Source: Williamsia soli | GTDB taxonomy: Bacteria > Actinomycetota > Actinomycetes > Mycobacteriales > Mycobacteriaceae | Reading direction: 5' to 3' | NCBI RefSeq assembly: GCF_017377795.1 | Contig: NZ_JAFRDR010000002.1 | Location: forward strand, 248,001 to 312,000 | DNA: 64,000 nucleotides | Shown here: in pieces, positions 1 to 64,000 of the stretch | Layout: every line of letters starts with the position of its first letter | Numbering within the stretch: position 1 is the stretch's first letter | Made by a program: the position numbers and the translations under genes | Notes under the pieces: generated by a model | What the model was told of the DNA's origin: nothing | The model's input: the letters and a program-made list of their open reading frames with translations, nothing else | Database searches by the model: none

Positions 1-1099
1 GCGCCACACGAGCCGCGACTTCGGGCTTGTCCTCGCCGCCGGGTGCCACGACGACCGGGACCCCGTGACGCAGGGCGGTCATCACGCCCCCGTAGCCACC
101 GTTGGTGACCATCACTGCAGTGCGCGGCATGAGCAGGTCATGGTCGATGAACTCAACCGCGATCGCATTGTCCGGCAACGCCCCTAGCCGGGAGACCGGC
201 GCGCCGCCGGTGCTGACGATCACCCGTACGGCAGCCGTGGCCAACGCTTCGAGTGCCGGTATCACCATCTGCGAGAAGTCATGGTTGTCCAGCGTTCCCT
301 GAGTCAGATGGACGACAGGTCTGGCGTCGTTCTCGACATCACGCCACCACGCCGGGGGGACTTGCGATTGACCGTGATGGGCGACGACCGGCCCGGCGAA
401 GATGGTATTCGGGTTGAGATCGCTTCGTGGATACTCGAACTCCGCCGGCCCCAGTTGTAGAAAACGATCGAATGCCACTGATAGATCGAGGATGAAACCG
501 TCCAATGCACCACCTTCCGCGACAACCAGGTCACGTGCCAGCCTCTGGATAGATCGGAAGATGACGTGGCGAGCAGCCAGGTTCGCGACCCGGTTCCGGA
601 TTCGCATGACGGGTCCACGTCCGGGAGACAGGCCACTGTTGAACGGTGGGACATCCACACTCGTTTGAGCCAACGGCATCGTCCCGAGTCCGATTACTGC
701 GGGTCGCCGCGATCGTGGCCGCGCCAGCAGCGGCAACACCCCGGCGAACGTGCCATCAGCCAAGACCGCCGCGAACTCACGCTTACCCAGCAACGACTCC
801 ACCGATATGGCCTGCCCGGTGATGGGTCGGACAAAAGTCTGCTGCACCTGATATCGCGACAACGCAAGTCCCCGATGGCGGTCCAAGTCGGGGGTGAAGG
901 TCTCCGGGTTACGTTCGTCGAAATCCGCGTCGGCACACAATGGCTCGAACTCCAGACCGGCCTTCTCCACCGAGTCGGCGAAGGCCGCACCGGTCAGCAT
1001 GGCCACCTGATGCCCCCGCGAGACCATGTCGCGACCGATTGCCATGATCGGCCCTACATGCCCCCGCAGCGGCGGGCTGCACAACAGATACTGAGCCAT
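1..1099 (-). CDS. MGT-type UDP-glycosyltransferase, 3'-truncated by window edge
   Basis: This reading frame is open from an ATG at 1097-1099 to the window edge, giving the first 366 residues. It resembles the macrolide glycosyltransferase (GT1) family, cytoplasmic enzymes that move a sugar from a nucleotide donor to a hydrophobic acceptor. The N-terminus MAQYLLCSPPLRGHVGP is the usual acceptor-domain start. Near residues 265-280 is a strand with HLTQGT. The donor-binding part TNGGYGGVMTALRHGVP lies near residues 338-354, where the family usually has HGGxGS, so the catalytic-side His is replaced by Asn. The C-terminal tail is missing only because the window ends. It is divergent from a TetR gene, which is its likely regulator. 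The acceptor is unknown. Confidence 0.8.
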   Translation of the reverse strand, partial: MAQYLLCSPPLRGHVGPIMAIGRDMVSRGHQVAMLTGAAFADSVEKAGLEFEPLCADADFDERNPETFTPDLDRHRGLALSRYQVQQTFVRPITGQAISVESLLGKREFAAVLADGTFAGVLPLLARPRSRRPAVIGLGTMPLAQTSVDVPPFNSGLSPGRGPVMRIRNRVANLAARHVIFRSIQRLARDLVVAEGGALDGFILDLSVAFDRFLQLGPAEFEYPRSDLNPNTIFAGPVVAHHGQSQVPPAWWRDVENDARPVVHLTQGTLDNHDFSQMVIPALEALATAAVRVIVSTGGAPVSRLGALPDNAIAVEFIDHDLLMPRTAVMVTNGGYGGVMTALRHGVPVVVAPGGEDKPEVAARVA

Positions 1100-1135
1100 A
1101 CGAGTTCGCGCCTTTCAGCTCGCTGTATTTTTACT

Positions 1136-1146
1136 AGTGTCACACT
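1136..1146. promoter_or_regulatory. Palindromic operator candidate between glycosyltransferase and TetR
   Basis: AGTGT-C-ACACT is a perfect 11-bp palindrome in the 133-bp divergent spacer. Its position is right for a site at which the neighbouring TetR protein could control both genes. The assignment is by position only. Confidence 0.4.
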
Positions 1147-1232
1147 CTAATCGAATGTAGGTTGCGAAGCGCTACCATGGCCTGCGGGAGGACGCGCCGA
1201 CCCGGCCGACGTAGCAGAGGTGGTGATCGACG

Positions 1233-1862
1233 GTGACAACTCGTCGTTACGTATCGCGCAAGCGCGCGATCACTGCCGCACAGACAAGAGCGAACATACT
1301 CGACGCAGCGCAGAAGCTGTTCGTCGAGAACGGTTACTCGCGCACCACCCTGCAAGAAGTGGCCACCGCTGCGGGCGTATCGGTTCAGTCGGTGTACTTG
1401 GCAGGTAGCAAGGCATCGTTGATGATGGCGGTGCTCGAGCGAGGATTTACCGGCGATGAACAATTCACCTCGCTACTCGAGCGTCCAGAGTTCTTGGCGA
1501 TCATGTCCGACACCGACACTGAACGCGCCCTCGATCGCTACGTCGACTTCGTCGTGACCGCGAACAGCCGAATAGCCGATCTCTGGCATGCGGCCACCCT
1601 CGCCGCCGACTCCGAACCCGCGATCGGAGAGCAACTCGAACGCAGCGAGCTACGCCGCCTCGACGACGTTCACACCGGTAGTTACTGGTTTGTCCAGCGT
1701 GGACTGCTCGGCGACAGTCGGGTCGACGAGTTCGCCGACATCCTGAGCTACCTCACGGCTTCGGACACCTACCGATACTTCACCGTTGAGCGAGGATGGA
1801 CACAATCTCGATTCACGGCGTGGTTGCGACGTTCCATCGCCCAACACCTCGCCAGTGAGTGA
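1233..1862 (+). CDS. TetR/AcrR family transcriptional regulator
   Basis: This is a 209-residue regulator with a GTG start. The N-terminal helix-turn-helix spans about residues 14-60 (TRANILDAAQKLFVENGY, then LQEVATAAGVS). In most TetR proteins the segment after the recognition helix reads YxHF or YxYF; here it is VYLAGSKASLMM, a common variant. The C-terminal part, which would bind a ligand, has no family I recognise. The gene diverges from the glycosyltransferase and a short palindrome lies between them, so local repression is likely. The ligand is unknown. Confidence 0.85.
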   Translation: MTTRRYVSRKRAITAAQTRANILDAAQKLFVENGYSRTTLQEVATAAGVSVQSVYLAGSKASLMMAVLERGFTGDEQFTSLLERPEFLAIMSDTDTERALDRYVDFVVTANSRIADLWHAATLAADSEPAIGEQLERSELRRLDDVHTGSYWFVQRGLLGDSRVDEFADILSYLTASDTYRYFTVERGWTQSRFTAWLRRSIAQHLASE

Positions 1863-1928
1863 CGCTAGGCATGGCAAAGGCGTTGCTACACAAGTGTTAC
1901 GAGTATCAACCCACGTTCAACGCTGCGC

Positions 1929-2339
1929 TCACGCTGGTAACAGTCCTAGCTGACCCAGAAAGTCCAACTGATCGAAGTAGAGGTGCTCATAGAGCAGGTC
2001 GTCCCCGCGCACCTGATACGACGCGCTCCACCGGAACGAGATCGACTTGCCCGTGGGCGGCACATCTCCGTTCGGACTCTGGAGCACGCCATCGTGCGTT
2101 CCCGCGAACACGCCTTCGACCGCGGCCCGATCACCGTCCACCACCCAGGCGTTCACGGTCAGCGCACCGCCTGAGAACGCTGCTTGGAACACCCCGAGGA
2201 ATCCCAAGACGCCTTCGCGTCCGCTGAATGTTCCGGCTGGGGCGATCATCTCGGCGTCCGCCGACCAGGGGTCGGACTCGGTATCGCGGCTGTTGAACGC
2301 GCTGATGTGTTGTTCGATGACGCTACGTGTGTTGCTCAT
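1929..2339 (-). CDS. SnoaL-like / NTF2-fold protein
   Basis: The 136-residue product begins MSNTRSVIEQHISAFNSRD and has the alternating pattern of the NTF2-like SnoaL fold: an N-terminal helix, a DPWSADAEMIAPAG segment, then beta strands ending YEHLYFDQLDFLGQLG. Such proteins are small cyclases, isomerases or accessory ligand binders; nothing here fixes the substrate. The ATG at 2337-2339 is preferred over the longer frame upstream, whose residues look non-coding. It is convergent with the TetR gene. An imperfect dyad GTTT-GACT-AAAC lies upstream near 2430. Confidence 0.75.
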   Translation of the reverse strand: MSNTRSVIEQHISAFNSRDTESDPWSADAEMIAPAGTFSGREGVLGFLGVFQAAFSGGALTVNAWVVDGDRAAVEGVFAGTHDGVLQSPNGDVPPTGKSISFRWSASYQVRGDDLLYEHLYFDQLDFLGQLGLLPA

Positions 2340-2552
2340 GAAGTGTGGACCCAATCGAATGTCGAGGAGAGCTTTTTCCAAGTTCTGCAACCGTAAACCA
2401 CGAGAGGCCGTCACGTAAGATTTCAGTATAGTTTGACTAAACCAAATTTGCGGCCGGCGTTTCTGCGTGGTCGATGAGAGAGTGCTTGAGGGCGTCCAAA
2501 GCATGGCATGTGCCGTCGCCGGGGCGTGCCGCGACCGACGTACGTGACCGCG

Positions 2553-2795
2553 TCACCAAACGTTGCGTCGAATCAGATCAGGCGCACGGTGTACAGCCGG
2601 GCGAATTGGGTGGAGACGCCGGGTGCGTAACCACCGAGTGAGGCCCCGAATACGCCACGCGTTCAAGTTCTGCCGCGAAATGCCGATGCGGCGGGCCAAC
2701 TCAGACTCACTCACGCCGTACGCAGCTTTGTGTCCATTAGTGAGAGCGACGAGATACTTTGTACCGAAACAGTATCGGCGCGGCAGGACCGGAAG
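2553..2795 (-). pseudogene. Remnant of a small helix-turn-helix protein
   Basis: One minus frame reads about 20 residues that look like a real DNA-binding module (SESELARRIGISRQNLNAWR), preceded by KYLVALTNGHKAAYGV. No acceptable start codon precedes this homologous part, and the sequence after it is arginine-rich and shadow-like. I read it as a decayed gene, fused by rearrangement to the end of the PIN gene at about 2795. It is not recognised as a specific family. Confidence 0.4.
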
Positions 2796-3129
2796 CAATC
2801 GCCTCTGCACCACCGATGACCGCTGCGGCCACAAGGTGCTCATCATCTGGATCCGGGAGGTTAAATGAACCGTCGAGCACCTCCCAGCCAACGACACAGG
2901 CATCGTCGAACGCAGCTGCCATCTGCTCTACGAGGTGCGCTGCTCGTGCAGCGGCGTCTTCCGGATCGGCGCCGCGATCAATGAGTTTGCGCGCCTCGTG
3001 GAACTCGAGTTCTTCAAGGATGGCGTCCGACCAAAGGGGGCGATATAGGTTCTCGGCTGCGAGTGAGTGCAGGACGTCTCGTTGCAGGCTCGGCCACAGC
3101 ACGCAGGTGTCGAGAACGGCTACGAACAT
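2737..3129 (-). CDS. PIN-domain ribonuclease toxin, C-terminally altered
   Basis: This is a predicted Mg-dependent ribonuclease of a type II toxin-antitoxin pair. Acidic PIN positions are visible: D7 in LDTCVL, E39/E40 in ILEELEF, and D93/D95/D96 in LPDPDDEH. Homology looks good to about residue 111 (GGAEAIA). The following tail SGPAAPILFRYKVSRRSH does not look like the usual TDN-containing strand and the protein stops at 130, shorter than related VapC-like proteins of about 190. It probably lost its end through the same rearrangement that left an HTH fragment next to it. It starts 12 bp after the antitoxin gene. The toxin may be inactive. Confidence 0.7.
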   Translation of the reverse strand: MFVAVLDTCVLWPSLQRDVLHSLAAENLYRPLWSDAILEELEFHEARKLIDRGADPEDAAARAAHLVEQMAAAFDDACVVGWEVLDGSFNLPDPDDEHLVAAAVIGGAEAIASGPAAPILFRYKVSRRSH

Positions 3130-3141
3130 GGGTCGATTGTG

Positions 3142-3846
3142 TCAGCCAGTTTTTTTCGCTGCCTTACGACGTGCTGCGACTGCTTTACGGGCCTCGCGCA
3201 GCTGCCGTCGGATCACCTCTGGGCCATCCTCGACATCGATAGGCACCGACGTCGCGGCGATGGCGTCGTATTGCCGTGTCCGACGGGCATCCCGGTAGGC
3301 AAGCACGTCGTCAAGCAGCAGCCGATGCCGATTGCCGACCCGCTCGGCAGCGATCTGTTCGTCGTTGATCAACCGGACGATCGTAGGCCGACTCACGCCC
3401 AGCAGGTCGGCGGCCTGCTGCGTCGTGAGGGTCATGCTCTGCGGCGCCACGGTGACAGCTCGGCCTTGAGACATTGCCTCAACTACCCGCTTGAGGACCT
3501 GGTGAAGGTTCTCCGGCAGCTCGATTCGATCGTGCTCGTCGACCCCGACCAGGGCGTATGAAGGTTGGGCAGTAGTCCCCGCTGACCGTTCATGGGCTTG
3601 CAGGAAGCCCCGCGCAACTACGATCCCATCCTTTATGGCGTAGCACTCGACCAGGTACTCGCCGCGGAATGCGGTGCTTTCGTGCCCCAATCCTCCAGCG
3701 TCCCGCCAGAGGGCGGCGGATCCACACGAACGTCTGGCCGACGGAGAGTGCCTGAACATTTGTTCATCTTCCGGATCGTGTTGCCTGCCCGCCCTGACCG
3801 CTTGACCAGGGGTCTCCTTGATGTCATCCCAAGTGCGCAGGGCCAC
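3142..3846 (-). CDS. Excisionase-type HTH antitoxin (start uncertain)
   Basis: The last 130 residues form a recognisable antitoxin. A linker VDEHDRIELPENLHQVL is followed by TLTTQQAADLLGVSRPTIVRLI, a MerR/excisionase-type helix-turn-helix, and a Lys/Arg-rich tail. Such proteins pair with the PIN toxin gene that follows 12 bp downstream. The open frame reaches an ATG at 3846, but its first 90 residues look only partly coding and no ATG or GTG sits at the expected place around 3560. Either the start is the distal one or the 5' end has been rearranged. The HTH would be expected to autoregulate the pair. Confidence 0.65.
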   Translation of the reverse strand: MALRTWDDIKETPGQAVRAGRQHDPEDEQMFRHSPSARRSCGSAALWRDAGGLGHESTAFRGEYLVECYAIKDGIVVARGFLQAHERSAGTTAQPSYALVGVDEHDRIELPENLHQVLKRVVEAMSQGRAVTVAPQSMTLTTQQAADLLGVSRPTIVRLINDEQIAAERVGNRHRLLLDDVLAYRDARRTRQYDAIAATSVPIDVEDGPEVIRRQLREARKAVAARRKAAKKTG

Positions 3847-3848
3847 GA

Positions 3849-4703
3849 GTGGCGGCTGTGGGTGAACTCGTCAACAGGGTCGCACGTGCGTGCCGGAACG
3901 ATGCCTCTTACCCCGACTCGAAGTGCTACGAGACGGTCTCCTTGCGATCGCCGAAAATCGTTCGAATCAGTTCGGAGCCGAGCTGCTTGCGAGCCAAGCT
4001 GCTTGGGAGCCAAGAGAACATCGTCAATGAAGCCCCAGAAGTCGAGTCCTTGGCGCTTGGCCCCGCAGATGTGGTTTTGGCGGGTCGATATCAGCGCGTC
4101 GATGGGGCCGGCGTGGGGTTTGTGCCAGCGGACCTGCGCGACTTTGCGCCGTGGTGGGAGGCTGCGCTACGTGATTGGCACACGATTGCGCCGGAAAAGT
4201 TCCCGGATTTTGCGGGCTGGGACGAAGAGGACGAAGAGTACGAGTGGCTTAGTCACGCTGAGCAGGAGGCGGCTAATGCGATTGCGGCTGAGCGTGAGCG
4301 GTTTGCGGCACAGCGAGCCGAGCACGACGCGCAGATGCTTAGCCTGGAGGCCGCCGCGGCGGCCTCTAATGGACGCCTAACGGTGCTTCCGACGGGTACC
4401 GGAACCGAGCTTCAGGACGCGGCGCGCGACGTCCTCCGCGACATCGGATACAAGCGTGGAAGACATGGATGCTTCAGAGAAGTTCGCCGACCGGGAGCTA
4501 CGGGAGGACTATCGAATCACCGAACCTGCCGTTTGGAGGACTGGCTGGTCATTGGAGACGCCACCGGCGTGGCCAATGAGGCCAAAGGGGCCAAGGCGTC
4601 CAAAATGACCGCGCTGGCCGACCTCGCGACCATCAACGGCGTACAGGGTGACCCCGTCTGCGCTATCGACATCGCCCACGTTTTTGATGACCTCGACGCT
4701 TGA
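3849..4703 (+). pseudogene. Hypothetical protein gene with two compensating frameshifts
   Basis: The open frame is 284 codons long but only parts of it look real. Residues from about 65 onward (DVVLAGRYQRVDGAGVG, then PEKFPDFAGWDEEDEEYEW) are convincing protein. At 4455 the sensible reading moves by +1: the other frame gives VEDMDASEKFADRE up to about 4535, after which the original frame resumes with DWLVIGDATG. So one gained base and a later compensating change have scrambled about 27 codons. The C-terminus after KASKM is also atypical. The family is a conserved actinobacterial hypothetical I cannot name. It belongs with the PIN/HTH remnants to its left. Confidence 0.55.
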
Positions 4704-4712
4704 TGGTGTCGA

Positions 4713-4739
4713 CCTCACGTTTCAGAGTTCCGATCCGTC
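4713..4739 (+). promoter_or_regulatory. ECF41-type promoter of the sigma factor gene
   Basis: CCTCACG at 4713-4719, a 16-bp spacer, then CGTC at 4736-4739. The ECF41 consensus is TGTCACA-16-CGTC as I recall it, and the TCAC core, spacing and CGTC all agree. The same arrangement occurs at 5770 and, on the minus strand, at 8154-8180. It predicts autoregulation with a leader of about 65 nt. Confidence 0.7.
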
Positions 4740-4811
4740 ATATTTGATGAGAGTGTCGTGGGTTGTGGTGGTCCGCAGGGCCGCGAAGCGTTCCTCTTAG
4801 AAAGGCGAAAG

Positions 4812-5768
4812 ATGTCGCACGAGGAGCCGGCAATGGTCCCATCCGGGGGTGACGCGGACGTGGTTGGCGAACGCCGTCGCCTCGTTTCCCTGGCCTACCG
4901 GATGACGGGAACTCTGGCAGATGCGGAAGACGTCGTTCAGGAGACTTACATTCGGTGGTACCGGCTGACAGAACAGGAACGCGGCGAGATCCGCAGTCCT
5001 GCAGCCTGGCTGACCCGAGCCGCCAGCCGAATCGCACTCGACGTGCTCAGTTCAGCCAGAGCTCGTCGCGAGAAGCAGATCGGACAATGGCTGCCGGAAC
5101 CGATCCCATCCGACCTCTTCCTCGGCACGGGAACAGCCTCAGACGCCGCTGTTGGTGTGGTGGAAGATCCGCTGGACCGAGTGACCCTCGACGACGCGGT
5201 GAGTACTGCGCTCCTGATGGTGCTAGAGTCCATGACTCCGCCAGAGCGCGTCGCGTTCGTGCTGCATGACGTATTCGGCACTCCGTTCGATGAGATCGCA
5301 GACCTGGTTGGACGTTCGCCCGAAGCTACCCGTCAGTTGGCTTCCTCTGCGCGGCGACACGTGCGTGAGCGGCGTACTACAATAGTCGCCTCGAAGACAC
5401 ATGACGATGTGGTTCGCGCGTTCCTGGCCTCGAGTCAGGGAGGGGACATGCGACTTCTCATGAGAACTCTCGCGCCTGAGGTCGAGTTGCGCGCGGATGG
5501 CGGCGGAGTGGTGAGCGTCGCCCCCAACGTCGTCACGGGATCCGATCGCGTTGCGCGTTTCCTCATGGGTGTCATGCAGAAACGGCCGGAGCTCGTGTTC
5601 GAGGAGCGGCGCACCGCGGACGGCTTGGGATACGCCTTGACTCTGGGCGGACGACTTTTCGGCATTGCCAGCTTCCACGTTGAGGGGGAGCAGATCACCG
5701 ACGTTTGGCTTGTGCTGGACCCTCGCAAGCTCGGCGAGTGGGTGACCCCCGATCAGATCACCGAGTGA
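4812..5768 (+). CDS. ECF41-family RNA polymerase sigma factor with C-terminal SnoaL-like domain
   Basis: The 318-residue product starts at the ATG of MSHEEPAM, behind AGAAAGGCGAAAG. Sigma region 2 (about residues 20-85, YRMTGTLADAEDVVQETY) and region 4 (about 125-185, TPPERVAFVLHDVFG ... EIADLVGRSPEATRQ) are clear. A fused C-terminal domain of about 115 residues follows. ECF41 hallmarks are present: WLPEP in the region 2-4 linker, DGGG in the C-terminal domain, and DPRKL near the end where the family has NPDKL. In ECF41 the C-terminal domain regulates sigma activity in place of an anti-sigma factor. Known family targets are neighbouring oxidoreductases or epimerases, which fits the genes downstream. 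Confidence 0.93.
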   Translation: MSHEEPAMVPSGGDADVVGERRRLVSLAYRMTGTLADAEDVVQETYIRWYRLTEQERGEIRSPAAWLTRAASRIALDVLSSARARREKQIGQWLPEPIPSDLFLGTGTASDAAVGVVEDPLDRVTLDDAVSTALLMVLESMTPPERVAFVLHDVFGTPFDEIADLVGRSPEATRQLASSARRHVRERRTTIVASKTHDDVVRAFLASSQGGDMRLLMRTLAPEVELRADGGGVVSVAPNVVTGSDRVARFLMGVMQKRPELVFEERRTADGLGYALTLGGRLFGIASFHVEGEQITDVWLVLDPRKLGEWVTPDQITE

Positions 5769-5769
5769 G

Positions 5770-5796
5770 CCTCACGTTCACCGGGCCTGTGCCGTC
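5770..5796 (+). promoter_or_regulatory. ECF41-type promoter of NAD(P)-binding oxidoreductase
   Basis: CCTCACG at 5770-5776, 16-bp spacer, CGTC at 5793-5796. It begins 2 bp after the sigma gene stop codon and about 70 bp before the next start. The -35 element is identical to that of the sigma gene promoter. Confidence 0.7.
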
Positions 5797-5865
5797 AAGT
5801 ACATGCGGGCATCGAGCCGCTCGCGCTGCGGGAGGTTCCTGCTGCGATGAGAAAGGAAGTTGACG

Positions 5866-6618
5866 ATGAAGATTGCAGTCGCGGGTGGAACCGGCACCGT
5901 GGGACGGTACGTTGTGCAGGCGGCGCGTCGTTGCAGTCACGAGGTGGTTCTCTTGACACGCAGCAACGGCGTAGATGTTCTTCAGGGCAATGGCATCGAC
6001 AATGCCATCGCAGGGGCGGATGCGGTCGTCGATGTGCTCAACGCGACCACCCTGTCGACCAAAAAGGCGATCGAGTTCTTCGAGTCGGCGTCGCGGCAGT
6101 TGCTGAGCGCGGAGAAACGTGCGGGAACGCCGCACCATGTGGCGTTGTCGATCGTGGGGATCGACAATATCGACACGTCGTACTACGCCGGAAAGCTCGC
6201 TCAGGAACGTCTTGTTGCCGCATCCGATGTGCCTCACACCATCGCTCGTACCGGCCAGTTCCACGAGTTCGCTGAGCAGATCGTCGCGCAGACCACCATG
6301 GGCGCGCTGACCCTGATTCCGAAGACTCTTACCCGGCCCGTTGCCGCCGAGGAGGTCGGCGAACACCTCATTGCTGTCGCCGAGAACGAACCCACTGGTC
6401 GGGCAATTGATCTGCTCGGTCCTCGGGACGAGTCCTTGGCCGACATGGTTCGCCGGATGTACGCGCACGACGGAACGCGACGCCGTGTGCTGGAGTTGCG
6501 TTTCCCTGGCGCTTACGGACGAGGTCTGGCTTCCGGCGAGCTCCGCGGCGGCACCTCGAAGACGACTGCGCGCACGACGTTTGACGAGTGGCTGCGCACA
6601 GGGCATCACGCCAAGTAG
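5866..6618 (+). CDS. NAD(P)-binding atypical SDR oxidoreductase
   Basis: This is a 250-residue cytoplasmic Rossmann protein. MKIAVAGGTGTVGRYVV carries the GxxGxxG nucleotide loop at the very N-terminus. LSIVGI and the YYAGK segment resemble the atypical SDR (NmrA/NAD(P)H-binding) group, which includes quinone reductases and sensors. The ATG at 5866 is chosen because GGAAG lies 6 nt upstream; a TTG at 5860 would have no room for a ribosome site. It has its own ECF41-type promoter, and a paralogue at 7368-8105 carries another, so both are probably in one stress regulon. The substrate is unknown. Confidence 0.85.
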   Translation: MKIAVAGGTGTVGRYVVQAARRCSHEVVLLTRSNGVDVLQGNGIDNAIAGADAVVDVLNATTLSTKKAIEFFESASRQLLSAEKRAGTPHHVALSIVGIDNIDTSYYAGKLAQERLVAASDVPHTIARTGQFHEFAEQIVAQTTMGALTLIPKTLTRPVAAEEVGEHLIAVAENEPTGRAIDLLGPRDESLADMVRRMYAHDGTRRRVLELRFPGAYGRGLASGELRGGTSKTTARTTFDEWLRTGHHAK

Positions 6619-6635
6619 TCCGCCGGGCTCGTCTT

Positions 6636-6662
6636 CCTCGTGCCAACGGCGCCGAGCACGTA
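6636..6662 (+). promoter_or_regulatory. Weak ECF41-like promoter match
   Basis: CCTCGTG, 16 bp, CGTA: the same geometry as the three strong sites but with two or three mismatches. It lies 67 bp before the start of the membrane protein gene. Listed because of its position; it could be chance. Confidence 0.25.
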
Positions 6663-6728
6663 CAGACGTGCGTCACCACCTTTTTCCCACATGGTCTACC
6701 GACGCGCGGCGTCGAGAACGGATTTTTC

Positions 6729-7193
6729 ATGAGTAACCGCGCCCACCTTCCCGGTGATAGTGCGAGCGACGACCGACGCGTTGGTGGATTCCAGTTAGCT
6801 GCTCTCATCGGCTCCATCGTCATCGCTGCCGTCGTCGGCACATGGGCATACTTCTTCCCGGAGCAGTTTTACGATCACTTCCCGGCAGTCCTGGGGGAGT
6901 GGATCTCGCAAGACGGGCCGTACAACGAGCACCTGATCCGCGACCACGGCGCCCAGTACCTCGCACTCGGGCTGGCAAGCGTCTTCGGCCTGTTCTGGCA
7001 CTCCCAGATCGGCTACCGGCTCCTCGGTATCGCATGGACCACGTTCGGGGTGCTCCACTTCCTCTATCACGTGACGCATCTCAGCCACATGTCCGTATCG
7101 GACCAGATCAGCCAGGTCATCGTTCTCGGCTTCGCCGTCCTACTTGGCGTTGGCCTCTTCATCCCGCCGCGGCGCAGTCCTCGCCCTGCGTGA
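6729..7193 (+). CDS. Small integral membrane protein
   Basis: The 154-residue product has four hydrophobic segments: about residues 22-40 (LAALIGSIVIAAVVGTW), 80-95 (YLALGLASVFGLFW), 99-118 and 130-147 (QVIVLGFAVLLGVGLF). Between the first two is a periplasmic-type loop FPEQFYDHFPAVLGEW. I do not recognise the family; the four-helix layout with His-rich HFLYHVTHLSHMS in the third helix recalls small DUF4345/DoxX-like proteins. The N-terminal region upstream of the ATG at 6729 reads as non-coding. It sits between two oxidoreductases of the presumed ECF41 regulon and ends at a strong two-way terminator. Confidence 0.65.
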   Translation: MSNRAHLPGDSASDDRRVGGFQLAALIGSIVIAAVVGTWAYFFPEQFYDHFPAVLGEWISQDGPYNEHLIRDHGAQYLALGLASVFGLFWHSQIGYRLLGIAWTTFGVLHFLYHVTHLSHMSVSDQISQVIVLGFAVLLGVGLFIPPRRSPRPA

Positions 7194-7281
7194 TGGATAC
7201 ACCTGGCGCATCGGGCGGCGCTCGGCACCCATAGCGGCAGCTGACCTGACGGCCACGTTCTCGAGGAGCGGCAGATGCCGA

Positions 7282-7330
7282 AAAGAGCCTCACCTCCCAC
7301 GCTCATAGATCGTGGGAGGTGAGGCTCTTT
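7282..7330. terminator. Bidirectional intrinsic terminator
   Basis: A perfect 20-bp inverted repeat (7282-7301 with 7311-7330) encloses a 9-nt loop. The stem ends in AAAGAG/CTCTTT, so each strand has a short A or T run. It lies exactly between two convergent genes. Confidence 0.85.
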
Positions 7331-7367
7331 GACTCGAGATCAAGTCGGGCCTGGCGGGCGGAATGGG

Positions 7368-8105
7368 TTAGCTCGCAGGGGGGATGTCGCGGATCGGGTA
7401 CAAAGTTTTTCCCACGCGGTACTCGCCGCGAGGCACCAGCGCGTCTTCAGCGCCACGGCTTTCTACCGTGACGACGTCTCTGGGGTCGCCGGTGGCTGCG
7501 AGCGTGCCGCGGAGCAGGTCGTCCATATGGAACCGCTCGGGCCCGGCGATCTCGACTTCGCCGAGGGGGCCGCCGGACAGCGTGACCTCGACCAACAAAG
7601 CAGTGAGTTCATCGAGCTCTACCGGCTGGATCAGATCCCGCGGAGCGAGAACCTTGCCGTCCACCGTGTGCTGGTCGGCCAGCACGGGAACGTAACCCTG
7701 GAATTGCGTCGAGCGAACAATGGTGTAGGGAATCGAACCCGCCTTGAGCGCCCGCTCTTGCGCCACCTTTCCCAGGTAGTAGCCGATGTCCGACCCGACT
7801 TCGTCGCCGACGCCCACTATGGACAGGAGGATGTGGTGCCCCGCACCTGCCTCCTCACCGGCGGCCGTCAGCGCGCGGGTCGTACCGTCGAAGAAGCTGA
7901 CCGCGCCTTCTTCGTCGAAACGATTGGTGTTGAGGACATTGATGATGGTGTCCACGCCCTCCAGAACCTCAGCCACTCTCGTGCCCTCGATGTAGTCGAC
8001 CCCGTCATCCAGGCCGCCGGACACGACCTCCACGCCGCGCGACTCGAGAAGATCTGCAACCTTTGATCCGACTCGACCTCGGCCACCGGCAATGAGAACC
8101 TTCAC
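7368..8105 (-). CDS. NAD(P)-binding atypical SDR oxidoreductase, paralogue of 5866-6618
   Basis: The 245-residue product is a second Rossmann-type reductase with VKVLIAGGRGRVGSKV at its start, LLSIVGVGDEVGSDIGYYLGK in the middle, and VPYTIV-like IPYTIVRSTQF. These segments match the paralogue at 5866 one for one. The GTG start at 8105 is chosen because AAGGAG lies 9 nt upstream and the glycine loop follows directly; the longer frame upstream reads as non-coding. It carries an ECF41-type promoter about 50 bp upstream. Its neighbours are convergent and separated by a strong terminator, so it is an independent member of the sigma factor's regulon. Confidence 0.85.
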   Translation of the reverse strand: MKVLIAGGRGRVGSKVADLLESRGVEVVSGGLDDGVDYIEGTRVAEVLEGVDTIINVLNTNRFDEEGAVSFFDGTTRALTAAGEEAGAGHHILLSIVGVGDEVGSDIGYYLGKVAQERALKAGSIPYTIVRSTQFQGYVPVLADQHTVDGKVLAPRDLIQPVELDELTALLVEVTLSGGPLGEVEIAGPERFHMDDLLRGTLAATGDPRDVVTVESRGAEDALVPRGEYRVGKTLYPIRDIPPAS

Positions 8106-8153
8106 TTCGCTAGCTCCTTCACGTGGGGTGGCGTTTCCACCCTCTACATGAGT

Positions 8154-8180
8154 GACGACGCGAACGCTCCCGATGTGAGG
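8154..8180 (-). promoter_or_regulatory. ECF41-type promoter of second oxidoreductase
   Basis: Read on the minus strand: CCTCACA at 8180-8174, 16-bp spacer, CGTC at 8157-8154. The -35 here has the last A of the published TGTCACA. It predicts a leader of about 40 nt before the GTG at 8105. Confidence 0.7.
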
Positions 8181-8620
8181 TTCGATCTGCTTACCGCAGA
8201 ACACAACCACGTCCGTGCACTCCACGTCCCCGGCGGACCGACCGTACTCTGAACCGATCGCCACCACATACGGCGGAATGGCTGGATGTAGCCCGCCGGG
8301 ACACGGTTCTTGTCGGCGCGGGATGTACTAACGGACATAACGTTACCAACAGTGGAGAGTGAATGTAGCTCTCTGACAGGCATTTTCAGCCGCTACCTTA
8401 CTTAATATCTATTTGCGGCGAAAGCCATTGCTTTGCGAACACGTTCAGTTGTATGGCGGTGGATTGGAGCCCAGAATGGTAGCGGTGATGGCGACAGGTT
8501 CGTCGACGGAGATTTGCTAGTCGCCGCGTTGGCGGACCCAGCGATCTGCGATACACCTACGGCCAGTGAGCAGGTGTTGGTCCGTCAAGAGTCGGACCCC
8601 GTCGGCGCAGCAGCGGCAGG

Positions 8621-8824
8621 TCAGTCGTAGAACGGGTGGCGGCCGCAACGGTCTGCGGCTACAACATCGATGTCGTCGCGGGTCGTGAGAGCGCGGATGG
8701 TGGCCGCGTCGGCACCGATCCCGGCCCAGTGTGGATCGGTGTCACTGGCCAAACACCATGCGTGGTCGGCGGGCCATACGAAGGCCGGCTCGGGGCCGCA
8801 GGAGGTGGTAATTAGAGAACGTAC
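8621..8824 (-). pseudogene. C-terminal remnant of a conserved hypothetical gene
   Basis: Sixty-seven codons open to a stop at 8621 contain a credible protein end: CGPEPAFVWPADHAWCLASD, then DPHWAGIGADAATIRAL and a final HPFYD. This resembles the C-terminus of small actinobacterial proteins that end with WPADRAWCV and VGG-like motifs. An in-frame stop at 8825 cuts off anything upstream, and no start codon is available. It is a gene fragment, not an expressed gene. Confidence 0.55.
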
Positions 8825-9289
8825 CTAAGACGCCGATACGGTCCGGAAGTCTCAGCCCTCCCGTTCCCCGACGAGACGTGCTCGTACTCCTAATCTGCGC
8901 CCAGCAGCCGCCCCGTCGATCTATTGACCGACCGGCCATTCGCAAGTGGAGCCGTTACGAATCGTGCATCCGATGCAATAATCCCGGTTCTACTTGACAT
9001 AATGTTTCTTATCGGCGTTGAGGTTGGGAGAGGTCATCGAAGGTCGCTATGGGTATTTTTGAGTTCAGGTGAACATCTGCAACGTGCCGGCACGGCCGTC
9101 ATCCAAACGTTTGTAAGCCTGCGGCAGTTGACAGGTCTGCGTCCGGAGCCGTCGGTGCGCGCCTGCCTTGCAGCATTCGCGCGTAGCCGTTTCGTCGGGC
9201 CGACTACAGCGCTCCACGGCGACCGCCCTCTGAACGCCAATCTTGGTGGACTTCAAACGCACAGTGCGGCAACGTGATTACCCGCCGAA

Positions 9290-9305
9290 TCGTCACGTGT
9301 GACGA
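9290..9305. promoter_or_regulatory. 16-bp palindrome, copy 1
   Basis: TCGTCAC-GT-GTGACGA. The 7-bp arms are perfect. An almost identical copy lies at 9534-9549. It is possibly a binding site for a dimeric regulator; no gene starts nearby. Confidence 0.45.
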
Positions 9306-9533
9306 AACGGCCCCACGTGACAACACCTGAGTGAGTGACGCCGGATCGGCGATGGCCGGAATCTCCACGCCAACAACCTACTGAGTGCTCACTGCAGGCG
9401 CTGGTTGCAAACCCGCCGCTGGTGCTCTCCAATCGCGCGGTGAGTAAATAGACTCCACGTCGACCCGCCTAGTTGAACGAACGATTACCCACCCAGGCTC
9501 CTAGTGGACAATTGCGTCCGGTCGAACGTCCTT

Positions 9534-9549
9534 TCGTCACATGTGACGA
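9534..9549. promoter_or_regulatory. 16-bp palindrome, copy 2
   Basis: TCGTCAC-AT-GTGACGA, with the same arms as the copy at 9290. It overlaps the stop codon of the RCC1-repeat gene. It could be a protein site or a remnant of a duplicated boundary. Confidence 0.45.
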
Positions 9550-10394
9550 TAAGCCGTAGGGACGGCCAGGTGCCAATTTTCCACATCGCATTGGCCGTCG
9601 TCGTTGTTTCCGGCGGCGAGAACACAGCCATCCGCGCGCAGGCCGAGGGTATGTGTTGAGCCCGCGGCGATGGCCACAACCTCTCGCCAGGTGTCAACGT
9701 CACACTGTCCTCGGGCGTTGTTGCCTGCAGCGCGAACTCGCCCTCCGGATTCGAGGCCCACTGTGTGATAGCTGCCCGCTGAGATGGCGACAATGTTTCG
9801 CCACGTACGCATCTCATCAGTTCCCGCGTCATGATTACCGGTGGCCAAAACCTCGCCCTGGCCGGTCACCGCAGCCGTGTGGAGGTAGCCGGCCGCGGCG
9901 GCCTTCACATCCCGCCAGCCGGCGACTGCGCACTGTCCCCTGCTCGTGCTGCCTACTGCCGTCACAGTGCCGTCCGCATGAACTCCGACGGTGTGCCAGT
10001 CCCCTGCAGTAACTGCTATTACCTCTCGCCATCCTTCGACGTCGCAAGCCCCCTCGAGTCGACGCCCGCGTGCGCACGCCGATCCGTCGGCAAACACAGC
10101 GACCGTTCGTCGCCAGCCTGCCGCGATGTCCACAACGCTTGTCCAATCGCCGACCTCGCACTGGCCGTCGGCGTTCCAGCCGGCGGCGGTGACGGTACCG
10201 TCGACATGCAGCCCGACAGTGTGCGCGCGTCCCGTATTGGATGCCGTGTGCACGTTCCCGACTGCTACCGTGTCGATCAATATCCACTGCCCGACAAGGG
10301 TTTCGGGCGCCGGCGGGCTACCGGCGGCCACTGCCGAACCGTCTGCCCTCACGCCTACCGAATGCCGCCGCCCGGCGGCGATGATCTGACCCAT
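9537..10394 (-). CDS. RCC1-repeat (beta-propeller) protein
   Basis: The roughly 285-residue product has about seven degenerate RCC1 units. Each carries an AAGxxHTVGLxxDG strand followed by VxAAGxNxxGQCDV. The best units are around residues 58-82, 140-165, 208-235 and 250-275. Such repeats form seven-bladed propellers that act as protein-interaction scaffolds; in bacteria their role is mostly unknown. No signal peptide or membrane segment is visible, so a cytoplasmic location is likely. The last blade stops soon after NWHLAVPTAYRHM, so the 3' end may be frayed. A start at 10394 (MGQIIAAG) or 10403 is possible. Its neighbours give no hint of function. Confidence 0.8.
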   Translation of the reverse strand: MGQIIAAGRRHSVGVRADGSAVAAGSPPAPETLVGQWILIDTVAVGNVHTASNTGRAHTVGLHVDGTVTAAGWNADGQCEVGDWTSVVDIAAGWRRTVAVFADGSACARGRRLEGACDVEGWREVIAVTAGDWHTVGVHADGTVTAVGSTSRGQCAVAGWRDVKAAAAGYLHTAAVTGQGEVLATGNHDAGTDEMRTWRNIVAISAGSYHTVGLESGGRVRAAGNNARGQCDVDTWREVVAIAAGSTHTLGLRADGCVLAAGNNDDGQCDVENWHLAVPTAYRHM

Positions 10395-10525
10395 CACGAT
10401 CACGATAGGGCTTCTCGCGGCGCACTGGCGGCAATTTCGATTGCGGGCGGTGTGTGAGTGCTCTGTGGATCAGTGGGATCAGGCAGACGAGCTTGGGTCC
10501 GGCCACGAACTCACAAGCACGAATC

Positions 10526-10561
10526 TTGACAACTGTCCGGAAAAATCTTGACAGTTGCCAT
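10526..10561. promoter_or_regulatory. Paired TetR operator candidates upstream of acyl-CoA ligase
   Basis: Two sites 22 bp apart start-to-start: TTGACAACTGTCCG (10526-10539) and TTGACAGTTGCCAT (10548-10561). They resemble the pair at 13882-13917, which has the same spacing. The second TTGACA may also be the -35 element. This fits control by the TetR encoded at 13189-13815. Confidence 0.6.
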
Positions 10562-10610
10562 AGATTGACGGGAGACTCATTTGCACCACATGACGAAGCG
10601 GAGAACAACA

Positions 10611-12146
10611 GTGTCGTTGACCTTCTATCTCGACAAGGGTGCGTCGCTGGGCGCGGACGCTCCGTGTCTGACGTTCAACGGAGTGTCGCTCAGCTACGGG
10701 GACGTCGTGACCCTCTCGCATTCGGTTGCCAAGGCGCTCAGGCATTCCGGGGTGCGGCCGTCCGATAAGGTCGGCATTTTGTCCGGTAACCACCCGACAT
10801 CATTTGCGTGCGTTTTCGGCATCTCGCGCGCGGGCGCAGTCTGGTGCCCGATCAATCCCCGCAACGCGGCCGGAGAGAACGCTGAGCTTCTCGATTTGTT
10901 CGACTGCACCACGTTGATCTACCAGCCTGCGTTCGACGCGCTGGTGTCCGAGATATCACCGCGGCTCCCGAAGCTGTCGAACCTCGTGAGGTTGGGCGAC
11001 AGTAGCGAAACGGCTATCGGCTTCGACACCTGGCTGTCCGAGGCCGAGGCCGATCCCCCTGCCGACACCGAGAGTGCACCAGACGATTTCGTTGCGCTCG
11101 TCGGCACCGGCGGCACCACCGGTCGCCCCAAGGGCGTCATGCTCACCGGCCGCAACCTGGAAACAATGACAGCGATTGTGCTGATGCGCTATCCGTTCGA
11201 GGGCAGACCACGGTACCTCGCGCTCGCGCCCCTCACCCATGCCGCGGGCGTGCTGTGTTTCCCGATCCTCGCGCTGGGCGGCGAGGTCGTCGTGATGGAT
11301 CATCCCGATGTCGGGGACTTCCTCGAACTCGTCGGGCGGCACCGCATCACGCACACCTTCCTGCCGCCCACCTTGATCTACATGACCCTGGATCACGAAT
11401 CGCTTGACTCCACCGATCTTTCGTCGCTGCAATGCTTTTGGTACGGAGCCGCCCCCATCTCGACCACTCGCCTCGCCGAGGCACTCGAACGCATCGGACC
11501 AATGGCCCAGCTGTTCGGACAGTCCGAGGCGCCGATGATGATCTCCACGCTGTCGCCGGCTGAGCACCGTAGAGAGGACGGCAGCGTCGACATCGACCGA
11601 TTGTCGTCGGCTGGTCGGCCGTCACCGTTGGTGACCGTGGCGATCCTCGACAAAGACGGGGCGGCGGTACCAACCGGAGATCGAGGCGAGGTCTGTGTCC
11701 GCGGGTCCCTGGTGATGGCAGGCTATTACCGCAACCCCGAGGCGACCGCAGAGGCCTCGACCTACGGCTGGCATCACACCGGCGACATCGGCTATCTCGA
11801 CGACGACGGCTTCCTCTACATCGTCGACCGCGCGAAAGACATGATCATCACCGGCGGCTTCAATGTTTACTCGGCCGAGGTGGAGCAGGCCCTGATGGCC
11901 CACCCTGCTATCCGGGACTGCGCCGTCATCGGATTGCCCGATGAGAAGTGGGGCGAGAGGGTTACGGCCATCGTCTCCCTTCGACCCGACGCCGAGTTCG
12001 ACGCCGACGATTTGATCGCGTTCGTGAAAGCGCGAGTCGGCAGCGTCAAAGCACCCAAGCAGGTCGAAGTCTGGACCGACCTGCCCCGCTCGACCGTCGG
12101 AAAAATTCTCAAGACCGACATCCGCTCCACTCTTACCGCGAAATGA
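10611..12146 (+). CDS. Acyl-CoA synthetase (AMP-dependent ligase)
   Basis: The 511-residue enzyme activates a carboxylic acid as acyl-AMP and transfers it to CoA. The P-loop TGGTTGRPKGVML (about residues 165-177), the adenylation motif YGAAP near 280, TGDIGYLDDDG near 400, and the catalytic Lys in PRSTVGKILK near the C-terminus are all present. The GTG at 10611 is preferred because GGAGAA lies 5 nt upstream; an ATG at 10590 is an alternative. An LLM monooxygenase follows after 34 bp, probably in one operon under the two TetR sites upstream. The natural acid is unknown. Confidence 0.9.
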   Translation: MSLTFYLDKGASLGADAPCLTFNGVSLSYGDVVTLSHSVAKALRHSGVRPSDKVGILSGNHPTSFACVFGISRAGAVWCPINPRNAAGENAELLDLFDCTTLIYQPAFDALVSEISPRLPKLSNLVRLGDSSETAIGFDTWLSEAEADPPADTESAPDDFVALVGTGGTTGRPKGVMLTGRNLETMTAIVLMRYPFEGRPRYLALAPLTHAAGVLCFPILALGGEVVVMDHPDVGDFLELVGRHRITHTFLPPTLIYMTLDHESLDSTDLSSLQCFWYGAAPISTTRLAEALERIGPMAQLFGQSEAPMMISTLSPAEHRREDGSVDIDRLSSAGRPSPLVTVAILDKDGAAVPTGDRGEVCVRGSLVMAGYYRNPEATAEASTYGWHHTGDIGYLDDDGFLYIVDRAKDMIITGGFNVYSAEVEQALMAHPAIRDCAVIGLPDEKWGERVTAIVSLRPDAEFDADDLIAFVKARVGSVKAPKQVEVWTDLPRSTVGKILKTDIRSTLTAK

Positions 12147-12180
12147 ACGACAACCCAACAAAGTAACGAGGTCTACGACG

Positions 12181-13173
12181 ATGGAACTAGCCCTGTACCT
12201 TCCCAACTTTCGCGAAAAGGTCACCGTCACCGAGCTCGAGGACCTCACCCAGTTGGCCGAGGATCTCGAGTTCGAATCCGTGTGGACGCTTGATCGCATC
12301 ATCGTTCCGGAGTCTTCCGACCGGGCCGAGATGGAATACGCGTTCGGCATGATGCATGAGCTCCCCAAGCAGCTGCCCGTCTCCTCACGGGGCGAGTTCC
12401 TCCAGGGCTTTCCGCTCATCCCCTGGCTCGCCGCCAAGACCAGTAAGGTCCGCATCGGTATGAGCATCATCGACACGCCGTACCGATCCCCGGGCGTGCT
12501 CGCCGCGGAACTGGCCACCATCGATCACCTCAGCAATGGACGGCTCAACGTCGCGGTGGGTTCAGGATGGATGCCAGAGGAATTCGCGGCCGCGAGCGCC
12601 TCGCACATCTTCCCGCGCCGCCACCAACACCTGCGCGAGACGATCGAGATCATGCAAGGCATCTGGACGAACGACGTCTTCGAATACCACGGCGAGTTCG
12701 CTGATTTCGGCCCCAGCGGCTTCGGCGCCAAACCTCTCCAGCAACCGCATCCGCCGATCTACTTCAGTGGCCTCAAGGACGCGAAACGCGCCGCGAAGCG
12801 AGTTGCCAAATACGGTTTGGACGGGTGGATCGGGATTCAGGACTCACCGGAGGAGATCGCGGAGTGGCGCAAGGGCATTCAACATGAACTCGAAGCCCTC
12901 GACACCTCTCGCACCATTGACGACCTCGACATCGCCAGCATGATCTGGACCGTCATCACCGACGTGGACATGGACCAGACTCCAGCGGGCAAGGCCAGTA
13001 ATCTGCTGGTCGGATCCGAGGCCCAGGTCACCGACATGCTCAAGCGCTATCGAGAGGCTGGACTCACCAAGCTGCTTGTGTGGCCGCCGTTCGCCGACGT
13101 CCCCACTCCCAAGACCATGGATGACATGAAGCGCCTCAAGAACGACATCCTGCCCAAGATCGAGGCAATGTAG
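12181..13173 (+). CDS. LLM-class flavin-dependent oxidoreductase
   Basis: This 330-residue bacterial luciferase-like TIM-barrel enzyme uses FMN or F420. It has MELALYLPNF at the N-terminus, ESVWTLDRI (residues 32-40), RIGMSIIDTPYRSPGVLA and LSNGRLNVAVGSGWMPEEF, the usual flavin-binding core. The C-terminus TKLLVWPPFADV fits the F420-type subfamily found widely in Mycobacteriales. It is co-directional with the acyl-CoA ligase 34 bp upstream and shares its presumed regulator. Together they suggest a catabolic step on an acyl or alicyclic compound; the specific reaction is not shown by sequence. Confidence 0.9.
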   Translation: MELALYLPNFREKVTVTELEDLTQLAEDLEFESVWTLDRIIVPESSDRAEMEYAFGMMHELPKQLPVSSRGEFLQGFPLIPWLAAKTSKVRIGMSIIDTPYRSPGVLAAELATIDHLSNGRLNVAVGSGWMPEEFAAASASHIFPRRHQHLRETIEIMQGIWTNDVFEYHGEFADFGPSGFGAKPLQQPHPPIYFSGLKDAKRAAKRVAKYGLDGWIGIQDSPEEIAEWRKGIQHELEALDTSRTIDDLDIASMIWTVITDVDMDQTPAGKASNLLVGSEAQVTDMLKRYREAGLTKLLVWPPFADVPTPKTMDDMKRLKNDILPKIEAM

Positions 13174-13188
13174 AAACGGCTGCGAAGA

Positions 13189-13815
13189 TCACCGCAAGAA
13201 CAAGTCGAAGGCCTCGGCCAGCTGATCTCGAGATGACGTCAGCTGGTCGTCGCCGTCACTCAACAGGCTCATCAACGCGCGTTGGAAGATGCCGTCGATG
13301 ACGACGTAGGCCATGTGTGACGAGAACCGGGGCGTGACACCCGACAGTTCGTAGAACCGTGTCACCACCCGCCACGTCATTTCCTCACGCCGAGATTCGA
13401 TCTCGCGCACGTCTTCTCTGAACGACGACTCGAACAGAGTCTGATTTCGAAGGTCGTACCACAGCCGATGCAGCGCAGAATCCGACTCGAGCGTCGCAAA
13501 GAACATTGCCGCGAACTCGTCTCTGAGTTCCTGGGCGGTAGAGGCTGCGGCGACGACCTCGTCGTAACGGGTGACGCACACGTCCTCATAGATCCGGACG
13601 GCTTGCGCTATCAGGTCGAGTTTGTCGGAGAAGTAGTAGTGCAGAACACCGTGCGAGAACGCAGAATTCTGCGCAATCTCGCGCAAACTGGTGCGGGCAT
13701 ATCCCAATTCGGCCAACGTGAGCAGTGTCGCCGTCGCGAGTTCGATACGACGCGCCTCGAACTTGTCTGGGCCGCGTAAACCGGCTCGCGGGGTGTTATC
13801 GGCGACGGTCGTCAT
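13189..13815 (-). CDS. TetR family regulator of the ligase/LLM/SDR regulon
   Basis: The 208-residue product has an HTH at about residues 22-68 (RIELATATLLTLAELGYARTSLREIAQNS, then VLHYYFSDKLDL). The second half resembles BetI-type C-terminal domains. The gene is convergent with the LLM gene (15 bp between stops) and divergent from the SDR gene. Paired sites containing TTGACA lie upstream of both the ligase and the SDR, with identical 22-bp spacing. This makes it the probable repressor of all three genes and of itself. An acyl-CoA ligand would be a reasonable guess. Confidence 0.87.
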   Translation of the reverse strand: MTTVADNTPRAGLRGPDKFEARRIELATATLLTLAELGYARTSLREIAQNSAFSHGVLHYYFSDKLDLIAQAVRIYEDVCVTRYDEVVAAASTAQELRDEFAAMFFATLESDSALHRLWYDLRNQTLFESSFREDVREIESRREEMTWRVVTRFYELSGVTPRFSSHMAYVVIDGIFQRALMSLLSDGDDQLTSSRDQLAEAFDLFLR

Positions 13816-13881
13816 CGGTACAGCTTACGGCGATCCCCCACGTCCGTGTCCAGCTGAAACAGGCCTCGCCCATCGATTTCT

Positions 13882-13917
13882 TTGACAAGTGTCAGAATTA
13901 CTCTTGACATCCGTCAA
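13882..13917. promoter_or_regulatory. Paired TetR operator candidates between TetR and SDR genes
   Basis: TTGACAAGTGTCAG (13882-13895) and TTGACATCCGTCAA (13904-13917), 22 bp apart. Both are near-perfect dyads of the form TTGACA-N2-(T/C)GTCAA. This spacing of two helical turns equals that at 10526/10548. Confidence 0.65.
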
Positions 13918-14019
13918 GATTTGTTCGTAATGTGACCCACATCGCATCATGTAAGTGACGACATTGCATGCCCGTGTATGGATTCAGTAAATATTCGCAG
14001 GGTCAAGGGAGACGATTCA

Positions 14020-14823
14020 ATGACGAGCTACGACCTCACAGGACGCACAGCGCTGGTCACCGGTGGCGCACAGGGACTGGGCGCCGGTATGGCCGAGGCC
14101 ATCGCCGAGGCCGGGGCTGCCGTGGCGGTGGCCGATATCGACGCCGACACGGGTCGGCAGACTGTTGACGCGCTGCGGGCGAAGGGCGCGAAGGCAGAGT
14201 TCGTGCTCCTCGATGTGCGTGATGACGCTGCATGGGAGGCGGCAGTCTCATCCACGGTCGATGCATTGGGTGGTCTCGACATCGTCGTGAACAACGCCGG
14301 CATCGAGGTGACCGATCTGCTCATAGACCTCGACGCCGCCGCCGCGTCGAACATGCTCGAGATCAACGTCCTGGGTACCGCACTGGGAATCAAGCACGCG
14401 TTCCGGGCGATGCGACCCGGTGGCGCCGCAGGATCGGGTGGCGCGGTCATCAACATCGCTTCTGTAGCAGCGACAATCGCCTTTCCTGGGATCGCCCTGT
14501 ATTCCGCCTCGAAGTCCGGCATTGATCGACTGACGCGGGTCGCCGCTGCCGAATCGGGCAAGCTGGGTTACGGAGTGCGGGTCAATTGCATCTACCCGGG
14601 GCTCACGCCCACTGCGATGGGCAACAAGCTAGCGGTCGAGACCGCAGCCCTGGGTTTGTTCGAATCTCCAGAGGCCGCCGCCGGAGCAGTCGCCGGGCTC
14701 ACTCCTCTCGGTCGACTCGGCCAGGTCGATGACATGGCGGATGCCGTGGTGTTCCTCGCCTCCGACGCGGCCAAGTTCATCACCGGCGCCGGCCTCCCGG
14801 TCGACGGTGGAATGGGGATGTAG
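14020..14823 (+). CDS. Short-chain dehydrogenase/reductase
   Basis: The 267-residue classical SDR has TGGAQGLGAGM (nucleotide loop, about residues 14-24), NNAG near 91, catalytic Ser in INIASVA, and YSASKSG as the YxxxK site near 162. The end INGAGLP-like ITGAGLPVDGGMGM is typical. Asp in VADIDADT after strand beta-2 points to NAD(H) over NADP(H). The ATG at 14020 follows GGGAGA by 8 nt. It lies downstream of paired TetR sites and likely works with the ligase and LLM enzyme in one degradation pathway. Confidence 0.92.
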   Translation: MTSYDLTGRTALVTGGAQGLGAGMAEAIAEAGAAVAVADIDADTGRQTVDALRAKGAKAEFVLLDVRDDAAWEAAVSSTVDALGGLDIVVNNAGIEVTDLLIDLDAAAASNMLEINVLGTALGIKHAFRAMRPGGAAGSGGAVINIASVAATIAFPGIALYSASKSGIDRLTRVAAAESGKLGYGVRVNCIYPGLTPTAMGNKLAVETAALGLFESPEAAAGAVAGLTPLGRLGQVDDMADAVVFLASDAAKFITGAGLPVDGGMGM

Positions 14824-14843
14824 AACCGCGGAGCGCTCGGATG

Positions 14844-14913
14844 TGCTCCACTTTCAGTATTCTGCTCCGGTTCCAGGGCCCTGGAACCGGAGCAGTTCCG
14901 CGAAAGTGGAGCA
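14844..14913. terminator. 70-nt two-tier palindrome after the SDR gene
   Basis: An inner 34-bp perfect palindrome (14862-14895, arms of 17 bp and no loop) is nested in outer 12-bp arms (14844-14855 with 14902-14913) across a symmetric 6-nt internal loop. It can act as a terminator for the SDR gene, although there is no T-run. It could also be a repeat element of the chromosome. Confidence 0.5.
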
Positions 14914-14944
14914 GATGTGACGCGACGTTCAATGGAGGGTGCGC

Positions 14945-15631
14945 ATGCTGAAGGTTCTGGCGTTCGACACGTTCGGCACTGTCACGGACTGGCACAGCGG
15001 CGTGAGTGCGGCGCTGTGCGAACAGTTTCCCGGCATCAACGGGTCTGAACTCGCGCGCGCTTGGCGACGGACCTACAGCCCTGCTCTCGCCGAAGTGGAG
15101 GCCGGGACACGGCCGTGGACGCTTCTCGACGACCTGCACTGCGAAGCACTGGAGCGTCTGCTCCGCGACAGAGGTGTCGTCGATGCGACCGCACAACAGA
15201 TTGACGCAGCAGTGCACTCGTGGCACACCATCCCGGGTTGGCCCGAGGCCGCGGAAGGTCTGCGCCGACTCAAGACCCGATACACCGTTTGCGCGCTCAG
15301 CAACGGGAACGTCGCCTTGCTCACCGAGATGGCCAAACGCAATAACTTCGGCTGGGACTTCGTCGGAGGCGCAGATGTATGGCGCCACTACAAACCTGCA
15401 CCCGAAGTCTATCTCGGCCTCGCTGAGCTCATGCAGGTCGAACCCAACCAGGTGATGATGGTCGCCACCCACGCGTCTGATCTCGAGGCGGCGAGATCCT
15501 GCGGTCTGCGGACCGCATATATAGAGCGGCCGCGCGAATGGGGACCTGAAGTCAAAGAAGCGTCGGTCAACCCGCTTGATGACCACCACGTCGCAGGAAT
15601 GGACGAGCTGGCAACACAACTCGGATGCTGA
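14945..15631 (+). CDS. Haloacid dehalogenase type II-like HAD hydrolase
   Basis: The 228-residue HAD-fold enzyme has catalytic Asp in LAFDTFGTVTDW (residues 6-9), SNGN (motif II) near 116, KPAPEVY (motif III) near 146 and ATHASDLEAA (motif IV) near 172. This matches the L-2-haloacid dehalogenase subfamily, in which AFDxxGT, SNGN and the HxxD-type end are typical. GGAGGG stands 5 nt before the ATG at 14945. The substrate could be a haloacid or a phosphorylated metabolite. It runs co-directionally into the ComB-like gene. Confidence 0.85.
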   Translation: MLKVLAFDTFGTVTDWHSGVSAALCEQFPGINGSELARAWRRTYSPALAEVEAGTRPWTLLDDLHCEALERLLRDRGVVDATAQQIDAAVHSWHTIPGWPEAAEGLRRLKTRYTVCALSNGNVALLTEMAKRNNFGWDFVGGADVWRHYKPAPEVYLGLAELMQVEPNQVMMVATHASDLEAARSCGLRTAYIERPREWGPEVKEASVNPLDDHHVAGMDELATQLGC

Positions 15632-15667
15632 CCGGGGTTCTTTTCGTCCGCCGGTAAGGTCTGTCCC

Positions 15668-16429
15668 GTGAATCCGGCTCATCAGCAAGACAGATTCGGT
15701 GTTCGTTTCGACTGGGGGCTCTCGGGGGCGCGAGCAGTCGCGCAGCACTGCGAATTGGCCGTCGTCGTGGATGTGCTGTCGTTCACCACCACCCTGAGCG
15801 TAGCTCTCGACGCCGGCATCACGGTCTTGCCTTATCGAACGAGAGGGGCAGAAGCCGCGGCGCTTGCCGCAGAAGTCGATGCGACTCTCGCGGTCGGACG
15901 ATCTGTGGCTCGAGGAGACCAGATCAGTCTGTCTGCGCCGACGATTCGCAACCGGTCCGTCCCGCCCGAGCGACTGGTGCTCCCGTCCCCCAACGGATCC
16001 ACGATCAGCTACGAACTCGCAACGTCGGTCCCGACGGTGGTCGGAGCGAGCCTGCGCAATGCCCGCTCCGTTGCATCGTGGATCTGCGACTCATTCTCCG
16101 TCGACACCAATGTCGCGGTCATCGCCGCGGGTGAACAGTGGCCGGACGGGTCGCTGAGGCCGGCCTTCGAAGACATGTGGGGCGCCGGCGCTGTCCTCAG
16201 TATGATGGCCACACGCGGTTGGCGAGAACACTTTTCGTCAGAGGCCGTCGCTGCATGCGCCGCCTGGACCAGCGTCGAACCGGTCATGACGAGTCACCTC
16301 CAAGCGTGCGCCAGCGGGCGCGAACTCATCGACGCCGGCTACTCCCAGGATGTCGCGATCGCTGCGGAACTGAACACCAGCACCCATGTCCCTGTACTGC
16401 GCAAGGATCGCTTCGTGCCGGCGACATAG
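15668..16429 (+). CDS. comB: ComB-like 2-phosphosulfolactate phosphatase
   Basis: The 253-residue product matches the ComB family, Mg-dependent phosphatases that convert 2-phosphosulfolactate to sulfolactate. Visible family segments are VVDVLSFTTTL (about residues 33-43), LPSPNGSTIS near 115, and AAGEQWPDGSLRPAFEDMWGAGAV near 160-185. In methanogens the reaction leads to coenzyme M; in bacteria without coenzyme M, family members may serve sulfonate metabolism or another phosphoester. No other coenzyme M gene is nearby. The start is the GTG at 15668. Confidence 0.82.
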   Translation: MNPAHQQDRFGVRFDWGLSGARAVAQHCELAVVVDVLSFTTTLSVALDAGITVLPYRTRGAEAAALAAEVDATLAVGRSVARGDQISLSAPTIRNRSVPPERLVLPSPNGSTISYELATSVPTVVGASLRNARSVASWICDSFSVDTNVAVIAAGEQWPDGSLRPAFEDMWGAGAVLSMMATRGWREHFSSEAVAACAAWTSVEPVMTSHLQACASGRELIDAGYSQDVAIAAELNTSTHVPVLRKDRFVPAT

Positions 16430-16463
16430 CCAGATCCGGCTGGGGCTCGTTTGCACCGGCCGG

Positions 16464-17072
16464 CTAGGTGCGACGAGCAAGTAAGTAGGCCATCGGGAAT
16501 CTGTAACTGCTGTCGCGGTACACAATTCGCCACTCTTCGGCGAACCCGTGGTCCCCGAGTATTCGGCTGAACTCGTCAGGGTGCCATCGCCACGCGGGAG
16601 CCACCGCGTGGTCGAACGAAATCGGAGTCCCGGGCTCGTCGCTGGCTTGGAAGCAGATCAGCACGGGAGTGCCCTTGGTCAACCGGTCAGACCAGAGTTC
16701 GAGGACGCCAGCTACCTGAGCGGGCTCGACATGAATCAAGCTGAATCGGGCGATGATCGCGGCGATGCCGACGTCCCCGGGCAACCTCGTCAGTGCGGCG
16801 TCGTCCTCGAGGAAGTGCAGGTCAGGGTAATTCCGTCGTGCATGACCCAACATACCGGCGCTGGGGTCGCAGCCGATCGCATCCAACCCGCGCGCGACAA
16901 GATCTGCCGTCACATGCCCAAGCCCGCAGCCGACGTCTACCGTCACGCCATCGCATTCCACGGCCAGCTCTACGAACGCGGCCACTGCATGCAATTCGAT
17001 TGAAAGCTGGTAGGTGGTCGGGAGCGTGGTGGCATACAGATCGGCCATGGCGTCGTAACCCTCTTGCGTCAT
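16464..17072 (-). CDS. Class I SAM-dependent methyltransferase
   Basis: The 202-residue product has the SAM motif VDVGCGLGHVT at about residues 45-55, an acidic strand end AIGCDPSAGML, then EDDAALTRLPG and the motif IIARFSLIHVEP. The N-terminus YDAMADLYATTL is typical of small cytoplasmic methyltransferases of the UbiE/MenG-like type. It is convergent with the ComB gene and 17 bp upstream of a gene for a Lys/Pro-rich protein. The substrate is not predictable. Confidence 0.85.
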   Translation of the reverse strand: MTQEGYDAMADLYATTLPTTYQLSIELHAVAAFVELAVECDGVTVDVGCGLGHVTADLVARGLDAIGCDPSAGMLGHARRNYPDLHFLEDDAALTRLPGDVGIAAIIARFSLIHVEPAQVAGVLELWSDRLTKGTPVLICFQASDEPGTPISFDHAVAPAWRWHPDEFSRILGDHGFAEEWRIVYRDSSYRFPMAYLLARRT

Positions 17073-17089
17073 CGTAGAAGAGCGTCCCG

Positions 17090-17803
17090 TCAGCTGTTCC
17101 CGGCCTGTTCATCGAGATGTGCCAGCACCGCTCGTGCGGCTTCGAGCTCACTGCTCAGCTCGTCGATTCTCTTCTGGGTCGCTGCCCGTGCGGACTCGAT
17201 CACCGCGTCGACTGCCGTGATGGCAGTGTCGTCGCCGAGCGCGTGCATCGCTCGCGTCACCCGGTCGGAGGTGACCTCGGCGGGCTTGCCCTGGCGCTTG
17301 CTACCGTGCGACACCGACACCGCCCAGGTGCTCTCGCCCATTGATGTGATGGTGACACTGACTGCAGCGGCGGCCGGATTCTTGGTGCGTCGCGGCGTTT
17401 TTGGCGGCGTAGCCTTCGCCTCCGCCGGAGTCGGCAGCACAGATTCTGGCGGTGATTTCGACGGCGTCGGAGCCGAGACCGCGATCCTTGTTGCGCTAGA
17501 TGGTGCGGGTGTTGCCTTTACCGGGCGCTGACGCGCAGGTCCTGTGGAAGTTGGGGGTGTACGGGTCTTCTGCAGTTCGTCGGCCTCGAAAGGCAATTGA
17601 TCGGCGACACCCTTCGGGCTCACCATGACCGTTGACCCATCGATGGACACCACTCGTGCAGACGTGCCGGCGGCAAGGTCGAGTGATGGCATCGGATCAC
17701 GAAGGTAGACGGTGACGCGCTTGCCTGCGGCGAGTGCCGATGACATCGATTCGAGTTCGTCGGTCGTCAAGCCGGTCCGTTTACGCGAGTTCACGCTGAC
17801 CAT
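17090..17803 (-). CDS. DUF6319-like actinobacterial protein
   Basis: The 237-residue product, from MVSVNSRKRTGLT, has a small N-terminal domain of about 75 residues (LTTDELESMSSALAAGKRVTVYLRDPMPSLDLAAG), a Pro/Thr/Ser-rich linker (about 80-130), and a C-terminal domain with a coiled-coil-like helix (AVIESARAATQKRIDELSSELEAARAVLAHLDEQ). The layout agrees with actinobacterial DUF6319 proteins, whose role is unknown. The ATG at 17803 is used; codons upstream do not look coding. It is followed 17 bp later by the methyltransferase. Confidence 0.7.
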   Translation of the reverse strand: MVSVNSRKRTGLTTDELESMSSALAAGKRVTVYLRDPMPSLDLAAGTSARVVSIDGSTVMVSPKGVADQLPFEADELQKTRTPPTSTGPARQRPVKATPAPSSATRIAVSAPTPSKSPPESVLPTPAEAKATPPKTPRRTKNPAAAAVSVTITSMGESTWAVSVSHGSKRQGKPAEVTSDRVTRAMHALGDDTAITAVDAVIESARAATQKRIDELSSELEAARAVLAHLDEQAGNS

Positions 17804-17974
17804 GTTCGCACATGCGTGCGAACACGCCGGGATTGGTCCGCGGCTCCGTGTCGCGCACCACTCAATCTGCGGAGCGAAACCCACCCGAGCGGCGGCGTCG
17901 GTAGCACAGCGACGGCGACATTGTCATCATCCGGGGTTGTTGCCGAGTCGACGATCTTTAGGCAGTGTGGAGCC

Positions 17975-18439
17975 ATGAGCGACAACACGAAAGTCACTGT
18001 GGAACGCACCATCGAGGCGCCCGTCGACGCGGTTTTCGACGTCCTCTCCAACCCAGAACGGCATTTGGAGCTGGACGGCTCCGGGTTCATTCGCAGCGTG
18101 GATCACGCCGACCGAATCCAGAAGGTCGGCGAGGTGTTCACCATGAACATGGAAGGCGACCACGTGGGCGGCGAATACAAGACCGACAACCACGTGACCG
18201 GGTACGCCAAGGACAAGCTTCTGGCTTGGCAGACCGCACTCGCGGGCACCGAGCCTGCCGGATGGGAATGGTTGTGGGAGTTGGAGGCCCAGGGACCGAA
18301 CGAGACCCTCGTTCGCCACACCTATGACTGGTCGAAGGTCACCGACAAAAAACTCCTCGAGCAGTTGAAGTTTCCGCTCGTCACCGAGGACCAGCTGACC
18401 GACACCCTCGGAAAACTTGCTGCCGCCGCAACTTCCTGA
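17975..18439 (+). CDS. SRPBCC (START-like) domain protein
   Basis: The 154-residue product has VERTIEAPVDAVFDVLSNPERHLELDGSG at the N-terminus, the hallmark of the polyketide-cyclase/START-like superfamily, followed by NMEGDHVGGEYKTDNHV and WEWLWELEAQGPNETLVRHTYDWS. These single-domain helix-grip proteins bind hydrophobic ligands or act as small cyclases. No catalytic residue can be assigned. The ATG at 17975 follows GGAG by 4 nt. It is convergent with the PPOX gene. Confidence 0.85.
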   Translation: MSDNTKVTVERTIEAPVDAVFDVLSNPERHLELDGSGFIRSVDHADRIQKVGEVFTMNMEGDHVGGEYKTDNHVTGYAKDKLLAWQTALAGTEPAGWEWLWELEAQGPNETLVRHTYDWSKVTDKKLLEQLKFPLVTEDQLTDTLGKLAAAATS

Positions 18440-18456
18440 TTCACATTCACACCGAT

Positions 18457-18495
18457 CTCGGTCGCTGCCGCAGCCAGTCTGCGCCGGCGACCGAG
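18457..18495. terminator. Stem-loop between convergent genes
   Basis: CTCGGTCGC pairs with GCGACCGAG (9 bp) across 21 nt, located between the stops of the SRPBCC and PPOX genes. The T-run is weak. Confidence 0.4.
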
Positions 18496-18548
18496 TCGTT
18501 TGTGGGAGACATCTATCGGAGTCCGCGGGACGCAAGGACTCGGCGATC

Positions 18549-18971
18549 TCAGCTTGACCAGGGCCCGACGCCGCCGACCTTCTCGATCCGGATGCGAGTG
18601 ATGTATCCGGGTGGCGCGTCCTCCGGCGGAAAGTCCGAACCGGGGGGTGCGAGCGCCGCGGCGAGTTCGGCGAGTAGCTCCGGGGCACCGCCTTCAACGA
18701 TGTCAGCGGTGCCATTGATGGCGAGATAGGGAGTCATCAAGGCATCGGACTCGGATCCCAGAATGGTCAGTGCGACTCGAGGGTCGAGGCGGACGTTGCG
18801 TACCTTCTTGTACACCCCCAGATGAGCGGTCACCAGCTCGTCGCCGTCTGGTGTCGATCGAAGCGCGACCCACACAACCGACACCTGCGGGCTGCCATCC
18901 GGATTGAGTGTGACCAGCGTTGCGTCCACGCCGGAACCGATGAGCGCGCGTGCAGAGTCGTCGAGTTTCAT
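18549..18971 (-). CDS. PPOX-class F420-dependent oxidoreductase-like protein
   Basis: The 140-residue split-barrel flavin protein starts at MKLDDSARALIGSGVDATLVTLNPDGSPQ. The pattern ATLVTLNPDGSPQVSVVWV, then KVRNVRLDPRVALTI and a long NGTADIVEGG segment, is typical of F420- or FMN-binding PPOX-class proteins common in Mycobacteriales. The substrate is unknown. The ATG at 18971 is chosen; the in-frame region upstream is unlike protein. It diverges from the membrane protein gene at 19110. Confidence 0.83.
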   Translation of the reverse strand: MKLDDSARALIGSGVDATLVTLNPDGSPQVSVVWVALRSTPDGDELVTAHLGVYKKVRNVRLDPRVALTILGSESDALMTPYLAINGTADIVEGGAPELLAELAAALAPPGSDFPPEDAPPGYITRIRIEKVGGVGPWSS

Positions 18972-19109
18972 GACTGCGAACAACGCAACCCGACACCCAC
19001 ACATTCCCGAGCGAATGGTGGGTCCGACAAGGGGTTGCGCAACATCGATGTCACGTCGACGATGTCGAACCAAAGACGCCGGCAACGGTCCGCTCGCTAC
19101 CATTCACCC

Positions 19110-19976
19110 GTGCGCGCCTTCGACACCTTCGTGACGATCTCGCTGTTCGTCCTGCTCATCGCAGCGGTGCTGTTCGCGGTGTACCTGGGTGGGATGTCGA
19201 CCATGCTGAGCGACTCGGGTGCACCCGGAATCGCAGTCGGCGGAGTGTTTCTCGCCATCTTCGGGGTACCGGTCACCGCGGTGACCGTGTACGTGGCGGC
19301 CGTTCTGTTGGCATGGCAGTCCGATGGCCTCACGTTCTACTACCCCATCGCCGCGTTCGGGGTGATGGTTGTCGCTGCAGCGCTCGTGATGGCCGTCAGC
19401 GTGGGAATCATCGCTGCGGGTCAGCGGATACACCGAAGCAACGCGTCGACGGGTCCGGCTGAGGAGTCGCCGGCCACCACGTCTGAGCCCAAGGTCTTGA
19501 CGTACGACAGAAGCCACTTTTTCCAGGAGGGGCACCGCGACGCTGAACTCGGTATCGAAAGACACACCGGGCGGCGCTATCTCGCGGTCACGATGCCGCA
19601 GCGAGGCCAGGAGTTCCGGGAGTACTTCGGCCTCGACAAGCAAACATACGAAGCATTCGTCGCCGAACCCCAAGACGCGATCTTCTTTGCCGACAAGTGC
19701 CGCAGCGGCACGTACGTCACCGACAGGATGCCGTGGGCGGGGTCAACTGTCCCCGAGCCTCTACACGCCGGTCAGACCGGGTTGGCCCGAAAGAGGGCGA
19801 TCCTGCTCACCGATTTTCCCACCGACGCTGCAGGCGTTGCGGCGGACCTTCCGCCCGGAATTCCCTACGTCGTCATCGTCGATGATGGGGCCGATCCGGC
19901 CGGCAACGTCGGCGTGCATGCACACTCTGGCGAACCGAGAATCCTCATCGCGGCTCACCAGCTCGGGCTCGGGTGA
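19110..19976 (+). CDS. Membrane-anchored protein of unknown function
   Basis: The 288-residue product has three N-terminal membrane segments (about residues 5-26, 40-64 and 72-95), then a soluble C-terminal part of about 185 residues. The soluble part contains RHTGRRYLAVTMPQRGQEFREYFGL, a conserved-looking segment, and ends with a strand-rich region (ILLTDFPTDAAG, IPYVVIVDDGADPAGN). I do not recognise the domain. The GTG at 19110 is chosen because the hydrophobic segment begins directly after it; an in-frame ATG at 19062 is also possible. It is divergent from the PPOX gene. Confidence 0.6.
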   Translation: MRAFDTFVTISLFVLLIAAVLFAVYLGGMSTMLSDSGAPGIAVGGVFLAIFGVPVTAVTVYVAAVLLAWQSDGLTFYYPIAAFGVMVVAAALVMAVSVGIIAAGQRIHRSNASTGPAEESPATTSEPKVLTYDRSHFFQEGHRDAELGIERHTGRRYLAVTMPQRGQEFREYFGLDKQTYEAFVAEPQDAIFFADKCRSGTYVTDRMPWAGSTVPEPLHAGQTGLARKRAILLTDFPTDAAGVAADLPPGIPYVVIVDDGADPAGNVGVHAHSGEPRILIAAHQLGLG

Positions 19977-20009
19977 GCGGGGCCTCGGAAACACTCGTGT
20001 GGCACAGCA

Positions 20010-21371
20010 TCAAACCCGAGAGTCGGGCCGCTTCGCGTAGTCCAAGATCACGTCGACGGCCCGCGCTGCGCTTTGACACGCGCCTTCCATCGTCGTGGTC
20101 CAGTCGGTGCGGGTCCAATCACCTGCCAGCGCGAGGCCTAGGACCGAGGTGCGCTGATCCGGACGAATGCCTGCTGTCCCCGGCCGTTGAGCAAAAGTCG
20201 ATTTCGGCATCCGCACGACGTGACTGTGGAGCACTTCGGCATGGGCAGCGGCCGGGTAATACCTGCGCAGCATGTCCATCTGGATGGCGGTGATCTCGGC
20301 GTTCGACTTCTTGGTCAGTTCGTACGAGGCCGACACCGTGGTGGAGTAGAGATGATGCCGAGATGCGTCCCGGCCGTGCATTCGCTGACGATCCCAGACC
20401 TGCTCGAGGACCCCTTCACCACCGAGGAGGACTTCTCCCCAGTCGGCCATTCCGATCGAGCGGTCCAGGTACAGGTTGACACTCACGATGGGGACCGGCG
20501 TCAGGTGCTCGACTGCTTCATAGATTCGTTCGTGTTCAGGGACTTGGTCGAGCAGTCCTTTCACGCTCCAGACCGGCACTGCGCAGATGACCGCGTCGGA
20601 CGAGACCCGTTCGCCGTCGGTGAGTGTGACGCCGACGACGACGCCGTCGGCCACGTCGACCGCGGCGACGACCGCCCGGTGGCGCACATCTACACCGGCA
20701 TCGGCGAAAACCTTCTCTGCGCCGTCGATGAACAGGGTGTCGAGGTCGACCGTCGGATACCCGATCGAGATCGGGGTCTTCGTTTCGCGCGCCCGCCGCA
20801 TACCGGTGACCAAGAGGTCCGCGGGCACCTTTGCTGACGAGATCTCGGGTTTGTCACCGGTCAGCCCGATCACGATCCCATCCCACAGCGCGTCGCGTGC
20901 GGACTGAGGCATCTTGATTCGGCGGAACCACTCGTCAGCGGTGATGTCGTCCAGCCAGGCGGGCTGCCGGAGAGCCTGCCGGATCAGCGTGGCCTGTGCT
21001 CGCGCGGTTCGAAGCCGGTCGAGGCCGGTGACTCCGGGAAGATCGCCGAACGCGGCCCTCAGACCCGCCAGTCCCCCAAACGCCGACACCCGGGTATCTC
21101 CACCCGGCAGCCGAATCGTCATGTGCCCCGGGAACTCGACCTGTTCTCGGGTACCGACGCTGTCCAGATAGCGCATCAGGTGCTGGTACCCACTCGCGAA
21201 TACATGCTGGCCGTTGTCCGGGACATCATCGACGGCGGGGACCGGCATGGCGATGGTCCGGCCGCCCAACGACCCCCGCCGTTCCAGCAGCGTCACTTGA
21301 TGGCCGGCCTCCGTCATCCATACCGCCGACGCCAGGCCGGCCAATCCCCCACCTACGACCACACAATGCAT
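20010..21371 (-). CDS. HpnE-like FAD-dependent amine oxidase/desaturase family enzyme
   Basis: The 453-residue flavoprotein carries VVVGGGLAGLASAVWMTEAG at the N-terminus (FAD dinucleotide site), LERRGSLGGRT, and LAGDWT near the C-terminus. It is closest in pattern to hydroxysqualene dehydroxylase HpnE and phytoene-desaturase relatives. HpnE acts on presqualene-derived hydroxysqualene in squalene formation, but no HpnC or HpnD partner is nearby, so the exact substrate is open. The gene is convergent with the membrane protein gene and followed upstream by a DUF3995 gene 16 bp away. The name hpnE is not applied for that reason. Confidence 0.78.
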   Translation of the reverse strand: MHCVVVGGGLAGLASAVWMTEAGHQVTLLERRGSLGGRTIAMPVPAVDDVPDNGQHVFASGYQHLMRYLDSVGTREQVEFPGHMTIRLPGGDTRVSAFGGLAGLRAAFGDLPGVTGLDRLRTARAQATLIRQALRQPAWLDDITADEWFRRIKMPQSARDALWDGIVIGLTGDKPEISSAKVPADLLVTGMRRARETKTPISIGYPTVDLDTLFIDGAEKVFADAGVDVRHRAVVAAVDVADGVVVGVTLTDGERVSSDAVICAVPVWSVKGLLDQVPEHERIYEAVEHLTPVPIVSVNLYLDRSIGMADWGEVLLGGEGVLEQVWDRQRMHGRDASRHHLYSTTVSASYELTKKSNAEITAIQMDMLRRYYPAAAHAEVLHSHVVRMPKSTFAQRPGTAGIRPDQRTSVLGLALAGDWTRTDWTTTMEGACQSAARAVDVILDYAKRPDSRV

Positions 21372-21387
21372 GCGGCCACAGTAACGG

Positions 21388-21951
21388 TCAGCGCTGACCG
21401 AAGCAGTGCGCTTCGGGGAGCGGATCAGAAATCCGTGAGGTCTCGGATCGTTCTGCAGGTCTCGTCTGCGTTGTGCCGCTCACCCACAGTGCGGTCAGCA
21501 ACGCGCTGCCCCATATCAGGAACAGAGGGTCCCACACGACGGCATGACCGATCATCGTTGCGCTGTCATACCCTCCGCTGGGTCTGATCAGCCCCGTCAG
21601 CACAGCCCAGGCCGACAACGCGGACATCCCGCCCCAGACGACCAAGAGCACGCCGCCGGCCCAGCTGCACGAGCGAACAGCTCGGTAGAAAGGACTGTGC
21701 CACCTCTCGTTGATGGCCGGGACCACCGCGGCGAGGGCTTTGAGAACAGCGAGCAGACCAAGCCCGATCCCCGAACCAATCGGATGCTCGTCGGCCAATT
21801 CGACAGCCCACCCGCCGACCGACTCGAGTTGCCAGCGCCCGCCGACTGCCCAGTAGAGGCTGGCAGCTCCGTGTAGTAGCCCCGCTATGGCCGCTGTGGT
21901 GAAAGCGAGTGTCGCAATCCGACTTCCCCGGCCCACCGATTGTCTCTGCAT
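21388..21951 (-). CDS. DUF3995-like membrane protein
   Basis: The 187-residue product, from MQRQSVGRGS, has four hydrophobic segments (about residues 12-34, 60-82, 93-120, 138-158) joined by short loops. The pattern GLLHGAASLYWAVGG and the paired WGG motifs suit the DUF3995 family of small membrane proteins with no known role. The end is 16 bp from the HpnE-like gene, so they are probably co-transcribed, which hints at a membrane-lipid link. Confidence 0.7.
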   Translation of the reverse strand: MQRQSVGRGSRIATLAFTTAAIAGLLHGAASLYWAVGGRWQLESVGGWAVELADEHPIGSGIGLGLLAVLKALAAVVPAINERWHSPFYRAVRSCSWAGGVLLVVWGGMSALSAWAVLTGLIRPSGGYDSATMIGHAVVWDPLFLIWGSALLTALWVSGTTQTRPAERSETSRISDPLPEAHCFGQR

Positions 21952-22083
21952 GCTTTTACGGTAGAAACCGATCGCGGTCGGGCACATCCAGGATGTCCCT
22001 GAGTACGACCCTGATCTCGCTACGCCGCGCGAGAATCAGTCGGCGCAACGAAGGTCATCCCCTCGTCGAGGCGCCGAGCGAAT

Positions 22084-23571
22084 TCAGAACTGGTCGCGAG
22101 CACGCTCCTGTTCGATGACCGCATCGAGGTCGCTGAGCCTGTTCATGTTGGACACCTGGCGTCGAGTCCGAACGTTGTCCCCCAACAGGTTCTGGTGTCT
22201 GTGGGTGAAGAACCAGTATCCCGCGGTGAACGGGCATGCATCGTCTCCGAGACGTTTCTTGGGATCGAATTCGCAGTCACGGCAGTGATCGGACATCTTG
22301 TTGATGTAGGCGCCGCCGGATGTGTAGGGTTTCGTCGCCATCAACCCGCCGTCTGCGTGCTGGCTCATCCCGACGACGTTCACCGGCATCACCCATTCGT
22401 AGCCGTCGACGAAATTGGCGGTGAACCAGGCTGTGAGCTCGGCTGGATCGTAACCGCGTTGCAGCGCATGGCTTCCCAGGACCATCAGGCGCGGGATGTG
22501 GTGAACCCAGCCTCGGTCCCGAACACCGGACAGTGCGTCGGAAAGGCAACGTGCGGTGACCGCTTCCGCGTCCAGGTGTCGAAACCAATCCGGGAGAGGT
22601 GCGGTCGCGCCGAGTTCGTTGTTGGCGGTGTAATCGGCGCCGAAATGCCAATAGAGGTGCCAGATGAACTCACGCCAGCCGATGATCTGCCGGATGAAAC
22701 CCTCAGCGCTGGCCAGAGGCACCCCGTCCTCCCTCGCCGCTCGCTCCGCCGCGTGGACAACGTCGAGGGGGTCGAGGAGGGAGAGGTTCAACGGGACGGA
22801 CAGAAGTGAGTGCGACATCGTCCAGTCGTCGCCCATGATCGCGTCCTCGTACGGACCGAACGTCTCGAGGCGGTGGTCGATGAATGTCCGCAGCGCCGCC
22901 TGCGCCTCATCTGCTGTCACCGCGAACAACCGCGGCCCGTCGACACCTGTCCAGGAGACGTTCAGTGCGTCGAGGTCCGCCCGCACCCGGTCGTCGATGG
23001 CATCCTCGGTCGGCCACCACGGCTCGTCTATTCCCAGTGTGCGACGTTTGGGCGGCGGCTTCCGATTGTCGTGGTCGTAGTTCCAGGTACCACCGGCGGG
23101 CTGATCGCCATCCATGAGCACGTCAAAGCGAACCCGCTGCTCCCGGTAGAACGTCTCCATGCGGAATGACTTGTGTCCAGATGCCCACTGCTCGAAATCC
23201 TCGCGTGGCAATGCGAATGACGGATTGGGCAGGATCTCGCTGACCAACCCTTCCTCGGCGAGGCTTTTGACGAACTCATGCGCCGCCCGCGACGTCGGCT
23301 CATGGACGGCGACCGGACCAGGCAGTTCGGCGAGCACATCCCGGTAGCCGACGCCCCGGATGTACCGCGCGCGATCACCCAGCTCGTCCGCCAGGTGGCG
23401 CATGCCGGACAGAAGGAGGTGCGCCTTCTGGCGATGGCCTGCTCGCCGGCGTAGGGCCGCAGAGGACTCGATGAGAACGACCTCTCGCTCGGCGTTCTCA
23501 CGGGAGGAGTGGATGTGCGGACCGAGCTGATCGGCGAAGAGCCACAACGGCGCTGGACTACGGGACACCAT
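22084..23571 (-). CDS. Cryptochrome/photolyase-related protein with an Fe-S cluster (FeS-BCP)
   Basis: The 495-residue product looks like the iron-sulfur bacterial cryptochrome/photolyase group (PhrB/CryB type). LFADQLGPHIH is the characteristic N-terminus, and GWREFIWHLYWHFGADY and MGDDWTMSHSLLS are in the FAD-binding core. The cluster-ligand region is MSDHCRDCEFDPKKRLGDDACP with three Cys spaced as C-x2-C-x12-C; an earlier Cys (ARCLSDAL) would be the fourth ligand. Proteins of this group repair 6-4 photoproducts using light, or signal. It is transcribed towards the DUF3995 gene with a gap of 132 bp. Confidence 0.88.
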   Translation of the reverse strand: MVSRSPAPLWLFADQLGPHIHSSRENAEREVVLIESSAALRRRAGHRQKAHLLLSGMRHLADELGDRARYIRGVGYRDVLAELPGPVAVHEPTSRAAHEFVKSLAEEGLVSEILPNPSFALPREDFEQWASGHKSFRMETFYREQRVRFDVLMDGDQPAGGTWNYDHDNRKPPPKRRTLGIDEPWWPTEDAIDDRVRADLDALNVSWTGVDGPRLFAVTADEAQAALRTFIDHRLETFGPYEDAIMGDDWTMSHSLLSVPLNLSLLDPLDVVHAAERAAREDGVPLASAEGFIRQIIGWREFIWHLYWHFGADYTANNELGATAPLPDWFRHLDAEAVTARCLSDALSGVRDRGWVHHIPRLMVLGSHALQRGYDPAELTAWFTANFVDGYEWVMPVNVVGMSQHADGGLMATKPYTSGGAYINKMSDHCRDCEFDPKKRLGDDACPFTAGYWFFTHRHQNLLGDNVRTRRQVSNMNRLSDLDAVIEQERARDQF

Positions 23572-23652
23572 TCCAGGCTACCCACGGCGTCGGCGACCCA
23601 TGGGGCTCTCGGCAAGTGAATACAACTGCGTTCCTCTGGGTATCCTCGCGGC

Positions 23653-24105
23653 GTGTCTTACTCTCATGAAGCCCAGGACCTCGAATCGGCAGCTCTCGGT
23701 GAACGACGTCCCGATGGCGTCTCCGATGAGACCGTCGCCGCGGTCGGGAAGCTGTCCGAAGCGCTGGAATCTCTCGAGCGCGCCCGTGGGCACCTCTACT
23801 CGTTCCACCAGATGATGGGCCACACCGATCTACTCCTCGGGGATGCCGTCGACGAACTGCGGGACGCCGGTCACGGCGACATCGCAGACGAATTGGAGAA
23901 GGAACTGGTCGGCCGAAACGTCATCGAAGGACGTTGGACCTTCCAGATCGTCGAAGACTTCGACGACAATTACTGGGCGGCGTTCCGCGACCAGGAGCGA
24001 CGAACTCGGGACAAGCTCCAAGGCGGCGTTCGGCATGTGTTCGAGGCTGAGATGAAGGAACGTCGACGGACCGCAGGGCGGCGTCATCACGAAGCAAAGC
24101 CCTGA
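23653..24105 (+). CDS. Conserved actinobacterial hypothetical protein
   Basis: The 150-residue product is acidic and alpha-helical, with a GTG start at 23653. Helices such as VSDETVAAVGKLSEALESLERARGHLYSFHQM and ELRDAGHGDIADELEKELVGRNVI are clear, with no signal or membrane segment. The sequence looks like a family widespread in Mycobacteriales with unknown function; RWTFQIVEDFDDNYW and a C-terminal basic helix are probable conserved parts. It diverges from the photolyase gene with only 81 bp between, so they may share a promoter region. Confidence 0.7.
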   Translation: MSYSHEAQDLESAALGERRPDGVSDETVAAVGKLSEALESLERARGHLYSFHQMMGHTDLLLGDAVDELRDAGHGDIADELEKELVGRNVIEGRWTFQIVEDFDDNYWAAFRDQERRTRDKLQGGVRHVFEAEMKERRRTAGRRHHEAKP

Positions 24106-24379
24106 GATCGCGGCCGACAACTGCGTTCGCCCCGGGTGCACGTCACAACTACCAGGCCGGATCGACATGTACGCCTTGACACCTGCCCAGAACGCGGGTT
24201 TCGTTGTAGGTGCTGAGTACACAGCCGGCCTGGGACCGGTGGTGCCGCCCGTGGGTCGTGCCGCCGTCAGTGATCGCCGCCCGGAACATTGTTGTCGTCC
24301 GCCCGCACCTCGGTAAACGGTCGAACGTTTCTCACGCATCTGCTCCGGCAACCACGGCCGATGCCAATCGGAGTTGACG

Positions 24380-25609
24380 GTGGCCATCACCGACATTGCC
24401 CAGTTCGCCCATCTGACCGACATGGACGTGAAAGCGCTTGGCGACGAGCTGGATTCAATTCGATCAGACATAGAGGATGATCGCGGAGTCCGCGACGCGC
24501 GATACATCAGGCGTGCAATCGCGCTTCAACGCGGCCTCGAGGTCTGTGCTCGCGCGACTCTCATGGGTTCTCGCCGACGGCCACTGTGGTTGTTGGGTAC
24601 CGCCCTTCTCTCCTCGTCGAAGATCATCGAGAACATGGAACTCGCCCACAACATCTCGCATGGCCAATGGGACTGGATGAACGACCCGGAGATCCACAGC
24701 ATCACGTGGGAATGGGATCAGGTGGGGCCGTCGTCCCAGTGGAAACGAGCCCACAACTACACCCATCACATCTACACGAACATCGTTGGTATGGACGACG
24801 ACATCGGCTTCGGCATTTTGAGAATGACTCGCGACGTGCCATGGCGGCCTGCAAATCTCCTTCAGCCGTTTGCGAACATCGTTCTCGCCGTCACGTTTGA
24901 ATGGGGCATCGCGCGGCATGACCTCGACGCCCAGAAGAAGGTGGACGGGGTCGGACCGCACGAGCGTGGTTCGCGGGCCACCACGATCTTCTACCGAAAG
25001 ATCGGCAGGCAACTCGGGAAGGACTTCGTGCTCTTCCCCGCACTCGCCGGACGGTCGTGGAAGACCACCGTGACCGCCAATGCCGCTGCGAACCTGATCC
25101 GGAACCTCTGGGCATACCTCGTGATCTTCTGTGGCCACTTTCCAGACGGCGCAGAAAAGTTCACCGTCGAGCACTACGAGACTGAGACAAAGCCGGAGTG
25201 GTACCTGCGACAGATGCTCGGTAGCGCCAATTTTCGGGCTGGACCAGTGATGGCCTTCATGAGCGGAAACCTCTGCTATCAGATCGAGCACCACTTGTTC
25301 CCCGACTTACCGAGCAACCGCTACGTCGAGATCGCGCAGCGAGTCGAGGAGTTGTGCGACAAGTACGACCTGCCGTACACGACGGGGTCGCTGGGCCGGC
25401 AGTACTGGTCGGCGTTGCGGACGATACACAAGCTCGCGCTCCCGGACCGCTTTCTGAATCGCACGTCGGATGACGCGCCGGAAACCAGCTCGGAACGCCG
25501 ATTCGCGTTCACGGGCTCACACCTTCCCACCGACGCCGGCGGAGCTCGTCGGCGCGGGCTGAGATCGGCCCTGCGAGACGTAGGTCAAGCCACAAGCGGT
25601 GCGCCGTGA
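24380..25609 (+). CDS. DesA3-like membrane fatty acyl-CoA desaturase
   Basis: The 409-residue desaturase is very close in layout to the one at 36869-38107. His boxes for the diiron site are HNISHGQWDW near residue 95, AHNYTHHIYTN near 130, and CYQIEHHLFPD near 295. This is the family of M. tuberculosis DesA3, which introduces a cis double bond in stearoyl-CoA. The GTG at 24380 (MAITDIAQFAHLT) is preferred over the TTG at 24374 because the paralogue begins the same way. A dyad AAACG-N6-CGTTT lies at 24315-24330. It has no reductase gene of its own and would have to borrow the one at 38120. Confidence 0.9.
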   Translation: MAITDIAQFAHLTDMDVKALGDELDSIRSDIEDDRGVRDARYIRRAIALQRGLEVCARATLMGSRRRPLWLLGTALLSSSKIIENMELAHNISHGQWDWMNDPEIHSITWEWDQVGPSSQWKRAHNYTHHIYTNIVGMDDDIGFGILRMTRDVPWRPANLLQPFANIVLAVTFEWGIARHDLDAQKKVDGVGPHERGSRATTIFYRKIGRQLGKDFVLFPALAGRSWKTTVTANAAANLIRNLWAYLVIFCGHFPDGAEKFTVEHYETETKPEWYLRQMLGSANFRAGPVMAFMSGNLCYQIEHHLFPDLPSNRYVEIAQRVEELCDKYDLPYTTGSLGRQYWSALRTIHKLALPDRFLNRTSDDAPETSSERRFAFTGSHLPTDAGGARRRGLRSALRDVGQATSGAP

Positions 25610-25686
25610 GCACAGAACTGTGCAGATTCAGCCAGTTCCGGGTGAGCACGCCGACGTAGCCTCAGTGACCGACGAAAGGACCTCTC

Positions 25687-26532
25687 GTGACCAGTTCCGC
25701 CGCAGCGCCCGACACCATCGTTCTGATCCATGGCCTTTGGATGACTCCTCGGAGTTGGGAAGGCTGGGTGAGTTACTACGAGGCCAAGGGATACCGCGTC
25801 CTGACGCCGGCCTACCCCGGGTTCGAGATCGAGGTCGAGGCCTTACGCGAGAACCCGGACGTCATCGCCGGTCTCACAGTCCCCGAAACAGTCGAGTATC
25901 TGGCCCAGGTCATCGAGAGTGTGCAGACGCCCCCGATCCTCATGGGTCATTCCTTCGGCGGCACACTCACTCAGCTGTTGGTCGCCCGCGGTCTCGGGTC
26001 GGCAGCGGTGGTGATCGACTCGGCGCCTACCGAAGGCGTACGGGTCAACCCGCTCTCACAGGTCAGATCTCTGTTCCCGGTTCTGAAGAATCCGGCCAAC
26101 CGACACAAGGCCGTGGGGTTCACTCCAGAAGAGTTTCACTACGCATTCACGAACACTCTCAGCGCCGAGGAGTCGACGAAGGTCTACGACCGGTACCACA
26201 TCGGGGCCCCGGGCAATTGGGTCTGGGCGTACGGGCTGATCGCGAACTTCAAACCGGGACACCAGGAAACGTGGGTGGACTACAGTCTCGACGATCGTGC
26301 GCCGCTCCTGTTCATAGCCGGCAGCGAAGACCACATCATGCCGCCATCGGTCAACAAGTCGAATGCCAAGCACTATCACAAATCCAAGGCGCTGACCGAC
26401 TATCACGAGTTCGAGGGACGCTCACATTGGACATGCGCCGAACCAGGCTGGGAGGCCGTCGCCGACTACGCCCTGAATTGGGCGTTGGAACACGCGGACA
26501 CGGCAAGGGTTCCGAAGTCGAACGCGTCCTGA
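25687..26532 (+). CDS. Alpha/beta hydrolase
   Basis: The 281-residue cytoplasmic hydrolase has the nucleophile elbow GHSFGG near residue 83. The HG of the oxyanion hole is in LIHGLWMTPRSWEGW near residue 15. The acid is likely Asp in AGSEDHIMP, and the catalytic His is in EGRSHWTC. The product looks like the lipase/esterase or dienelactone-type group seen in actinobacterial lipid catabolism. The start is a GTG at 25687. It lies 77 bp after the desaturase and is co-directional with it. The substrate is not known. Confidence 0.85.
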   Translation: MTSSAAAPDTIVLIHGLWMTPRSWEGWVSYYEAKGYRVLTPAYPGFEIEVEALRENPDVIAGLTVPETVEYLAQVIESVQTPPILMGHSFGGTLTQLLVARGLGSAAVVIDSAPTEGVRVNPLSQVRSLFPVLKNPANRHKAVGFTPEEFHYAFTNTLSAEESTKVYDRYHIGAPGNWVWAYGLIANFKPGHQETWVDYSLDDRAPLLFIAGSEDHIMPPSVNKSNAKHYHKSKALTDYHEFEGRSHWTCAEPGWEAVADYALNWALEHADTARVPKSNAS

Positions 26533-26536
26533 GCCG

Positions 26537-28747
26537 TCACTGCTGACCGAGGTGCGCCTCCGGTCGATCCCCGTCCGGATTCGGCCGGAGCGCTCGTACC
26601 AACCTCGTGAACCGCGCGTTGTCGATGAGATCTTCGACGCCGACCACGTTCCCCTCGCCGTCTGCGAGTGGGATCGACCAGTTCGAATACTGGGTTTCGT
26701 CTGTTCCCGGCTGATTCTGTATCCGCCGCTCCCCCACCGCATCAGCCAGGGCCACAGATAACAACATGGACGGACTGCGCGCGATCAGCGCGTGGAGTGC
26801 ATCCACGGTCTGCACTTCGTCGGCGTCGGCCGCGAGCAGCCCACGGTCGCGTGCCAATTGCAGGATCGCCTCACGGTCGCGGGCATCGTTCGCGCGTTCG
26901 GTGGCCTCGTCCTGCTCGAGCAAGCCGAGTTCAGCTCGCAACCGAATGTGTTCGCCGGCCAGGTAACCAGCGGTCGGCGGCAGGTCGTGGGTGTTGACGG
27001 AGGTCAGGCACAGGGTGCGGTAGTCCTCCGGCGGAATCGGGGCGGACTCGCCGTGTTCGAACCATAGGATCGACGTCCCCAGCACCCCACGTGCGCTGAG
27101 GTAGTCCTGAACGATCGGTTCGAAGACACCGAGATCCTCGCCGATGATCACGGCGTCGGCGCGTTGCGCCTCCAGCACCAGGATGCCGATCAAGGCCTCG
27201 TGGTCGAAAGTGACATAGGTACCCTCGGCCGCCGATTCGCCTTCTGGAATCCACCACAGCCGAAAGAAACCCAGAATGTGATCGATACGGAGTCCCCCCG
27301 CGCGCCGCAGGACCGTACGGAGCATGTCACGGAACGGGACGTAACCCTGCTCGGCCAAACGCCATGGGTGCCAGGGTGGCTGGTTCCACACCTGTCCCTG
27401 TTGGTTGAACGCGTCAGGAGGAGCGCCAACCGATACACCTGTGGTGAGCGCGTCGCCGAGCACCCATGCATCAGCGCCACCCTGCTGCACCCCGACCGCG
27501 AGATCGTGAATGATCCCGATGCTCATACCCGCGTCGGTTGCGGCTTCCTGAGCGGACGCAAGCTGCTCGTCGCAGATCCACTGCAACCAGCTGTAGAAGG
27601 CAATTCGATCGGCCAGCTTGATTCTCGATTCGGCGACGCCGCTGGGGTCTCGGAGAGACTTTCTCCATTTAGGGCTTGCCGCGCCGTACTTTTCGATCAG
27701 GGCACACCAGGTCGCGAACTCCAACAGGCCTTCGCCTTCAGCGCTGAGGTATCGGTCCAGACTGCCGCGCCGGTGCGGACTCAGGGGAACGCGGAAGATG
27801 GTTTCTAGAACCTTGAGTTTCGCCCGATACACCGAGTTCCGGCGGATGCGATTCGGGTCGGTGTTGCTCTTGGCGTATTTGGCCGCGTAATCGTGCATCT
27901 GCCGATGGGCGGTCTCCGGCAACAGCGCCGCCTCGGGTATGTCCTCGACCCGGATGTAGAGCGGATTGACGAACCTTCTGGTCGTCGGTAGATAAGGAGA
28001 GCGCTCCAGCGGTGGTTGGGGCTGCGCTGCGTGAAGGGGATTGACCAGGACGAAGTCCGCGCCGTGCACCGATCCAGCGATGTGAGCGATGTCCGACAGA
28101 TCGGCCAGGTCCCCGATTCCCCACGAACGGCGGGAGCGGATCGAGTACAGCTGAGCAGCCAGTCCCCACCGCTGATCAGCAGCGAACTTGTCGGCGGTCG
28201 TCAGTCGTTTCGGAGTCACGACGAGAGAGCACACCGCTGGCGCTCCGCTGTCGGGTTCGGCGTGAATCGAATGCCACCCGGTTGACAACGAGGCCGGCAC
28301 AGCGAAGGTTGCCCGCCCGATCAACACGCCGTCGATTTCGCGTGGCTCCGTCCAGACGTTCACCTGGTCGACTCCGACGTGGGCACCGTGCTCGGTCCTC
28401 ACCCAGACCCGGACCTGCGTTCCATGAGGAACGTGGACCGGAATGTGGCTGTCCGACCCCTGGGTGACGACGAGTACCGGCGGCAGCGTCCTGCGCCAGG
28501 GCTTCTCGTCGATCTCGTGCAGGGACTGCACAATGGTGTCGAGTGTGTCGCAACGGACACCCAGCGCCCCGAGGATGTGCTTCAAACTGCCGTCGGACAC
28601 CTGCTTGCGCTGCTTGTCCCAGCCCTCGTATGAAGTGGCGACACCACATCGATCGGCAAGGATTCTCAGCTGCACGGCGTAGCCCACGTCTGCGATGCTG
28701 CCAGGTTTGCGGGCGTTGCGCTCGCCCCGGCTACTACTCGGCGTCAC
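26537..28747 (-). CDS. malQ: 4-alpha-glucanotransferase (amylomaltase)
   Basis: The 736-residue GH77 enzyme breaks an alpha-1,4-glucan and re-forms the bond on another glucan, acting in maltodextrin and glycogen turnover. Residues seen are the nucleophile region LRIDHILGFFRLWWIP, the acid/base IGEDLGV, and the NTHDLPP loop. The longer N-terminal region of about 150 residues is typical of the actinobacterial form. The start codon overlaps the stop codon of the upstream Mo hydroxylase gene by 4 bp, so translation is coupled, which is an odd partnership. Confidence 0.95.
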   Translation of the reverse strand: MTPSSSRGERNARKPGSIADVGYAVQLRILADRCGVATSYEGWDKQRKQVSDGSLKHILGALGVRCDTLDTIVQSLHEIDEKPWRRTLPPVLVVTQGSDSHIPVHVPHGTQVRVWVRTEHGAHVGVDQVNVWTEPREIDGVLIGRATFAVPASLSTGWHSIHAEPDSGAPAVCSLVVTPKRLTTADKFAADQRWGLAAQLYSIRSRRSWGIGDLADLSDIAHIAGSVHGADFVLVNPLHAAQPQPPLERSPYLPTTRRFVNPLYIRVEDIPEAALLPETAHRQMHDYAAKYAKSNTDPNRIRRNSVYRAKLKVLETIFRVPLSPHRRGSLDRYLSAEGEGLLEFATWCALIEKYGAASPKWRKSLRDPSGVAESRIKLADRIAFYSWLQWICDEQLASAQEAATDAGMSIGIIHDLAVGVQQGGADAWVLGDALTTGVSVGAPPDAFNQQGQVWNQPPWHPWRLAEQGYVPFRDMLRTVLRRAGGLRIDHILGFFRLWWIPEGESAAEGTYVTFDHEALIGILVLEAQRADAVIIGEDLGVFEPIVQDYLSARGVLGTSILWFEHGESAPIPPEDYRTLCLTSVNTHDLPPTAGYLAGEHIRLRAELGLLEQDEATERANDARDREAILQLARDRGLLAADADEVQTVDALHALIARSPSMLLSVALADAVGERRIQNQPGTDETQYSNWSIPLADGEGNVVGVEDLIDNARFTRLVRALRPNPDGDRPEAHLGQQ

Positions 28748-30858
28748 TCGCGCAGTGCAGGATCTATCAGGGATTGCAGCTTGTCGGGCCGCACCGGGAG
28801 ATCTCTGACCCTCACCCCGCAGGCGTGGTGCACCGCGTTGACGATCGCGGCCGAGGAACCGACATTCCCGATCTCGCCGATTCCCTTGCTACCCATCGGG
28901 TTGAGGTCGTTGTCTTCCTCGTCGATCCAGATCGCGTCGATGTTCCTTACGTCGGCATGAACAGGCACGTGATAATCGGCCATGTTCTCGTTCGCGAAGC
29001 CGCCGTAATCGTGGTCGGGAATCCCCTCTTCGAGCAGCGCCATCCCGAGGCCGAATGTCATACCGCCGATGAGCTGCGACCGCGCCAATCGCGGGTTGAG
29101 CACCCGCCCCACAGCGAACACGCCGAGCATCCGCTCCACGGCCACCTCACCGGTGTCGACGTCGACGCTCACCTGTGCGAACTGGGCGCCGAAGGCTTCT
29201 CGCGGCATCTCCGCCCGCGCCGCGACGTCGTCGGCGGTGTCGGCTGTGACTTCGAGGGCAGTACTCGGTACGCCCACCTGCCTGAGCTGGTAGCGCAGGT
29301 CGCGGCATGCTTTGTCCACGGCGAAACCCCACGACGACGTACCTGCGGAGCCACCGGCACCGGGGGCTTTCGGTAACGAACTGTCGCCGAGGTGGAGGCG
29401 AACCGCCGAGTACGGTGCGTCGAGGGCATCGGCGGCTATCTGTGCGAGCACGGTTCGCGCGCCGGTGCCGATGTCGGAGGCGGCCACAAAGACGTCGAAG
29501 GTTCCATCGCTGTTCGCGCGGGCGCGGGCAGTGCTGGGCGAGGTGAGTGCGGGATACGAGGCAAGAGCGACTCCGGTGCCCCACAGCTTCCGTCCCACGA
29601 GTGTGGCTGCAGGCTCAGGATTGCGTTGTTCCCAGCCGAACTTGTCCGCCCCCACCCGAAGCGCTCGGACCACGTTGCGTGAACTGAACGGGGTTCCCGT
29701 TGCCGGGTCCGCATCGGGCTCGTTCAGGATGCGGAGTTCGATCGGGTCCATCCCGAGCTCGTAGGAGAGTTCATCGATGGCGCACTCGAGGGCGTGGATT
29801 CCTGGCGCCTCCCCAGGTGCGCGCATCCAGCGCGGCGTCGAGACATCGAGGGCAGCAACGCGATGTGTGGTCTTGCTGTGATCCGATCGGTAGATGTGCC
29901 GAGTACCTTCGGCGGTCTGCTCGACAAACTCGACAATCTTCGATGTCTGCTGCACGGTGCCGTGGCAGACGACCGACAACCGCCCCTGCGGATCGGCGCC
30001 CAGAGCCAGCCGCGAATACGTCGGGGTTCGGTACCCGACGAAGGTGAACGTCGCTGACCTCGGGAGGACGACGCGGACTGTGCTCTTCAGGTGCCTGGCC
30101 GCCATGACGGCCAGTACCGTGTTCGGACGAGTGCTCCCCTTACTTCCGAACCCGCCGCCGACGTGCTCGGCGATCACTCGAATGCGCTCCGGTTCGAGAC
30201 CGAACAATGTCGCGAGGTCCTCCTGCACCCCTGACGGCGCCTGGGTGGAGTCCCAGACCGTGAGTTCGGCACCTCCGTCGTCGTGCCGCCATCGGGCAAC
30301 GGACGCGTGCGGCTCCATCGGGTTGTTGTGCATGGCAGGCGTGGAGTACCACTGGTCGACGATGTGTGCCGCATCGGACAGCGCTTGCTCGGGATCGCCA
30401 CGGCGGGCGTCGGTCGGAAAACCGGCGTTGACTTCTTTTGGCGCGTAAAGATCCGGGTGGTCCCTCAGCAGTACGTTGTCGAACTCGGAGGAGCTCTCGT
30501 AGGTGATGTCCAGAGAGTCGGCGGCCGCCTGCGCAGTCTCCGCGGAGGTGGCAATGACCGCCGCAACGATTTGTCCCCGGTAGCTCACCTCGTCGGACTG
30601 CATGATCAACAACTCGGCGTCGTCGACTTCGCCCAGCGCGGGCGCGTTTTGATGCCACAGCACAGCGAGGACGCCCGGCTGCGACAGCGCAGACTCGACG
30701 TCGATCGCAACGACCCGCCCGCGGTTGACCTGTGAGCCGACGTGGCGACAGTGGACGACGCCCTCACCATCCGGCCGTTGATCTGCGGTGTACCGGGCCG
30801 TTCCCCTCACCTTCTCGTCGCTCTCGACGCGGCGGTGCGGCACCCCGAGCGCGCTCAT
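28744..30858 (-). CDS. Molybdopterin-binding subunit of a xanthine dehydrogenase-family oxidoreductase
   Basis: The 704-residue large subunit carries the Mo-pyranopterin cofactor. MSALGVPHRRVESDEKVRGTARYTAD is the typical N-terminus. HVGGGFGSKG, RAPGEAPGIHALECAIDELSYELGMDP and GAGGSAGTSSWGF are the Mo-site segments. The C-terminal GIGEIGNVG is the family signature with the catalytic Glu. The gene set matches the three-subunit aldehyde oxidoreductases (PaoABC/YagTSR) better than xanthine dehydrogenase. It overlaps the FAD subunit gene upstream and malQ downstream by 4 bp each. Confidence 0.93.
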   Translation of the reverse strand: MSALGVPHRRVESDEKVRGTARYTADQRPDGEGVVHCRHVGSQVNRGRVVAIDVESALSQPGVLAVLWHQNAPALGEVDDAELLIMQSDEVSYRGQIVAAVIATSAETAQAAADSLDITYESSSEFDNVLLRDHPDLYAPKEVNAGFPTDARRGDPEQALSDAAHIVDQWYSTPAMHNNPMEPHASVARWRHDDGGAELTVWDSTQAPSGVQEDLATLFGLEPERIRVIAEHVGGGFGSKGSTRPNTVLAVMAARHLKSTVRVVLPRSATFTFVGYRTPTYSRLALGADPQGRLSVVCHGTVQQTSKIVEFVEQTAEGTRHIYRSDHSKTTHRVAALDVSTPRWMRAPGEAPGIHALECAIDELSYELGMDPIELRILNEPDADPATGTPFSSRNVVRALRVGADKFGWEQRNPEPAATLVGRKLWGTGVALASYPALTSPSTARARANSDGTFDVFVAASDIGTGARTVLAQIAADALDAPYSAVRLHLGDSSLPKAPGAGGSAGTSSWGFAVDKACRDLRYQLRQVGVPSTALEVTADTADDVAARAEMPREAFGAQFAQVSVDVDTGEVAVERMLGVFAVGRVLNPRLARSQLIGGMTFGLGMALLEEGIPDHDYGGFANENMADYHVPVHADVRNIDAIWIDEEDNDLNPMGSKGIGEIGNVGSSAAIVNAVHHACGVRVRDLPVRPDKLQSLIDPALRE

Positions 30859-31853
30859 CGCTGCGCCACCTGACCACCCGCGAGCTGCACCAGCGTCTGG
30901 GTCACCAGCGACCGGACCATCGGAATCTTGAACTGGTTGTCCGAGAGTGCTTGTGCCGCCTCCAGTTCGAGATCGATCGCAGCAGCGAACTCCGGGCGGA
31001 CAGCCGATCGGCCGATCAGCTGCTGCTCGGCCGCACGCGCGCGCCATGGCTTGTGGGCTACACCGCCGAGCGCGATCCGAGCCGCCGAGACCACACCGTC
31101 GTGGACCTCGAGGACTGCGGCCACCGATACGAGGGCGAAAGCGAATGATGCCCGGTCGCGGACCTTTCGATAGGTCGACGTCCGGGCGGCCTGCAGGGCG
31201 GGAATGGCCACCGACAAGACGAGATCGTCACGCTCCAGTGTGGTGTCGAGTTCAGGGTGGTCACCGGGGAGTCGGTAGAGCGCGTCGTAGGGAACGAAAC
31301 GCCGACCTGCTGGTCCGAGGATCTCGAGTTGCGGTTCGAGGACGGCCATCGCCACTGCCATGTCCGACGGGTGGGTTGCGACACACTGCGACGACGCACC
31401 CAGGATCGCCATGTCTCTGTTGACACCCCCCACCGCTGAACACCCGGAGCCGGGCTCGCGCTTGTTGCACGCCTTCCGGATGTCCATGAAGTACGGACAC
31501 CGGGTGCGCTGGAACAGGTTGCCTCCGGTGGTCGCCATGTTCCGCAGTTGCCCCGAGGCTCCGGCGAGCAGCGCTTGCGACAGCACCGGATAACGCGTCC
31601 GTACTACTGGATGGGCCGCCAGATCGCTGTTCCGGACGTTGGCGCCGATCTGCAGGACGCCCGACTCGGTCAGATCCACCTGATCGAGCGGCAGAGCACT
31701 GATATCGATGAGGGTGTCGGGGCTGAGCACACCGAGTTTCATCAGGTCGACCAGATTGGTGCCGCCGGCCAGGAGTTTCGAATCCGGGTCGGCGCCGAGG
31801 CGCTCGACGGCGATGTCCACGCTGTCCGGCGCGAGGTAGTCGAATGTCTTCAT
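30855..31853 (-). CDS. FAD-binding subunit of Mo hydroxylase
   Basis: The 332-residue medium subunit (CoxM/PaoB-like) begins MKTFDYLAPDSVDIAVERL and has the FAD-binding motif LLAGGTNLVDLMKLG at about residues 30-45 and NMATTGGNLFQRTRCPYF near 108-125. The latter includes the Cys-rich region CPYFMDIRKACNKREPGSGCSA, typical of the PaoB type with an extra 4Fe-4S cluster in this subunit. It overlaps the genes on both sides by 4 bp. The enzyme is probably cytoplasmic; no Tat signal is visible in the 2Fe-2S subunit. Confidence 0.92.
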   Translation of the reverse strand: MKTFDYLAPDSVDIAVERLGADPDSKLLAGGTNLVDLMKLGVLSPDTLIDISALPLDQVDLTESGVLQIGANVRNSDLAAHPVVRTRYPVLSQALLAGASGQLRNMATTGGNLFQRTRCPYFMDIRKACNKREPGSGCSAVGGVNRDMAILGASSQCVATHPSDMAVAMAVLEPQLEILGPAGRRFVPYDALYRLPGDHPELDTTLERDDLVLSVAIPALQAARTSTYRKVRDRASFAFALVSVAAVLEVHDGVVSAARIALGGVAHKPWRARAAEQQLIGRSAVRPEFAAAIDLELEAAQALSDNQFKIPMVRSLVTQTLVQLAGGQVAQR

Positions 31854-32431
31854 GACGATTCCTCGCTCGCTGCGCCCTCATCTGCGGCGCTCCGGACCGC
31901 GGCCACGATGTTGACGTATGCGCCACATCGACAAATGTTGCCGCTCAAACGCTCTCGTACCTCTTCGTCGTCGAGCACAACGTCGTGGGGCTCTGCCAGA
32001 TCCGCGCTCGCCGCGCTCGGCCAGCCGTGCTTGGCCTCGTCGAGCATGCCGACTGCTGAGCAGATCTGGCCGGGAGTACAGAATCCGCACTGAAATCCAT
32101 CGTGATCGATGAACGCCTTTTGTAGCGCCGACCCGGAAGGGACTTGGTCAATTCCTTCGATCGTCGTGATCCGGTGGTTCTGAGCGGCCACCGCGAGCAT
32201 CAAACAGCTCACCACCCGGCGGTCGTCGACCAGAACTGTGCAGGCACCGCACTGGCCGCGGTCGCATCCCTTTTTCGCGCCTGTCAATCCGATGTGATCT
32301 CGAAGAGCGTCCAAAAGCGTTGTCCGAGGGTCACATTCGATATGGTGATGTTCGCCGTTGACATGTAGCCCGATCGTTCGAACCGGACCGGAGCGCACAG
32401 CGACAGGACGTGATGAGGGCAGGTCATCCAT
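31850..32431 (-). CDS. 2Fe-2S subunit of Mo hydroxylase
   Basis: The 193-residue small subunit is CoxS/PaoA-like, with two ferredoxin-type clusters. Ligands for the first are C56, C61, C64 and C76; for the second, C115, C118, C167 and C169. The start at 32431 (MDDLPSSRPVAV) is used; no Tat motif is seen at the N-terminus, unlike E. coli PaoA. It is the first gene of the three-subunit operon and overlaps the FAD gene by 4 bp. Maturation factors are not nearby. Confidence 0.92.
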   Translation of the reverse strand: MDDLPSSRPVAVRSGPVRTIGLHVNGEHHHIECDPRTTLLDALRDHIGLTGAKKGCDRGQCGACTVLVDDRRVVSCLMLAVAAQNHRITTIEGIDQVPSGSALQKAFIDHDGFQCGFCTPGQICSAVGMLDEAKHGWPSAASADLAEPHDVVLDDEEVRERLSGNICRCGAYVNIVAAVRSAADEGAASEESS

Positions 32432-32472
32432 TGTCCGGAGGTACCCAACCGACCGCGGCGGCAAACACGAGT

Positions 32473-32862
32473 TCAGGCAGGTGAACGTCCATCGCGGCGA
32501 AGTGGGTGATCCTCCGGAACCTGTACGAAGATGATCTCGGTGCCGTCGGGATCCACCGCGTGCATCTCGATGAGCCCCCAAGGTTCGGTTTTCGCGTCTC
32601 GGGTGATGGCGACGCCTGCTTCGCGGAGTTCGCGTTCGGCGACGGCGACGTCACGCACCTGCAGCCACAGGACGCTCGTACTCGGTGGTGCGTCTTCCGC
32701 ATCCATGTGTGCGGCCACCTCGATCAGCGCGGCCCCGGCGAAGAATACTATTCCGCCGGGGTACTCGCGGGCGACGGCCAATCCGAGTTGATCGCGATAG
32801 AACCGGATCGTCGTCCGCGGGTCTGACGGGCGGAGAATGATTCGGCCACTGAGAACCTCCAT
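32473..32862 (-). CDS. VOC/glyoxalase-family protein
   Basis: The 129-residue product has one VOC unit pair: MEVLSGRIILRPSDPRTTIRFYRDQLGLAVAREYPGGIVFF, then WLQVRDVAVAERELREAGV, PWGLIEMHAVDPDGTEIIFVQ. The conserved metal-ligand Glu of the family is in GTEIIFV; the His of the first motif is replaced. It lies 41 bp upstream of the Mo hydroxylase operon and may be co-transcribed. The function could be a lyase, a dioxygenase or an antibiotic-binding protein. Confidence 0.82.
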   Translation of the reverse strand: MEVLSGRIILRPSDPRTTIRFYRDQLGLAVAREYPGGIVFFAGAALIEVAAHMDAEDAPPSTSVLWLQVRDVAVAERELREAGVAITRDAKTEPWGLIEMHAVDPDGTEIIFVQVPEDHPLRRDGRSPA

Positions 32863-33114
32863 GGGTCTTGTCTACCCGACACATCGGCCAGAAACGGACA
32901 TACCGCGCCGATGTTGCTGACGCAACTGCACGCGCGGCCCGGATTCTGCTACCAGCGCGGTGGTCATGGGTGTGCCGGGTACCAGATTGCGGCGTGGCAT
33001 CCGGGCCTGATCGCACTCACCCGACCTCCGGCACTGGTAAGCATGGAGATGGAGCGCTCGATGGAAACCGCCGTCCGTGCTCCGCGCAATCACCCCTAGG
33101 CGAGGAGATCGACC

Positions 33115-33315
33115 ATGGGACAACCTATTCCCGCCCCAGATCGTCCGGAACCACCGGGAACCGAGCCCACCATCCCGCCCGTGCCGGAACCGGAACCCGT
33201 TCCGACGCCCCAACCGGAACCCACCACCCCGCCGGGTCCCGAACATCCCGCACCCGATCCGGTGTTTCCGGCGCCAACGCCGCCGGATCCGAGTCCCGGG
33301 CCGACGATCATCTGA
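33115..33315 (+). CDS. Small proline-rich protein
   Basis: The 66-residue product is almost one third proline, with alternating P-E-P and P-T-P units throughout (PEPEPVPTPQPEP and similar). It has no Cys and no recognisable signal peptide. GAGGAG stands about 8 nt upstream of the ATG at 33115. It would be disordered and extended. It is convergent with the PAP2/DAGK gene, 4 bp apart. It may be a real small protein or low-complexity DNA that happens to be open; the ribosome site favours the former. Confidence 0.5.
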   Translation: MGQPIPAPDRPEPPGTEPTIPPVPEPEPVPTPQPEPTTPPGPEHPAPDPVFPAPTPPDPSPGPTII

Positions 33316-33319
33316 AGCC

Positions 33320-34708
33320 TCAGCGGTAGACCGTCAGCCGCCGCTCATCGAGCTCGAGGAGCACGTGCTCGACAGGGCCGGTCACTTCGCCATCGTGCGC
33401 GGTGAGCAGCGGGCCAGACGCGCTGGTGATCTCCAGTCGAGAAGCTTGTACGGAACCAAAGACCCTCGATCGCTCGACCGTTCCGAACAGCGATGCGACG
33501 ATGGCCATGGTGCGACCGAACTTCCGGTCTGCACGCAGGTACTGGAGGTCCAGCACACCGTCGGCCAGGTCAGTGCGTCGCGCCGGGCTCAGACCGCGAG
33601 GTCGATATACGCCGTTGCCGACGAACACGGCCCATACCGAATGATGTTGTCCGTTGATGACGAGGTCGACGGGCTTACGTCCTTTGACCGCACGATAGAG
33701 CGCGAACGCAGCTGCGGGCCACTTTCCGATGCGATGTTCGAGGCGTTCGCGAAGCCGGACCATTTCCGGATAGCCACCGAGGCCCGCGGTGTTGAGAAAA
33801 ACGCGGCCATCGATCCGTCCGACGTCGACGGTCCCTGCTGTCCCCATGGTCACTGCGCGCGCGGTGTCGGCATAGGTCTCCAGGTCGAGCGATCGAGCGA
33901 AGTGGTTGAGGGTACCGGCCGGGAACACGGCCAACGGCAATCCGCGAACGAGCGCGAGTTGCGCAACCGTTGCGGCGGTGCCGTCGCCGCCCGCGACGCC
34001 CAGCGCACGAAATCCGTCAGGAATCTGGTCGTCGAGGGGCCTGTCAACGTCCCACTGCACGATGGTCGCCCCCGGCAGCGCGTTTGTGACCTCTGCCGGG
34101 GCATCGGCTGCCGACCCTGATCGGGGGTTGACGACAACGGCCAAGCCTTCGCCGGCGGGCAACGCCGGCGCCGACCCGGGGGCGGTATCTGCCGCACGGA
34201 GCGGAGTGGCCGGCCAGAGGAAGTGACCCGCGAGTGCCACGCCGGTGCCGATTGCGGCCCCGGCGACCACATCTGTTCGATAGTGCACACCGACGTAGAC
34301 CCGGGAGTAGGCGACCGCGGCAGCGAGCGGCGCGAGGACTATCGCGGTGCGCGGCCGTTCCATCGCCGCCCCGACCGCGAATGCCGCGGCCGAAGCGCTG
34401 TGACCGCTGGGGAATGACGATGTCCAGGGCATCCTCGGCAACTGACGATGCGGATGCAGCAGATCTGCAGGAGGGCGACTGCGACCCACCAGCGGTTTGA
34501 TCACGGTGTTGGACACCAGGCTTGCACCGGCCAGCGATCCCACGCCGCGCGCGGCCGCGCGGCGATGCCGTTTACCCATCAGAGCCAAGACGCCTGCGAC
34601 CGCAAACCACAATTTGCCGTGGTTGGCCGACAGCGTCAGATTGCGCATCAACGGATCGGGCCATCCTCGGCCACCTGGAACAGGACGCGGTATCTCGGGA
34701 GACTGCAC
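33320..34708 (-). CDS. PAP2 phosphatase / diacylglycerol kinase-family fusion
   Basis: The 462-residue product has an N-terminal PAP2 domain with the three motifs: KPLVGRSRPP near residue 71, PSGHS near 99, and SRVYVGVHYRTD near 134. A C-terminal lipid kinase domain follows, with VVNPRSGSA near 191 and AGGDGT near 238. Membrane helices in the PAP2 part place it in the cytoplasmic membrane. Fusions of this kind are found in Mycobacteriales and likely recycle phosphatidate or polyprenol phosphates. Both active sites look intact. The N-terminal start at 34708 is an ATG. Confidence 0.9.
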   Translation of the reverse strand: MQSPEIPRPVPGGRGWPDPLMRNLTLSANHGKLWFAVAGVLALMGKRHRRAAARGVGSLAGASLVSNTVIKPLVGRSRPPADLLHPHRQLPRMPWTSSFPSGHSASAAAFAVGAAMERPRTAIVLAPLAAAVAYSRVYVGVHYRTDVVAGAAIGTGVALAGHFLWPATPLRAADTAPGSAPALPAGEGLAVVVNPRSGSAADAPAEVTNALPGATIVQWDVDRPLDDQIPDGFRALGVAGGDGTAATVAQLALVRGLPLAVFPAGTLNHFARSLDLETYADTARAVTMGTAGTVDVGRIDGRVFLNTAGLGGYPEMVRLRERLEHRIGKWPAAAFALYRAVKGRKPVDLVINGQHHSVWAVFVGNGVYRPRGLSPARRTDLADGVLDLQYLRADRKFGRTMAIVASLFGTVERSRVFGSVQASRLEITSASGPLLTAHDGEVTGPVEHVLLELDERRLTVYR

Positions 34709-34759
34709 TCCACGAAGTCTAGGGTCTCCGAGTCCGTGCGCGCCTTCACCGGCCTCACG

Positions 34760-35248
34760 TCAGTCCGGCTGATGAATGATGCAGGTGGTGGTGCCGTGCG
34801 CGATCAACTTGTCTCGTTCGTCCCGGATCTCGCCTTCGGCGGTCGCAGTCCGACGTCCCACGTGAATCGTTTTGCCATAACCGATGATTCGGCGTCCATC
34901 GGTAGGAACCGACCTGATGTAGTTGACTTTGAGTTCCAGCGTTCCATAGCCGACGCCAGCACCGAGGGTCGTGTGCACCGCGCACCCCATCACCGAGTCG
35001 AGCAGAGTTGCACATATGCCGCCATGAAGTGATCCGATCGGATTGGTCATGTCTGGCCGGGCGTTCAGACTGAATCTGACGTGGCCCTCCTCCAGTGACT
35101 CGACTTCCATACCCACCAATTGCGCGATGTTGGGTGGCCGCTCCGGCAGTCCGGTCATGTACCGCAACACCTCCAGCCCGGTCATTTCGGCAATCGAGAT
35201 CTGATCCGAGGTACCGGTTGCGGCCTGCTCGGTGATTCGCATTGTCAT
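34760..35248 (-). CDS. PaaI-family hotdog thioesterase
   Basis: The 162-residue product, from MTMRITEQ, is a single hotdog domain. The motif NPIGSLHGGICATLLDSVMGCAV near residue 74 carries the catalytic loop (HGG, then Asp). SLNARPDMTN and KVNYIRSVPTDGRRI are typical flanking strands. It hydrolyses acyl-CoA or aryl-CoA thioesters. GGAGGGAG lies just upstream of the ATG at 35248. It diverges from a TetR gene, and two operator boxes lie between them. A link to a toxic acyl-CoA response is likely. Confidence 0.87.
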   Translation of the reverse strand: MTMRITEQAATGTSDQISIAEMTGLEVLRYMTGLPERPPNIAQLVGMEVESLEEGHVRFSLNARPDMTNPIGSLHGGICATLLDSVMGCAVHTTLGAGVGYGTLELKVNYIRSVPTDGRRIIGYGKTIHVGRRTATAEGEIRDERDKLIAHGTTTCIIHQPD

Positions 35249-35271
35249 GGGACTCCCTCCTGGTAGCGTTG

Positions 35272-35327
35272 TAGACCAAACGGTCCATCCGATGAAGCGT
35301 AGCACTGTGGATGGACCAATCGGTCTA
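35272..35327. promoter_or_regulatory. Two LmrA/YxaF-type operator boxes
   Basis: TAGACC-AAAC-GGTCCA (35272-35287) and TGGACC-AATC-GGTCTA (35312-35327), 40 bp apart in the divergent spacer. Their consensus resembles the TAGACC-N4-GGTCTA operators known for LmrA/YxaF-type TetR regulators. The neighbouring TetR is of that type. Confidence 0.7.
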
Positions 35328-35348
35328 TGGAGTGGCAAGGAGGTCAAG

Positions 35349-35948
35349 GTGGCCGGCAAACCGATACAGGAGTTCGACGCAACGGCAGGACCGCGCGAAC
35401 GGCTGATCTCCACCGCGATAGACCTGGTCCGGCGGCGCGGCGTCTTCGCGACGAGTGTTGCCGACCTCCTGGGTCACAGCGGCGCGGCCAGGAACTCCAT
35501 CTATCAACACTTCCCCAACGGGAAGTCTGGACTGATCGCGACCGCCACCGCGGAATCAGGCGAGCAGATGACAGCGTTCATCGATCACCTCACCAGCACC
35601 CGGTCACCACAGGACGCTGTCGACGCCCTGTTGAAGTGGTGGAAGCGTGAACTCGAGGGCAGCGACTACGCACTCGGGTGTCCGGTGGCGGCCGCCGCCA
35701 TGGCCGCGCCAGACGAGCCAGAGGTCGCTGCCACTGCCAATGTGGCCTTTGATGCCTGGCGTCGACTGGTCGCCGACTCCGCACTCCGCGGTGGGCTGTC
35801 GCCCGACGACGCGGAAAGCTTCGCGCTGTTCGTGGTGAACGCAATCGAAGGCGCGATCATCCAGTGTCGGAGCCAACGGAACGTCGAGTCGCTGGATGTC
35901 GCCGCCGCGCAGCTCAAGGTCCTGTACGCAGCATTGCGACCGGCTTGA
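35349..35948 (+). CDS. LmrA/YxaF-type TetR family regulator
   Basis: The 199-residue product, from VAGKPIQEF (GTG start behind AAGGAGG), has an HTH at about residues 14-60 (RERLISTAIDLVRRRGVFATSVADLLGHSGAARNSIYQHFPNGKSG). In the second half, GCPVAAAAMAAPDEPEVA and FALFVVNAIEGAIIQCRSQRN are typical of the LmrA/YxaF group. Its gene diverges from a thioesterase gene and two boxes of the matching operator type lie in between, so it likely represses both. An ATG at 35292 is an alternative start. Confidence 0.88.
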   Translation: MAGKPIQEFDATAGPRERLISTAIDLVRRRGVFATSVADLLGHSGAARNSIYQHFPNGKSGLIATATAESGEQMTAFIDHLTSTRSPQDAVDALLKWWKRELEGSDYALGCPVAAAAMAAPDEPEVAATANVAFDAWRRLVADSALRGGLSPDDAESFALFVVNAIEGAIIQCRSQRNVESLDVAAAQLKVLYAALRPA

Positions 35949-35967
35949 GCCAGCAGTCATGCTCGGC

Positions 35968-36810
35968 TCAGTCGAGCTCGTCGGGTTCGCCGTCGTAGCG
36001 TGGCAAGACCGCATAGACGACAAGATCCTTGGGCGTTCCTTTCGCCCGAAATCGCCTGCGTCGCTTGATGTACTTGGTCTCGTCCGTTACCGCCAGAGTC
36101 GCCTCGGTCACCAGGACCTCCCCTGCTGACGCCGCATCGGCGACTCTGGCGGCGATGTTCACATCGACCCCGAGGTAGTCGTCGCCGACGTGTCGCGGCT
36201 CTCCCGTGTGCAGCCCCGCGCGCAGGGCCGGGCGATAGCCGTCGATGGTGATCGCCGATACCGCCACACCCGCCTCGTGCGCGGCCTCGATGGCGACCGC
36301 GCCGTCCCGGAAGACCGCCATCAGGCCGTCACCCAGATGCTTGGTCACCGAGCCACCACGCCTGTTGATGATCTCGGTGCTCGATTCGTTGACCTGATGA
36401 AGGAGTTCGAGCACTGCGTCGTCCCCGGCCCCCAATGCCCAGGTAGAAAACCCGACAAGATCGGTGAACAGTATGGTCACCGGTCCGCCGACATCGGGAT
36501 CATCAGGACGCCTGCGCGTCACCAGTGCCTGCCACGACTCGACGGCGGCCAGGGCCAATTCCCGCACTGCACTAGGCCTTTCGCCGCGGGCCTGGGCGAT
36601 CAACCCCGCGATGCGTTCGGAATGCCGCAAGCGCTCAGGATCGATGTCGGGACGCGCCCCCGGCGCCACTCTGCGGGCTGCCCGCGCGGCACGTACCAGC
36701 CCCTCGCTGCCGTCTGCGCGCACCAGAAAATTTCCGAACCGGCCGGCGCCTCGACGAACCTGCTCTGATCCTTTGGCGATGTCTCCGCCGTCGTGGTTCG
36801 ACTTGCTCAT
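35968..36810 (-). CDS. Class III adenylate cyclase
   Basis: The 280-residue product has an N-terminal helical part of about 105 residues and a C-terminal cyclase catalytic domain. Metal-binding D117 (LFTDLVGFS) and D161 (KHLGDGLMAVF) are present. K157 and the later Asp in GVDVNIAARV are the adenine-selecting and transition-state positions, so ATP is the likely substrate. No membrane segment is visible, and the N-terminus GAGRFGNFLVRADGSEGLVRAARAARRVAP resembles the regulatory region of soluble mycobacterial cyclases. It is convergent with the TetR gene. Confidence 0.9.
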   Translation of the reverse strand: MSKSNHDGGDIAKGSEQVRRGAGRFGNFLVRADGSEGLVRAARAARRVAPGARPDIDPERLRHSERIAGLIAQARGERPSAVRELALAAVESWQALVTRRRPDDPDVGGPVTILFTDLVGFSTWALGAGDDAVLELLHQVNESSTEIINRRGGSVTKHLGDGLMAVFRDGAVAIEAAHEAGVAVSAITIDGYRPALRAGLHTGEPRHVGDDYLGVDVNIAARVADAASAGEVLVTEATLAVTDETKYIKRRRRFRAKGTPKDLVVYAVLPRYDGEPDELD

Positions 36811-36868
36811 CGGAGAAAGTCTATGCGGACCAGCGGTGCCGGAGTGATGACATTCGCACGTGACGTGG

Positions 36869-38107
36869 TCAGGCTGCCTTCACCTTCGAATCGCGAAGCT
36901 CCTTCAGAGCTGTGCGCAGACCCCGCCTTTTCCCTGACTCCGGATCCGTGCTGAAACTCGATTGCACACCCTCCCGAATGTTGAACCGCAGTTCGGACGC
37001 CGTCTCCGGCGCATCGTCGCTGCTCGCCGATAGAAGCGCATTCGGCAACGCCAGTTTCGCAATCGTCCGGAATGTGAGCAGGTACTGGTGCCAGATCGTG
37101 CCGGTGGTGTACGGAAGGTCGTACTTCTCACACAGCTCACGCACGCGAACACCGATTTCCTCGTAACGGTTACTCGGCAGGTCCGGGAACAGGTGGTGTT
37201 CGATCTGATGACTGAGGTTGCCCGACATGAACCGCATCAGCTTGCCCGCGCGAAAGTTCGCCGAACCCAGCATCTGTCGCAGATACCACCGAGCCTGATC
37301 CTCGTTCTCGTACTCCTCTTTGGTGAACTTCTCGGCCCCATCCGGGAAGTGACCGCAGAAAATCACCGCGTACGTCCAGTAGTTACGGATGAAGTTCGCC
37401 GTGACATTGGCCGTCAGGGTGTGTTTCCAGTTGGGCCCGGTCAGCGCGGGGAAGATCAGATAGTCCTTGGCCGCCTGCTTGCCCACCTTGCGCCCGATGA
37501 TTCGGAGGTCTTTACCGATTTCGCCCAGACTCTTCTGTCCCTTGCGGACCTTTTCGGTCTCGACGTGGTGGAGCGCGACGCCGTACTCGAAGAACGTCCC
37601 GAGGGTGAGGTTGTAGATCGGATTGCCGAGATTCCACCACTCCCACGGCTGGTCTCGCGTCACCCTGAGAATTCCGTAGCCCACGTCGTCGTCCATCCCG
37701 ACGATGTTCGTGTACTTGTGATGGATGAAGTTGTGCGAGTGTTTCCACTGACTGCTCGGACAGGTGGTGTCCCACTCCCACGAGGACGAATGGATCTCGG
37801 GATCATTCATCCAATCCCACTGCCCGTGCATCACGTTGTGCCCGAGCTCCATGTTCTCGATGATCTTTGCAAGACCGAGCATCACCGTGCCCGCAATCCA
37901 CGCAGGCCTCTTGTGACTGGCGAACAGAACCGCACGACCACCCGCCGCCAAACTGCGCTGGATCGTGATCGCGCGCCGAATATAGCGGGCATCTTGCTCG
38001 CCACGCGATTCTTCGATGTCACGCCTGATCGCATCGAACTCTTTGCCGAGTGCTTCGACGTCGGCTTCGGTCAGGTGTGCGTATAGGTCGATATCAGTGA
38101 TCGCCAC
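36869..38107 (-). CDS. desA3: DesA3-like membrane fatty acyl-CoA desaturase
   Basis: The 412-residue product has the three diiron His boxes: HNVMHGQWDW, SHNFIHHKYTN, and LSHQIEHHLFPD. The start MAITDIDLYAHLTEADVEAL matches the paralogue at 24380, as does most of the rest. It follows the reductase gene by 12 bp on the same strand, as in M. tuberculosis where DesA3 works with an adjacent NADPH oxidoreductase. It makes oleoyl-CoA from stearoyl-CoA in that species. The C-terminal tail KRRGLRTALKELRD is a likely cytoplasmic anchor or degron region. Confidence 0.92.
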   Translation of the reverse strand: MAITDIDLYAHLTEADVEALGKEFDAIRRDIEESRGEQDARYIRRAITIQRSLAAGGRAVLFASHKRPAWIAGTVMLGLAKIIENMELGHNVMHGQWDWMNDPEIHSSSWEWDTTCPSSQWKHSHNFIHHKYTNIVGMDDDVGYGILRVTRDQPWEWWNLGNPIYNLTLGTFFEYGVALHHVETEKVRKGQKSLGEIGKDLRIIGRKVGKQAAKDYLIFPALTGPNWKHTLTANVTANFIRNYWTYAVIFCGHFPDGAEKFTKEEYENEDQARWYLRQMLGSANFRAGKLMRFMSGNLSHQIEHHLFPDLPSNRYEEIGVRVRELCEKYDLPYTTGTIWHQYLLTFRTIAKLALPNALLSASSDDAPETASELRFNIREGVQSSFSTDPESGKRRGLRTALKELRDSKVKAA

Positions 38108-38119
38108 TATGTGCCCCTC

Positions 38120-39235
38120 CTAGAGGTCGAGTGTGCATTCGCCAGACACGGTGCTGATGCACGTCTGGATTCGATCTCCTTCTCGGCGCTCGTCTCCCGA
38201 ACGCAGGTCTCGAATGTAGCCCGCGGACAACGGTACGACGCACGATTGGCAGATACCCATCCGACAGCCGAACGGCATCTGGATACCCAGTTCTTCACCG
38301 GCCTCCAAAAGCGTTGTGGCACCGTCGATTTCCGCGGATTTCCCCGTCTTGCTGAACGTGACGGTACCGCCTTCACCGCCCTTGTCGGTGCGGGCGATCG
38401 CGAACCGTTCGATGTGCAGACTCTCTTGCAGACCGGCTTTCTCCCACACCTCTTCGGCCACGTCGAGCATTTGCACAGGCCCGCACGCCCAACACTCCCG
38501 ATCCTGCCAGTCCGGTACAACCGACCCGAGATCGTGCAAATCGATCTTGCCGTCTTCCCGGGTGAACTGCATTTCGAGGTGGTAGGACGGCGACGTCTGC
38601 TGCAGCGCGACCAGTTCGTCGTGGAAGATGACGGATTCGCGATTCGGTGCGGAGTGCAAATGAACCACGTCCGGCATGTCGCCCCGGGAACTCAGACCGC
38701 GTAACATCGCCATCACGGGGGTGACACCCGAACCGGCGGTCAGGAACAACACCTTCTTCGGCGGCGGACTGGGCAGCGAGAAGTCGCCCTTGGGCGCCGC
38801 GAGCCGGATGACTGTTCCCGGTAGGACGCCGTCCACGAGATGGCTCGACAGGAATCCGTCGGGATTCGCCTTCACGGTCACCGAGATGACCTTGTCGTCT
38901 CCTGCGATAGAGGTGAGCGAATAAGACCGCCAGTGCCAGCGACCTTCGACCTGCAAGCCGATCCCGACGTACTGGCCTGGTCGATAGCGGTGGCTGAAGC
39001 CCCAGCCTGTCTCGATGTCCACCGTGGCTGTGTCGTCGGTTTCCTTGCGCACCGCCACGATTCGCCCTCGTAGCTCGCGCGCTGACCACAGCGGGTTCAG
39101 AAGGTGCAGATAATCGTCGGGAAGCAGCGGCGTAGTAGCCCGCGCCACCAGCCCCCTGAGCACATTGATCTGGGGTTTGCTGGCCTCCACCCCGGCGGCG
39201 GGGCGCTTACTCCACTTCAGCAAGTCCACAAACAC
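38120..39235 (-). CDS. Flavin/2Fe-2S oxidoreductase partner of the desaturase
   Basis: The 371-residue electron-transfer protein has an FAD domain (RPGQYVGIGL, RSYSLTS near residues 85-110), an NAD(P)H domain (LFLTAGSGVTPVMAMLRG near 165-182), and a C-terminal plant-type ferredoxin domain with GCRMGICQSC (C-x4-C-x2-C) and a last Cys near the end (CISTVSGEC). It resembles the M. tuberculosis reductase encoded next to desA3. The start is the GTG at 39235 with GGGAGCGGA upstream. Possible operators at 39254-39319 lie in front of it. Confidence 0.92.
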   Translation of the reverse strand: MFVDLLKWSKRPAAGVEASKPQINVLRGLVARATTPLLPDDYLHLLNPLWSARELRGRIVAVRKETDDTATVDIETGWGFSHRYRPGQYVGIGLQVEGRWHWRSYSLTSIAGDDKVISVTVKANPDGFLSSHLVDGVLPGTVIRLAAPKGDFSLPSPPPKKVLFLTAGSGVTPVMAMLRGLSSRGDMPDVVHLHSAPNRESVIFHDELVALQQTSPSYHLEMQFTREDGKIDLHDLGSVVPDWQDRECWACGPVQMLDVAEEVWEKAGLQESLHIERFAIARTDKGGEGGTVTFSKTGKSAEIDGATTLLEAGEELGIQMPFGCRMGICQSCVVPLSAGYIRDLRSGDERREGDRIQTCISTVSGECTLDL

Positions 39236-39253
39236 TCCGCTCCCTCATCACCA

Positions 39254-39285
39254 CCGTGGTGACGCCCAGATGAGCGTCACCACGG
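39254..39285. terminator. Stem-loop between terC-like gene and desaturase operon
   Basis: CCGTGGTGACGC pairs perfectly with GCGTCACCACGG across an 8-nt loop. It stands 19 bp before the reductase start codon. It may be a terminator for the upstream TerC gene without a T-run, or an operator or leader hairpin for the desaturase operon. Confidence 0.5.
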
Positions 39286-39303
39286 CCGTGCGTGTGCATT
39301 CGA

Positions 39304-39319
39304 GTGTACACATGTACAC
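39304..39319. promoter_or_regulatory. Operator candidate for the desaturase operon
   Basis: GTGTACA-CA-TGTACAC, a 16-bp palindrome with 7-bp perfect arms, about 70 bp upstream of the reductase start. A fatty-acid-responsive TetR or GntR regulator is a likely user. I do not see a copy before the second desaturase gene. Confidence 0.55.
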
Positions 39320-39362
39320 CGCAGCGATAGTGGTGTGCGCCGAGCGGGTTGTGGCGCACGAG

Positions 39363-40478
39363 CTACTTGGCGGTGAGCGAATCCTTCTCGGACGACTCGC
39401 TGCCGGACTCGGCGGCTGCTTCCCGCCGATTGGCCACGATGCTCGACAGAGCGGCCGCGCCGATGAACGCCACGCCGACGAGGCCGGTGATGATCTCGTT
39501 GATGTGCCACTTGATCGAGAAGAACAAGATGGCAGCCAGAGCGCCGATGGCCCAGTGCGCGCCGTGCTCAAGGTACCGGTACTCGTTGAGCGTTCCCGCC
39601 CGCACGAGGTACACGGTGATCGACCGAACGAACATCGCGCCGATGAAGCCCAGACCCAGGGCGATGATGATCGGGTCCGCCGTGATCGCGAAGGCGCCTA
39701 TGACACCGTCGAACGAGAACGACGCGTCGAGGACCTCGAGGTACAGGAACAGGAAGAAACCCGCTTTGCCCGTGGCCTTCGCCAGTTGGGACGGGCCCCC
39801 CGATTTGACCGCCTCATCATGCTCGGCAGCGAGCTCCTCGGTGTGGAACAACTGGCCCAGGCTGTTGACCGTGATGTAGGTGATGATGCCGAGAACACCG
39901 GAGATCATGATGGTCGAGCGATGCTGGTCGTCGGCGAGGAACTCGGCGATGAGCACGAGGCTGCCGCCGGCGATCACCACGGCCAGTTGGTCGAGCTTGC
40001 CGATGACGGCGAGCGGCTTCTCCAGCCAGGTCAACCACTTGGTCTCGTTGTCTTCCAAGATGAAGTTGAGGAAGAGCATGAACAGGAACATGCCGCCGAA
40101 CGCCGCGATCTGTGGATGCGCGGCAGTGAGGATCTCCTCGTACGTCTCCGCGTTGGGGTCGGTCGGCACGTTCATCGCGAGATCGAAGGCCTCGACAGGA
40201 TTCAGTCCGGCCGTGACCCACACGATGAGCAGCGGGAACAGCAGGCGCATTCCGAAGACGGCGATGAGAATGCCGATGGTGAGGAAGATCTTCTGCCAGA
40301 ATTCGCTCATCTTCTCCAGCACGGTCGCGTTGATGACCGCATTGTCGAAGGAGAGGGAGACCTCGAGAATTCCGAGGATTGCGCACAGAGCCAGCGCAGT
40401 CCACCCGCCATAGAGGTACGCAACGCCCAGCGAGACGATCGTGACAGCGATCGAAATGCCGAATACGCGGATGACCAC
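39363..40478 (-). CDS. DUF475 / TerC-family membrane protein
   Basis: The 371-residue integral membrane protein has about nine hydrophobic segments. The acid-containing membrane motifs LEVSLSFDNAVINA (about residues 38-51) and LEVLDASFSFDGVIGAF (about 247-263) are the signature pair of the TerC superfamily, thought to bind a metal ion. The length and the region between the two halves fit the DUF475 branch. The GTG at 40478 follows AAGGAG by 5 nt. It lies downstream of terD on the same strand, with a strong hairpin between. TerC proteins form membrane complexes with TerD proteins in metal stress response. Confidence 0.9.
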   Translation of the reverse strand: MVIRVFGISIAVTIVSLGVAYLYGGWTALALCAILGILEVSLSFDNAVINATVLEKMSEFWQKIFLTIGILIAVFGMRLLFPLLIVWVTAGLNPVEAFDLAMNVPTDPNAETYEEILTAAHPQIAAFGGMFLFMLFLNFILEDNETKWLTWLEKPLAVIGKLDQLAVVIAGGSLVLIAEFLADDQHRSTIMISGVLGIITYITVNSLGQLFHTEELAAEHDEAVKSGGPSQLAKATGKAGFFLFLYLEVLDASFSFDGVIGAFAITADPIIIALGLGFIGAMFVRSITVYLVRAGTLNEYRYLEHGAHWAIGALAAILFFSIKWHINEIITGLVGVAFIGAAALSSIVANRREAAAESGSESSEKDSLTAK

Positions 40479-40506
40479 ACGTGCTCCTTAGTTTTGCCGG
40501 TAACAG

Positions 40507-40542
40507 CACTATCGCGGAACCGGGAGTGGTTCCGCGATAGTG
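40507..40542. terminator. Stem-loop between terD and terC-like gene
   Basis: CACTATCGCGGAACC pairs with GGTTCCGCGATAGTG (15 bp, perfect) across a 6-nt loop. No T-run follows, so it may attenuate transcription rather than end it, lowering terC-like expression relative to terD. Confidence 0.65.
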
Positions 40543-40584
40543 CGCAAGTGTACTTCTATGTAGTTGCCATTCGTCGCCGGAAGG

Positions 40585-41160
40585 CTAGACGTTCACGCCG
40601 AAGTCACGAGCGATGCCCGCGAGACCTGAGGCGTAACCCTGACCGATCGCGCGGAACTTCCACTCTGCACCGTTGCGGTACAGCTCGCCGAAGACCATCG
40701 CGGTCTCGGTGGACGCATCTTCCGACAGGTCGTAGCGGGCGAGTTCGGTGCCGTTCGAACGGTCGGTGACCCGGATGTAAGCATTACGGACCTGGCCAAA
40801 TGACTGCGAACGCGCATCGGCGTCGTAGATCGAGACGGGGAAGACGACCGACTCGATGTTCGGCGGCACTGCAGCCAGGTCGACGTTGATGACCTCGTCG
40901 TCGCCTTCGCCTTCGCCGGTGGTGTTGTCACCGGTGTGCTCGATGGAGCCATCCGGGGACCGCAGGTTGTTGAAGAAGATGAAGTGCTGGTCGGAAACGA
41001 CCTTCTTGTCGGCTCCGGCGCCGATCGCGCTCGCGTCCAGGTCGAAGTCCGTGCCCGTGGTGGAACGCACGTCCCAGCCGAGACCGACCGCCACTGCGGT
41101 CAGGTTCGGAGCCTCCTTGGTCAACGAAACGTTTCCGCCCTTGCTCAAGCTGACGCCCAT
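40585..41160 (-). CDS. terD: TerD family calcium-binding stress protein
   Basis: The 191-residue product is a complete single TerD domain: MGVSLSKGGNVSLTK at the N-terminus, GLGWDVRSTTGTDFDLDASA, HTGDNTTGEGEGDDEVINVDL and the end GQGYASGLAGIARDFGVNV. The Asp/Glu-rich loops are the two calcium sites of the family. It is cytoplasmic and usually bound to a TerC membrane protein. The gene is divergent from the large Ter operon that starts at 41410, with about 250 bp between, and is upstream of the TerC-like gene on the same strand. Confidence 0.95.
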   Translation of the reverse strand: MGVSLSKGGNVSLTKEAPNLTAVAVGLGWDVRSTTGTDFDLDASAIGAGADKKVVSDQHFIFFNNLRSPDGSIEHTGDNTTGEGEGDDEVINVDLAAVPPNIESVVFPVSIYDADARSQSFGQVRNAYIRVTDRSNGTELARYDLSEDASTETAMVFGELYRNGAEWKFRAIGQGYASGLAGIARDFGVNV

Positions 41161-41409
41161 GTCAGTACCCTTCCTGAGTTGTCTTCGTGAGTAGATGAGG
41201 CCCAGAGGTCAGAGCAACTTCTGCTCAGAACCAGTCCTTGGGAGTAACCGTACGTGAAAGTGGACATCGACGGGGGCGACAAAGCCGAACGCTGAACCGA
41301 TTGAATGACTGCCGTTTCGCCGGCCGCAGTGAGTCCGGTCCCAATTCTCCAGCGCCGGAGCCGGCCGCCTTCATCCGTCGGCGGAGCCGTTCCTTCTCAT
41401 CCCAGTAGG

Positions 41410-42630
41410 ATGCGCGGTGTGGCCAGGGGCTGGTTTCGACGAGATGACCGTAGCGCCGGTGGCGGATCCACTGGCGCCGTCGAACATGCTCGAAACGACA
41501 TGGTGAACGCGTTTCTCCAACTCGACCAGCGCTTGTCGATCATCAGTGATTCCGTCGCAGCTGCCGAGGTACTGGGCACCGGTGGTGAATTGGTGCGCGC
41601 CTTCGTACCCATCCGCGACGCTTGCTACGAGACGATCAACCAGTACCTGACCCTCAGTGGGAGCGACGGACCACTTGCTCCTCTGAACGACTACCAACGC
41701 ACGTTGTCTCAGATCACCGATTCGATTCGAACGCTCGATCATTTCTACGAACGTCATTCGACCCAGCTCGAGCACGCCAGGATCTCTTACGCGGCCGTAC
41801 CGGAGGAGGCGGCGCGGGTACGCGCTGATTCGGAGAGCCTCGTCGATCGGCTGGCTCGTCTACCTCCCGATCAGCTGGCGTACACCTCCGTGACAACTGC
41901 TGTACAGCACCATGATCGATGTCTCAGGGAGCTCGAGGCTGCCCAGCTTTCGGTATCCCAGGGGGGCGGGGACCGGGCCCAACTCCGGGCCAGGACCGCC
42001 GCACTCGGCGAGGCCGTCAAGAGGCTGGAACAGGCCATTGCCGCAGCTCCGGGCAGGGCCGAAGATGCCCGTGCGGCGCTTGCGTCGGTCCGTACCCGGT
42101 TGTCGGCGGTCCGGAATCGCAGCGCCAGGATGCCGGAAGCGTATTCGGCCCTGCTCCGCGAGTTCAGCGCACAGTGCTCCCGTGACCTGGTCGGACACGA
42201 CCGCCTCAGCGCACAGGAACTCGAGCGAGCATCCAGTGAAATCGATTCGGCCACAACCGCACTGAGATCAGACCCGGAATCGGCATTGGCGGCCATCACC
42301 AGGGCTCGCACACACTTGTCGGAGGCCGAGGAATTGGTCGACGGGGTCACTGATCGTTTGAATGAACTTCGCCTTGTTCAGCGGGATCCACCGGCAGCTG
42401 CCGGTAGGGTTCGGTTTCAGATCCGGGATGCTCAATTGCTCGCCGTCAATCTCGGCGTGGTCAAACAATGGGGATCGGTTCTGGACGCACAGGTTTTGAG
42501 AGTCGATCGAGCCGTCGCAGCTCTGACCGGTCGGCATCCTGACTATTGGGGGTATCTGGTGGACCTGCGCGCCATCTCCGACTTCGTGTCCGGAGTAGTG
42601 AGCAAGATGAAAGACGAGGCCAGGCGGTGA
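41410..42630 (+). CDS. Coiled-coil protein heading the Ter operon
   Basis: The 406-residue product begins MRGVARGWFRRDD and is almost wholly helical. Long stretches rich in Ala, Glu, Arg and Leu (for example AVKRLEQAIAAAPGRAEDARAALASVRTRL) suggest coiled coils in residues 100-340. No signal peptide or membrane segment is seen. It is the first gene of the Ter operon and overlaps the CitE-like gene by 4 bp (GTGA). I do not recognise the family; similar coiled-coil proteins occur in Ter loci of actinobacteria. A scaffold role is a guess. A GTG at 41419 (MARGWFRRDD) is an alternative start. Confidence 0.75.
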   Translation: MRGVARGWFRRDDRSAGGGSTGAVEHARNDMVNAFLQLDQRLSIISDSVAAAEVLGTGGELVRAFVPIRDACYETINQYLTLSGSDGPLAPLNDYQRTLSQITDSIRTLDHFYERHSTQLEHARISYAAVPEEAARVRADSESLVDRLARLPPDQLAYTSVTTAVQHHDRCLRELEAAQLSVSQGGGDRAQLRARTAALGEAVKRLEQAIAAAPGRAEDARAALASVRTRLSAVRNRSARMPEAYSALLREFSAQCSRDLVGHDRLSAQELERASSEIDSATTALRSDPESALAAITRARTHLSEAEELVDGVTDRLNELRLVQRDPPAAAGRVRFQIRDAQLLAVNLGVVKQWGSVLDAQVLRVDRAVAALTGRHPDYWGYLVDLRAISDFVSGVVSKMKDEARR

Positions 42631-43832
42631 CGACAGACTCGAGCGCCGCCGGAACTGCGGGGACGAAGCAACTGCAACACTTCACCGCGCTCGACGAAAC
42701 AGAACGCGAACGACTGTTCTTCCGCCTCCCCGAACCGATCGGGATGGACGCACCTCCGGAACTGCTCAGTGTCGCCCTGGGCGCCACGCTGTACATCCCG
42801 GCCAGCCGCGAACGACTCGCCGAACTGATCCTCCGGCAGCGGCGCAGCGGTTCGACGTCGATGGTCATCGACCTCGAGGACGCAATCGCCGACGGTGACG
42901 TCGACGCGGCGATCACCAACCTCACGAACACACTTCGCGAGCTGGCGGCAGGTGGTCAGGCAGCGCCGCTGCTCTTCGTCCGGGTCCGGCGGCCACAGCA
43001 AATCGACGAATTGCTGGGACGGCTCGGTGACGGCGTCGACAGCCTCGCGGGGTTCGTGCTCCCCAAGTTCACCGGGGTGGACGGCGACGACTATCTGAAT
43101 CGGATCGAGGCCGCGCAAGCACAGGTCGGTCGGGTGCTGTACGCGATGCCGATCATCGAGTCGACATCCGTCCTCCATCTCGAGACCCGGGCCGCTGCGC
43201 TGGAGTCGATCAGGCAGGTGCTCGACAAGCATCGGGGCAAGATCCTGGCCGTCCGGATCGGCGGTACCGACATGTGTGGTGCGCTCGGTATCCGGCGCGA
43301 TCCCGACCTGACCATCTATGACGTACATCCCGTCGCCGAGGTCATCGGTGCCATCGTCAATGTGCTCGGCAGGGCCGACGGTACCGGCCATACGATCACG
43401 GGGCCGGTGTGGGAGTACTACAACACCCACGACCGGATGTTCCGGCCGTTGCTGCGCCACACTCCTTTCGAGGAGATCGATGCGGTTCGGTTCCGGACAC
43501 ACCTGGTCAGTCGCGATCTCGATGGCCTGCTGCGCGAACTGGTTCTCGACCGCGCGAACGGATTGCAGGGCAAGACCGTCATCCACCCGTCGCACGTGAA
43601 CGTCGTGCACGCGATGAGCGCTGTGCCACACGAGGAGTATGACGACGCCGTTGCGGTGTTGGGGGTCGACGACACCGGTGGTGTACTGGCATCGGCCTAC
43701 CGGAACAAGATGAACGAGCGGCGCCCGCATCGGAACTGGGCCGTCAAGACTCTCATCCGGTCTCAGGCATTCGGAGTGCTGCAACCGGAGATCGGTGTGG
43801 TCGATCTGCTGACGGCGGTGGTGCTTCGATGA
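42627..43832 (+). CDS. CitE/HpcH-HpaI-like C-C lyase of the Ter operon
   Basis: The 401-residue product has the TIM-barrel fold of the HpcH/HpaI-citrate lyase beta group. TSMVIDLEDAIADGD near residue 79 carries the acidic metal-binding motif, and AVRIGGTDMCGALG near 205 and VIHPSHVN near 320 are later barrel strands. Members in Ter operons are predicted to work with the phosphoribosyltransferase in making a nucleoside-like compound. The GTG start overlaps the stop of the coiled-coil gene, and the stop overlaps the next gene by 4 bp, so translation is coupled. Confidence 0.88.
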   Translation: MTTDSSAAGTAGTKQLQHFTALDETERERLFFRLPEPIGMDAPPELLSVALGATLYIPASRERLAELILRQRRSGSTSMVIDLEDAIADGDVDAAITNLTNTLRELAAGGQAAPLLFVRVRRPQQIDELLGRLGDGVDSLAGFVLPKFTGVDGDDYLNRIEAAQAQVGRVLYAMPIIESTSVLHLETRAAALESIRQVLDKHRGKILAVRIGGTDMCGALGIRRDPDLTIYDVHPVAEVIGAIVNVLGRADGTGHTITGPVWEYYNTHDRMFRPLLRHTPFEEIDAVRFRTHLVSRDLDGLLRELVLDRANGLQGKTVIHPSHVNVVHAMSAVPHEEYDDAVAVLGVDDTGGVLASAYRNKMNERRPHRNWAVKTLIRSQAFGVLQPEIGVVDLLTAVVLR

Positions 43833-45121
43833 TCGCCGGTAACCGTGCGGCACCAGGGACCGAGCCGTATGCACGCGAGCACTTCGGGCTCGACGCCGAA
43901 CATGTGTCCGGTGTCAAAGGCTGGCGTGTCGAAGACCTGGTGCGTCCGGGACTTCGACGCAACCCGAAACGGGCTCATCTGTGGGTGTCCACGGTGCTCG
44001 GTAAGCACATACCGGTCCCTCCTGCTGTGATCTTCGCAGCCGCCGCCGATCTCGGCGTGTTGTCGACCGCTGCCCTGCGCGCACACGGCCTGTCCGACTC
44101 ATTGGTCTTCGGGTTCGCCGAGACCGCAACGGGGCTGGGACATGCGGTCGCGCACCAGATGGATGCCGGGCACTATCTGCAGTCGACCCGACGCGGGAAC
44201 TCTGCGGTTCCGGTGATCGCTCGATTCGAGGAGGGTCACTCCCACGCCACCGACCACCTGATCGTGCCCACAGACCCGAACAGCTTGTGCACCGACCTGC
44301 CCGTGGTGCTCGTCGACGACGAGATCTCCACGGGCGCTACGGCCCTGGACGCCATCTCGTCGATGCAACGCATCCACAGCCGATCGCTGTACCTGGTGTC
44401 ATCGCTGGTCGATATGCGTACCGACGAAGACATCACCCGGTGCCGGCTACGAGCGGACGAACTGGGCACTGAGGTCGAGTTCGTCAGTCTGGCCCGGGGT
44501 CGTACCCATATCCCCGAAGGCCTGCCGGCAAGGATCGTGGAATTGCCGACTGCTACGTCTGCGGGGACGTCACAGCACCGAGGATCTGTGGAACGGTTGG
44601 AGGTCCCGTGGCCGGCGTCGGTTCCCGACGGCGGTCGGCACGGTTTCCGGCGGGCCGATTGGCCACAGTTCGACGAGGCCATCTCCGAAGTGGCCCGGGT
44701 AGTGGCCGGACATCTGGACCCGGTCAGGTCGATCGTCGTGGTCGGACACGAGGAACTGATGTATCTGCCCCAGCGGGTGGCCGGGAGTCTTGCCGAGTTC
44801 ATCGAGGCCCCGATCTTGAGTCAAACCACCACGCGTTCGCCCGCACACGTGATCGATCAACAGGGTTATCCGCTGCGGCGTGGACACCATTTCATTGCTC
44901 CCGAACCAGATGAGGCCCGAGATCGGTACCTGTACAACGCAACTCATGACGATCCCGGAGCGAGATTGGTGATGATCATCGATTCGCCTGCCGACACCGA
45001 AGCGCTGGCGGCGTCGGGTGGACTGCTCGACACCATCAGCGGTGCCGGAATCGATGTCTTACTGGTGGTCGTACCAGGCACCGATTACCTTGCCCTTCGC
45101 GCAGCGAGGGAGACGCCGTGA
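43829..45121 (+). CDS. Phosphoribosyltransferase with C-terminal TRSP domain
   Basis: The 430-residue product has a type I PRTase fold. The PRPP loop VVLVDDEISTGATA is at residues 159-172 and intact. The C-terminal domain of about 150 residues contains the TRSP motif at residues 335-338 that names it; this pairing is specific to Ter-associated PRTases. It would attach a ribose phosphate to, or remove one from, a base or related molecule. It overlaps its neighbours by 4 bp on both sides, in the middle of the operon. It is likely cytoplasmic. Confidence 0.9.
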   Translation: MIAGNRAAPGTEPYAREHFGLDAEHVSGVKGWRVEDLVRPGLRRNPKRAHLWVSTVLGKHIPVPPAVIFAAAADLGVLSTAALRAHGLSDSLVFGFAETATGLGHAVAHQMDAGHYLQSTRRGNSAVPVIARFEEGHSHATDHLIVPTDPNSLCTDLPVVLVDDEISTGATALDAISSMQRIHSRSLYLVSSLVDMRTDEDITRCRLRADELGTEVEFVSLARGRTHIPEGLPARIVELPTATSAGTSQHRGSVERLEVPWPASVPDGGRHGFRRADWPQFDEAISEVARVVAGHLDPVRSIVVVGHEELMYLPQRVAGSLAEFIEAPILSQTTTRSPAHVIDQQGYPLRRGHHFIAPEPDEARDRYLYNATHDDPGARLVMIIDSPADTEALAASGGLLDTISGAGIDVLLVVVPGTDYLALRAARETP

Positions 45122-46254
45122 GTCCTGGTAGCGACATCCGGGTGTCCCCGGTCCCACTCACCGGCCCAGAGTTCGGCAGCTACGGCCCCGACGAGGTGAA
45201 GTGGCTTCTCAAGGACCTCTCCTCGGTGGCGCTCGAAGGCGATGTGGCCGCGCGAGAGCAGCGGATCCAGGCCGGTCTCGCCCATTATGCGGAGTCGCTG
45301 CCCGTCGAGTTCCAGCCCGACGCCGCCTACCAGGAGTTGTTCGGGCGAGTATTGGCAAACAGCGCGCACCGGCTGGCTGTTGCGGTGGGTGCGGTCACCG
45401 AACTCGTTCTCGCGGAACGCGGTACCGACGTGGTGCTGGCCTCCCTGGCCCGAGCAGGAACACCGGTCGGTGTGTTGATGCGTCGCTGGGCCGAGCACCA
45501 CCACGGTCTGGACCTCCCCCACTATGCGGTGTCGATCGTCCGCGACCGGGGAATCGATGCGAACGCCATGAAATACCTGGCCGCACACCACGATCCGGCG
45601 AAGGTCGTGTTCGTCGACGGATGGACCGGCAAGGGTGCGATCACCAAAGAGCTCGCCGAAGCCCTCGATGCCTTGTCGGTCGACGGTGGCCCGGTGTTCA
45701 ATCCGGACTTGGCGGTGCTCGCGGACCCGGGTTCGTGCGTTCGCACATTCGGCACCCGCGACGATTTCCTCATCGCGTCGGCGTGCCTGAACTCGACGGT
45801 GTCCGGTCTGATCTCGCGAACAGTCCTCAATGTCGACTTCATCGGTGCTGACGACTTCCATGGCGCCAAGTTCTACGCGGAGCTGTCCGGGCAGGACATG
45901 TCGGCCGTTCTGCTCGACGCGGTGACCGCCGAGTTCGATTCGGCGACAACGGAAGCGTCGACCCGCCGGGACGAGATCCAGAGTTCTGACCGCACGCCGA
46001 CCTGGTCCGGATGGCGTTCGGTCGAGGAGGTCCGCAACAGTCACGGCATCTCCTCGGTCAACTTCGTGAAGCCAGGGGTCGGCGAGACCACCCGCGTACT
46101 GCTGCGCAGGGTCCCCTGGATGATCCTGGTACGAACGGCGGATGATCCGGAACACGAGCACATCCGCGCGCTGGCAACTGCCCGAGGCGTTCCCGTCGAG
46201 GTCGTCCCGGACCTCGCCTACAGCTGTATGGGCTTGGTGAAAGAGGTCTCGTGA
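45118..46254 (+). CDS. StiP/PELOTA-type protein of the Ter operon
   Basis: The 378-residue product starts with SPVPLTGPEFGSYGPDEVKWLLKDLS, the conserved front of the proteins labelled StiP (a cysteine-protease-like annotation). The middle region AERGTDVVLASLARAGTPVGVLMRRW with VVFVDGWTGKGAITKEL resembles a second PRTase-like unit. The C-terminus LRRVPWMILVRTADDPEHEHIRALATARGVPVEVV looks like a PELOTA/L7Ae-type RNA-binding fold. Whether it acts as a protease, a transferase or an RNA binder is not known. It overlaps the genes on both sides by 4 bp. Confidence 0.85.
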   Translation: MSPGSDIRVSPVPLTGPEFGSYGPDEVKWLLKDLSSVALEGDVAAREQRIQAGLAHYAESLPVEFQPDAAYQELFGRVLANSAHRLAVAVGAVTELVLAERGTDVVLASLARAGTPVGVLMRRWAEHHHGLDLPHYAVSIVRDRGIDANAMKYLAAHHDPAKVVFVDGWTGKGAITKELAEALDALSVDGGPVFNPDLAVLADPGSCVRTFGTRDDFLIASACLNSTVSGLISRTVLNVDFIGADDFHGAKFYAELSGQDMSAVLLDAVTAEFDSATTEASTRRDEIQSSDRTPTWSGWRSVEEVRNSHGISSVNFVKPGVGETTRVLLRRVPWMILVRTADDPEHEHIRALATARGVPVEVVPDLAYSCMGLVKEVS

Positions 46255-47240
46255 ACACTCTCGACACCGCGGCGACACCGTCGACGGGACGTGCACTCGC
46301 CACGATCGACCTCGATCGCACCCTGATCTACTCGGCTGCCGCAATCGCCGAGGGAGCTTCGGACGCCGCCACCGCCGCCGCGCTGTCCGCCTCAGCACAC
46401 TGTGTGGAGATCTATCAAGGCAGGCCGCAGTCGTTCATGTCGCCCACGGCAATGGCGATGCTCACCGAGTTGGCCGCGATCGCCGAGGTGGTGCCGACGA
46501 CCACCCGCACCATCGAGCAATACCGGCGGATCACGCTGCCGATCGACACCCCGCGCTTCGCGATCACCAGCAACGGAGGCAACATCCTCGTGAACGGGGT
46601 CCGCGACGAAGCGTGGTCCCGACGGGTCTCGGACCTGCTCGGCACACTGGGCGTCGGGGTCGACGCGGTGTACGAACGGCTCAGCACCGACGCCGCCGAC
46701 GCACCGTGGCTGCGCACGATGCGGATCGCCGACGGACTCTTCTGCTACGTCGTCGTCGAACTCGAATTGCTTCCCCCGCAGGTGGTTCCGGCGTGGGCGA
46801 GCTGGGCCGCCGAACGCGGCTGGAACGTCTCCCGCCAGGGGCGAAAGATCTATGTGATGCCGGATCCTGTGACGAAGCAACTCGCGGTCGACGAGGTGCG
46901 CGCGCGGCTGATCGACGTACCGTCATCCAGCTACGCTGCGGGCGACGGTGTGCTCGACCAGCCCATGCTCGTCGGGGCCGACGCCGCCATCCGGCCGCGG
47001 CACGGCGAACTCGAAGAACTCGGTTGGAGCCACTCGAATGTGGCGGTGACCGAAGGGCGTGGCCTCGCGGCGTCCGAGGAGATGCTGACATGGCTGCTGA
47101 TGCGGGCAGGCACAATGGTGAACGTCGACGAACCGGACAAATCGGCCTTGGCTCGACAGGTCGCCGGTGCTGTCGACGTAGACGAAGCACAGCGGAGCTC
47201 GATCATCGACAATTCCACACCCAACGAAGGGCTCAGGTGA
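46251..47240 (+). CDS. HAD-family phosphatase of the Ter operon
   Basis: The 329-residue product carries the HAD nucleophile motif IDLDRTL at residues 19-25 (Asp20, Asp22). FAITSNGGNILVNG near 99-112 is the family motif of type IIB-like phosphatases (NGG). The end of the domain has SYAAGDGVLDQPML, a likely motif IV with Asp residues. It would dephosphorylate the predicted nucleoside-like product of the CitE/PRTase steps. It overlaps the StiP gene by 4 bp, and its stop codon shares one base with the start codon of the double-TerD gene. Confidence 0.87.
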   Translation: MNTLDTAATPSTGRALATIDLDRTLIYSAAAIAEGASDAATAAALSASAHCVEIYQGRPQSFMSPTAMAMLTELAAIAEVVPTTTRTIEQYRRITLPIDTPRFAITSNGGNILVNGVRDEAWSRRVSDLLGTLGVGVDAVYERLSTDAADAPWLRTMRIADGLFCYVVVELELLPPQVVPAWASWAAERGWNVSRQGRKIYVMPDPVTKQLAVDEVRARLIDVPSSSYAAGDGVLDQPMLVGADAAIRPRHGELEELGWSHSNVAVTEGRGLAASEEMLTWLLMRAGTMVNVDEPDKSALARQVAGAVDVDEAQRSSIIDNSTPNEGLR

Positions 47241-48619
47241 TGACAACAACTCTGGTCAAAGGGCAAAACGGTCCGCTGAACGCGGCGACGGTCGAAATCA
47301 CCGTCGACCTCGCCACCGCGGGTGATCTGTCCGCGTTGCTGGTGACCGACAGCGGCAAAGTCCGAACCGACGCCGATTTCGTCTTCTTCAACCAACCCAA
47401 CGGGCCGGGGGTGTCTCTGCAAGCCGGCGCCGGGATCGGAACCCTGTCCATCTCGCTGGGCGCCGTCCCTGCTGACATCAGTCAGGTGCGAGCCGTGATC
47501 ACGCTCGACAACGGCACCTTCGGCGCGGTGGCGCCGCCGGTCGCCCGGGTCAGTGGCGGAGGACAGTCGCTGTACGAATACCGGATCGACGGCCTGTCGA
47601 GTGAGTCGATCGTGATCGCACTCGAGGTATACCGTCGTGGTGGCGACTGGAAGGTCCGCGCAGTCGGGCAGGGTTATGCAGGTGGTTTCGCGGCACTGGT
47701 GACCGATCACGGCGTCTCGGTCGACGACGCACCCGCACCCGCGGCCGCACCGCCGCCTCCCCCGGTGCGGAACAGCCCTCCGCCGAGCTACTCCCGGCAA
47801 CCCTCGGCGCCCGCCGCGCAGCAGGCACCGCCCCAAAACCATCCACCACAGCAGAACTACCCGCCGCAGCAGCCGTCGGCCCCGAATTACCCGCCGCAGC
47901 AACCACAGCCCTCGGCATATCCGCCACCGCAGCAACCCGCTCCCAACCAGCAACCGGCCTACAACCAGCAGCCCGGTTATGCTGCCCCGGCACCGACAAG
48001 CCCGCCCGAGGTCAGTCTCACGAAGAGCCGACCCGTGAGCCTGTCCAAGGGACAACGTGTTTCGCTGAAGAAGGACGGCGGGGTCGCACTCACCAACATC
48101 CAGATGGGGCTCGGTTGGGATCCTGTCGTCGTCAAGAAGATGTTCGGAAGCCGTGGCGCCGACATCGACCTCGACGCCTCCGCCGTCATGTACGCCGACA
48201 CCCAACTCGCCGATGTCGCCTACTACGGACAACTCACGTCCAAGGACGGATCGATCCGGCACCTCGGTGACAACCTGACCGGCGAGGGCGAGGGCGACGA
48301 CGAGGTGGTCACGGTCGATCTCACTCGTGTCCCGATGCACGTCAACGCGATCATCTTCATCGTCACCTCTTACCAGGGCCAGACGTTCGAGCAGGTGCAG
48401 AACGCGTTCTGCCGACTGGTCGACCAGACGACGAACGTCGAGCTCGCGCGGTACACCCTCGCGGGTGGTATGGCCTACACCGGCGTGGTCATGGCGAAGG
48501 TCTTCCGCGAGGACGGCACCTGGAAGCTGCAGGCGATCGGTGAGGGCATCACGGCAAAGCATCCCGGTGAAGCCGTCCCGCAATTGCAACGGTTCTTGTC
48601 GAACGACTTCATGAGGTAG
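47240..48619 (+). CDS. Double-TerD protein with Pro/Gln-rich linker
   Basis: The 459-residue product has a first TerD-like domain (residues 1-165; VKGQNGPLNAATVEITVDLA, RAVGQGYAGGFAALVTDHGV), a disordered Pro/Gln linker (about 165-260; repeats of NYPPQQ and PPPQQ), and a complete second TerD domain. The second has KGQRVSLKKDGGVALTNIQMGLGWDPV and the acidic loop HLGDNLTGEGEGDDEV. The first domain lacks the acidic loop, so only the second is likely to bind calcium. The ATG at 47240 overlaps the previous stop by one base. It resembles the C-terminal end of the neighbouring 48643 gene's first domain. Confidence 0.88.
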   Translation: MTTTLVKGQNGPLNAATVEITVDLATAGDLSALLVTDSGKVRTDADFVFFNQPNGPGVSLQAGAGIGTLSISLGAVPADISQVRAVITLDNGTFGAVAPPVARVSGGGQSLYEYRIDGLSSESIVIALEVYRRGGDWKVRAVGQGYAGGFAALVTDHGVSVDDAPAPAAAPPPPPVRNSPPPSYSRQPSAPAAQQAPPQNHPPQQNYPPQQPSAPNYPPQQPQPSAYPPPQQPAPNQQPAYNQQPGYAAPAPTSPPEVSLTKSRPVSLSKGQRVSLKKDGGVALTNIQMGLGWDPVVVKKMFGSRGADIDLDASAVMYADTQLADVAYYGQLTSKDGSIRHLGDNLTGEGEGDDEVVTVDLTRVPMHVNAIIFIVTSYQGQTFEQVQNAFCRLVDQTTNVELARYTLAGGMAYTGVVMAKVFREDGTWKLQAIGEGITAKHPGEAVPQLQRFLSNDFMR

Positions 48620-48642
48620 CCCCGAATGAATACATTCGCGTC

Positions 48643-50281
48643 ATGAACGAGTTGGTTCCCGGCCAGAACGTGCCGGTGGCGGCATCGACGTTGGTGTTCT
48701 CGGTGACCGGTGGCGTCGGTGAGGCCGATCTGGTCGGGTTGGTGGTCGGTCCGGATCTGCGGACGAGCGATTCGGACGGCGTCGTCTTCTACAACCAGCC
48801 TCAGACGGCCGGGGTACGGCTCGAGGGCCACCGCATCGTGGTGGATCTGGGGTCGTTGCCCCTTGACGCGATCGTGCTGTGTGCGGTGAGCACCGATGCC
48901 GACGTGGGCTTGGCGCCGGGCCTCACCGCCCAGCTCGACGGCGCGCCGGACAACTCCCGGTACTCCTTTCCGTTGCGCCCGCTGCACGATGAGACGGCGC
49001 TGCTGTGCTTCGAGCTCTATCAGCGGTCCGGACGGTGGCGAGTGCGCGCCCTCGGGCAGGGCTACGAAGGCGGACTCGCAGCGCTGCTCACCGCGCACGG
49101 CGTCGAGGTCGATGATGCTCCGGACGTGCCGCCTCGGGCGCCCGCCGACCCGCAACCGGTCGCGCCGCAGTACGGCGACAGTTCCCTGCCGCCGGCGCTG
49201 GTCACCCTGGGATCCGACTACGGCGCGGCCGTCGCGCGTGCCCACGTCGTGTTCGAGGACGCGGCCAGGTCGGCCGCCGGGTACGTCCAGGCCGAGGGGT
49301 TCGCGATGGACCGGCTAGACAGAGAACTCGGTGACCTGCTGGCGGATCCTGCACAACGCAACTCGCCTGCCGCCGACCGCGCACGAGCCGCCGCGCAGCA
49401 GCGGTGCGACGACCTCGTGACGTCGGCCAGGAATCGTTTCGACGCCGACTCGGCAGTGTTGATGGCCGAGTTGGCTGCATTGGATCCACAGTTACCGCCG
49501 GCGATGGCGTCGTGGAAGTCGCCCGCCTGGAACCGCGCCGGCTCGCCTTCTGCGGGTGGTCTGCGCATCGGCGAGTTGTTCGCCCCCGAACGCGGCGATC
49601 TGCGGCTTCCGTTCTGTGTGCCGACACCTATCACTCGACCGCTGTGGGTGCTCGACACCGGCGACCCGGTGCTATCCGTTGTGACTTCGTTGGTGTTGCG
49701 ACTCGTGGTCGCCCGCCCGGGTGCCCTTCCCCGGAACGCGGAGGACCTCCGAGGGCGGAACGGTGCTGATCGACGTGTTCGATCTGACGGGATCGTTGGC
49801 ACCGATGACGGAAATGCTGTTGCCGGTGCTCACCGCACCCGCGGTCACTGCGCCGGAGTCCGTCGCCGACCGACTGTCGGTGCTGGAGTCGTCGATCGAC
49901 CTCACGCAGATGGCGCTGCAGGCAGGCGAGGTCGATGACATCGACACCCGTGTGGTGGTCATTGCCGACTTGCCGTACGGGTGGGACGTCGGGGCGATGG
50001 CGAGGCTGCTGCGATTGGCAGACCGAGGAAGCGATCTCGGCTGGGCGTTCGTGTTCGCCGGATCCCTCGACGACAACGACAGCGACCCCCTCGTGACCAC
50101 GATCGCGGATCGGACGATGATGATCCCGGTGACCGAGGAGGCCCGCGCCCATGACCCGTGGGTCGGTCTGCCGTGGTCGGTGGCGGCCGAGCGCATTGAT
50201 CCGACCGGCGTACAGGCCAGACGGATCGTTGCCACGCTGAGCAGTGATCAGCCTCGGTCAGGTGCCAACCCGAATACCTGA
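48643..50281 (+). pseudogene. TerD-like domain fused to a FtsK/HerA-like remnant; frameshift at about 49728
   Basis: The first frame (48643 to about 49725) encodes a TerD-like domain (NVPVAASTLVFSVTGGVGEAD, RALGQGYEGGLAALLTAHGVEV) and a helical region with QAEGFAMDRLDRELGDLLADP. It then enters a P-loop-like fold (LWVLDTGDPVLSVVTSLVLRLVVARPG). The rest is nonsense in that frame, but the +1 frame continues well: GGTVLIDVFDLTGSLAPM ... TRVVVIADLPYGWDVGAMARLLRLADRG and ends at 50281. One extra base, probably a C in CTTCCCCGG at about 49728, would restore one protein of about 545 residues. The fold resembles FtsK/HerA ATPases but the Walker A Lys is absent. This may be a true mutation, a sequencing error or a recoding site. 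Confidence 0.6.
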
Positions 50282-50285
50282 CGCC

Positions 50286-50633
50286 CTATCGCCATCGTTC
50301 GGCCTCCTTCGCCAGGGCGACGAGTTCCGCACCCAGACTTGCCAATTCGTTCTTGCCCGCGTTTTCGTCGACCGCGGTGGCGATGTCCTCTGCAGCACAT
50401 CTCAGCCGGAACAGCCGTTCGATGAGGTCGTCGGCCTCACCGGCGCTCAACACCACTGCGTCGGCAGGGATGGACGAGCCGGCAACCAGGCTCCGCTGTT
50501 CGTAGGCTCGTTGACGGCATGACTGTTTGCAGTACTTGCGGCGACGTCCGATGTCGGACTCCACGATCTCGCGACCGCACCACGCACACGAGTTACGCGC
50601 CCGATTGCGGCGAGGGGCGGTCTCCTGCTCCAT
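50286..50633 (-). CDS. Zinc-ribbon-containing actinobacterial protein (Rv2049c-like)
   Basis: The 115-residue product starts MEQETAPRRNRARNSC and carries a Cys pair motif CAWCGREI with a second pair KYCKQSC, a zinc ribbon of the type C-x2-C-x17-C-x3-C. The C-terminal helix AGEADDLIERLFRLRCAAEDIATAVDEN is a possible dimer region. Synteny with rbpA next to it matches the small gene beside rbpA in mycobacteria. It is divergent from rbpA. The function is unknown; binding to nucleic acid is possible. The ATG at 50633 is chosen because the Cys motif follows and the region upstream is Pro/Arg-rich. Confidence 0.78.
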   Translation of the reverse strand: MEQETAPRRNRARNSCAWCGREIVESDIGRRRKYCKQSCRQRAYEQRSLVAGSSIPADAVVLSAGEADDLIERLFRLRCAAEDIATAVDENAGKNELASLGAELVALAKEAERWR

Positions 50634-50820
50634 ACCCGTTGACGGTACTCGGCGTCCACGGGCATCGGCGTCAACAGGGCCGAACACCGGTTGTTCATTG
50701 CCTTCGGCGCTCGGATCCGCCGGTCGCGCCGCAAAAGTCGGCGGCCGCGGCGCCGCCCGCAGCCAACAGTCTCCAGACGCGCGTAAGATGGATTGGTAAT
50801 CCAACGAGAGGATAGAAGTT

Positions 50821-51165
50821 ATGGCAGATCGAGTTCTACGCGGCAGCCGCCTCGGAGCGGTGAGCTACGAGACCGATCGCGATCATGACCTCGCACCGCG
50901 CCGCATCGTGCAGTACCGCACCGACAACGGTGAGATCTTCGACGTCCCGTTTGCGGACGACGCCGAGATCCCGTCCACGTGGCCCTGTAAGAACGGTATG
51001 GAAGGCACGATTCTCGAAGGCGCAGAGCCTGAGGAGAAGAAGGTCAAGCCACCGCGGACGCACTGGGACATGCTGCTCGAACGGCGAAGCGAAGATGAGC
51101 TCGAGGTATTGCTGACCGAGCGTCTCGACCTGCTCAAAGCGCGCCGCCGCGGCACCTCCAGCTAG
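50821..51165 (+). CDS. rbpA: RNA polymerase-binding protein RbpA
   Basis: The 114-residue essential actinobacterial RNA polymerase partner stabilises the open complex with group I/II sigma factors. MADRVLRGSRLGAVSYETDRDHDLAPRRIVQYRTDNG is the N-terminal tail and zinc-free core region. CDXXF-like positions are replaced with FADDAEIPSTWPCKNG. The sigma-interaction domain is HWDMLLERRSEDELEVLLTERLDLLKARR. A -10-like TAAGAT lies near 50786. A strong terminator follows 40 bp after the stop. Confidence 0.97.
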   Translation: MADRVLRGSRLGAVSYETDRDHDLAPRRIVQYRTDNGEIFDVPFADDAEIPSTWPCKNGMEGTILEGAEPEEKKVKPPRTHWDMLLERRSEDELEVLLTERLDLLKARRRGTSS

Positions 51166-51204
51166 GTCTCCACGACCCGGTGGGGTCGACGTACAGGCGA
51201 CAGT

Positions 51205-51236
51205 CGCCGTAGCACCCGAGGGTGCTACGGCGTTTT
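51205..51236 (+). terminator. rbpA intrinsic terminator
   Basis: CGCCGTAGCACCC pairs with GGGTGCTACGGCG around a 2-nt loop (larger if the top pairs open), followed by TTTTGTTG. It overlaps the 3' end of the convergent pirin gene. Confidence 0.9.
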
Positions 51237-51983
51237 GTTGTGGATCCCGAACCCGCGGAGCATCTCCCAGATCAGAAGTTCCGACTGCGTCGTTGCAGTG
51301 ACGCGATGCCCGCCGGTAGCCGTCATACGGACCGCGTCACCCTCGCGCAGGTCGCCGGTGTCCTCGAGGACAACCATTCCCCGGGCCACGAAAACGTGGC
51401 CGTAGGGGGCATCCGGGATCGTCACGGATTGGCCGGGCTGAAGGCGCGCGACATGGAGCGCGGCATGACTGTTCCCGATGCCGATCGCGGCGGTGTTCCG
51501 GTCCCTCTTCATGCCGGAGGCAACGGTGACCAACGAGCCGTCGCGTAGTTCTGTCTCCACATCGAGTTCCTCGTAGCTCGACCTGCCGCCGGCGGTGTCG
51601 GGTGGAAGCCACATCTGCACCACGCGAAGTGGTGTGCCGTCGCGTCGCAGGGCGCCATTTTTCTCCGAGTGCATGATGCGACTCCCCGCGCTCATCCGTT
51701 GCGCGAGTCCCGGGTAGATCAATCCCGAGTGTCCCAGCGAGTCCTGGTGGACCAGGGTGCCCTCGAGTACCCACGTGACAATCTCGACACTGTGGTGCTG
51801 GTGGGTGTCGAAGCCCTCGCCCGCGTCGACGATGTCATCGTTGTGCACCATCAACATCCCGTGTGCGCCTGCTGCAAGGTCGAAGTTCCCTGTGGCCAGG
51901 AACGACTGGCGGGAGTCCAGCCATTCGCTGCGCCAGTGTTCTCGATCGCTTGCGAGGATCACCCTGACGTCTGCTTGCGTCAT
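51225..51983 (-). CDS. Pirin-family bicupin protein
   Basis: The 252-residue product has the first cupin with HGMLMVHNDDIVDAGEGFDTHQHHSVEIVTWVLEGTLVHQDS, a metal site with three His and a Glu. The segment SEKNGALRRDGTPLRVVQMWLPPD after it is the pirin signature. Some family members are quercetin dioxygenases; others bind transcription factors. The gene's 3' end overlaps the rbpA terminator from the other strand. It lies 10 bp downstream of the ppm gene and may be co-transcribed with it. Confidence 0.9.
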   Translation of the reverse strand: MTQADVRVILASDREHWRSEWLDSRQSFLATGNFDLAAGAHGMLMVHNDDIVDAGEGFDTHQHHSVEIVTWVLEGTLVHQDSLGHSGLIYPGLAQRMSAGSRIMHSEKNGALRRDGTPLRVVQMWLPPDTAGGRSSYEELDVETELRDGSLVTVASGMKRDRNTAAIGIGNSHAALHVARLQPGQSVTIPDAPYGHVFVARGMVVLEDTGDLREGDAVRMTATGGHRVTATTQSELLIWEMLRGFGIHNKTP

Positions 51984-51993
51984 CGTCGAGCCT

Positions 51994-52794
51994 TCAGGCG
52001 CGCTTCGTATTCCGCAACTTGCCGAGGCGGTGGCTCAACCCCCAGCGGGGAACCTTGAATGCGGCCTCACGGACGATACTGCCGCTCATCTTCGATTCGC
52101 CGAGCTCGCGCTCGGTGAAGGTGATGGGCACCTCGGCCACGTCGAACCCGGCTTGGATCACCCGCCAGCCGAGGTCGACCTGAAAACAGTATCCGTGCGA
52201 TTCGATGGCACTGAGGTCGAGGGTTTCGAGCACCTCACGACGGTAGGCCCGGAACCCGCCGGTGATGTCTTTCACCGACACGCCGAGCGCGAGCCGGGAG
52301 TAGACGTTGCCGCCCCTGGACAGGATCTCCCGGCGGCGAGGCCAGTTCACCACCGTGCCCCCCGGCACATACCGGGAGCCGATCACCAGGTCAGCGCCTT
52401 CGTTGAGGCGGTCGAGCAGACGGTGCAGCTCCTCAGGTGCGTGGCTGCCGTCGGCGTCCATCTCGACGAGCACCGCGTAGTCACGCGCCAAACCCCACTG
52501 GAAACCTTCGATGTACGCGGCGCCTAGTCCATTCTTGACGGTCCGATGCATCACATGGACGCGGCCTGCACCATCGGTCTCGGCCAGTTGATCGGCGAGT
52601 TCGCCGGTGCCGTCCGGACTGCTGTCGTCGACCACGAGAATGTGAACGGCGGGCTGCGCCGCGTGCACCCGTTTGACGATCAACGGCAGGTTCTCGATCT
52701 CGTTGAACGTCGGGATGATCACCAAAGTGCCGGCCCCGTCAGCCCCCACCACGGCCCGCGTACCACGCGGGTTGTCCTCAGGCCCCGTCACCAT
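51994..52794 (-). CDS. ppm1: Polyprenol-phosphate mannosyltransferase (GT2)
   Basis: The 266-residue glycosyltransferase uses GDP-mannose to mannosylate polyprenyl phosphate. [17 protein letters not shown] and [16 protein letters not shown] near residues 25-65, and [12 protein letters not shown] near 112, are the GT2 donor and metal sites; [12 protein letters not shown] is typical of dolichol-phosphate mannose synthases. The mannose donor feeds lipoarabinomannan and protein mannosylation. In M. tuberculosis it is fused to the Lnt domain. Here the gene is separate and its start lies 17 bp inside the end of lnt, so expression is coupled. There is no membrane region. Confidence 0.93.
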
Positions 52795-54415
52795 GCTCCT
52801 CCTTTGACCATCCCCTGAACCTAACGCCTGGCGCCAACAGGTACAAAAAAGCGCAGATTCCCAAGAGTACGGCCAATCTCTCCGGCCACGGACCGATTGT
52901 GGTGGCGATCGTCTGCTCGGTGTTCAGCGGGATGGTGTTCACCAGAGCTGCGGGCTCGAAGAACCCGCTCCGCGACATGCTGTGACCGTCAGGGGCGATG
53001 ATCGAGCTGACACCACTCGTTGCCGAGACCACCACCGCGCGACCGTGCTCGACCGCACGGAGCTGAGACATGGCGAGCTGTTGGTAGGTCATCTGCGTGC
53101 GGCCGAAGGTGGCGTTGTTGGTGGGTACCGACAAGAACTCGGCGCCGGATTTCACGGCCCCACGGGCCGAGCGGTCGAACGCGATCTCCCAGCAGGTCGA
53201 CACCCCGACCGTCACCTGTCGCCCGTTCGCAACGTCGACGTCGACCACCCCGGGGCCCGTGCCCGCCTTGAAGTTCCCCGCCTGCTCCGCGTAGGAAGAA
53301 AAGTGCGTGAAAAAGCTTCGCCACGGCAAGTATTCACCGAACGGCTGGATGATGTGCTTGTCGTATCGACCGCGGATCTGCTGTCCGTCTGCCGCCAACC
53401 GCCCGTCCCAGACGAGCACGGTGTTGGTCGGTCGTCCGTCTGGATTTCGCACAAGAGTACCCACCATGATCGGGGCGTCGATGGCGATCGATGCGGCCGT
53501 GATCTCGGCCGCAGCATCGGAGTTCGCGGTCGGATCGATGTCGGAGGCGTTCTCCGGCCACAACACGATGTCGGGTTGGGGCGAGTCCCCTGCCTTGACG
53601 GCTTCGGCAAGCCGCATTGTCTCGCGGACGTGATTGTCGAGTACAGCACGGCGCTGTGAGTTGAAGTCGAGACCGAGCCGGGGCACATTGCCCTGGATCG
53701 CGGCAACTGTGATCACCTCGCCCGAGGTGTTGCGGCCGTCTACGGAGGGCCAGAGCGCCGCCGCGACCACCGGCGCGAGCAGCGCCAGCGCGGTCGCCGC
53801 GATCACCGCCTGCCAGCGGCGCGGCGCACGGGCGAGAGCACCTGCGAGCGCCGCAAGCGCGGCACCGGTCAGCGCGACCCCGAACGACACCAGCGGCGCT
53901 CCACCGATCGAAGCCAGCGAGAGCATCGGGCCACCGATCTGCCCGAATGCCACCCTTCCCCACGGGAAACCGCCGAAGGGAAACGATGACCGGGCCCATT
54001 CGACTGCAACCCAGGTGATCGCGAACCAGAGCGGACCGAGCGGCAAGGTGGTCGTCCGCACCGCCAGGACCCCGAACAATCCGGTGTACAACGACAGCAC
54101 GATGGCGAGCGCCACCCACGGTAACGGTCCCACGTAGACGCCGATCCACGGGAGCAGTGGCAGGAAGAACGCCAGCCCGTAGACGAAGCCGTACCAGAAA
54201 CCTTCACGGAAGCGGACGACGCCGCTGAGCGAGCCGGCGAGGAACGCCAGCGACACGATGCCCAGGAACCAGAGGTTCCGAGGCGGGAACGCAGCCCACA
54301 TCAGTAGGCCGCCTGCCACGCTGCCTGCGGTCCGCAAGAGGAACTCCCGGGTTCCGAAGAACCCGACCCTCTCGCGGAATCCGGCGTTACCCGCCGCGGT
54401 GGTCACGGCCGTCAC
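52778..54415 (-). CDS. lnt: Apolipoprotein N-acyltransferase
   Basis: The 545-residue membrane enzyme adds the third acyl chain to lipoproteins. It has about six membrane segments in the first 215 residues and one at the end, around a periplasmic nitrilase-like domain. The catalytic triad is visible: Glu in LWPENASD, Lys in [16 protein letters not shown], and Cys in VSTCWEIAF. The GTG start overlaps the stop of the amidohydrolase gene by 4 bp; upstream residues are not Lnt-like. The C-terminus overlaps the ppm gene by 17 bp. Confidence 0.93.
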
Positions 54416-56022
54416 AAACCTGCCCGATCGTAGATCGGCGTACCGGCTCGCACCGTCCGGACACACTCGGGCAACCGCGTGCCCGGTCGGAGATCCGGCA
54501 AGGCGGGTACCCGAGAACGCGGATCGGTGGACCACCGTGCCACGGCCGGATCAGCCGATCCCTCGACCACGAGTTCGTCGACCTCCCACACGGCGTAGTC
54601 GGCGGGAGCACCTGGGACCAGCGTTCCGGCGACGCCATCCCGCTCTCCCCCGGCGCGCCAGGCCCCGCGCGTGGCTGCCGCGAAAGCCGCCCGCACCGAG
54701 ATCGCACTTGTGGGGTTGTTGTGGTGTGCAGCAGCGGCGATCGCCTCCCACGGGCGCATCGATGTCACCGGGGCATCAGAACTGAAAGCCAATCCGACCC
54801 CGGCCCTTGCGAGTTGCGCGAAATTGTTGAGTGAGCGTCCCCGCGGTAGCCCGAGTCGCTGTTCATAGAGCTGCCCGGGGCCACCCCACAGCGCATCGAA
54901 CAGTGGCTGCATGCTGGCGATGACGCCGCACGACGCCAGAATGGCCGCCTGCTCGGCAGTGATCATCTCTGCGTGTTCGATCCGGTGACCCATGCGCGCG
55001 AGGGCAGGGGCGCCGAGTTCGGCAGCCACCGTGGTGAAGGCCTCGACCAGGACATCGGTGGCACCATCTCCGATGACGTGGAAGCCGCTCTGGATGCCGG
55101 CCTCGGTGCACGCCCGGATGTGCCGGGTGACGGTGTGGCCGTCGAGGTAGCAGACCCCGCTGGTGTGGGCGTCGGTGTAGGGCTCGCGCAGCAGCGCAGT
55201 GTGCGAGCCGATCGCTCCATCGATGAACAGGTCCCCGCCGAGAGCATGGGCGCGGGTCGCGGCGAGCAGCGATGTCGCCTGCTCTGCGTCAGCGACCGGC
55301 GCGCCCCAATATCGCCGGATCTGCACCGCATGGTCGAGATCCGCGAGCAAGAGGAAGTCGTCGAGCCCACTGATGTCGGGGCCACCGTTTTCGTGGACGG
55401 CGACAATACCGTGTGAGGCAGCGTCGTCGAGGGCCGACTGCTGGGCTCGGTACCGGCCGGTCTGCGACAGCAGCAGGCGGGCGGCGCCGCGCACGCGGTG
55501 ATGGGCGTCGGCCGTCAGAGGACCTTGTTCATCGTAACCCTGAGCGCCGATCAGGCCGTCGGCGCGCGAACGCAGAGCGGTCGAGGCAACTGCGCTGTGT
55601 TCGTCGATCCGGGCCAGATAGACCGGCCGGTAACCGACCACCGCGTCGATCTCCGCGGTCGTCGGGCAGGTCAGGTCGGGCCAGTTCGACTCGTCCCAGC
55701 CCAGACCCCAGATGAGGTCGGTATCAGTGTTCTCGGTGACGTATCGGCGGATCTGCTCGAGGCAGTCTTCGCGGCTGACCGCTTCGCTGAGATCGAGACC
55801 ACGGATCGCGAGGCCGGTCGAAGTGAGGTGCACGTGCGAGTCGACAAACGCCGGCGCGACCAGTGCACCACCGAGGTCGATGATCTGGGCCTTCGGATGC
55901 AGCGTGCGGCCGACCTGGTCGGATCCGACCCAAACCACCACACCGTTTTCTATCGCCATGGCGGTTGCATCGGGGGCCACCGGCGAGTAGATGTGCCCGC
56001 CGATCAGCAGTTGACTGTCCAC
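54412..56022 (-). CDS. Amidohydrolase (YtcJ-like metal-dependent hydrolase)
   Basis: The 536-residue product is an Amidohydro_3 family metal hydrolase. HxH is in AFVDSHVHLTSTG, the later His and Asp are in QSGFHVIGDGA and LAFSSDAPVTSMRPWEA, and ENGGPDISGL is a typical insert. The length of 536 is the same as the M. tuberculosis gene at the same place as I recall it. No signal peptide is seen, so it is likely cytoplasmic. The substrate is unknown. It overlaps lnt by 4 bp. Confidence 0.88.
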   Translation of the reverse strand: MDSQLLIGGHIYSPVAPDATAMAIENGVVVWVGSDQVGRTLHPKAQIIDLGGALVAPAFVDSHVHLTSTGLAIRGLDLSEAVSREDCLEQIRRYVTENTDTDLIWGLGWDESNWPDLTCPTTAEIDAVVGYRPVYLARIDEHSAVASTALRSRADGLIGAQGYDEQGPLTADAHHRVRGAARLLLSQTGRYRAQQSALDDAASHGIVAVHENGGPDISGLDDFLLLADLDHAVQIRRYWGAPVADAEQATSLLAATRAHALGGDLFIDGAIGSHTALLREPYTDAHTSGVCYLDGHTVTRHIRACTEAGIQSGFHVIGDGATDVLVEAFTTVAAELGAPALARMGHRIEHAEMITAEQAAILASCGVIASMQPLFDALWGGPGQLYEQRLGLPRGRSLNNFAQLARAGVGLAFSSDAPVTSMRPWEAIAAAAHHNNPTSAISVRAAFAAATRGAWRAGGERDGVAGTLVPGAPADYAVWEVDELVVEGSADPAVARWSTDPRSRVPALPDLRPGTRLPECVRTVRAGTPIYDRAGL

Positions 56023-56083
56023 GACGGTCCAGTCTGCCTGTCAGGCGCCGACTCGGTGTGGCCAGGGCCGCGAACCGATGGAG

Positions 56084-56617
56084 TCAGCGGTCGGTCTGTG
56101 GCTTACGCAACTGCGGACGGGTGGCGTCGTACGCGGTCGGGCCGTACCCCGTGGTGTCGACAACCTGTCCCTCGACGACGGTGACGCCCGCCATTCCCCG
56201 GCCGTACCGCGCGTAGGTCTCCATCGTTCCGACCACCTTGCGTGTGCCGAGCGCGATGACAACAGGACGAAGGAGCAGGCGGATCGGCTTGAGCAACAGA
56301 AGGATTCCAACCGCTGTGCTGACCAGGCCAGGAATGATCATGGCGATGGTCGCTGCGGCGAGCAGCGCAGTGTCGGCAACGGGCGCCGCGGATTCTGCCG
56401 GCCCGGCCGGCTGGCCGGCAGCGGCCTTCTCACCCGCTTCCCGCAGGTTGCGAAACACTTTGGCGCCTTGTCGGCGCAGGAGCCAGAACCCGCCGATCAC
56501 CGTTGCCAGTCCGAGCAGCAGGGTCCATCCGAAGCCGATGGCGTAGCAGAGTCCCACGAAGGCGGCGATTTCGATTGCCACGTAGAGGAGGAAGAGCGCG
56601 AACTTCATGAGAACCAT
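56084..56617 (-). CDS. fxsA: FxsA-family membrane protein
   Basis: The 177-residue product has three hydrophobic segments (about residues 5-26, 27-42 and 80-108) and a cytoplasmic C-terminal tail. FxsA family members are named for exclusion of phage T7, and GFWLLRRQGAKVFRNLRE and GLVSTAVGILLLLKPIR are family segments. The end FxsA tail RPQLRKPQTDR is basic. The start could be 56617 or 56608. The gene is separated from the IS30 element by 73 bp. Its promoter region may be disturbed by the insertion. Confidence 0.88.
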   Translation of the reverse strand: MVLMKFALFLLYVAIEIAAFVGLCYAIGFGWTLLLGLATVIGGFWLLRRQGAKVFRNLREAGEKAAAGQPAGPAESAAPVADTALLAAATIAMIIPGLVSTAVGILLLLKPIRLLLRPVVIALGTRKVVGTMETYARYGRGMAGVTVVEGQVVDTTGYGPTAYDATRPQLRKPQTDR

Positions 56618-56689
56618 CCCGACTATCGGCTGTGCGTACACCCGGTCAACGCACGGGACGTCCGATTTTCTCCCGCCCCCCGAAAATGG

Positions 56690-58147
56690 TGGGTTCTGGC
56701 GAGCGTTTCCGCAGGCAAAGTCAAGTGGTCAACGCAACGAGCTGGTCTTAGCCGTGACTTCTTGACGGGCCTGGAGGACTCACCGGCTGGCGGCGTGGGC
56801 AATCGACCCGCGTCGCCTGTGGAGGGGCTTGGGGTAGTTGCTCTTGCTTCCGGTTCGGGGGCAGGGACGGGGTATGGATTTACTTAGGCGGCGGCGTGTA
56901 CGGCAAGTAGTTCGGTCAGGGCTTGGGCCGGAGTTTTCCACTCCAGGGTTTCCCTCGGCCGTCTGTTGAGGGTCGCAGCGACGCGGGCGACGTCGGCTGC
57001 GGTGTGCACGCTCAGGTCGCTGCCTTTGGCGAACCAGTGGCGCAGCAGCCGGTTGGTGTTCTCGTTGCTACCGCGCTGCCACGGTGAGTGTGGATCGCAA
57101 AAGTACACAGGCGCTTGGAGTTCGAGCTGAATCCGGTCGTAGGCAGCGAGCTCGGTGCCGCGATCCCAGGTAATGGATCGCCGTATGTGGGCGGGCAAGT
57201 CTCCCATCGCTGTGATCATTGCGCCAGCAACGGTATCGGCTTGGTGATTGCCCGGCAGGTGCAGCAAGATCACGACCCGGGAGGTTCGTTCGACCAACGT
57301 CCCGATCGCTGTGCCACCGGACCCCATGATCAGGTCACCTTCCCAATGCCCCGGGACCTTACGATCTTTCACATCCGGGCGGTCAACGATCTTGAGGGCT
57401 TTGTCGTAGATTTTTCCCTGTCGACTCGCGCTGATTCGCGACTTACGCGCCGGCCTACTGGTGGACAGAGTCTTGTACAGGTCCGCCCGCAGCGACCCAC
57501 GCGACTGGACGTACAACGTGTTGTACAGCGTCTCGTAGCTAATTTGATGCGCCCTGTCGTTGGGGAACTGAACCTTGAGCGAATGCGACACAACCCTGGG
57601 ACTCCACCCGTCGTCAAATGAGTCTTCCATCATCTGCTGTTCGGGGTGGCCATCGAGCTTGAATGCTTTAGGCCGCAACGCATTGACCTTGGATCGCTGG
57701 TGCGCCATCAGCGCGTGATAGGTGCCGTCGGCGTTGGAGTTGCGGCCGATCTCACGCCACACCGTCGTCCGCGGCCGACCTATGAGCATTGCGATCTCAG
57801 TGACGCCCAGATCGCGCTGCAGTGCCGACTGGATCTCGATCCGCTCGCCCAACCCCAGTCGATGCCCTCGCTGCTCAGTGCCATCGTCGTCGACCACAAC
57901 CGCCAGGCCGCCTACTCCGCCCTTCATCAGTGTCATGCCGCCAGCATTCGCCCACCAGCGGTCGGCAGTGCTGTTCGACACGCCCATCACCCGAGCCGCA
58001 AAATCCTTCGTCGACCCCGTGCAGAGCAGATCGAAGAACCCAAATCGAATAGCAATATCAAACGGACGTCTACCCATCGCAACCTCCAAGCAGTCAGTGT
58101 TGCGTTGACCGTATGAATTTGCCGCAGGTCACGCTCGCCAGAACCCA
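56690..58147. mobile_element. IS30-family insertion sequence
   Basis: The element is bounded by imperfect inverted repeats of 48 bp (56691-56738 and 58099-58146). Outer ends are identical for 16 bp (GGGTTCTGGCGAGCGT) and inner ends for 12 bp (GGTCAACGCAAC). It encodes one transposase. No clear target duplication is seen: the left flank ends GGT and the right begins ATC. It lies between fxsA and cobN, 12 bp from the cobN stop codon. Confidence 0.85.
56884..58077 (-). CDS. IS30-family transposase
   Basis: The 397-residue product has an N-terminal HTH region (GVSNSTADRWWANAGG) and a second HTH (LGVTEIAMLIGRPRTTVWREIGRNSN). The C-terminal DDE domain shows Asp in WEGDLIMG, Asp in ITWDRGTEL and Glu in QRGSNENTNRLLR. 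The frame is intact, so the element may still be active. The start MGRRPFDIAI at 58077 is chosen over 58089. Confidence 0.93.
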   Translation of the reverse strand: MGRRPFDIAIRFGFFDLLCTGSTKDFAARVMGVSNSTADRWWANAGGMTLMKGGVGGLAVVVDDDGTEQRGHRLGLGERIEIQSALQRDLGVTEIAMLIGRPRTTVWREIGRNSNADGTYHALMAHQRSKVNALRPKAFKLDGHPEQQMMEDSFDDGWSPRVVSHSLKVQFPNDRAHQISYETLYNTLYVQSRGSLRADLYKTLSTSRPARKSRISASRQGKIYDKALKIVDRPDVKDRKVPGHWEGDLIMGSGGTAIGTLVERTSRVVILLHLPGNHQADTVAGAMITAMGDLPAHIRRSITWDRGTELAAYDRIQLELQAPVYFCDPHSPWQRGSNENTNRLLRHWFAKGSDLSVHTAADVARVAATLNRRPRETLEWKTPAQALTELLAVHAAA

Positions 58148-58158
58148 TCAACATCGGG

Positions 58159-61758
<3,600 letters not shown>

Positions 61759-61807
61759 GGGGTGGAACCTCCTTGCCGGGGATTCGCGCCCGACGGGTTG
61801 TGTGGCG

Positions 61808-61912
61808 ATGGAACGACAGGGGTCTGACTTCGGGTCTCCCCGACACAGTGGCGCGACCGCGCCGGAATCGCACCGGCTTCCCTATCGCAGGTAATGATCA
61901 GACTATCGTCCC
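61808..61912 (-). ncRNA. Cobalamin (AdoCbl) riboswitch in the cobN leader
   Basis: On the minus strand the leader contains GGGAAGCCGGTGCGATTCC, then GGCGCGGTCGCGCCACTGT and GAAGTCAGACCCC, the order and sequence of the conserved core of cobalamin riboswitches, with the B12-box-like TCAGACC at its end. The start codon is about 50 nt downstream of the core, with the ribosome site AAGGAGG in between, so control of translation is likely. A separate stem GGTGGGGT/ACCCCACC at 61917-61942 lies upstream of the core. The extents are approximate. Confidence 0.87.
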
Positions 61913-62012
61913 CGATGGTGGGGTCTTGTGGCGAACCCCACCTGGGCTTTCGTTCGCCAGAAGGACACACCATCGGAGGGTGAAGGCGGGCGGAAGCAGT
62001 ACCGTTGAACCC

Positions 62013-63137
62013 ATGAGCCGACCAGCTGACCGCTGCCCAGGGGTGTTTTCTGCACACCCCGCCGCAGATGGTCATCTCGCGCGGATCCGGCTACCCGGCG
62101 GACTCATCTCTCCGTCCCAATTACAGGCCCTCGTCGGAGTGGCCGATGGGTTCGGGGATGCCCATCTCGAGCTCACCTCCCGCGGCAATCTGCAGCTCAG
62201 AGGCATCTCGGACCTTGACGGTGCCGCCGAGCTGATCGCCGACGCCGGCTTGATCCCGACCCCGAGCCACGAGCGAGTGCGCAACCTGCAGCTGTCGGCG
62301 CTCACCGGGCGGCGCGGCGGACTTCTCGACGCACGGCCGATTCTCGGTGACCTGGACGTCGGACTTCGCGCCGATCCCGGGCTCGCCCACCTGCCTGGCC
62401 GTTTTCTGTTCGGTGTCGATGACGGCCGCGGCGACATCGTGGGCGAAGCGCCCGACGCCGGGGTGCTGGCCATCGACGGCGACACCCTGGAAATCGTGGT
62501 GGGTGGGGTTCCCACCGGCCGCGTCACCACCGTCGACCAGGCAGCACAGACGCTGTTGGCGGTGGCAGATGCGTTCTTGGTCGACCGCACGGACGAGTGG
62601 CGGATCGAGGACCTGGCCGGTCATCCTGCGATCAATGACCTGCTCGAATCGCTCGCCCACGCGCCCCCGCACCACTTGCCGTTTCCGCCCACGGAACCCC
62701 TGGTCGGGTGGCTCGACCAGGACGATGGACTCGTCGCCCTCGGTGCGGTCGTGGCGCACGGCCGCATGTCGGCGCGCATCGCCGAGTTCCTCGCGGCGAT
62801 CGAACGGGACATCTACTTCACCCCGCGCAAAGAGATCGTCATCGTCGACCTCTCGGAAGGGATGGCCGACACCGTCTTACGGGTGCTCGCCCCCATGGGA
62901 CTCATCTTCGACGCGAACTCACCATGGACCCGGGTCAGCGCGTGTGCCGGCTCCCCCGGATGCGACAAGTCCCGCGCTGACGTCCGCGGGGACCTGCAGT
63001 TGATGCTCAGCGCACCCGACGTCGAGCTCACCTCTCGCGAGCACTGGGTTGGCTGCGAACGTGGGTGTGGGTCACCCCACGGAGGCCACACCCGCGTCGA
63101 GGCCACCGACGACGGGTACGTACGTCAGCAGATCTGA
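62013..63137 (+). CDS. cobG: Precorrin-3B synthase CobG
   Basis: The 374-residue product is a nitrite/sulfite reductase-fold oxygenase that makes precorrin-3B in the aerobic B12 pathway. The C-terminus contains the 4Fe-4S motif CAGSPGCDKS and CERGCGSPHGG (C-x5-C and C-x3-C). ELTSRGNLQLRGI near residue 55 is the family's sirohaem-binding-like motif. The ATG at 62013 is used. It is divergent from cobN and 12 bp from cobH. The presence of CobG marks the oxygen-dependent pathway. Confidence 0.93.
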   Translation: MSRPADRCPGVFSAHPAADGHLARIRLPGGLISPSQLQALVGVADGFGDAHLELTSRGNLQLRGISDLDGAAELIADAGLIPTPSHERVRNLQLSALTGRRGGLLDARPILGDLDVGLRADPGLAHLPGRFLFGVDDGRGDIVGEAPDAGVLAIDGDTLEIVVGGVPTGRVTTVDQAAQTLLAVADAFLVDRTDEWRIEDLAGHPAINDLLESLAHAPPHHLPFPPTEPLVGWLDQDDGLVALGAVVAHGRMSARIAEFLAAIERDIYFTPRKEIVIVDLSEGMADTVLRVLAPMGLIFDANSPWTRVSACAGSPGCDKSRADVRGDLQLMLSAPDVELTSREHWVGCERGCGSPHGGHTRVEATDDGYVRQQI

Positions 63138-63149
63138 GCGACCTCTATC

Positions 63150-63785
63150 GTGGCAAACACCATGTATTCCTATATTCGAGACGGCGCGGAGATCTACCGC
63201 CAGTCCTTCGCCACGATCCGCTCCGAGGCAGACCTCGGCGGTTTCGACGATGATTTGTCGCGCGTCGTCGTCCGGATGATCCATGCCTGCGGTCAGGTTG
63301 ACCTGACCGCCGACGTCCGGGCCAGTGACCGGGTGGTCACTGCCGCACGCGGAGCCCTCGAGGCCGGCGCCCCGATTCTCTGCGACGCCAACATGGTTGC
63401 CTCCGGAGTCACCCGGAAGCGACTGCCTGCCGACAACGACGTCCTGTGCATGCTCCGAGATCCTCGGACTCCCGATCTCGCGGCCGAATTGGACACCACG
63501 AGAACGGCTGCGGCCATAGAGCTTTGGCGACCAGTCCTGGAGGGAGCAGTGGTCGCGATAGGCAATGCACCCACCGCGCTGTTCGCTCTCCTCGAGCTCA
63601 TCGACGCGGGCGGGCCACGTCCCGCGGCGGTGGTCGGCGCACCAGTTGGCTTCATCGGAGCAGCCGAATCGTGCCAGGCCCTCGCCGATCGCACCGACCT
63701 CGAGTACCTCACCGTGCTCGGCCGGCGCGGAGGTTCGGCCATCACCGCGGCAGCTGTCAACGCGCTCGCTTCGACGGCGGAATAG
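63150..63785 (+). CDS. cobH: Precorrin-8X methylmutase CobH
   Basis: The 211-residue product is the methyl-migration enzyme that turns precorrin-8X into hydrogenobyrinic acid. The catalytic His is in MIHACGQVDLTADVRAS near residue 43, and APILCDANMVASGVTRKRL is the family signature. The GTG at 63150 is 12 bp after cobG, so the two are co-transcribed. GRRGGSAITAAAVNAL at the end fits the family. Confidence 0.96.
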   Translation: MANTMYSYIRDGAEIYRQSFATIRSEADLGGFDDDLSRVVVRMIHACGQVDLTADVRASDRVVTAARGALEAGAPILCDANMVASGVTRKRLPADNDVLCMLRDPRTPDLAAELDTTRTAAAIELWRPVLEGAVVAIGNAPTALFALLELIDAGGPRPAAVVGAPVGFIGAAESCQALADRTDLEYLTVLGRRGGSAITAAAVNALASTAE

Positions 63786-63792
63786 AGAGACC

Positions 63793-64000
63793 ATGACCGG
63801 CAAACTATGGGGTGTGGGCCTGGGCCCCGGGGACAGCGAACTCGTGACCGTCAAGGCCGCCAGAGTGATCGGCGAGGTCGACGTCGTCGCGTATCACTGC
63901 GCCAGGCACGGCAGGTCCATCGCCCGGTCCGTCGCGGCACCGTACCTGCGCAGCGGTCAGATCGAAGAAAAGCTGATGTATCCGGTCACCACGGAGAGCA
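63793..64000 (+). CDS. cobI: Precorrin-2 C20-methyltransferase, partial at window edge
   Basis: The open frame from the ATG at 63793 encodes LWGVGLGPGDSELVTVKAARVI, the start of CbiL/CobI-type methyltransferases, and AYHCARHGRSIARSVAAPYLRSGQ. It runs off the window after 69 codons, so a CobIJ fusion as in M. tuberculosis cannot be told from a single gene. It starts 7 bp after the cobH stop. The enzyme uses SAM to methylate precorrin-2 at C20. Confidence 0.9.
   Translation, partial: MTGKLWGVGLGPGDSELVTVKAARVIGEVDVVAYHCARHGRSIARSVAAPYLRSGQIEEKLMYPVTTES

Follow-up and report, generated by a model that had tools for sequence, protein, structure and literature searches.

A candidate local regulon of an ECF41/SigJ-type sigma factor in Williamsia soli, in a sigma factor branch with its own -35 box

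In the window analysed here, a stretch of 64,000 nucleotides from the Williamsia soli contig NZ_JAFRDR010000002.1, three candidate promoters (P1 to P3) probably mark out a self-contained local regulon controlled by an ECF41/SigJ-type sigma factor. The sigma factor would belong to a branch of the family recognising the -35 box CCT[C/G]AC[A/G], and the box most likely changed because an arginine was replaced by Ser179.

The three sites match CCTCAC(G/A)-N16-CGTC exactly, with the 16-bp spacer described in the first-pass annotation of this DNA, and each is found 48-72 nt 5' of a gene encoding the sigma factor or one of two NAD(P)-binding proteins. P1 (CCTCACG-N16-CGTC, 4713..4739, forward strand) is proposed to be an autoregulated promoter driving the sigma gene (4812..5768, forward), the product of which, P0001, has 318 aa and combines sigma2, sigma4 and a C-terminal SnoaL-like domain. 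P2 (CCTCACG-N16-CGTC, 5770..5796, forward) is the proposed promoter of NAD-A (P0003, 5866..6618, forward, 250 aa) and of MEM (P0004, 6729..7193, forward, 154 aa), a small protein judged by eye to be probably membrane-bound, and P3 (CCTCACA-N16-CGTC, 8154..8180, reverse) that of NAD-B (P0002, 7368..8105, reverse, 245 aa). The likely starts are ATG at 4812, 5866 and 6729 and GTG at 8105 on the reverse strand.

NAD-A is an NAD(P)-binding, NmrA-like protein that matches Pfam NAD_binding_10 (E 2.6e-10) and scores just over the cut-offs of NmrA (27.4 vs 27) and Epimerase (21 vs 20.9), as expected of the COE-type neighbour of an ECF41 gene. NAD-B is a paralogous NAD(P)-binding protein, 33% identical to it. 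MEM has no family match over cut-off (best DUF4345, 18.8 bits vs 26.5) and is probably cotranscribed with NAD-A; a weak motif at 6636, once suggested as its promoter, was rejected, as no CGTC stands at the right spacing and the nearest relative, L011, carries substitutions and small gaps there. The MEM and NAD-B genes converge, and the inverted repeat I1 that lies between them (7282..7330, 23-nt arms, 96% complementary) is a likely bidirectional terminator; RNA folding of 7284-7330 gives -38.6 kcal/mol, and the hairpin is not listed by a strict terminator scan. A profile search returned no anti-sigma family match beside the sigma gene, where MEM is an unclassified small protein, and no tRNA was detected in positions 1-14000 of the window.

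P0001 exceeds the Pfam cut-offs for Sigma70_r2 and Sigma70_r4_2 and the NCBIfam cut-off for the SigJ subfamily (285.3 vs 271 bits). It carries the WLPEP motif in the sigma2-sigma4 linker (residues 93-97) and a C-terminal extension of about 100 residues that is SnoaL-like, the SnoaL_2 match being weak (E 8.7e-4, under cut-off). The C-terminal motifs of ECF41 proteins are DGGG and NPDKL. The C-terminus of P0001 contains DGGGV together with DPRKL in place of NPDKL; the substitution, pointed out in the first-pass annotation, is present, but in both sets the motif most often reads NPEKL or NPDKL, so DPRKL was retained as a minor variant and dropped as a functional difference. The closest solved structure by sequence and by fold is Mycobacterium tuberculosis SigJ (PDB 5xe7), VIA-align and Foldseek having served only to confirm the SigJ fold.

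According to the available text of Wecke et al. (2012, PMC3426412), the ECF41 systems of Bacillus licheniformis and Rhodobacter sphaeroides share with P0001 the sigma2-sigma4 core, the C-terminal extension and the WLPEP linker motif. They share with the window the apparent absence of a recognised anti-sigma gene nearby, a neighbouring COE (carboxymuconolactone decarboxylase/oxidoreductase/epimerase) gene, and promoters with a 16-bp spacer and a CGTC -10 before both the ECF and COE genes. The differences lie in the -35 box, TGTCACA in that text and CCTCAC[A/G] in the window, and in the extent of the regulon: that text concludes on a single target gene or operon, whereas the window has three candidate promoters as well as an additional gene of the NAD(P)-binding type. 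The promoter of the ECF41 factor RpoE9 of Sinorhizobium meliloti likewise contains TGTCACA and CGTC (PMC6180224, as far as its available text goes), unlike the -35 of the window. Since spacer and CGTC agree with the ECF41 signature TGTCACA-n16-CGTC and the -35 does not, we filed P0001 as a divergent ECF41-type branch and not as canonical ECF41.

Comparison with related loci attaches the altered box to one branch of sigma factors. The loci were grouped by residue 179 into 45 without arginine and 69 with it, a split corresponding to one branch of the tree; the 45-locus counts are made without L119 (internal stop) and L011 (a near-copy), and the distant L061 is left out of trees and counts. CCT[C/G]AC[A/G]-N16-[C/T]GTC stands beside the sigma gene in 36 of the 45 branch loci, window included, and in 0 of the 69 Arg loci; the box of P1 itself is found near the sigma gene in 31 of the 45. 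All 30 loci typed CC belong to a single 43-row clade (SH-aLRT 99, quick tree), with 0 among the 34 rows outside. Near Arg-type sigma genes, 23 of the 24 sites found read NGTCAC, and 50 of these 69 loci have no TCAC-16 box near sigma. The first-pass annotation had taken CCTC for a lineage-specific -35; these counts, the clade and the NGTCAC-type boxes of two Arg paralogues in the same genome led us to replace that idea by a sigma-branch-specific -35. The earlier reading is thus supported for its sites and abandoned for the lineage-specific -35 and the promoter at 6636.

Counted by sites, which are not independent, the second box base near sigma is C 43, G 3, T 2, A 1 in non-Arg rows and C 1, G 23 in Arg rows. 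Counter to the pattern, CG occurs at three sites near branch sigma genes, and whole Arg loci also show an excess of second-base A at spacer 16 (17, against a mean of 6.3 and a maximum of 16). Among 46 relatives with a best-segment identity of 43% or more (histogram without L011 and L027), CCTCAC[AG] precedes CGTC 34 times at a spacing of 16, never at 15 or 17, 13 times at 13, 3 times at 14 and 4 times elsewhere. The full set contains 15 matches at spacer 13, each with CGTCGTC at its end, and these were discarded as by-products. CCTCAC[AG]-16-CGTC has 0 occurrences in 30 more distant relatives. The branch keeps the 16-bp spacer and CGTC -10 of the family, with the -35 altered. Nine of the 45 branch loci have no box near the sigma gene: it lies farther upstream in L013, L014 and L062 and downstream in L028, and none is present in L029, L048, L054, L067 and L070. 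Behind branch boxes, 9 of 10 chosen ORFs have Pfam matches, 8 of them to CMD, FMN_red, Pyr_redox_2, YceI, LUD or NAD_binding_10.

Several other readings of the three sites were weighed. Over the whole genome (6,072,852 bases, 25 contigs), the search proposed in the first-pass annotation gave 8 exact CCTCAC(G/A)-N16-CGTC sites versus 6 for the reversed control pattern, and the motif total exceeds its control in only 6 of 39 genomes, this one included, as would be expected of chance matches in a GC-rich genome; the genome-wide count was therefore dropped as evidence. The total is at background; the signal resides in clustering: three of the eight sites fall within 3,468 bases, all before genes (Poisson P 4e-9 to 2e-8, about 1e-8), and the remaining five overlap long ORFs, being located within them, on their antisense strand or over one of their edges. 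Coincidence, to which we give practically no credence, is already contradicted by the comparative data, with the P1 and P3 boxes kept in L011 and boxes present in Microbacterium timonense (L012) and across the branch. TCAC-type boxes could also bind other proteins and be operators of another regulator; the fixed 16-bp spacing to a CGTC -10, the family-like architecture and the way the boxes track the sigma branch make this very improbable. A reading with more weight, still unlikely in our opinion, is that the ECF promoters are limited to P1 and P3, with read-through from P1 serving NAD-A and MEM and the site at 5770 a remnant. A Williamsia genome whose flanks differ carries the block (4695-8223) at 95% identity. 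In the nearest relative, L011, the P3 box and near flanks are identical and P1 keeps both boxes with one spacer change, whereas P2 reads CCTGACA-N16-CGTC, two -35 bases being changed. L012 has the same P3-like arrangement and CATCACA at the place equivalent to P2. Where the ECF gene lies upstream of the COE gene, Wecke et al. (2012, PMC3426412, in its available text) report the motif before each of the two in about 20% of cases. Against a remnant stand the exact motif and right spacing in the window and the recurrence of the L011 variant in the branch, CCTGAC[AG]-16 counting 9 sites in 8 of 45 loci and none in the 69 Arg loci. MEM homologues occur near the sigma gene in L012, L013, L014 and L028, with a box directly before them in L012 (CATCACA), L013 (CCTCACA) and L014 (GCTCACG). 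A plasmid origin of the block was dropped, since a distant blastn of 4650-8300 against plasmids yielded 9 records covering just 3-5% each.

The second question concerns the residue that reads the box. Ser179 (codon 5346..5348, forward) lies in the sigma4 recognition helix (helix 170-187 of the model), and P0001 aligns there without gaps to M. tuberculosis SigJ, which has an arginine at this position and a target promoter of the GTCACA type. In the 43 clade rows residue 179 is S in 41, A in 1 and Q in 1, and it is R in 34 of 34 rows outside; L012 and several other rows were left out of alignment A1 owing to stops in the given coordinates or to keep it small. By our helix register, the position would be the one at which sigmaE R176 and SigW R175 hydrogen-bond G-35 in solved complexes (available text of PMC6713349), and the base changed in the branch box is this G-35, to C. 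On the tree a single change accounts for the Arg/Ser split, so the association of residue and box amounts to one event, and the cause of the box change is inferred. It is accordingly conceivable, if rather doubtful, that the regulon and the branch -35 are real and Ser179 a bystander, the box then being recognised through different branch-specific residues or through backbone geometry. Positions 50, 54, 299 and 310 are also branch-specific, the strongest lying outside sigma4, and the two branch rows in which residue 179 is Ala or Gln have CC or GC boxes too, making serine itself dispensable. Within sigma4, the separation score of 1.0 at residue 179 compared with 0.56 (156) and 0.52 (141) for the next best positions, along with the proposed G-35 contact, argues for the loss of the arginine.

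On the preferred reading, the fused SnoaL-like domain would be switched by a signal, by analogy with ECF41, and the sigma factor would guide RNA polymerase to three promoters, P1 for the sigma gene itself, P2 for NAD-A and probably MEM, and P3 for NAD-B, with a presumed redox role. In place of [N]GTCACA the branch would read CCT[C/G]AC[A/G], keeping the 16-bp spacer and CGTC, most likely through the loss of the arginine that elsewhere contacts G-35. The joint change of a recognition-helix residue and of the box suggests a route to separation from sister sigma factors. Wecke et al. (2012, PMC3426412, in its available text) count about 400 ECF41 proteins from 10 phyla, and most of the actinobacteria that possess any have more than one copy, several as a rule. 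We tentatively propose, with somewhat less than even confidence, that one Arg to Ser and G to C box change founded a promoter-insulated ECF41 branch, that some actinobacteria run two ECF41-type networks per cell without cross-talk, and that the branch spreads as cassettes such as 4695-8223. The natural change of one residue and one base can be seen in the sequence, and circuits of both box types occur in a single genome. A switch of specificity can thus be tested directly, and the pattern hints at a rule by which promoters could be matched to ECF41-type sigma factors. In a narrow search of open-access literature no CCTCAC-type ECF41 box turned up, and other ECF papers may already list the branch or the box.

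The W. soli genome encodes two further SigJ-like factors, both with arginine at the position of residue 179 in P0001. One (L057) is transcribed divergently from a gene with a Pfam CMD match and has a GGTCACA box; its NCBIfam SigJ score of 252.2 bits is below the cut-off of 271. The other (L058) scores 329.1 bits, above this cut-off, and adjoins a gene with a TGTCACG box; this neighbour had been read by eye as a carboxymuconolactone decarboxylase, an assignment withdrawn since it has no Pfam match. Arg-type and branch-type circuits, with boxes of both kinds, coexist in this one genome.

Genome-wide frequency, by which the first-pass annotation had proposed to tell the CCTCAC(G/A)-N16-CGTC motif from chance, gives a divided answer. 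The three exact sites were confirmed at 4713-4739 (+), 5770-5796 (+) and 8154-8180 (-), as candidate promoters before the ECF41-type sigma gene and the genes of two paralogous NAD(P)-binding proteins, NAD-A and NAD-B. Across the 6.07 Mb genome (25 contigs; window G000:C18:248001-312000), eight exact sites stand against six for a reversed control pattern. The total is thus not clearly higher than the control, and it is the position of the motif, not its count, that is unusual: three of the eight sites share a 3,468-base stretch inside the window (Poisson estimate 4e-9 to 2e-8), and the remaining five are internal or antisense to long ORFs or straddle the edge of one. A near-perfect long hairpin between convergent genes (7282-7330) also carries CCTCAC in both arms.

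The chief new point, and the best supported, is an ECF41-type branch that combines a CCT[C/G]AC[A/G] -35 element with the loss of an arginine at the position that contacts G-35 in other sigma factors. Sigma loci were sampled from genome contigs (16), from searches of 298 and 396 genomes (best 30 each), from the own-genome paralogues, from 200 genomes queried with own paralogue L058 (30) and from plasmids (ten, one afterwards dropped). In the 46 loci with a best-segment identity of at least 43%, there are 34 occurrences of CCTCAC[AG]...CGTC at spacer 16 and none at 15 or 17, the 13 matches at spacer 13 being by-products of CGTCGTC ends; in 30 more distant loci it is absent at spacer 16. TGTCAC[AG] at this spacer shows the opposite trend, with 13 in the distant loci versus 3 in the close ones. 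A rapid phylogeny of 77 sigma proteins places all 30 CC-typed loci inside one 43-row clade (SH-aLRT 99) and none among the 34 rows outside; of the other clade members, nine have no box in range and four have boxes of other types.

Residue 179 of the sigma factor, within a predicted helix (170-187) of the structural model, follows the same division: Ser in 41 clade rows, Ala and Gln in one each, and Arg in 34/34 outside rows. It is the only position within sigma4 with near-complete separation. Grouped by this residue, the larger set (L119 dropped) comprises 69 Arg and 46 non-Arg rows, a split corresponding to one branch, and a single change, of a 115-row tree made without column 179 (support 97), so that residue and branch form the same grouping. 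Of 45 branch loci, 31 carry CCTCAC[AG]-16 between -350 and +30 of the sigma start (40 sites) and eight carry CCTGAC[AG]-16 (nine sites); 36, the window counted, have at least one of the two, and none of 69 non-branch loci has either. Spacer and -10 of the branch boxes are those of the family. Among the Arg rows, a TCAC-16 box close to the sigma gene is missing from 50/69, including 29/29 of L089-L117.

A phmmer alignment sets an Arg of M. tuberculosis SigJ opposite Ser179, which by our reading of the ungapped helix register would correspond to sigmaE R176 and SigW R175. According to PMC6713349, both arginines hydrogen-bond to G-35, with which the -35 element begins, and R171 contacts G'-31; simulations of C. 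glutamicum sigmaH/sigmaD (PMC11588781) give the same Arg175/G-35 contact. If TGTCACA is aligned with the TGAAAC of SigW, its second base would be G-35, replaced by C in the branch. Near the sigma gene, non-Arg rows have C at this base in 43 sites, G in 3, T in 2 and A in 1, and Arg rows have C in 1 and G in 23; these sites are not independent. Counted over whole loci with flanks of up to 1.5 kb, C reaches 55 at spacer 16 for non-Arg loci, where ten other spacers average 4.7 with a maximum of 19; for Arg loci G reaches 78 (mean 13.8, maximum 30) and A also 17 (6.3, maximum 16). On the tree, the box base requires three changes and the Arg/non-Arg split one. Other sigma positions (50, 54, 299, 310) are also branch-specific, and with one evolutionary event sequence comparison cannot separate residue 179 from them.

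Both box types coexist in the Williamsia soli genome. Own paralogue L057, of Arg type (SigJ score 252.2, under the 271 cut-off), is transcribed divergently from a gene with a Pfam CMD match (E 8.3e-19), with the box GGTCACA-N16-TGTC; L058, also of Arg type (329.1, over the cut-off), adjoins a convergent gene without Pfam match, preceded by TGTCACG-N16-CGTC. The altered box therefore belongs to the sigma factor and not to the genome. The ECF41 assignment and local regulon of the first-pass annotation stand, and its lineage-specific -35 does not.

Nine branch loci lack a near-sigma box. It lies farther upstream in L013, L014 and L062 and downstream in L028; near sigma, upstream or downstream, none was found in L029, L048, L054, L067 and L070. 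L048, L067 and L070, without a CCTCAC box, share an alternative upstream block, GGTCTCACCAGCCCGACGAC, and a Lys replacing Arg174, which also occurs in non-branch L022-L025.

Ten ORFs behind branch boxes, chosen from a list that also contains spurious ORFs, gave Pfam matches to CMD (L032, L042, L066), FMN_red/flavodoxin (L040), Pyr_redox_2 (L056), YceI (L053), LUD (L065), NAD_binding_10 (L063) and DUF6220 (L034), and none in L041. Because these targets are of the kind described for ECF41 by Wecke 2012 (PMC3426412), the regulon likely serves a local redox or electrophile response.

The locus has its nearest named relative in the uncultured Williamsia L011 (sigma identity 96%), where P3 (8154-8180) is unchanged, P1 (4713-4739) keeps both boxes and P2 (5770-5796) reads CCTGACA-N16-CGTC. 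In Microbacterium timonense L012 (76%), CCTCACA lies upstream of the sigma gene and of NAD-B, and CATCACA upstream of MEM, the small, probably membrane protein. Megablast of window 1-9500 against 11 kb of L011 returned a single match, 4695-8223, at 95.2% identity. Window 10611-12485 matches at 77% on another contig of the L011 genome (G678:C7, 384,910 bases; L011's own, 395,339), and 1-4690 had no match in a search of that genome run without positive control. This difference suggests that the regulon block was exchanged as a unit. A plasmid blastn of 4650-8300 and a tRNA search of window 1-14000 found no vehicle for it.

Branch sigma genes with CCTCACA boxes lie on large Streptomyces plasmid records (L118, L120, L121), and a further Streptomyces plasmid copy, L119, has an internal stop. 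Elsewhere in the window, a PIN-domain gene adjoining a helix-turn-helix gene (2737-3846, -) resembles a toxin-antitoxin pair, and 9537-10403 (-) encodes a protein of repeated similar units, by eye like the RCC1-type repeat.
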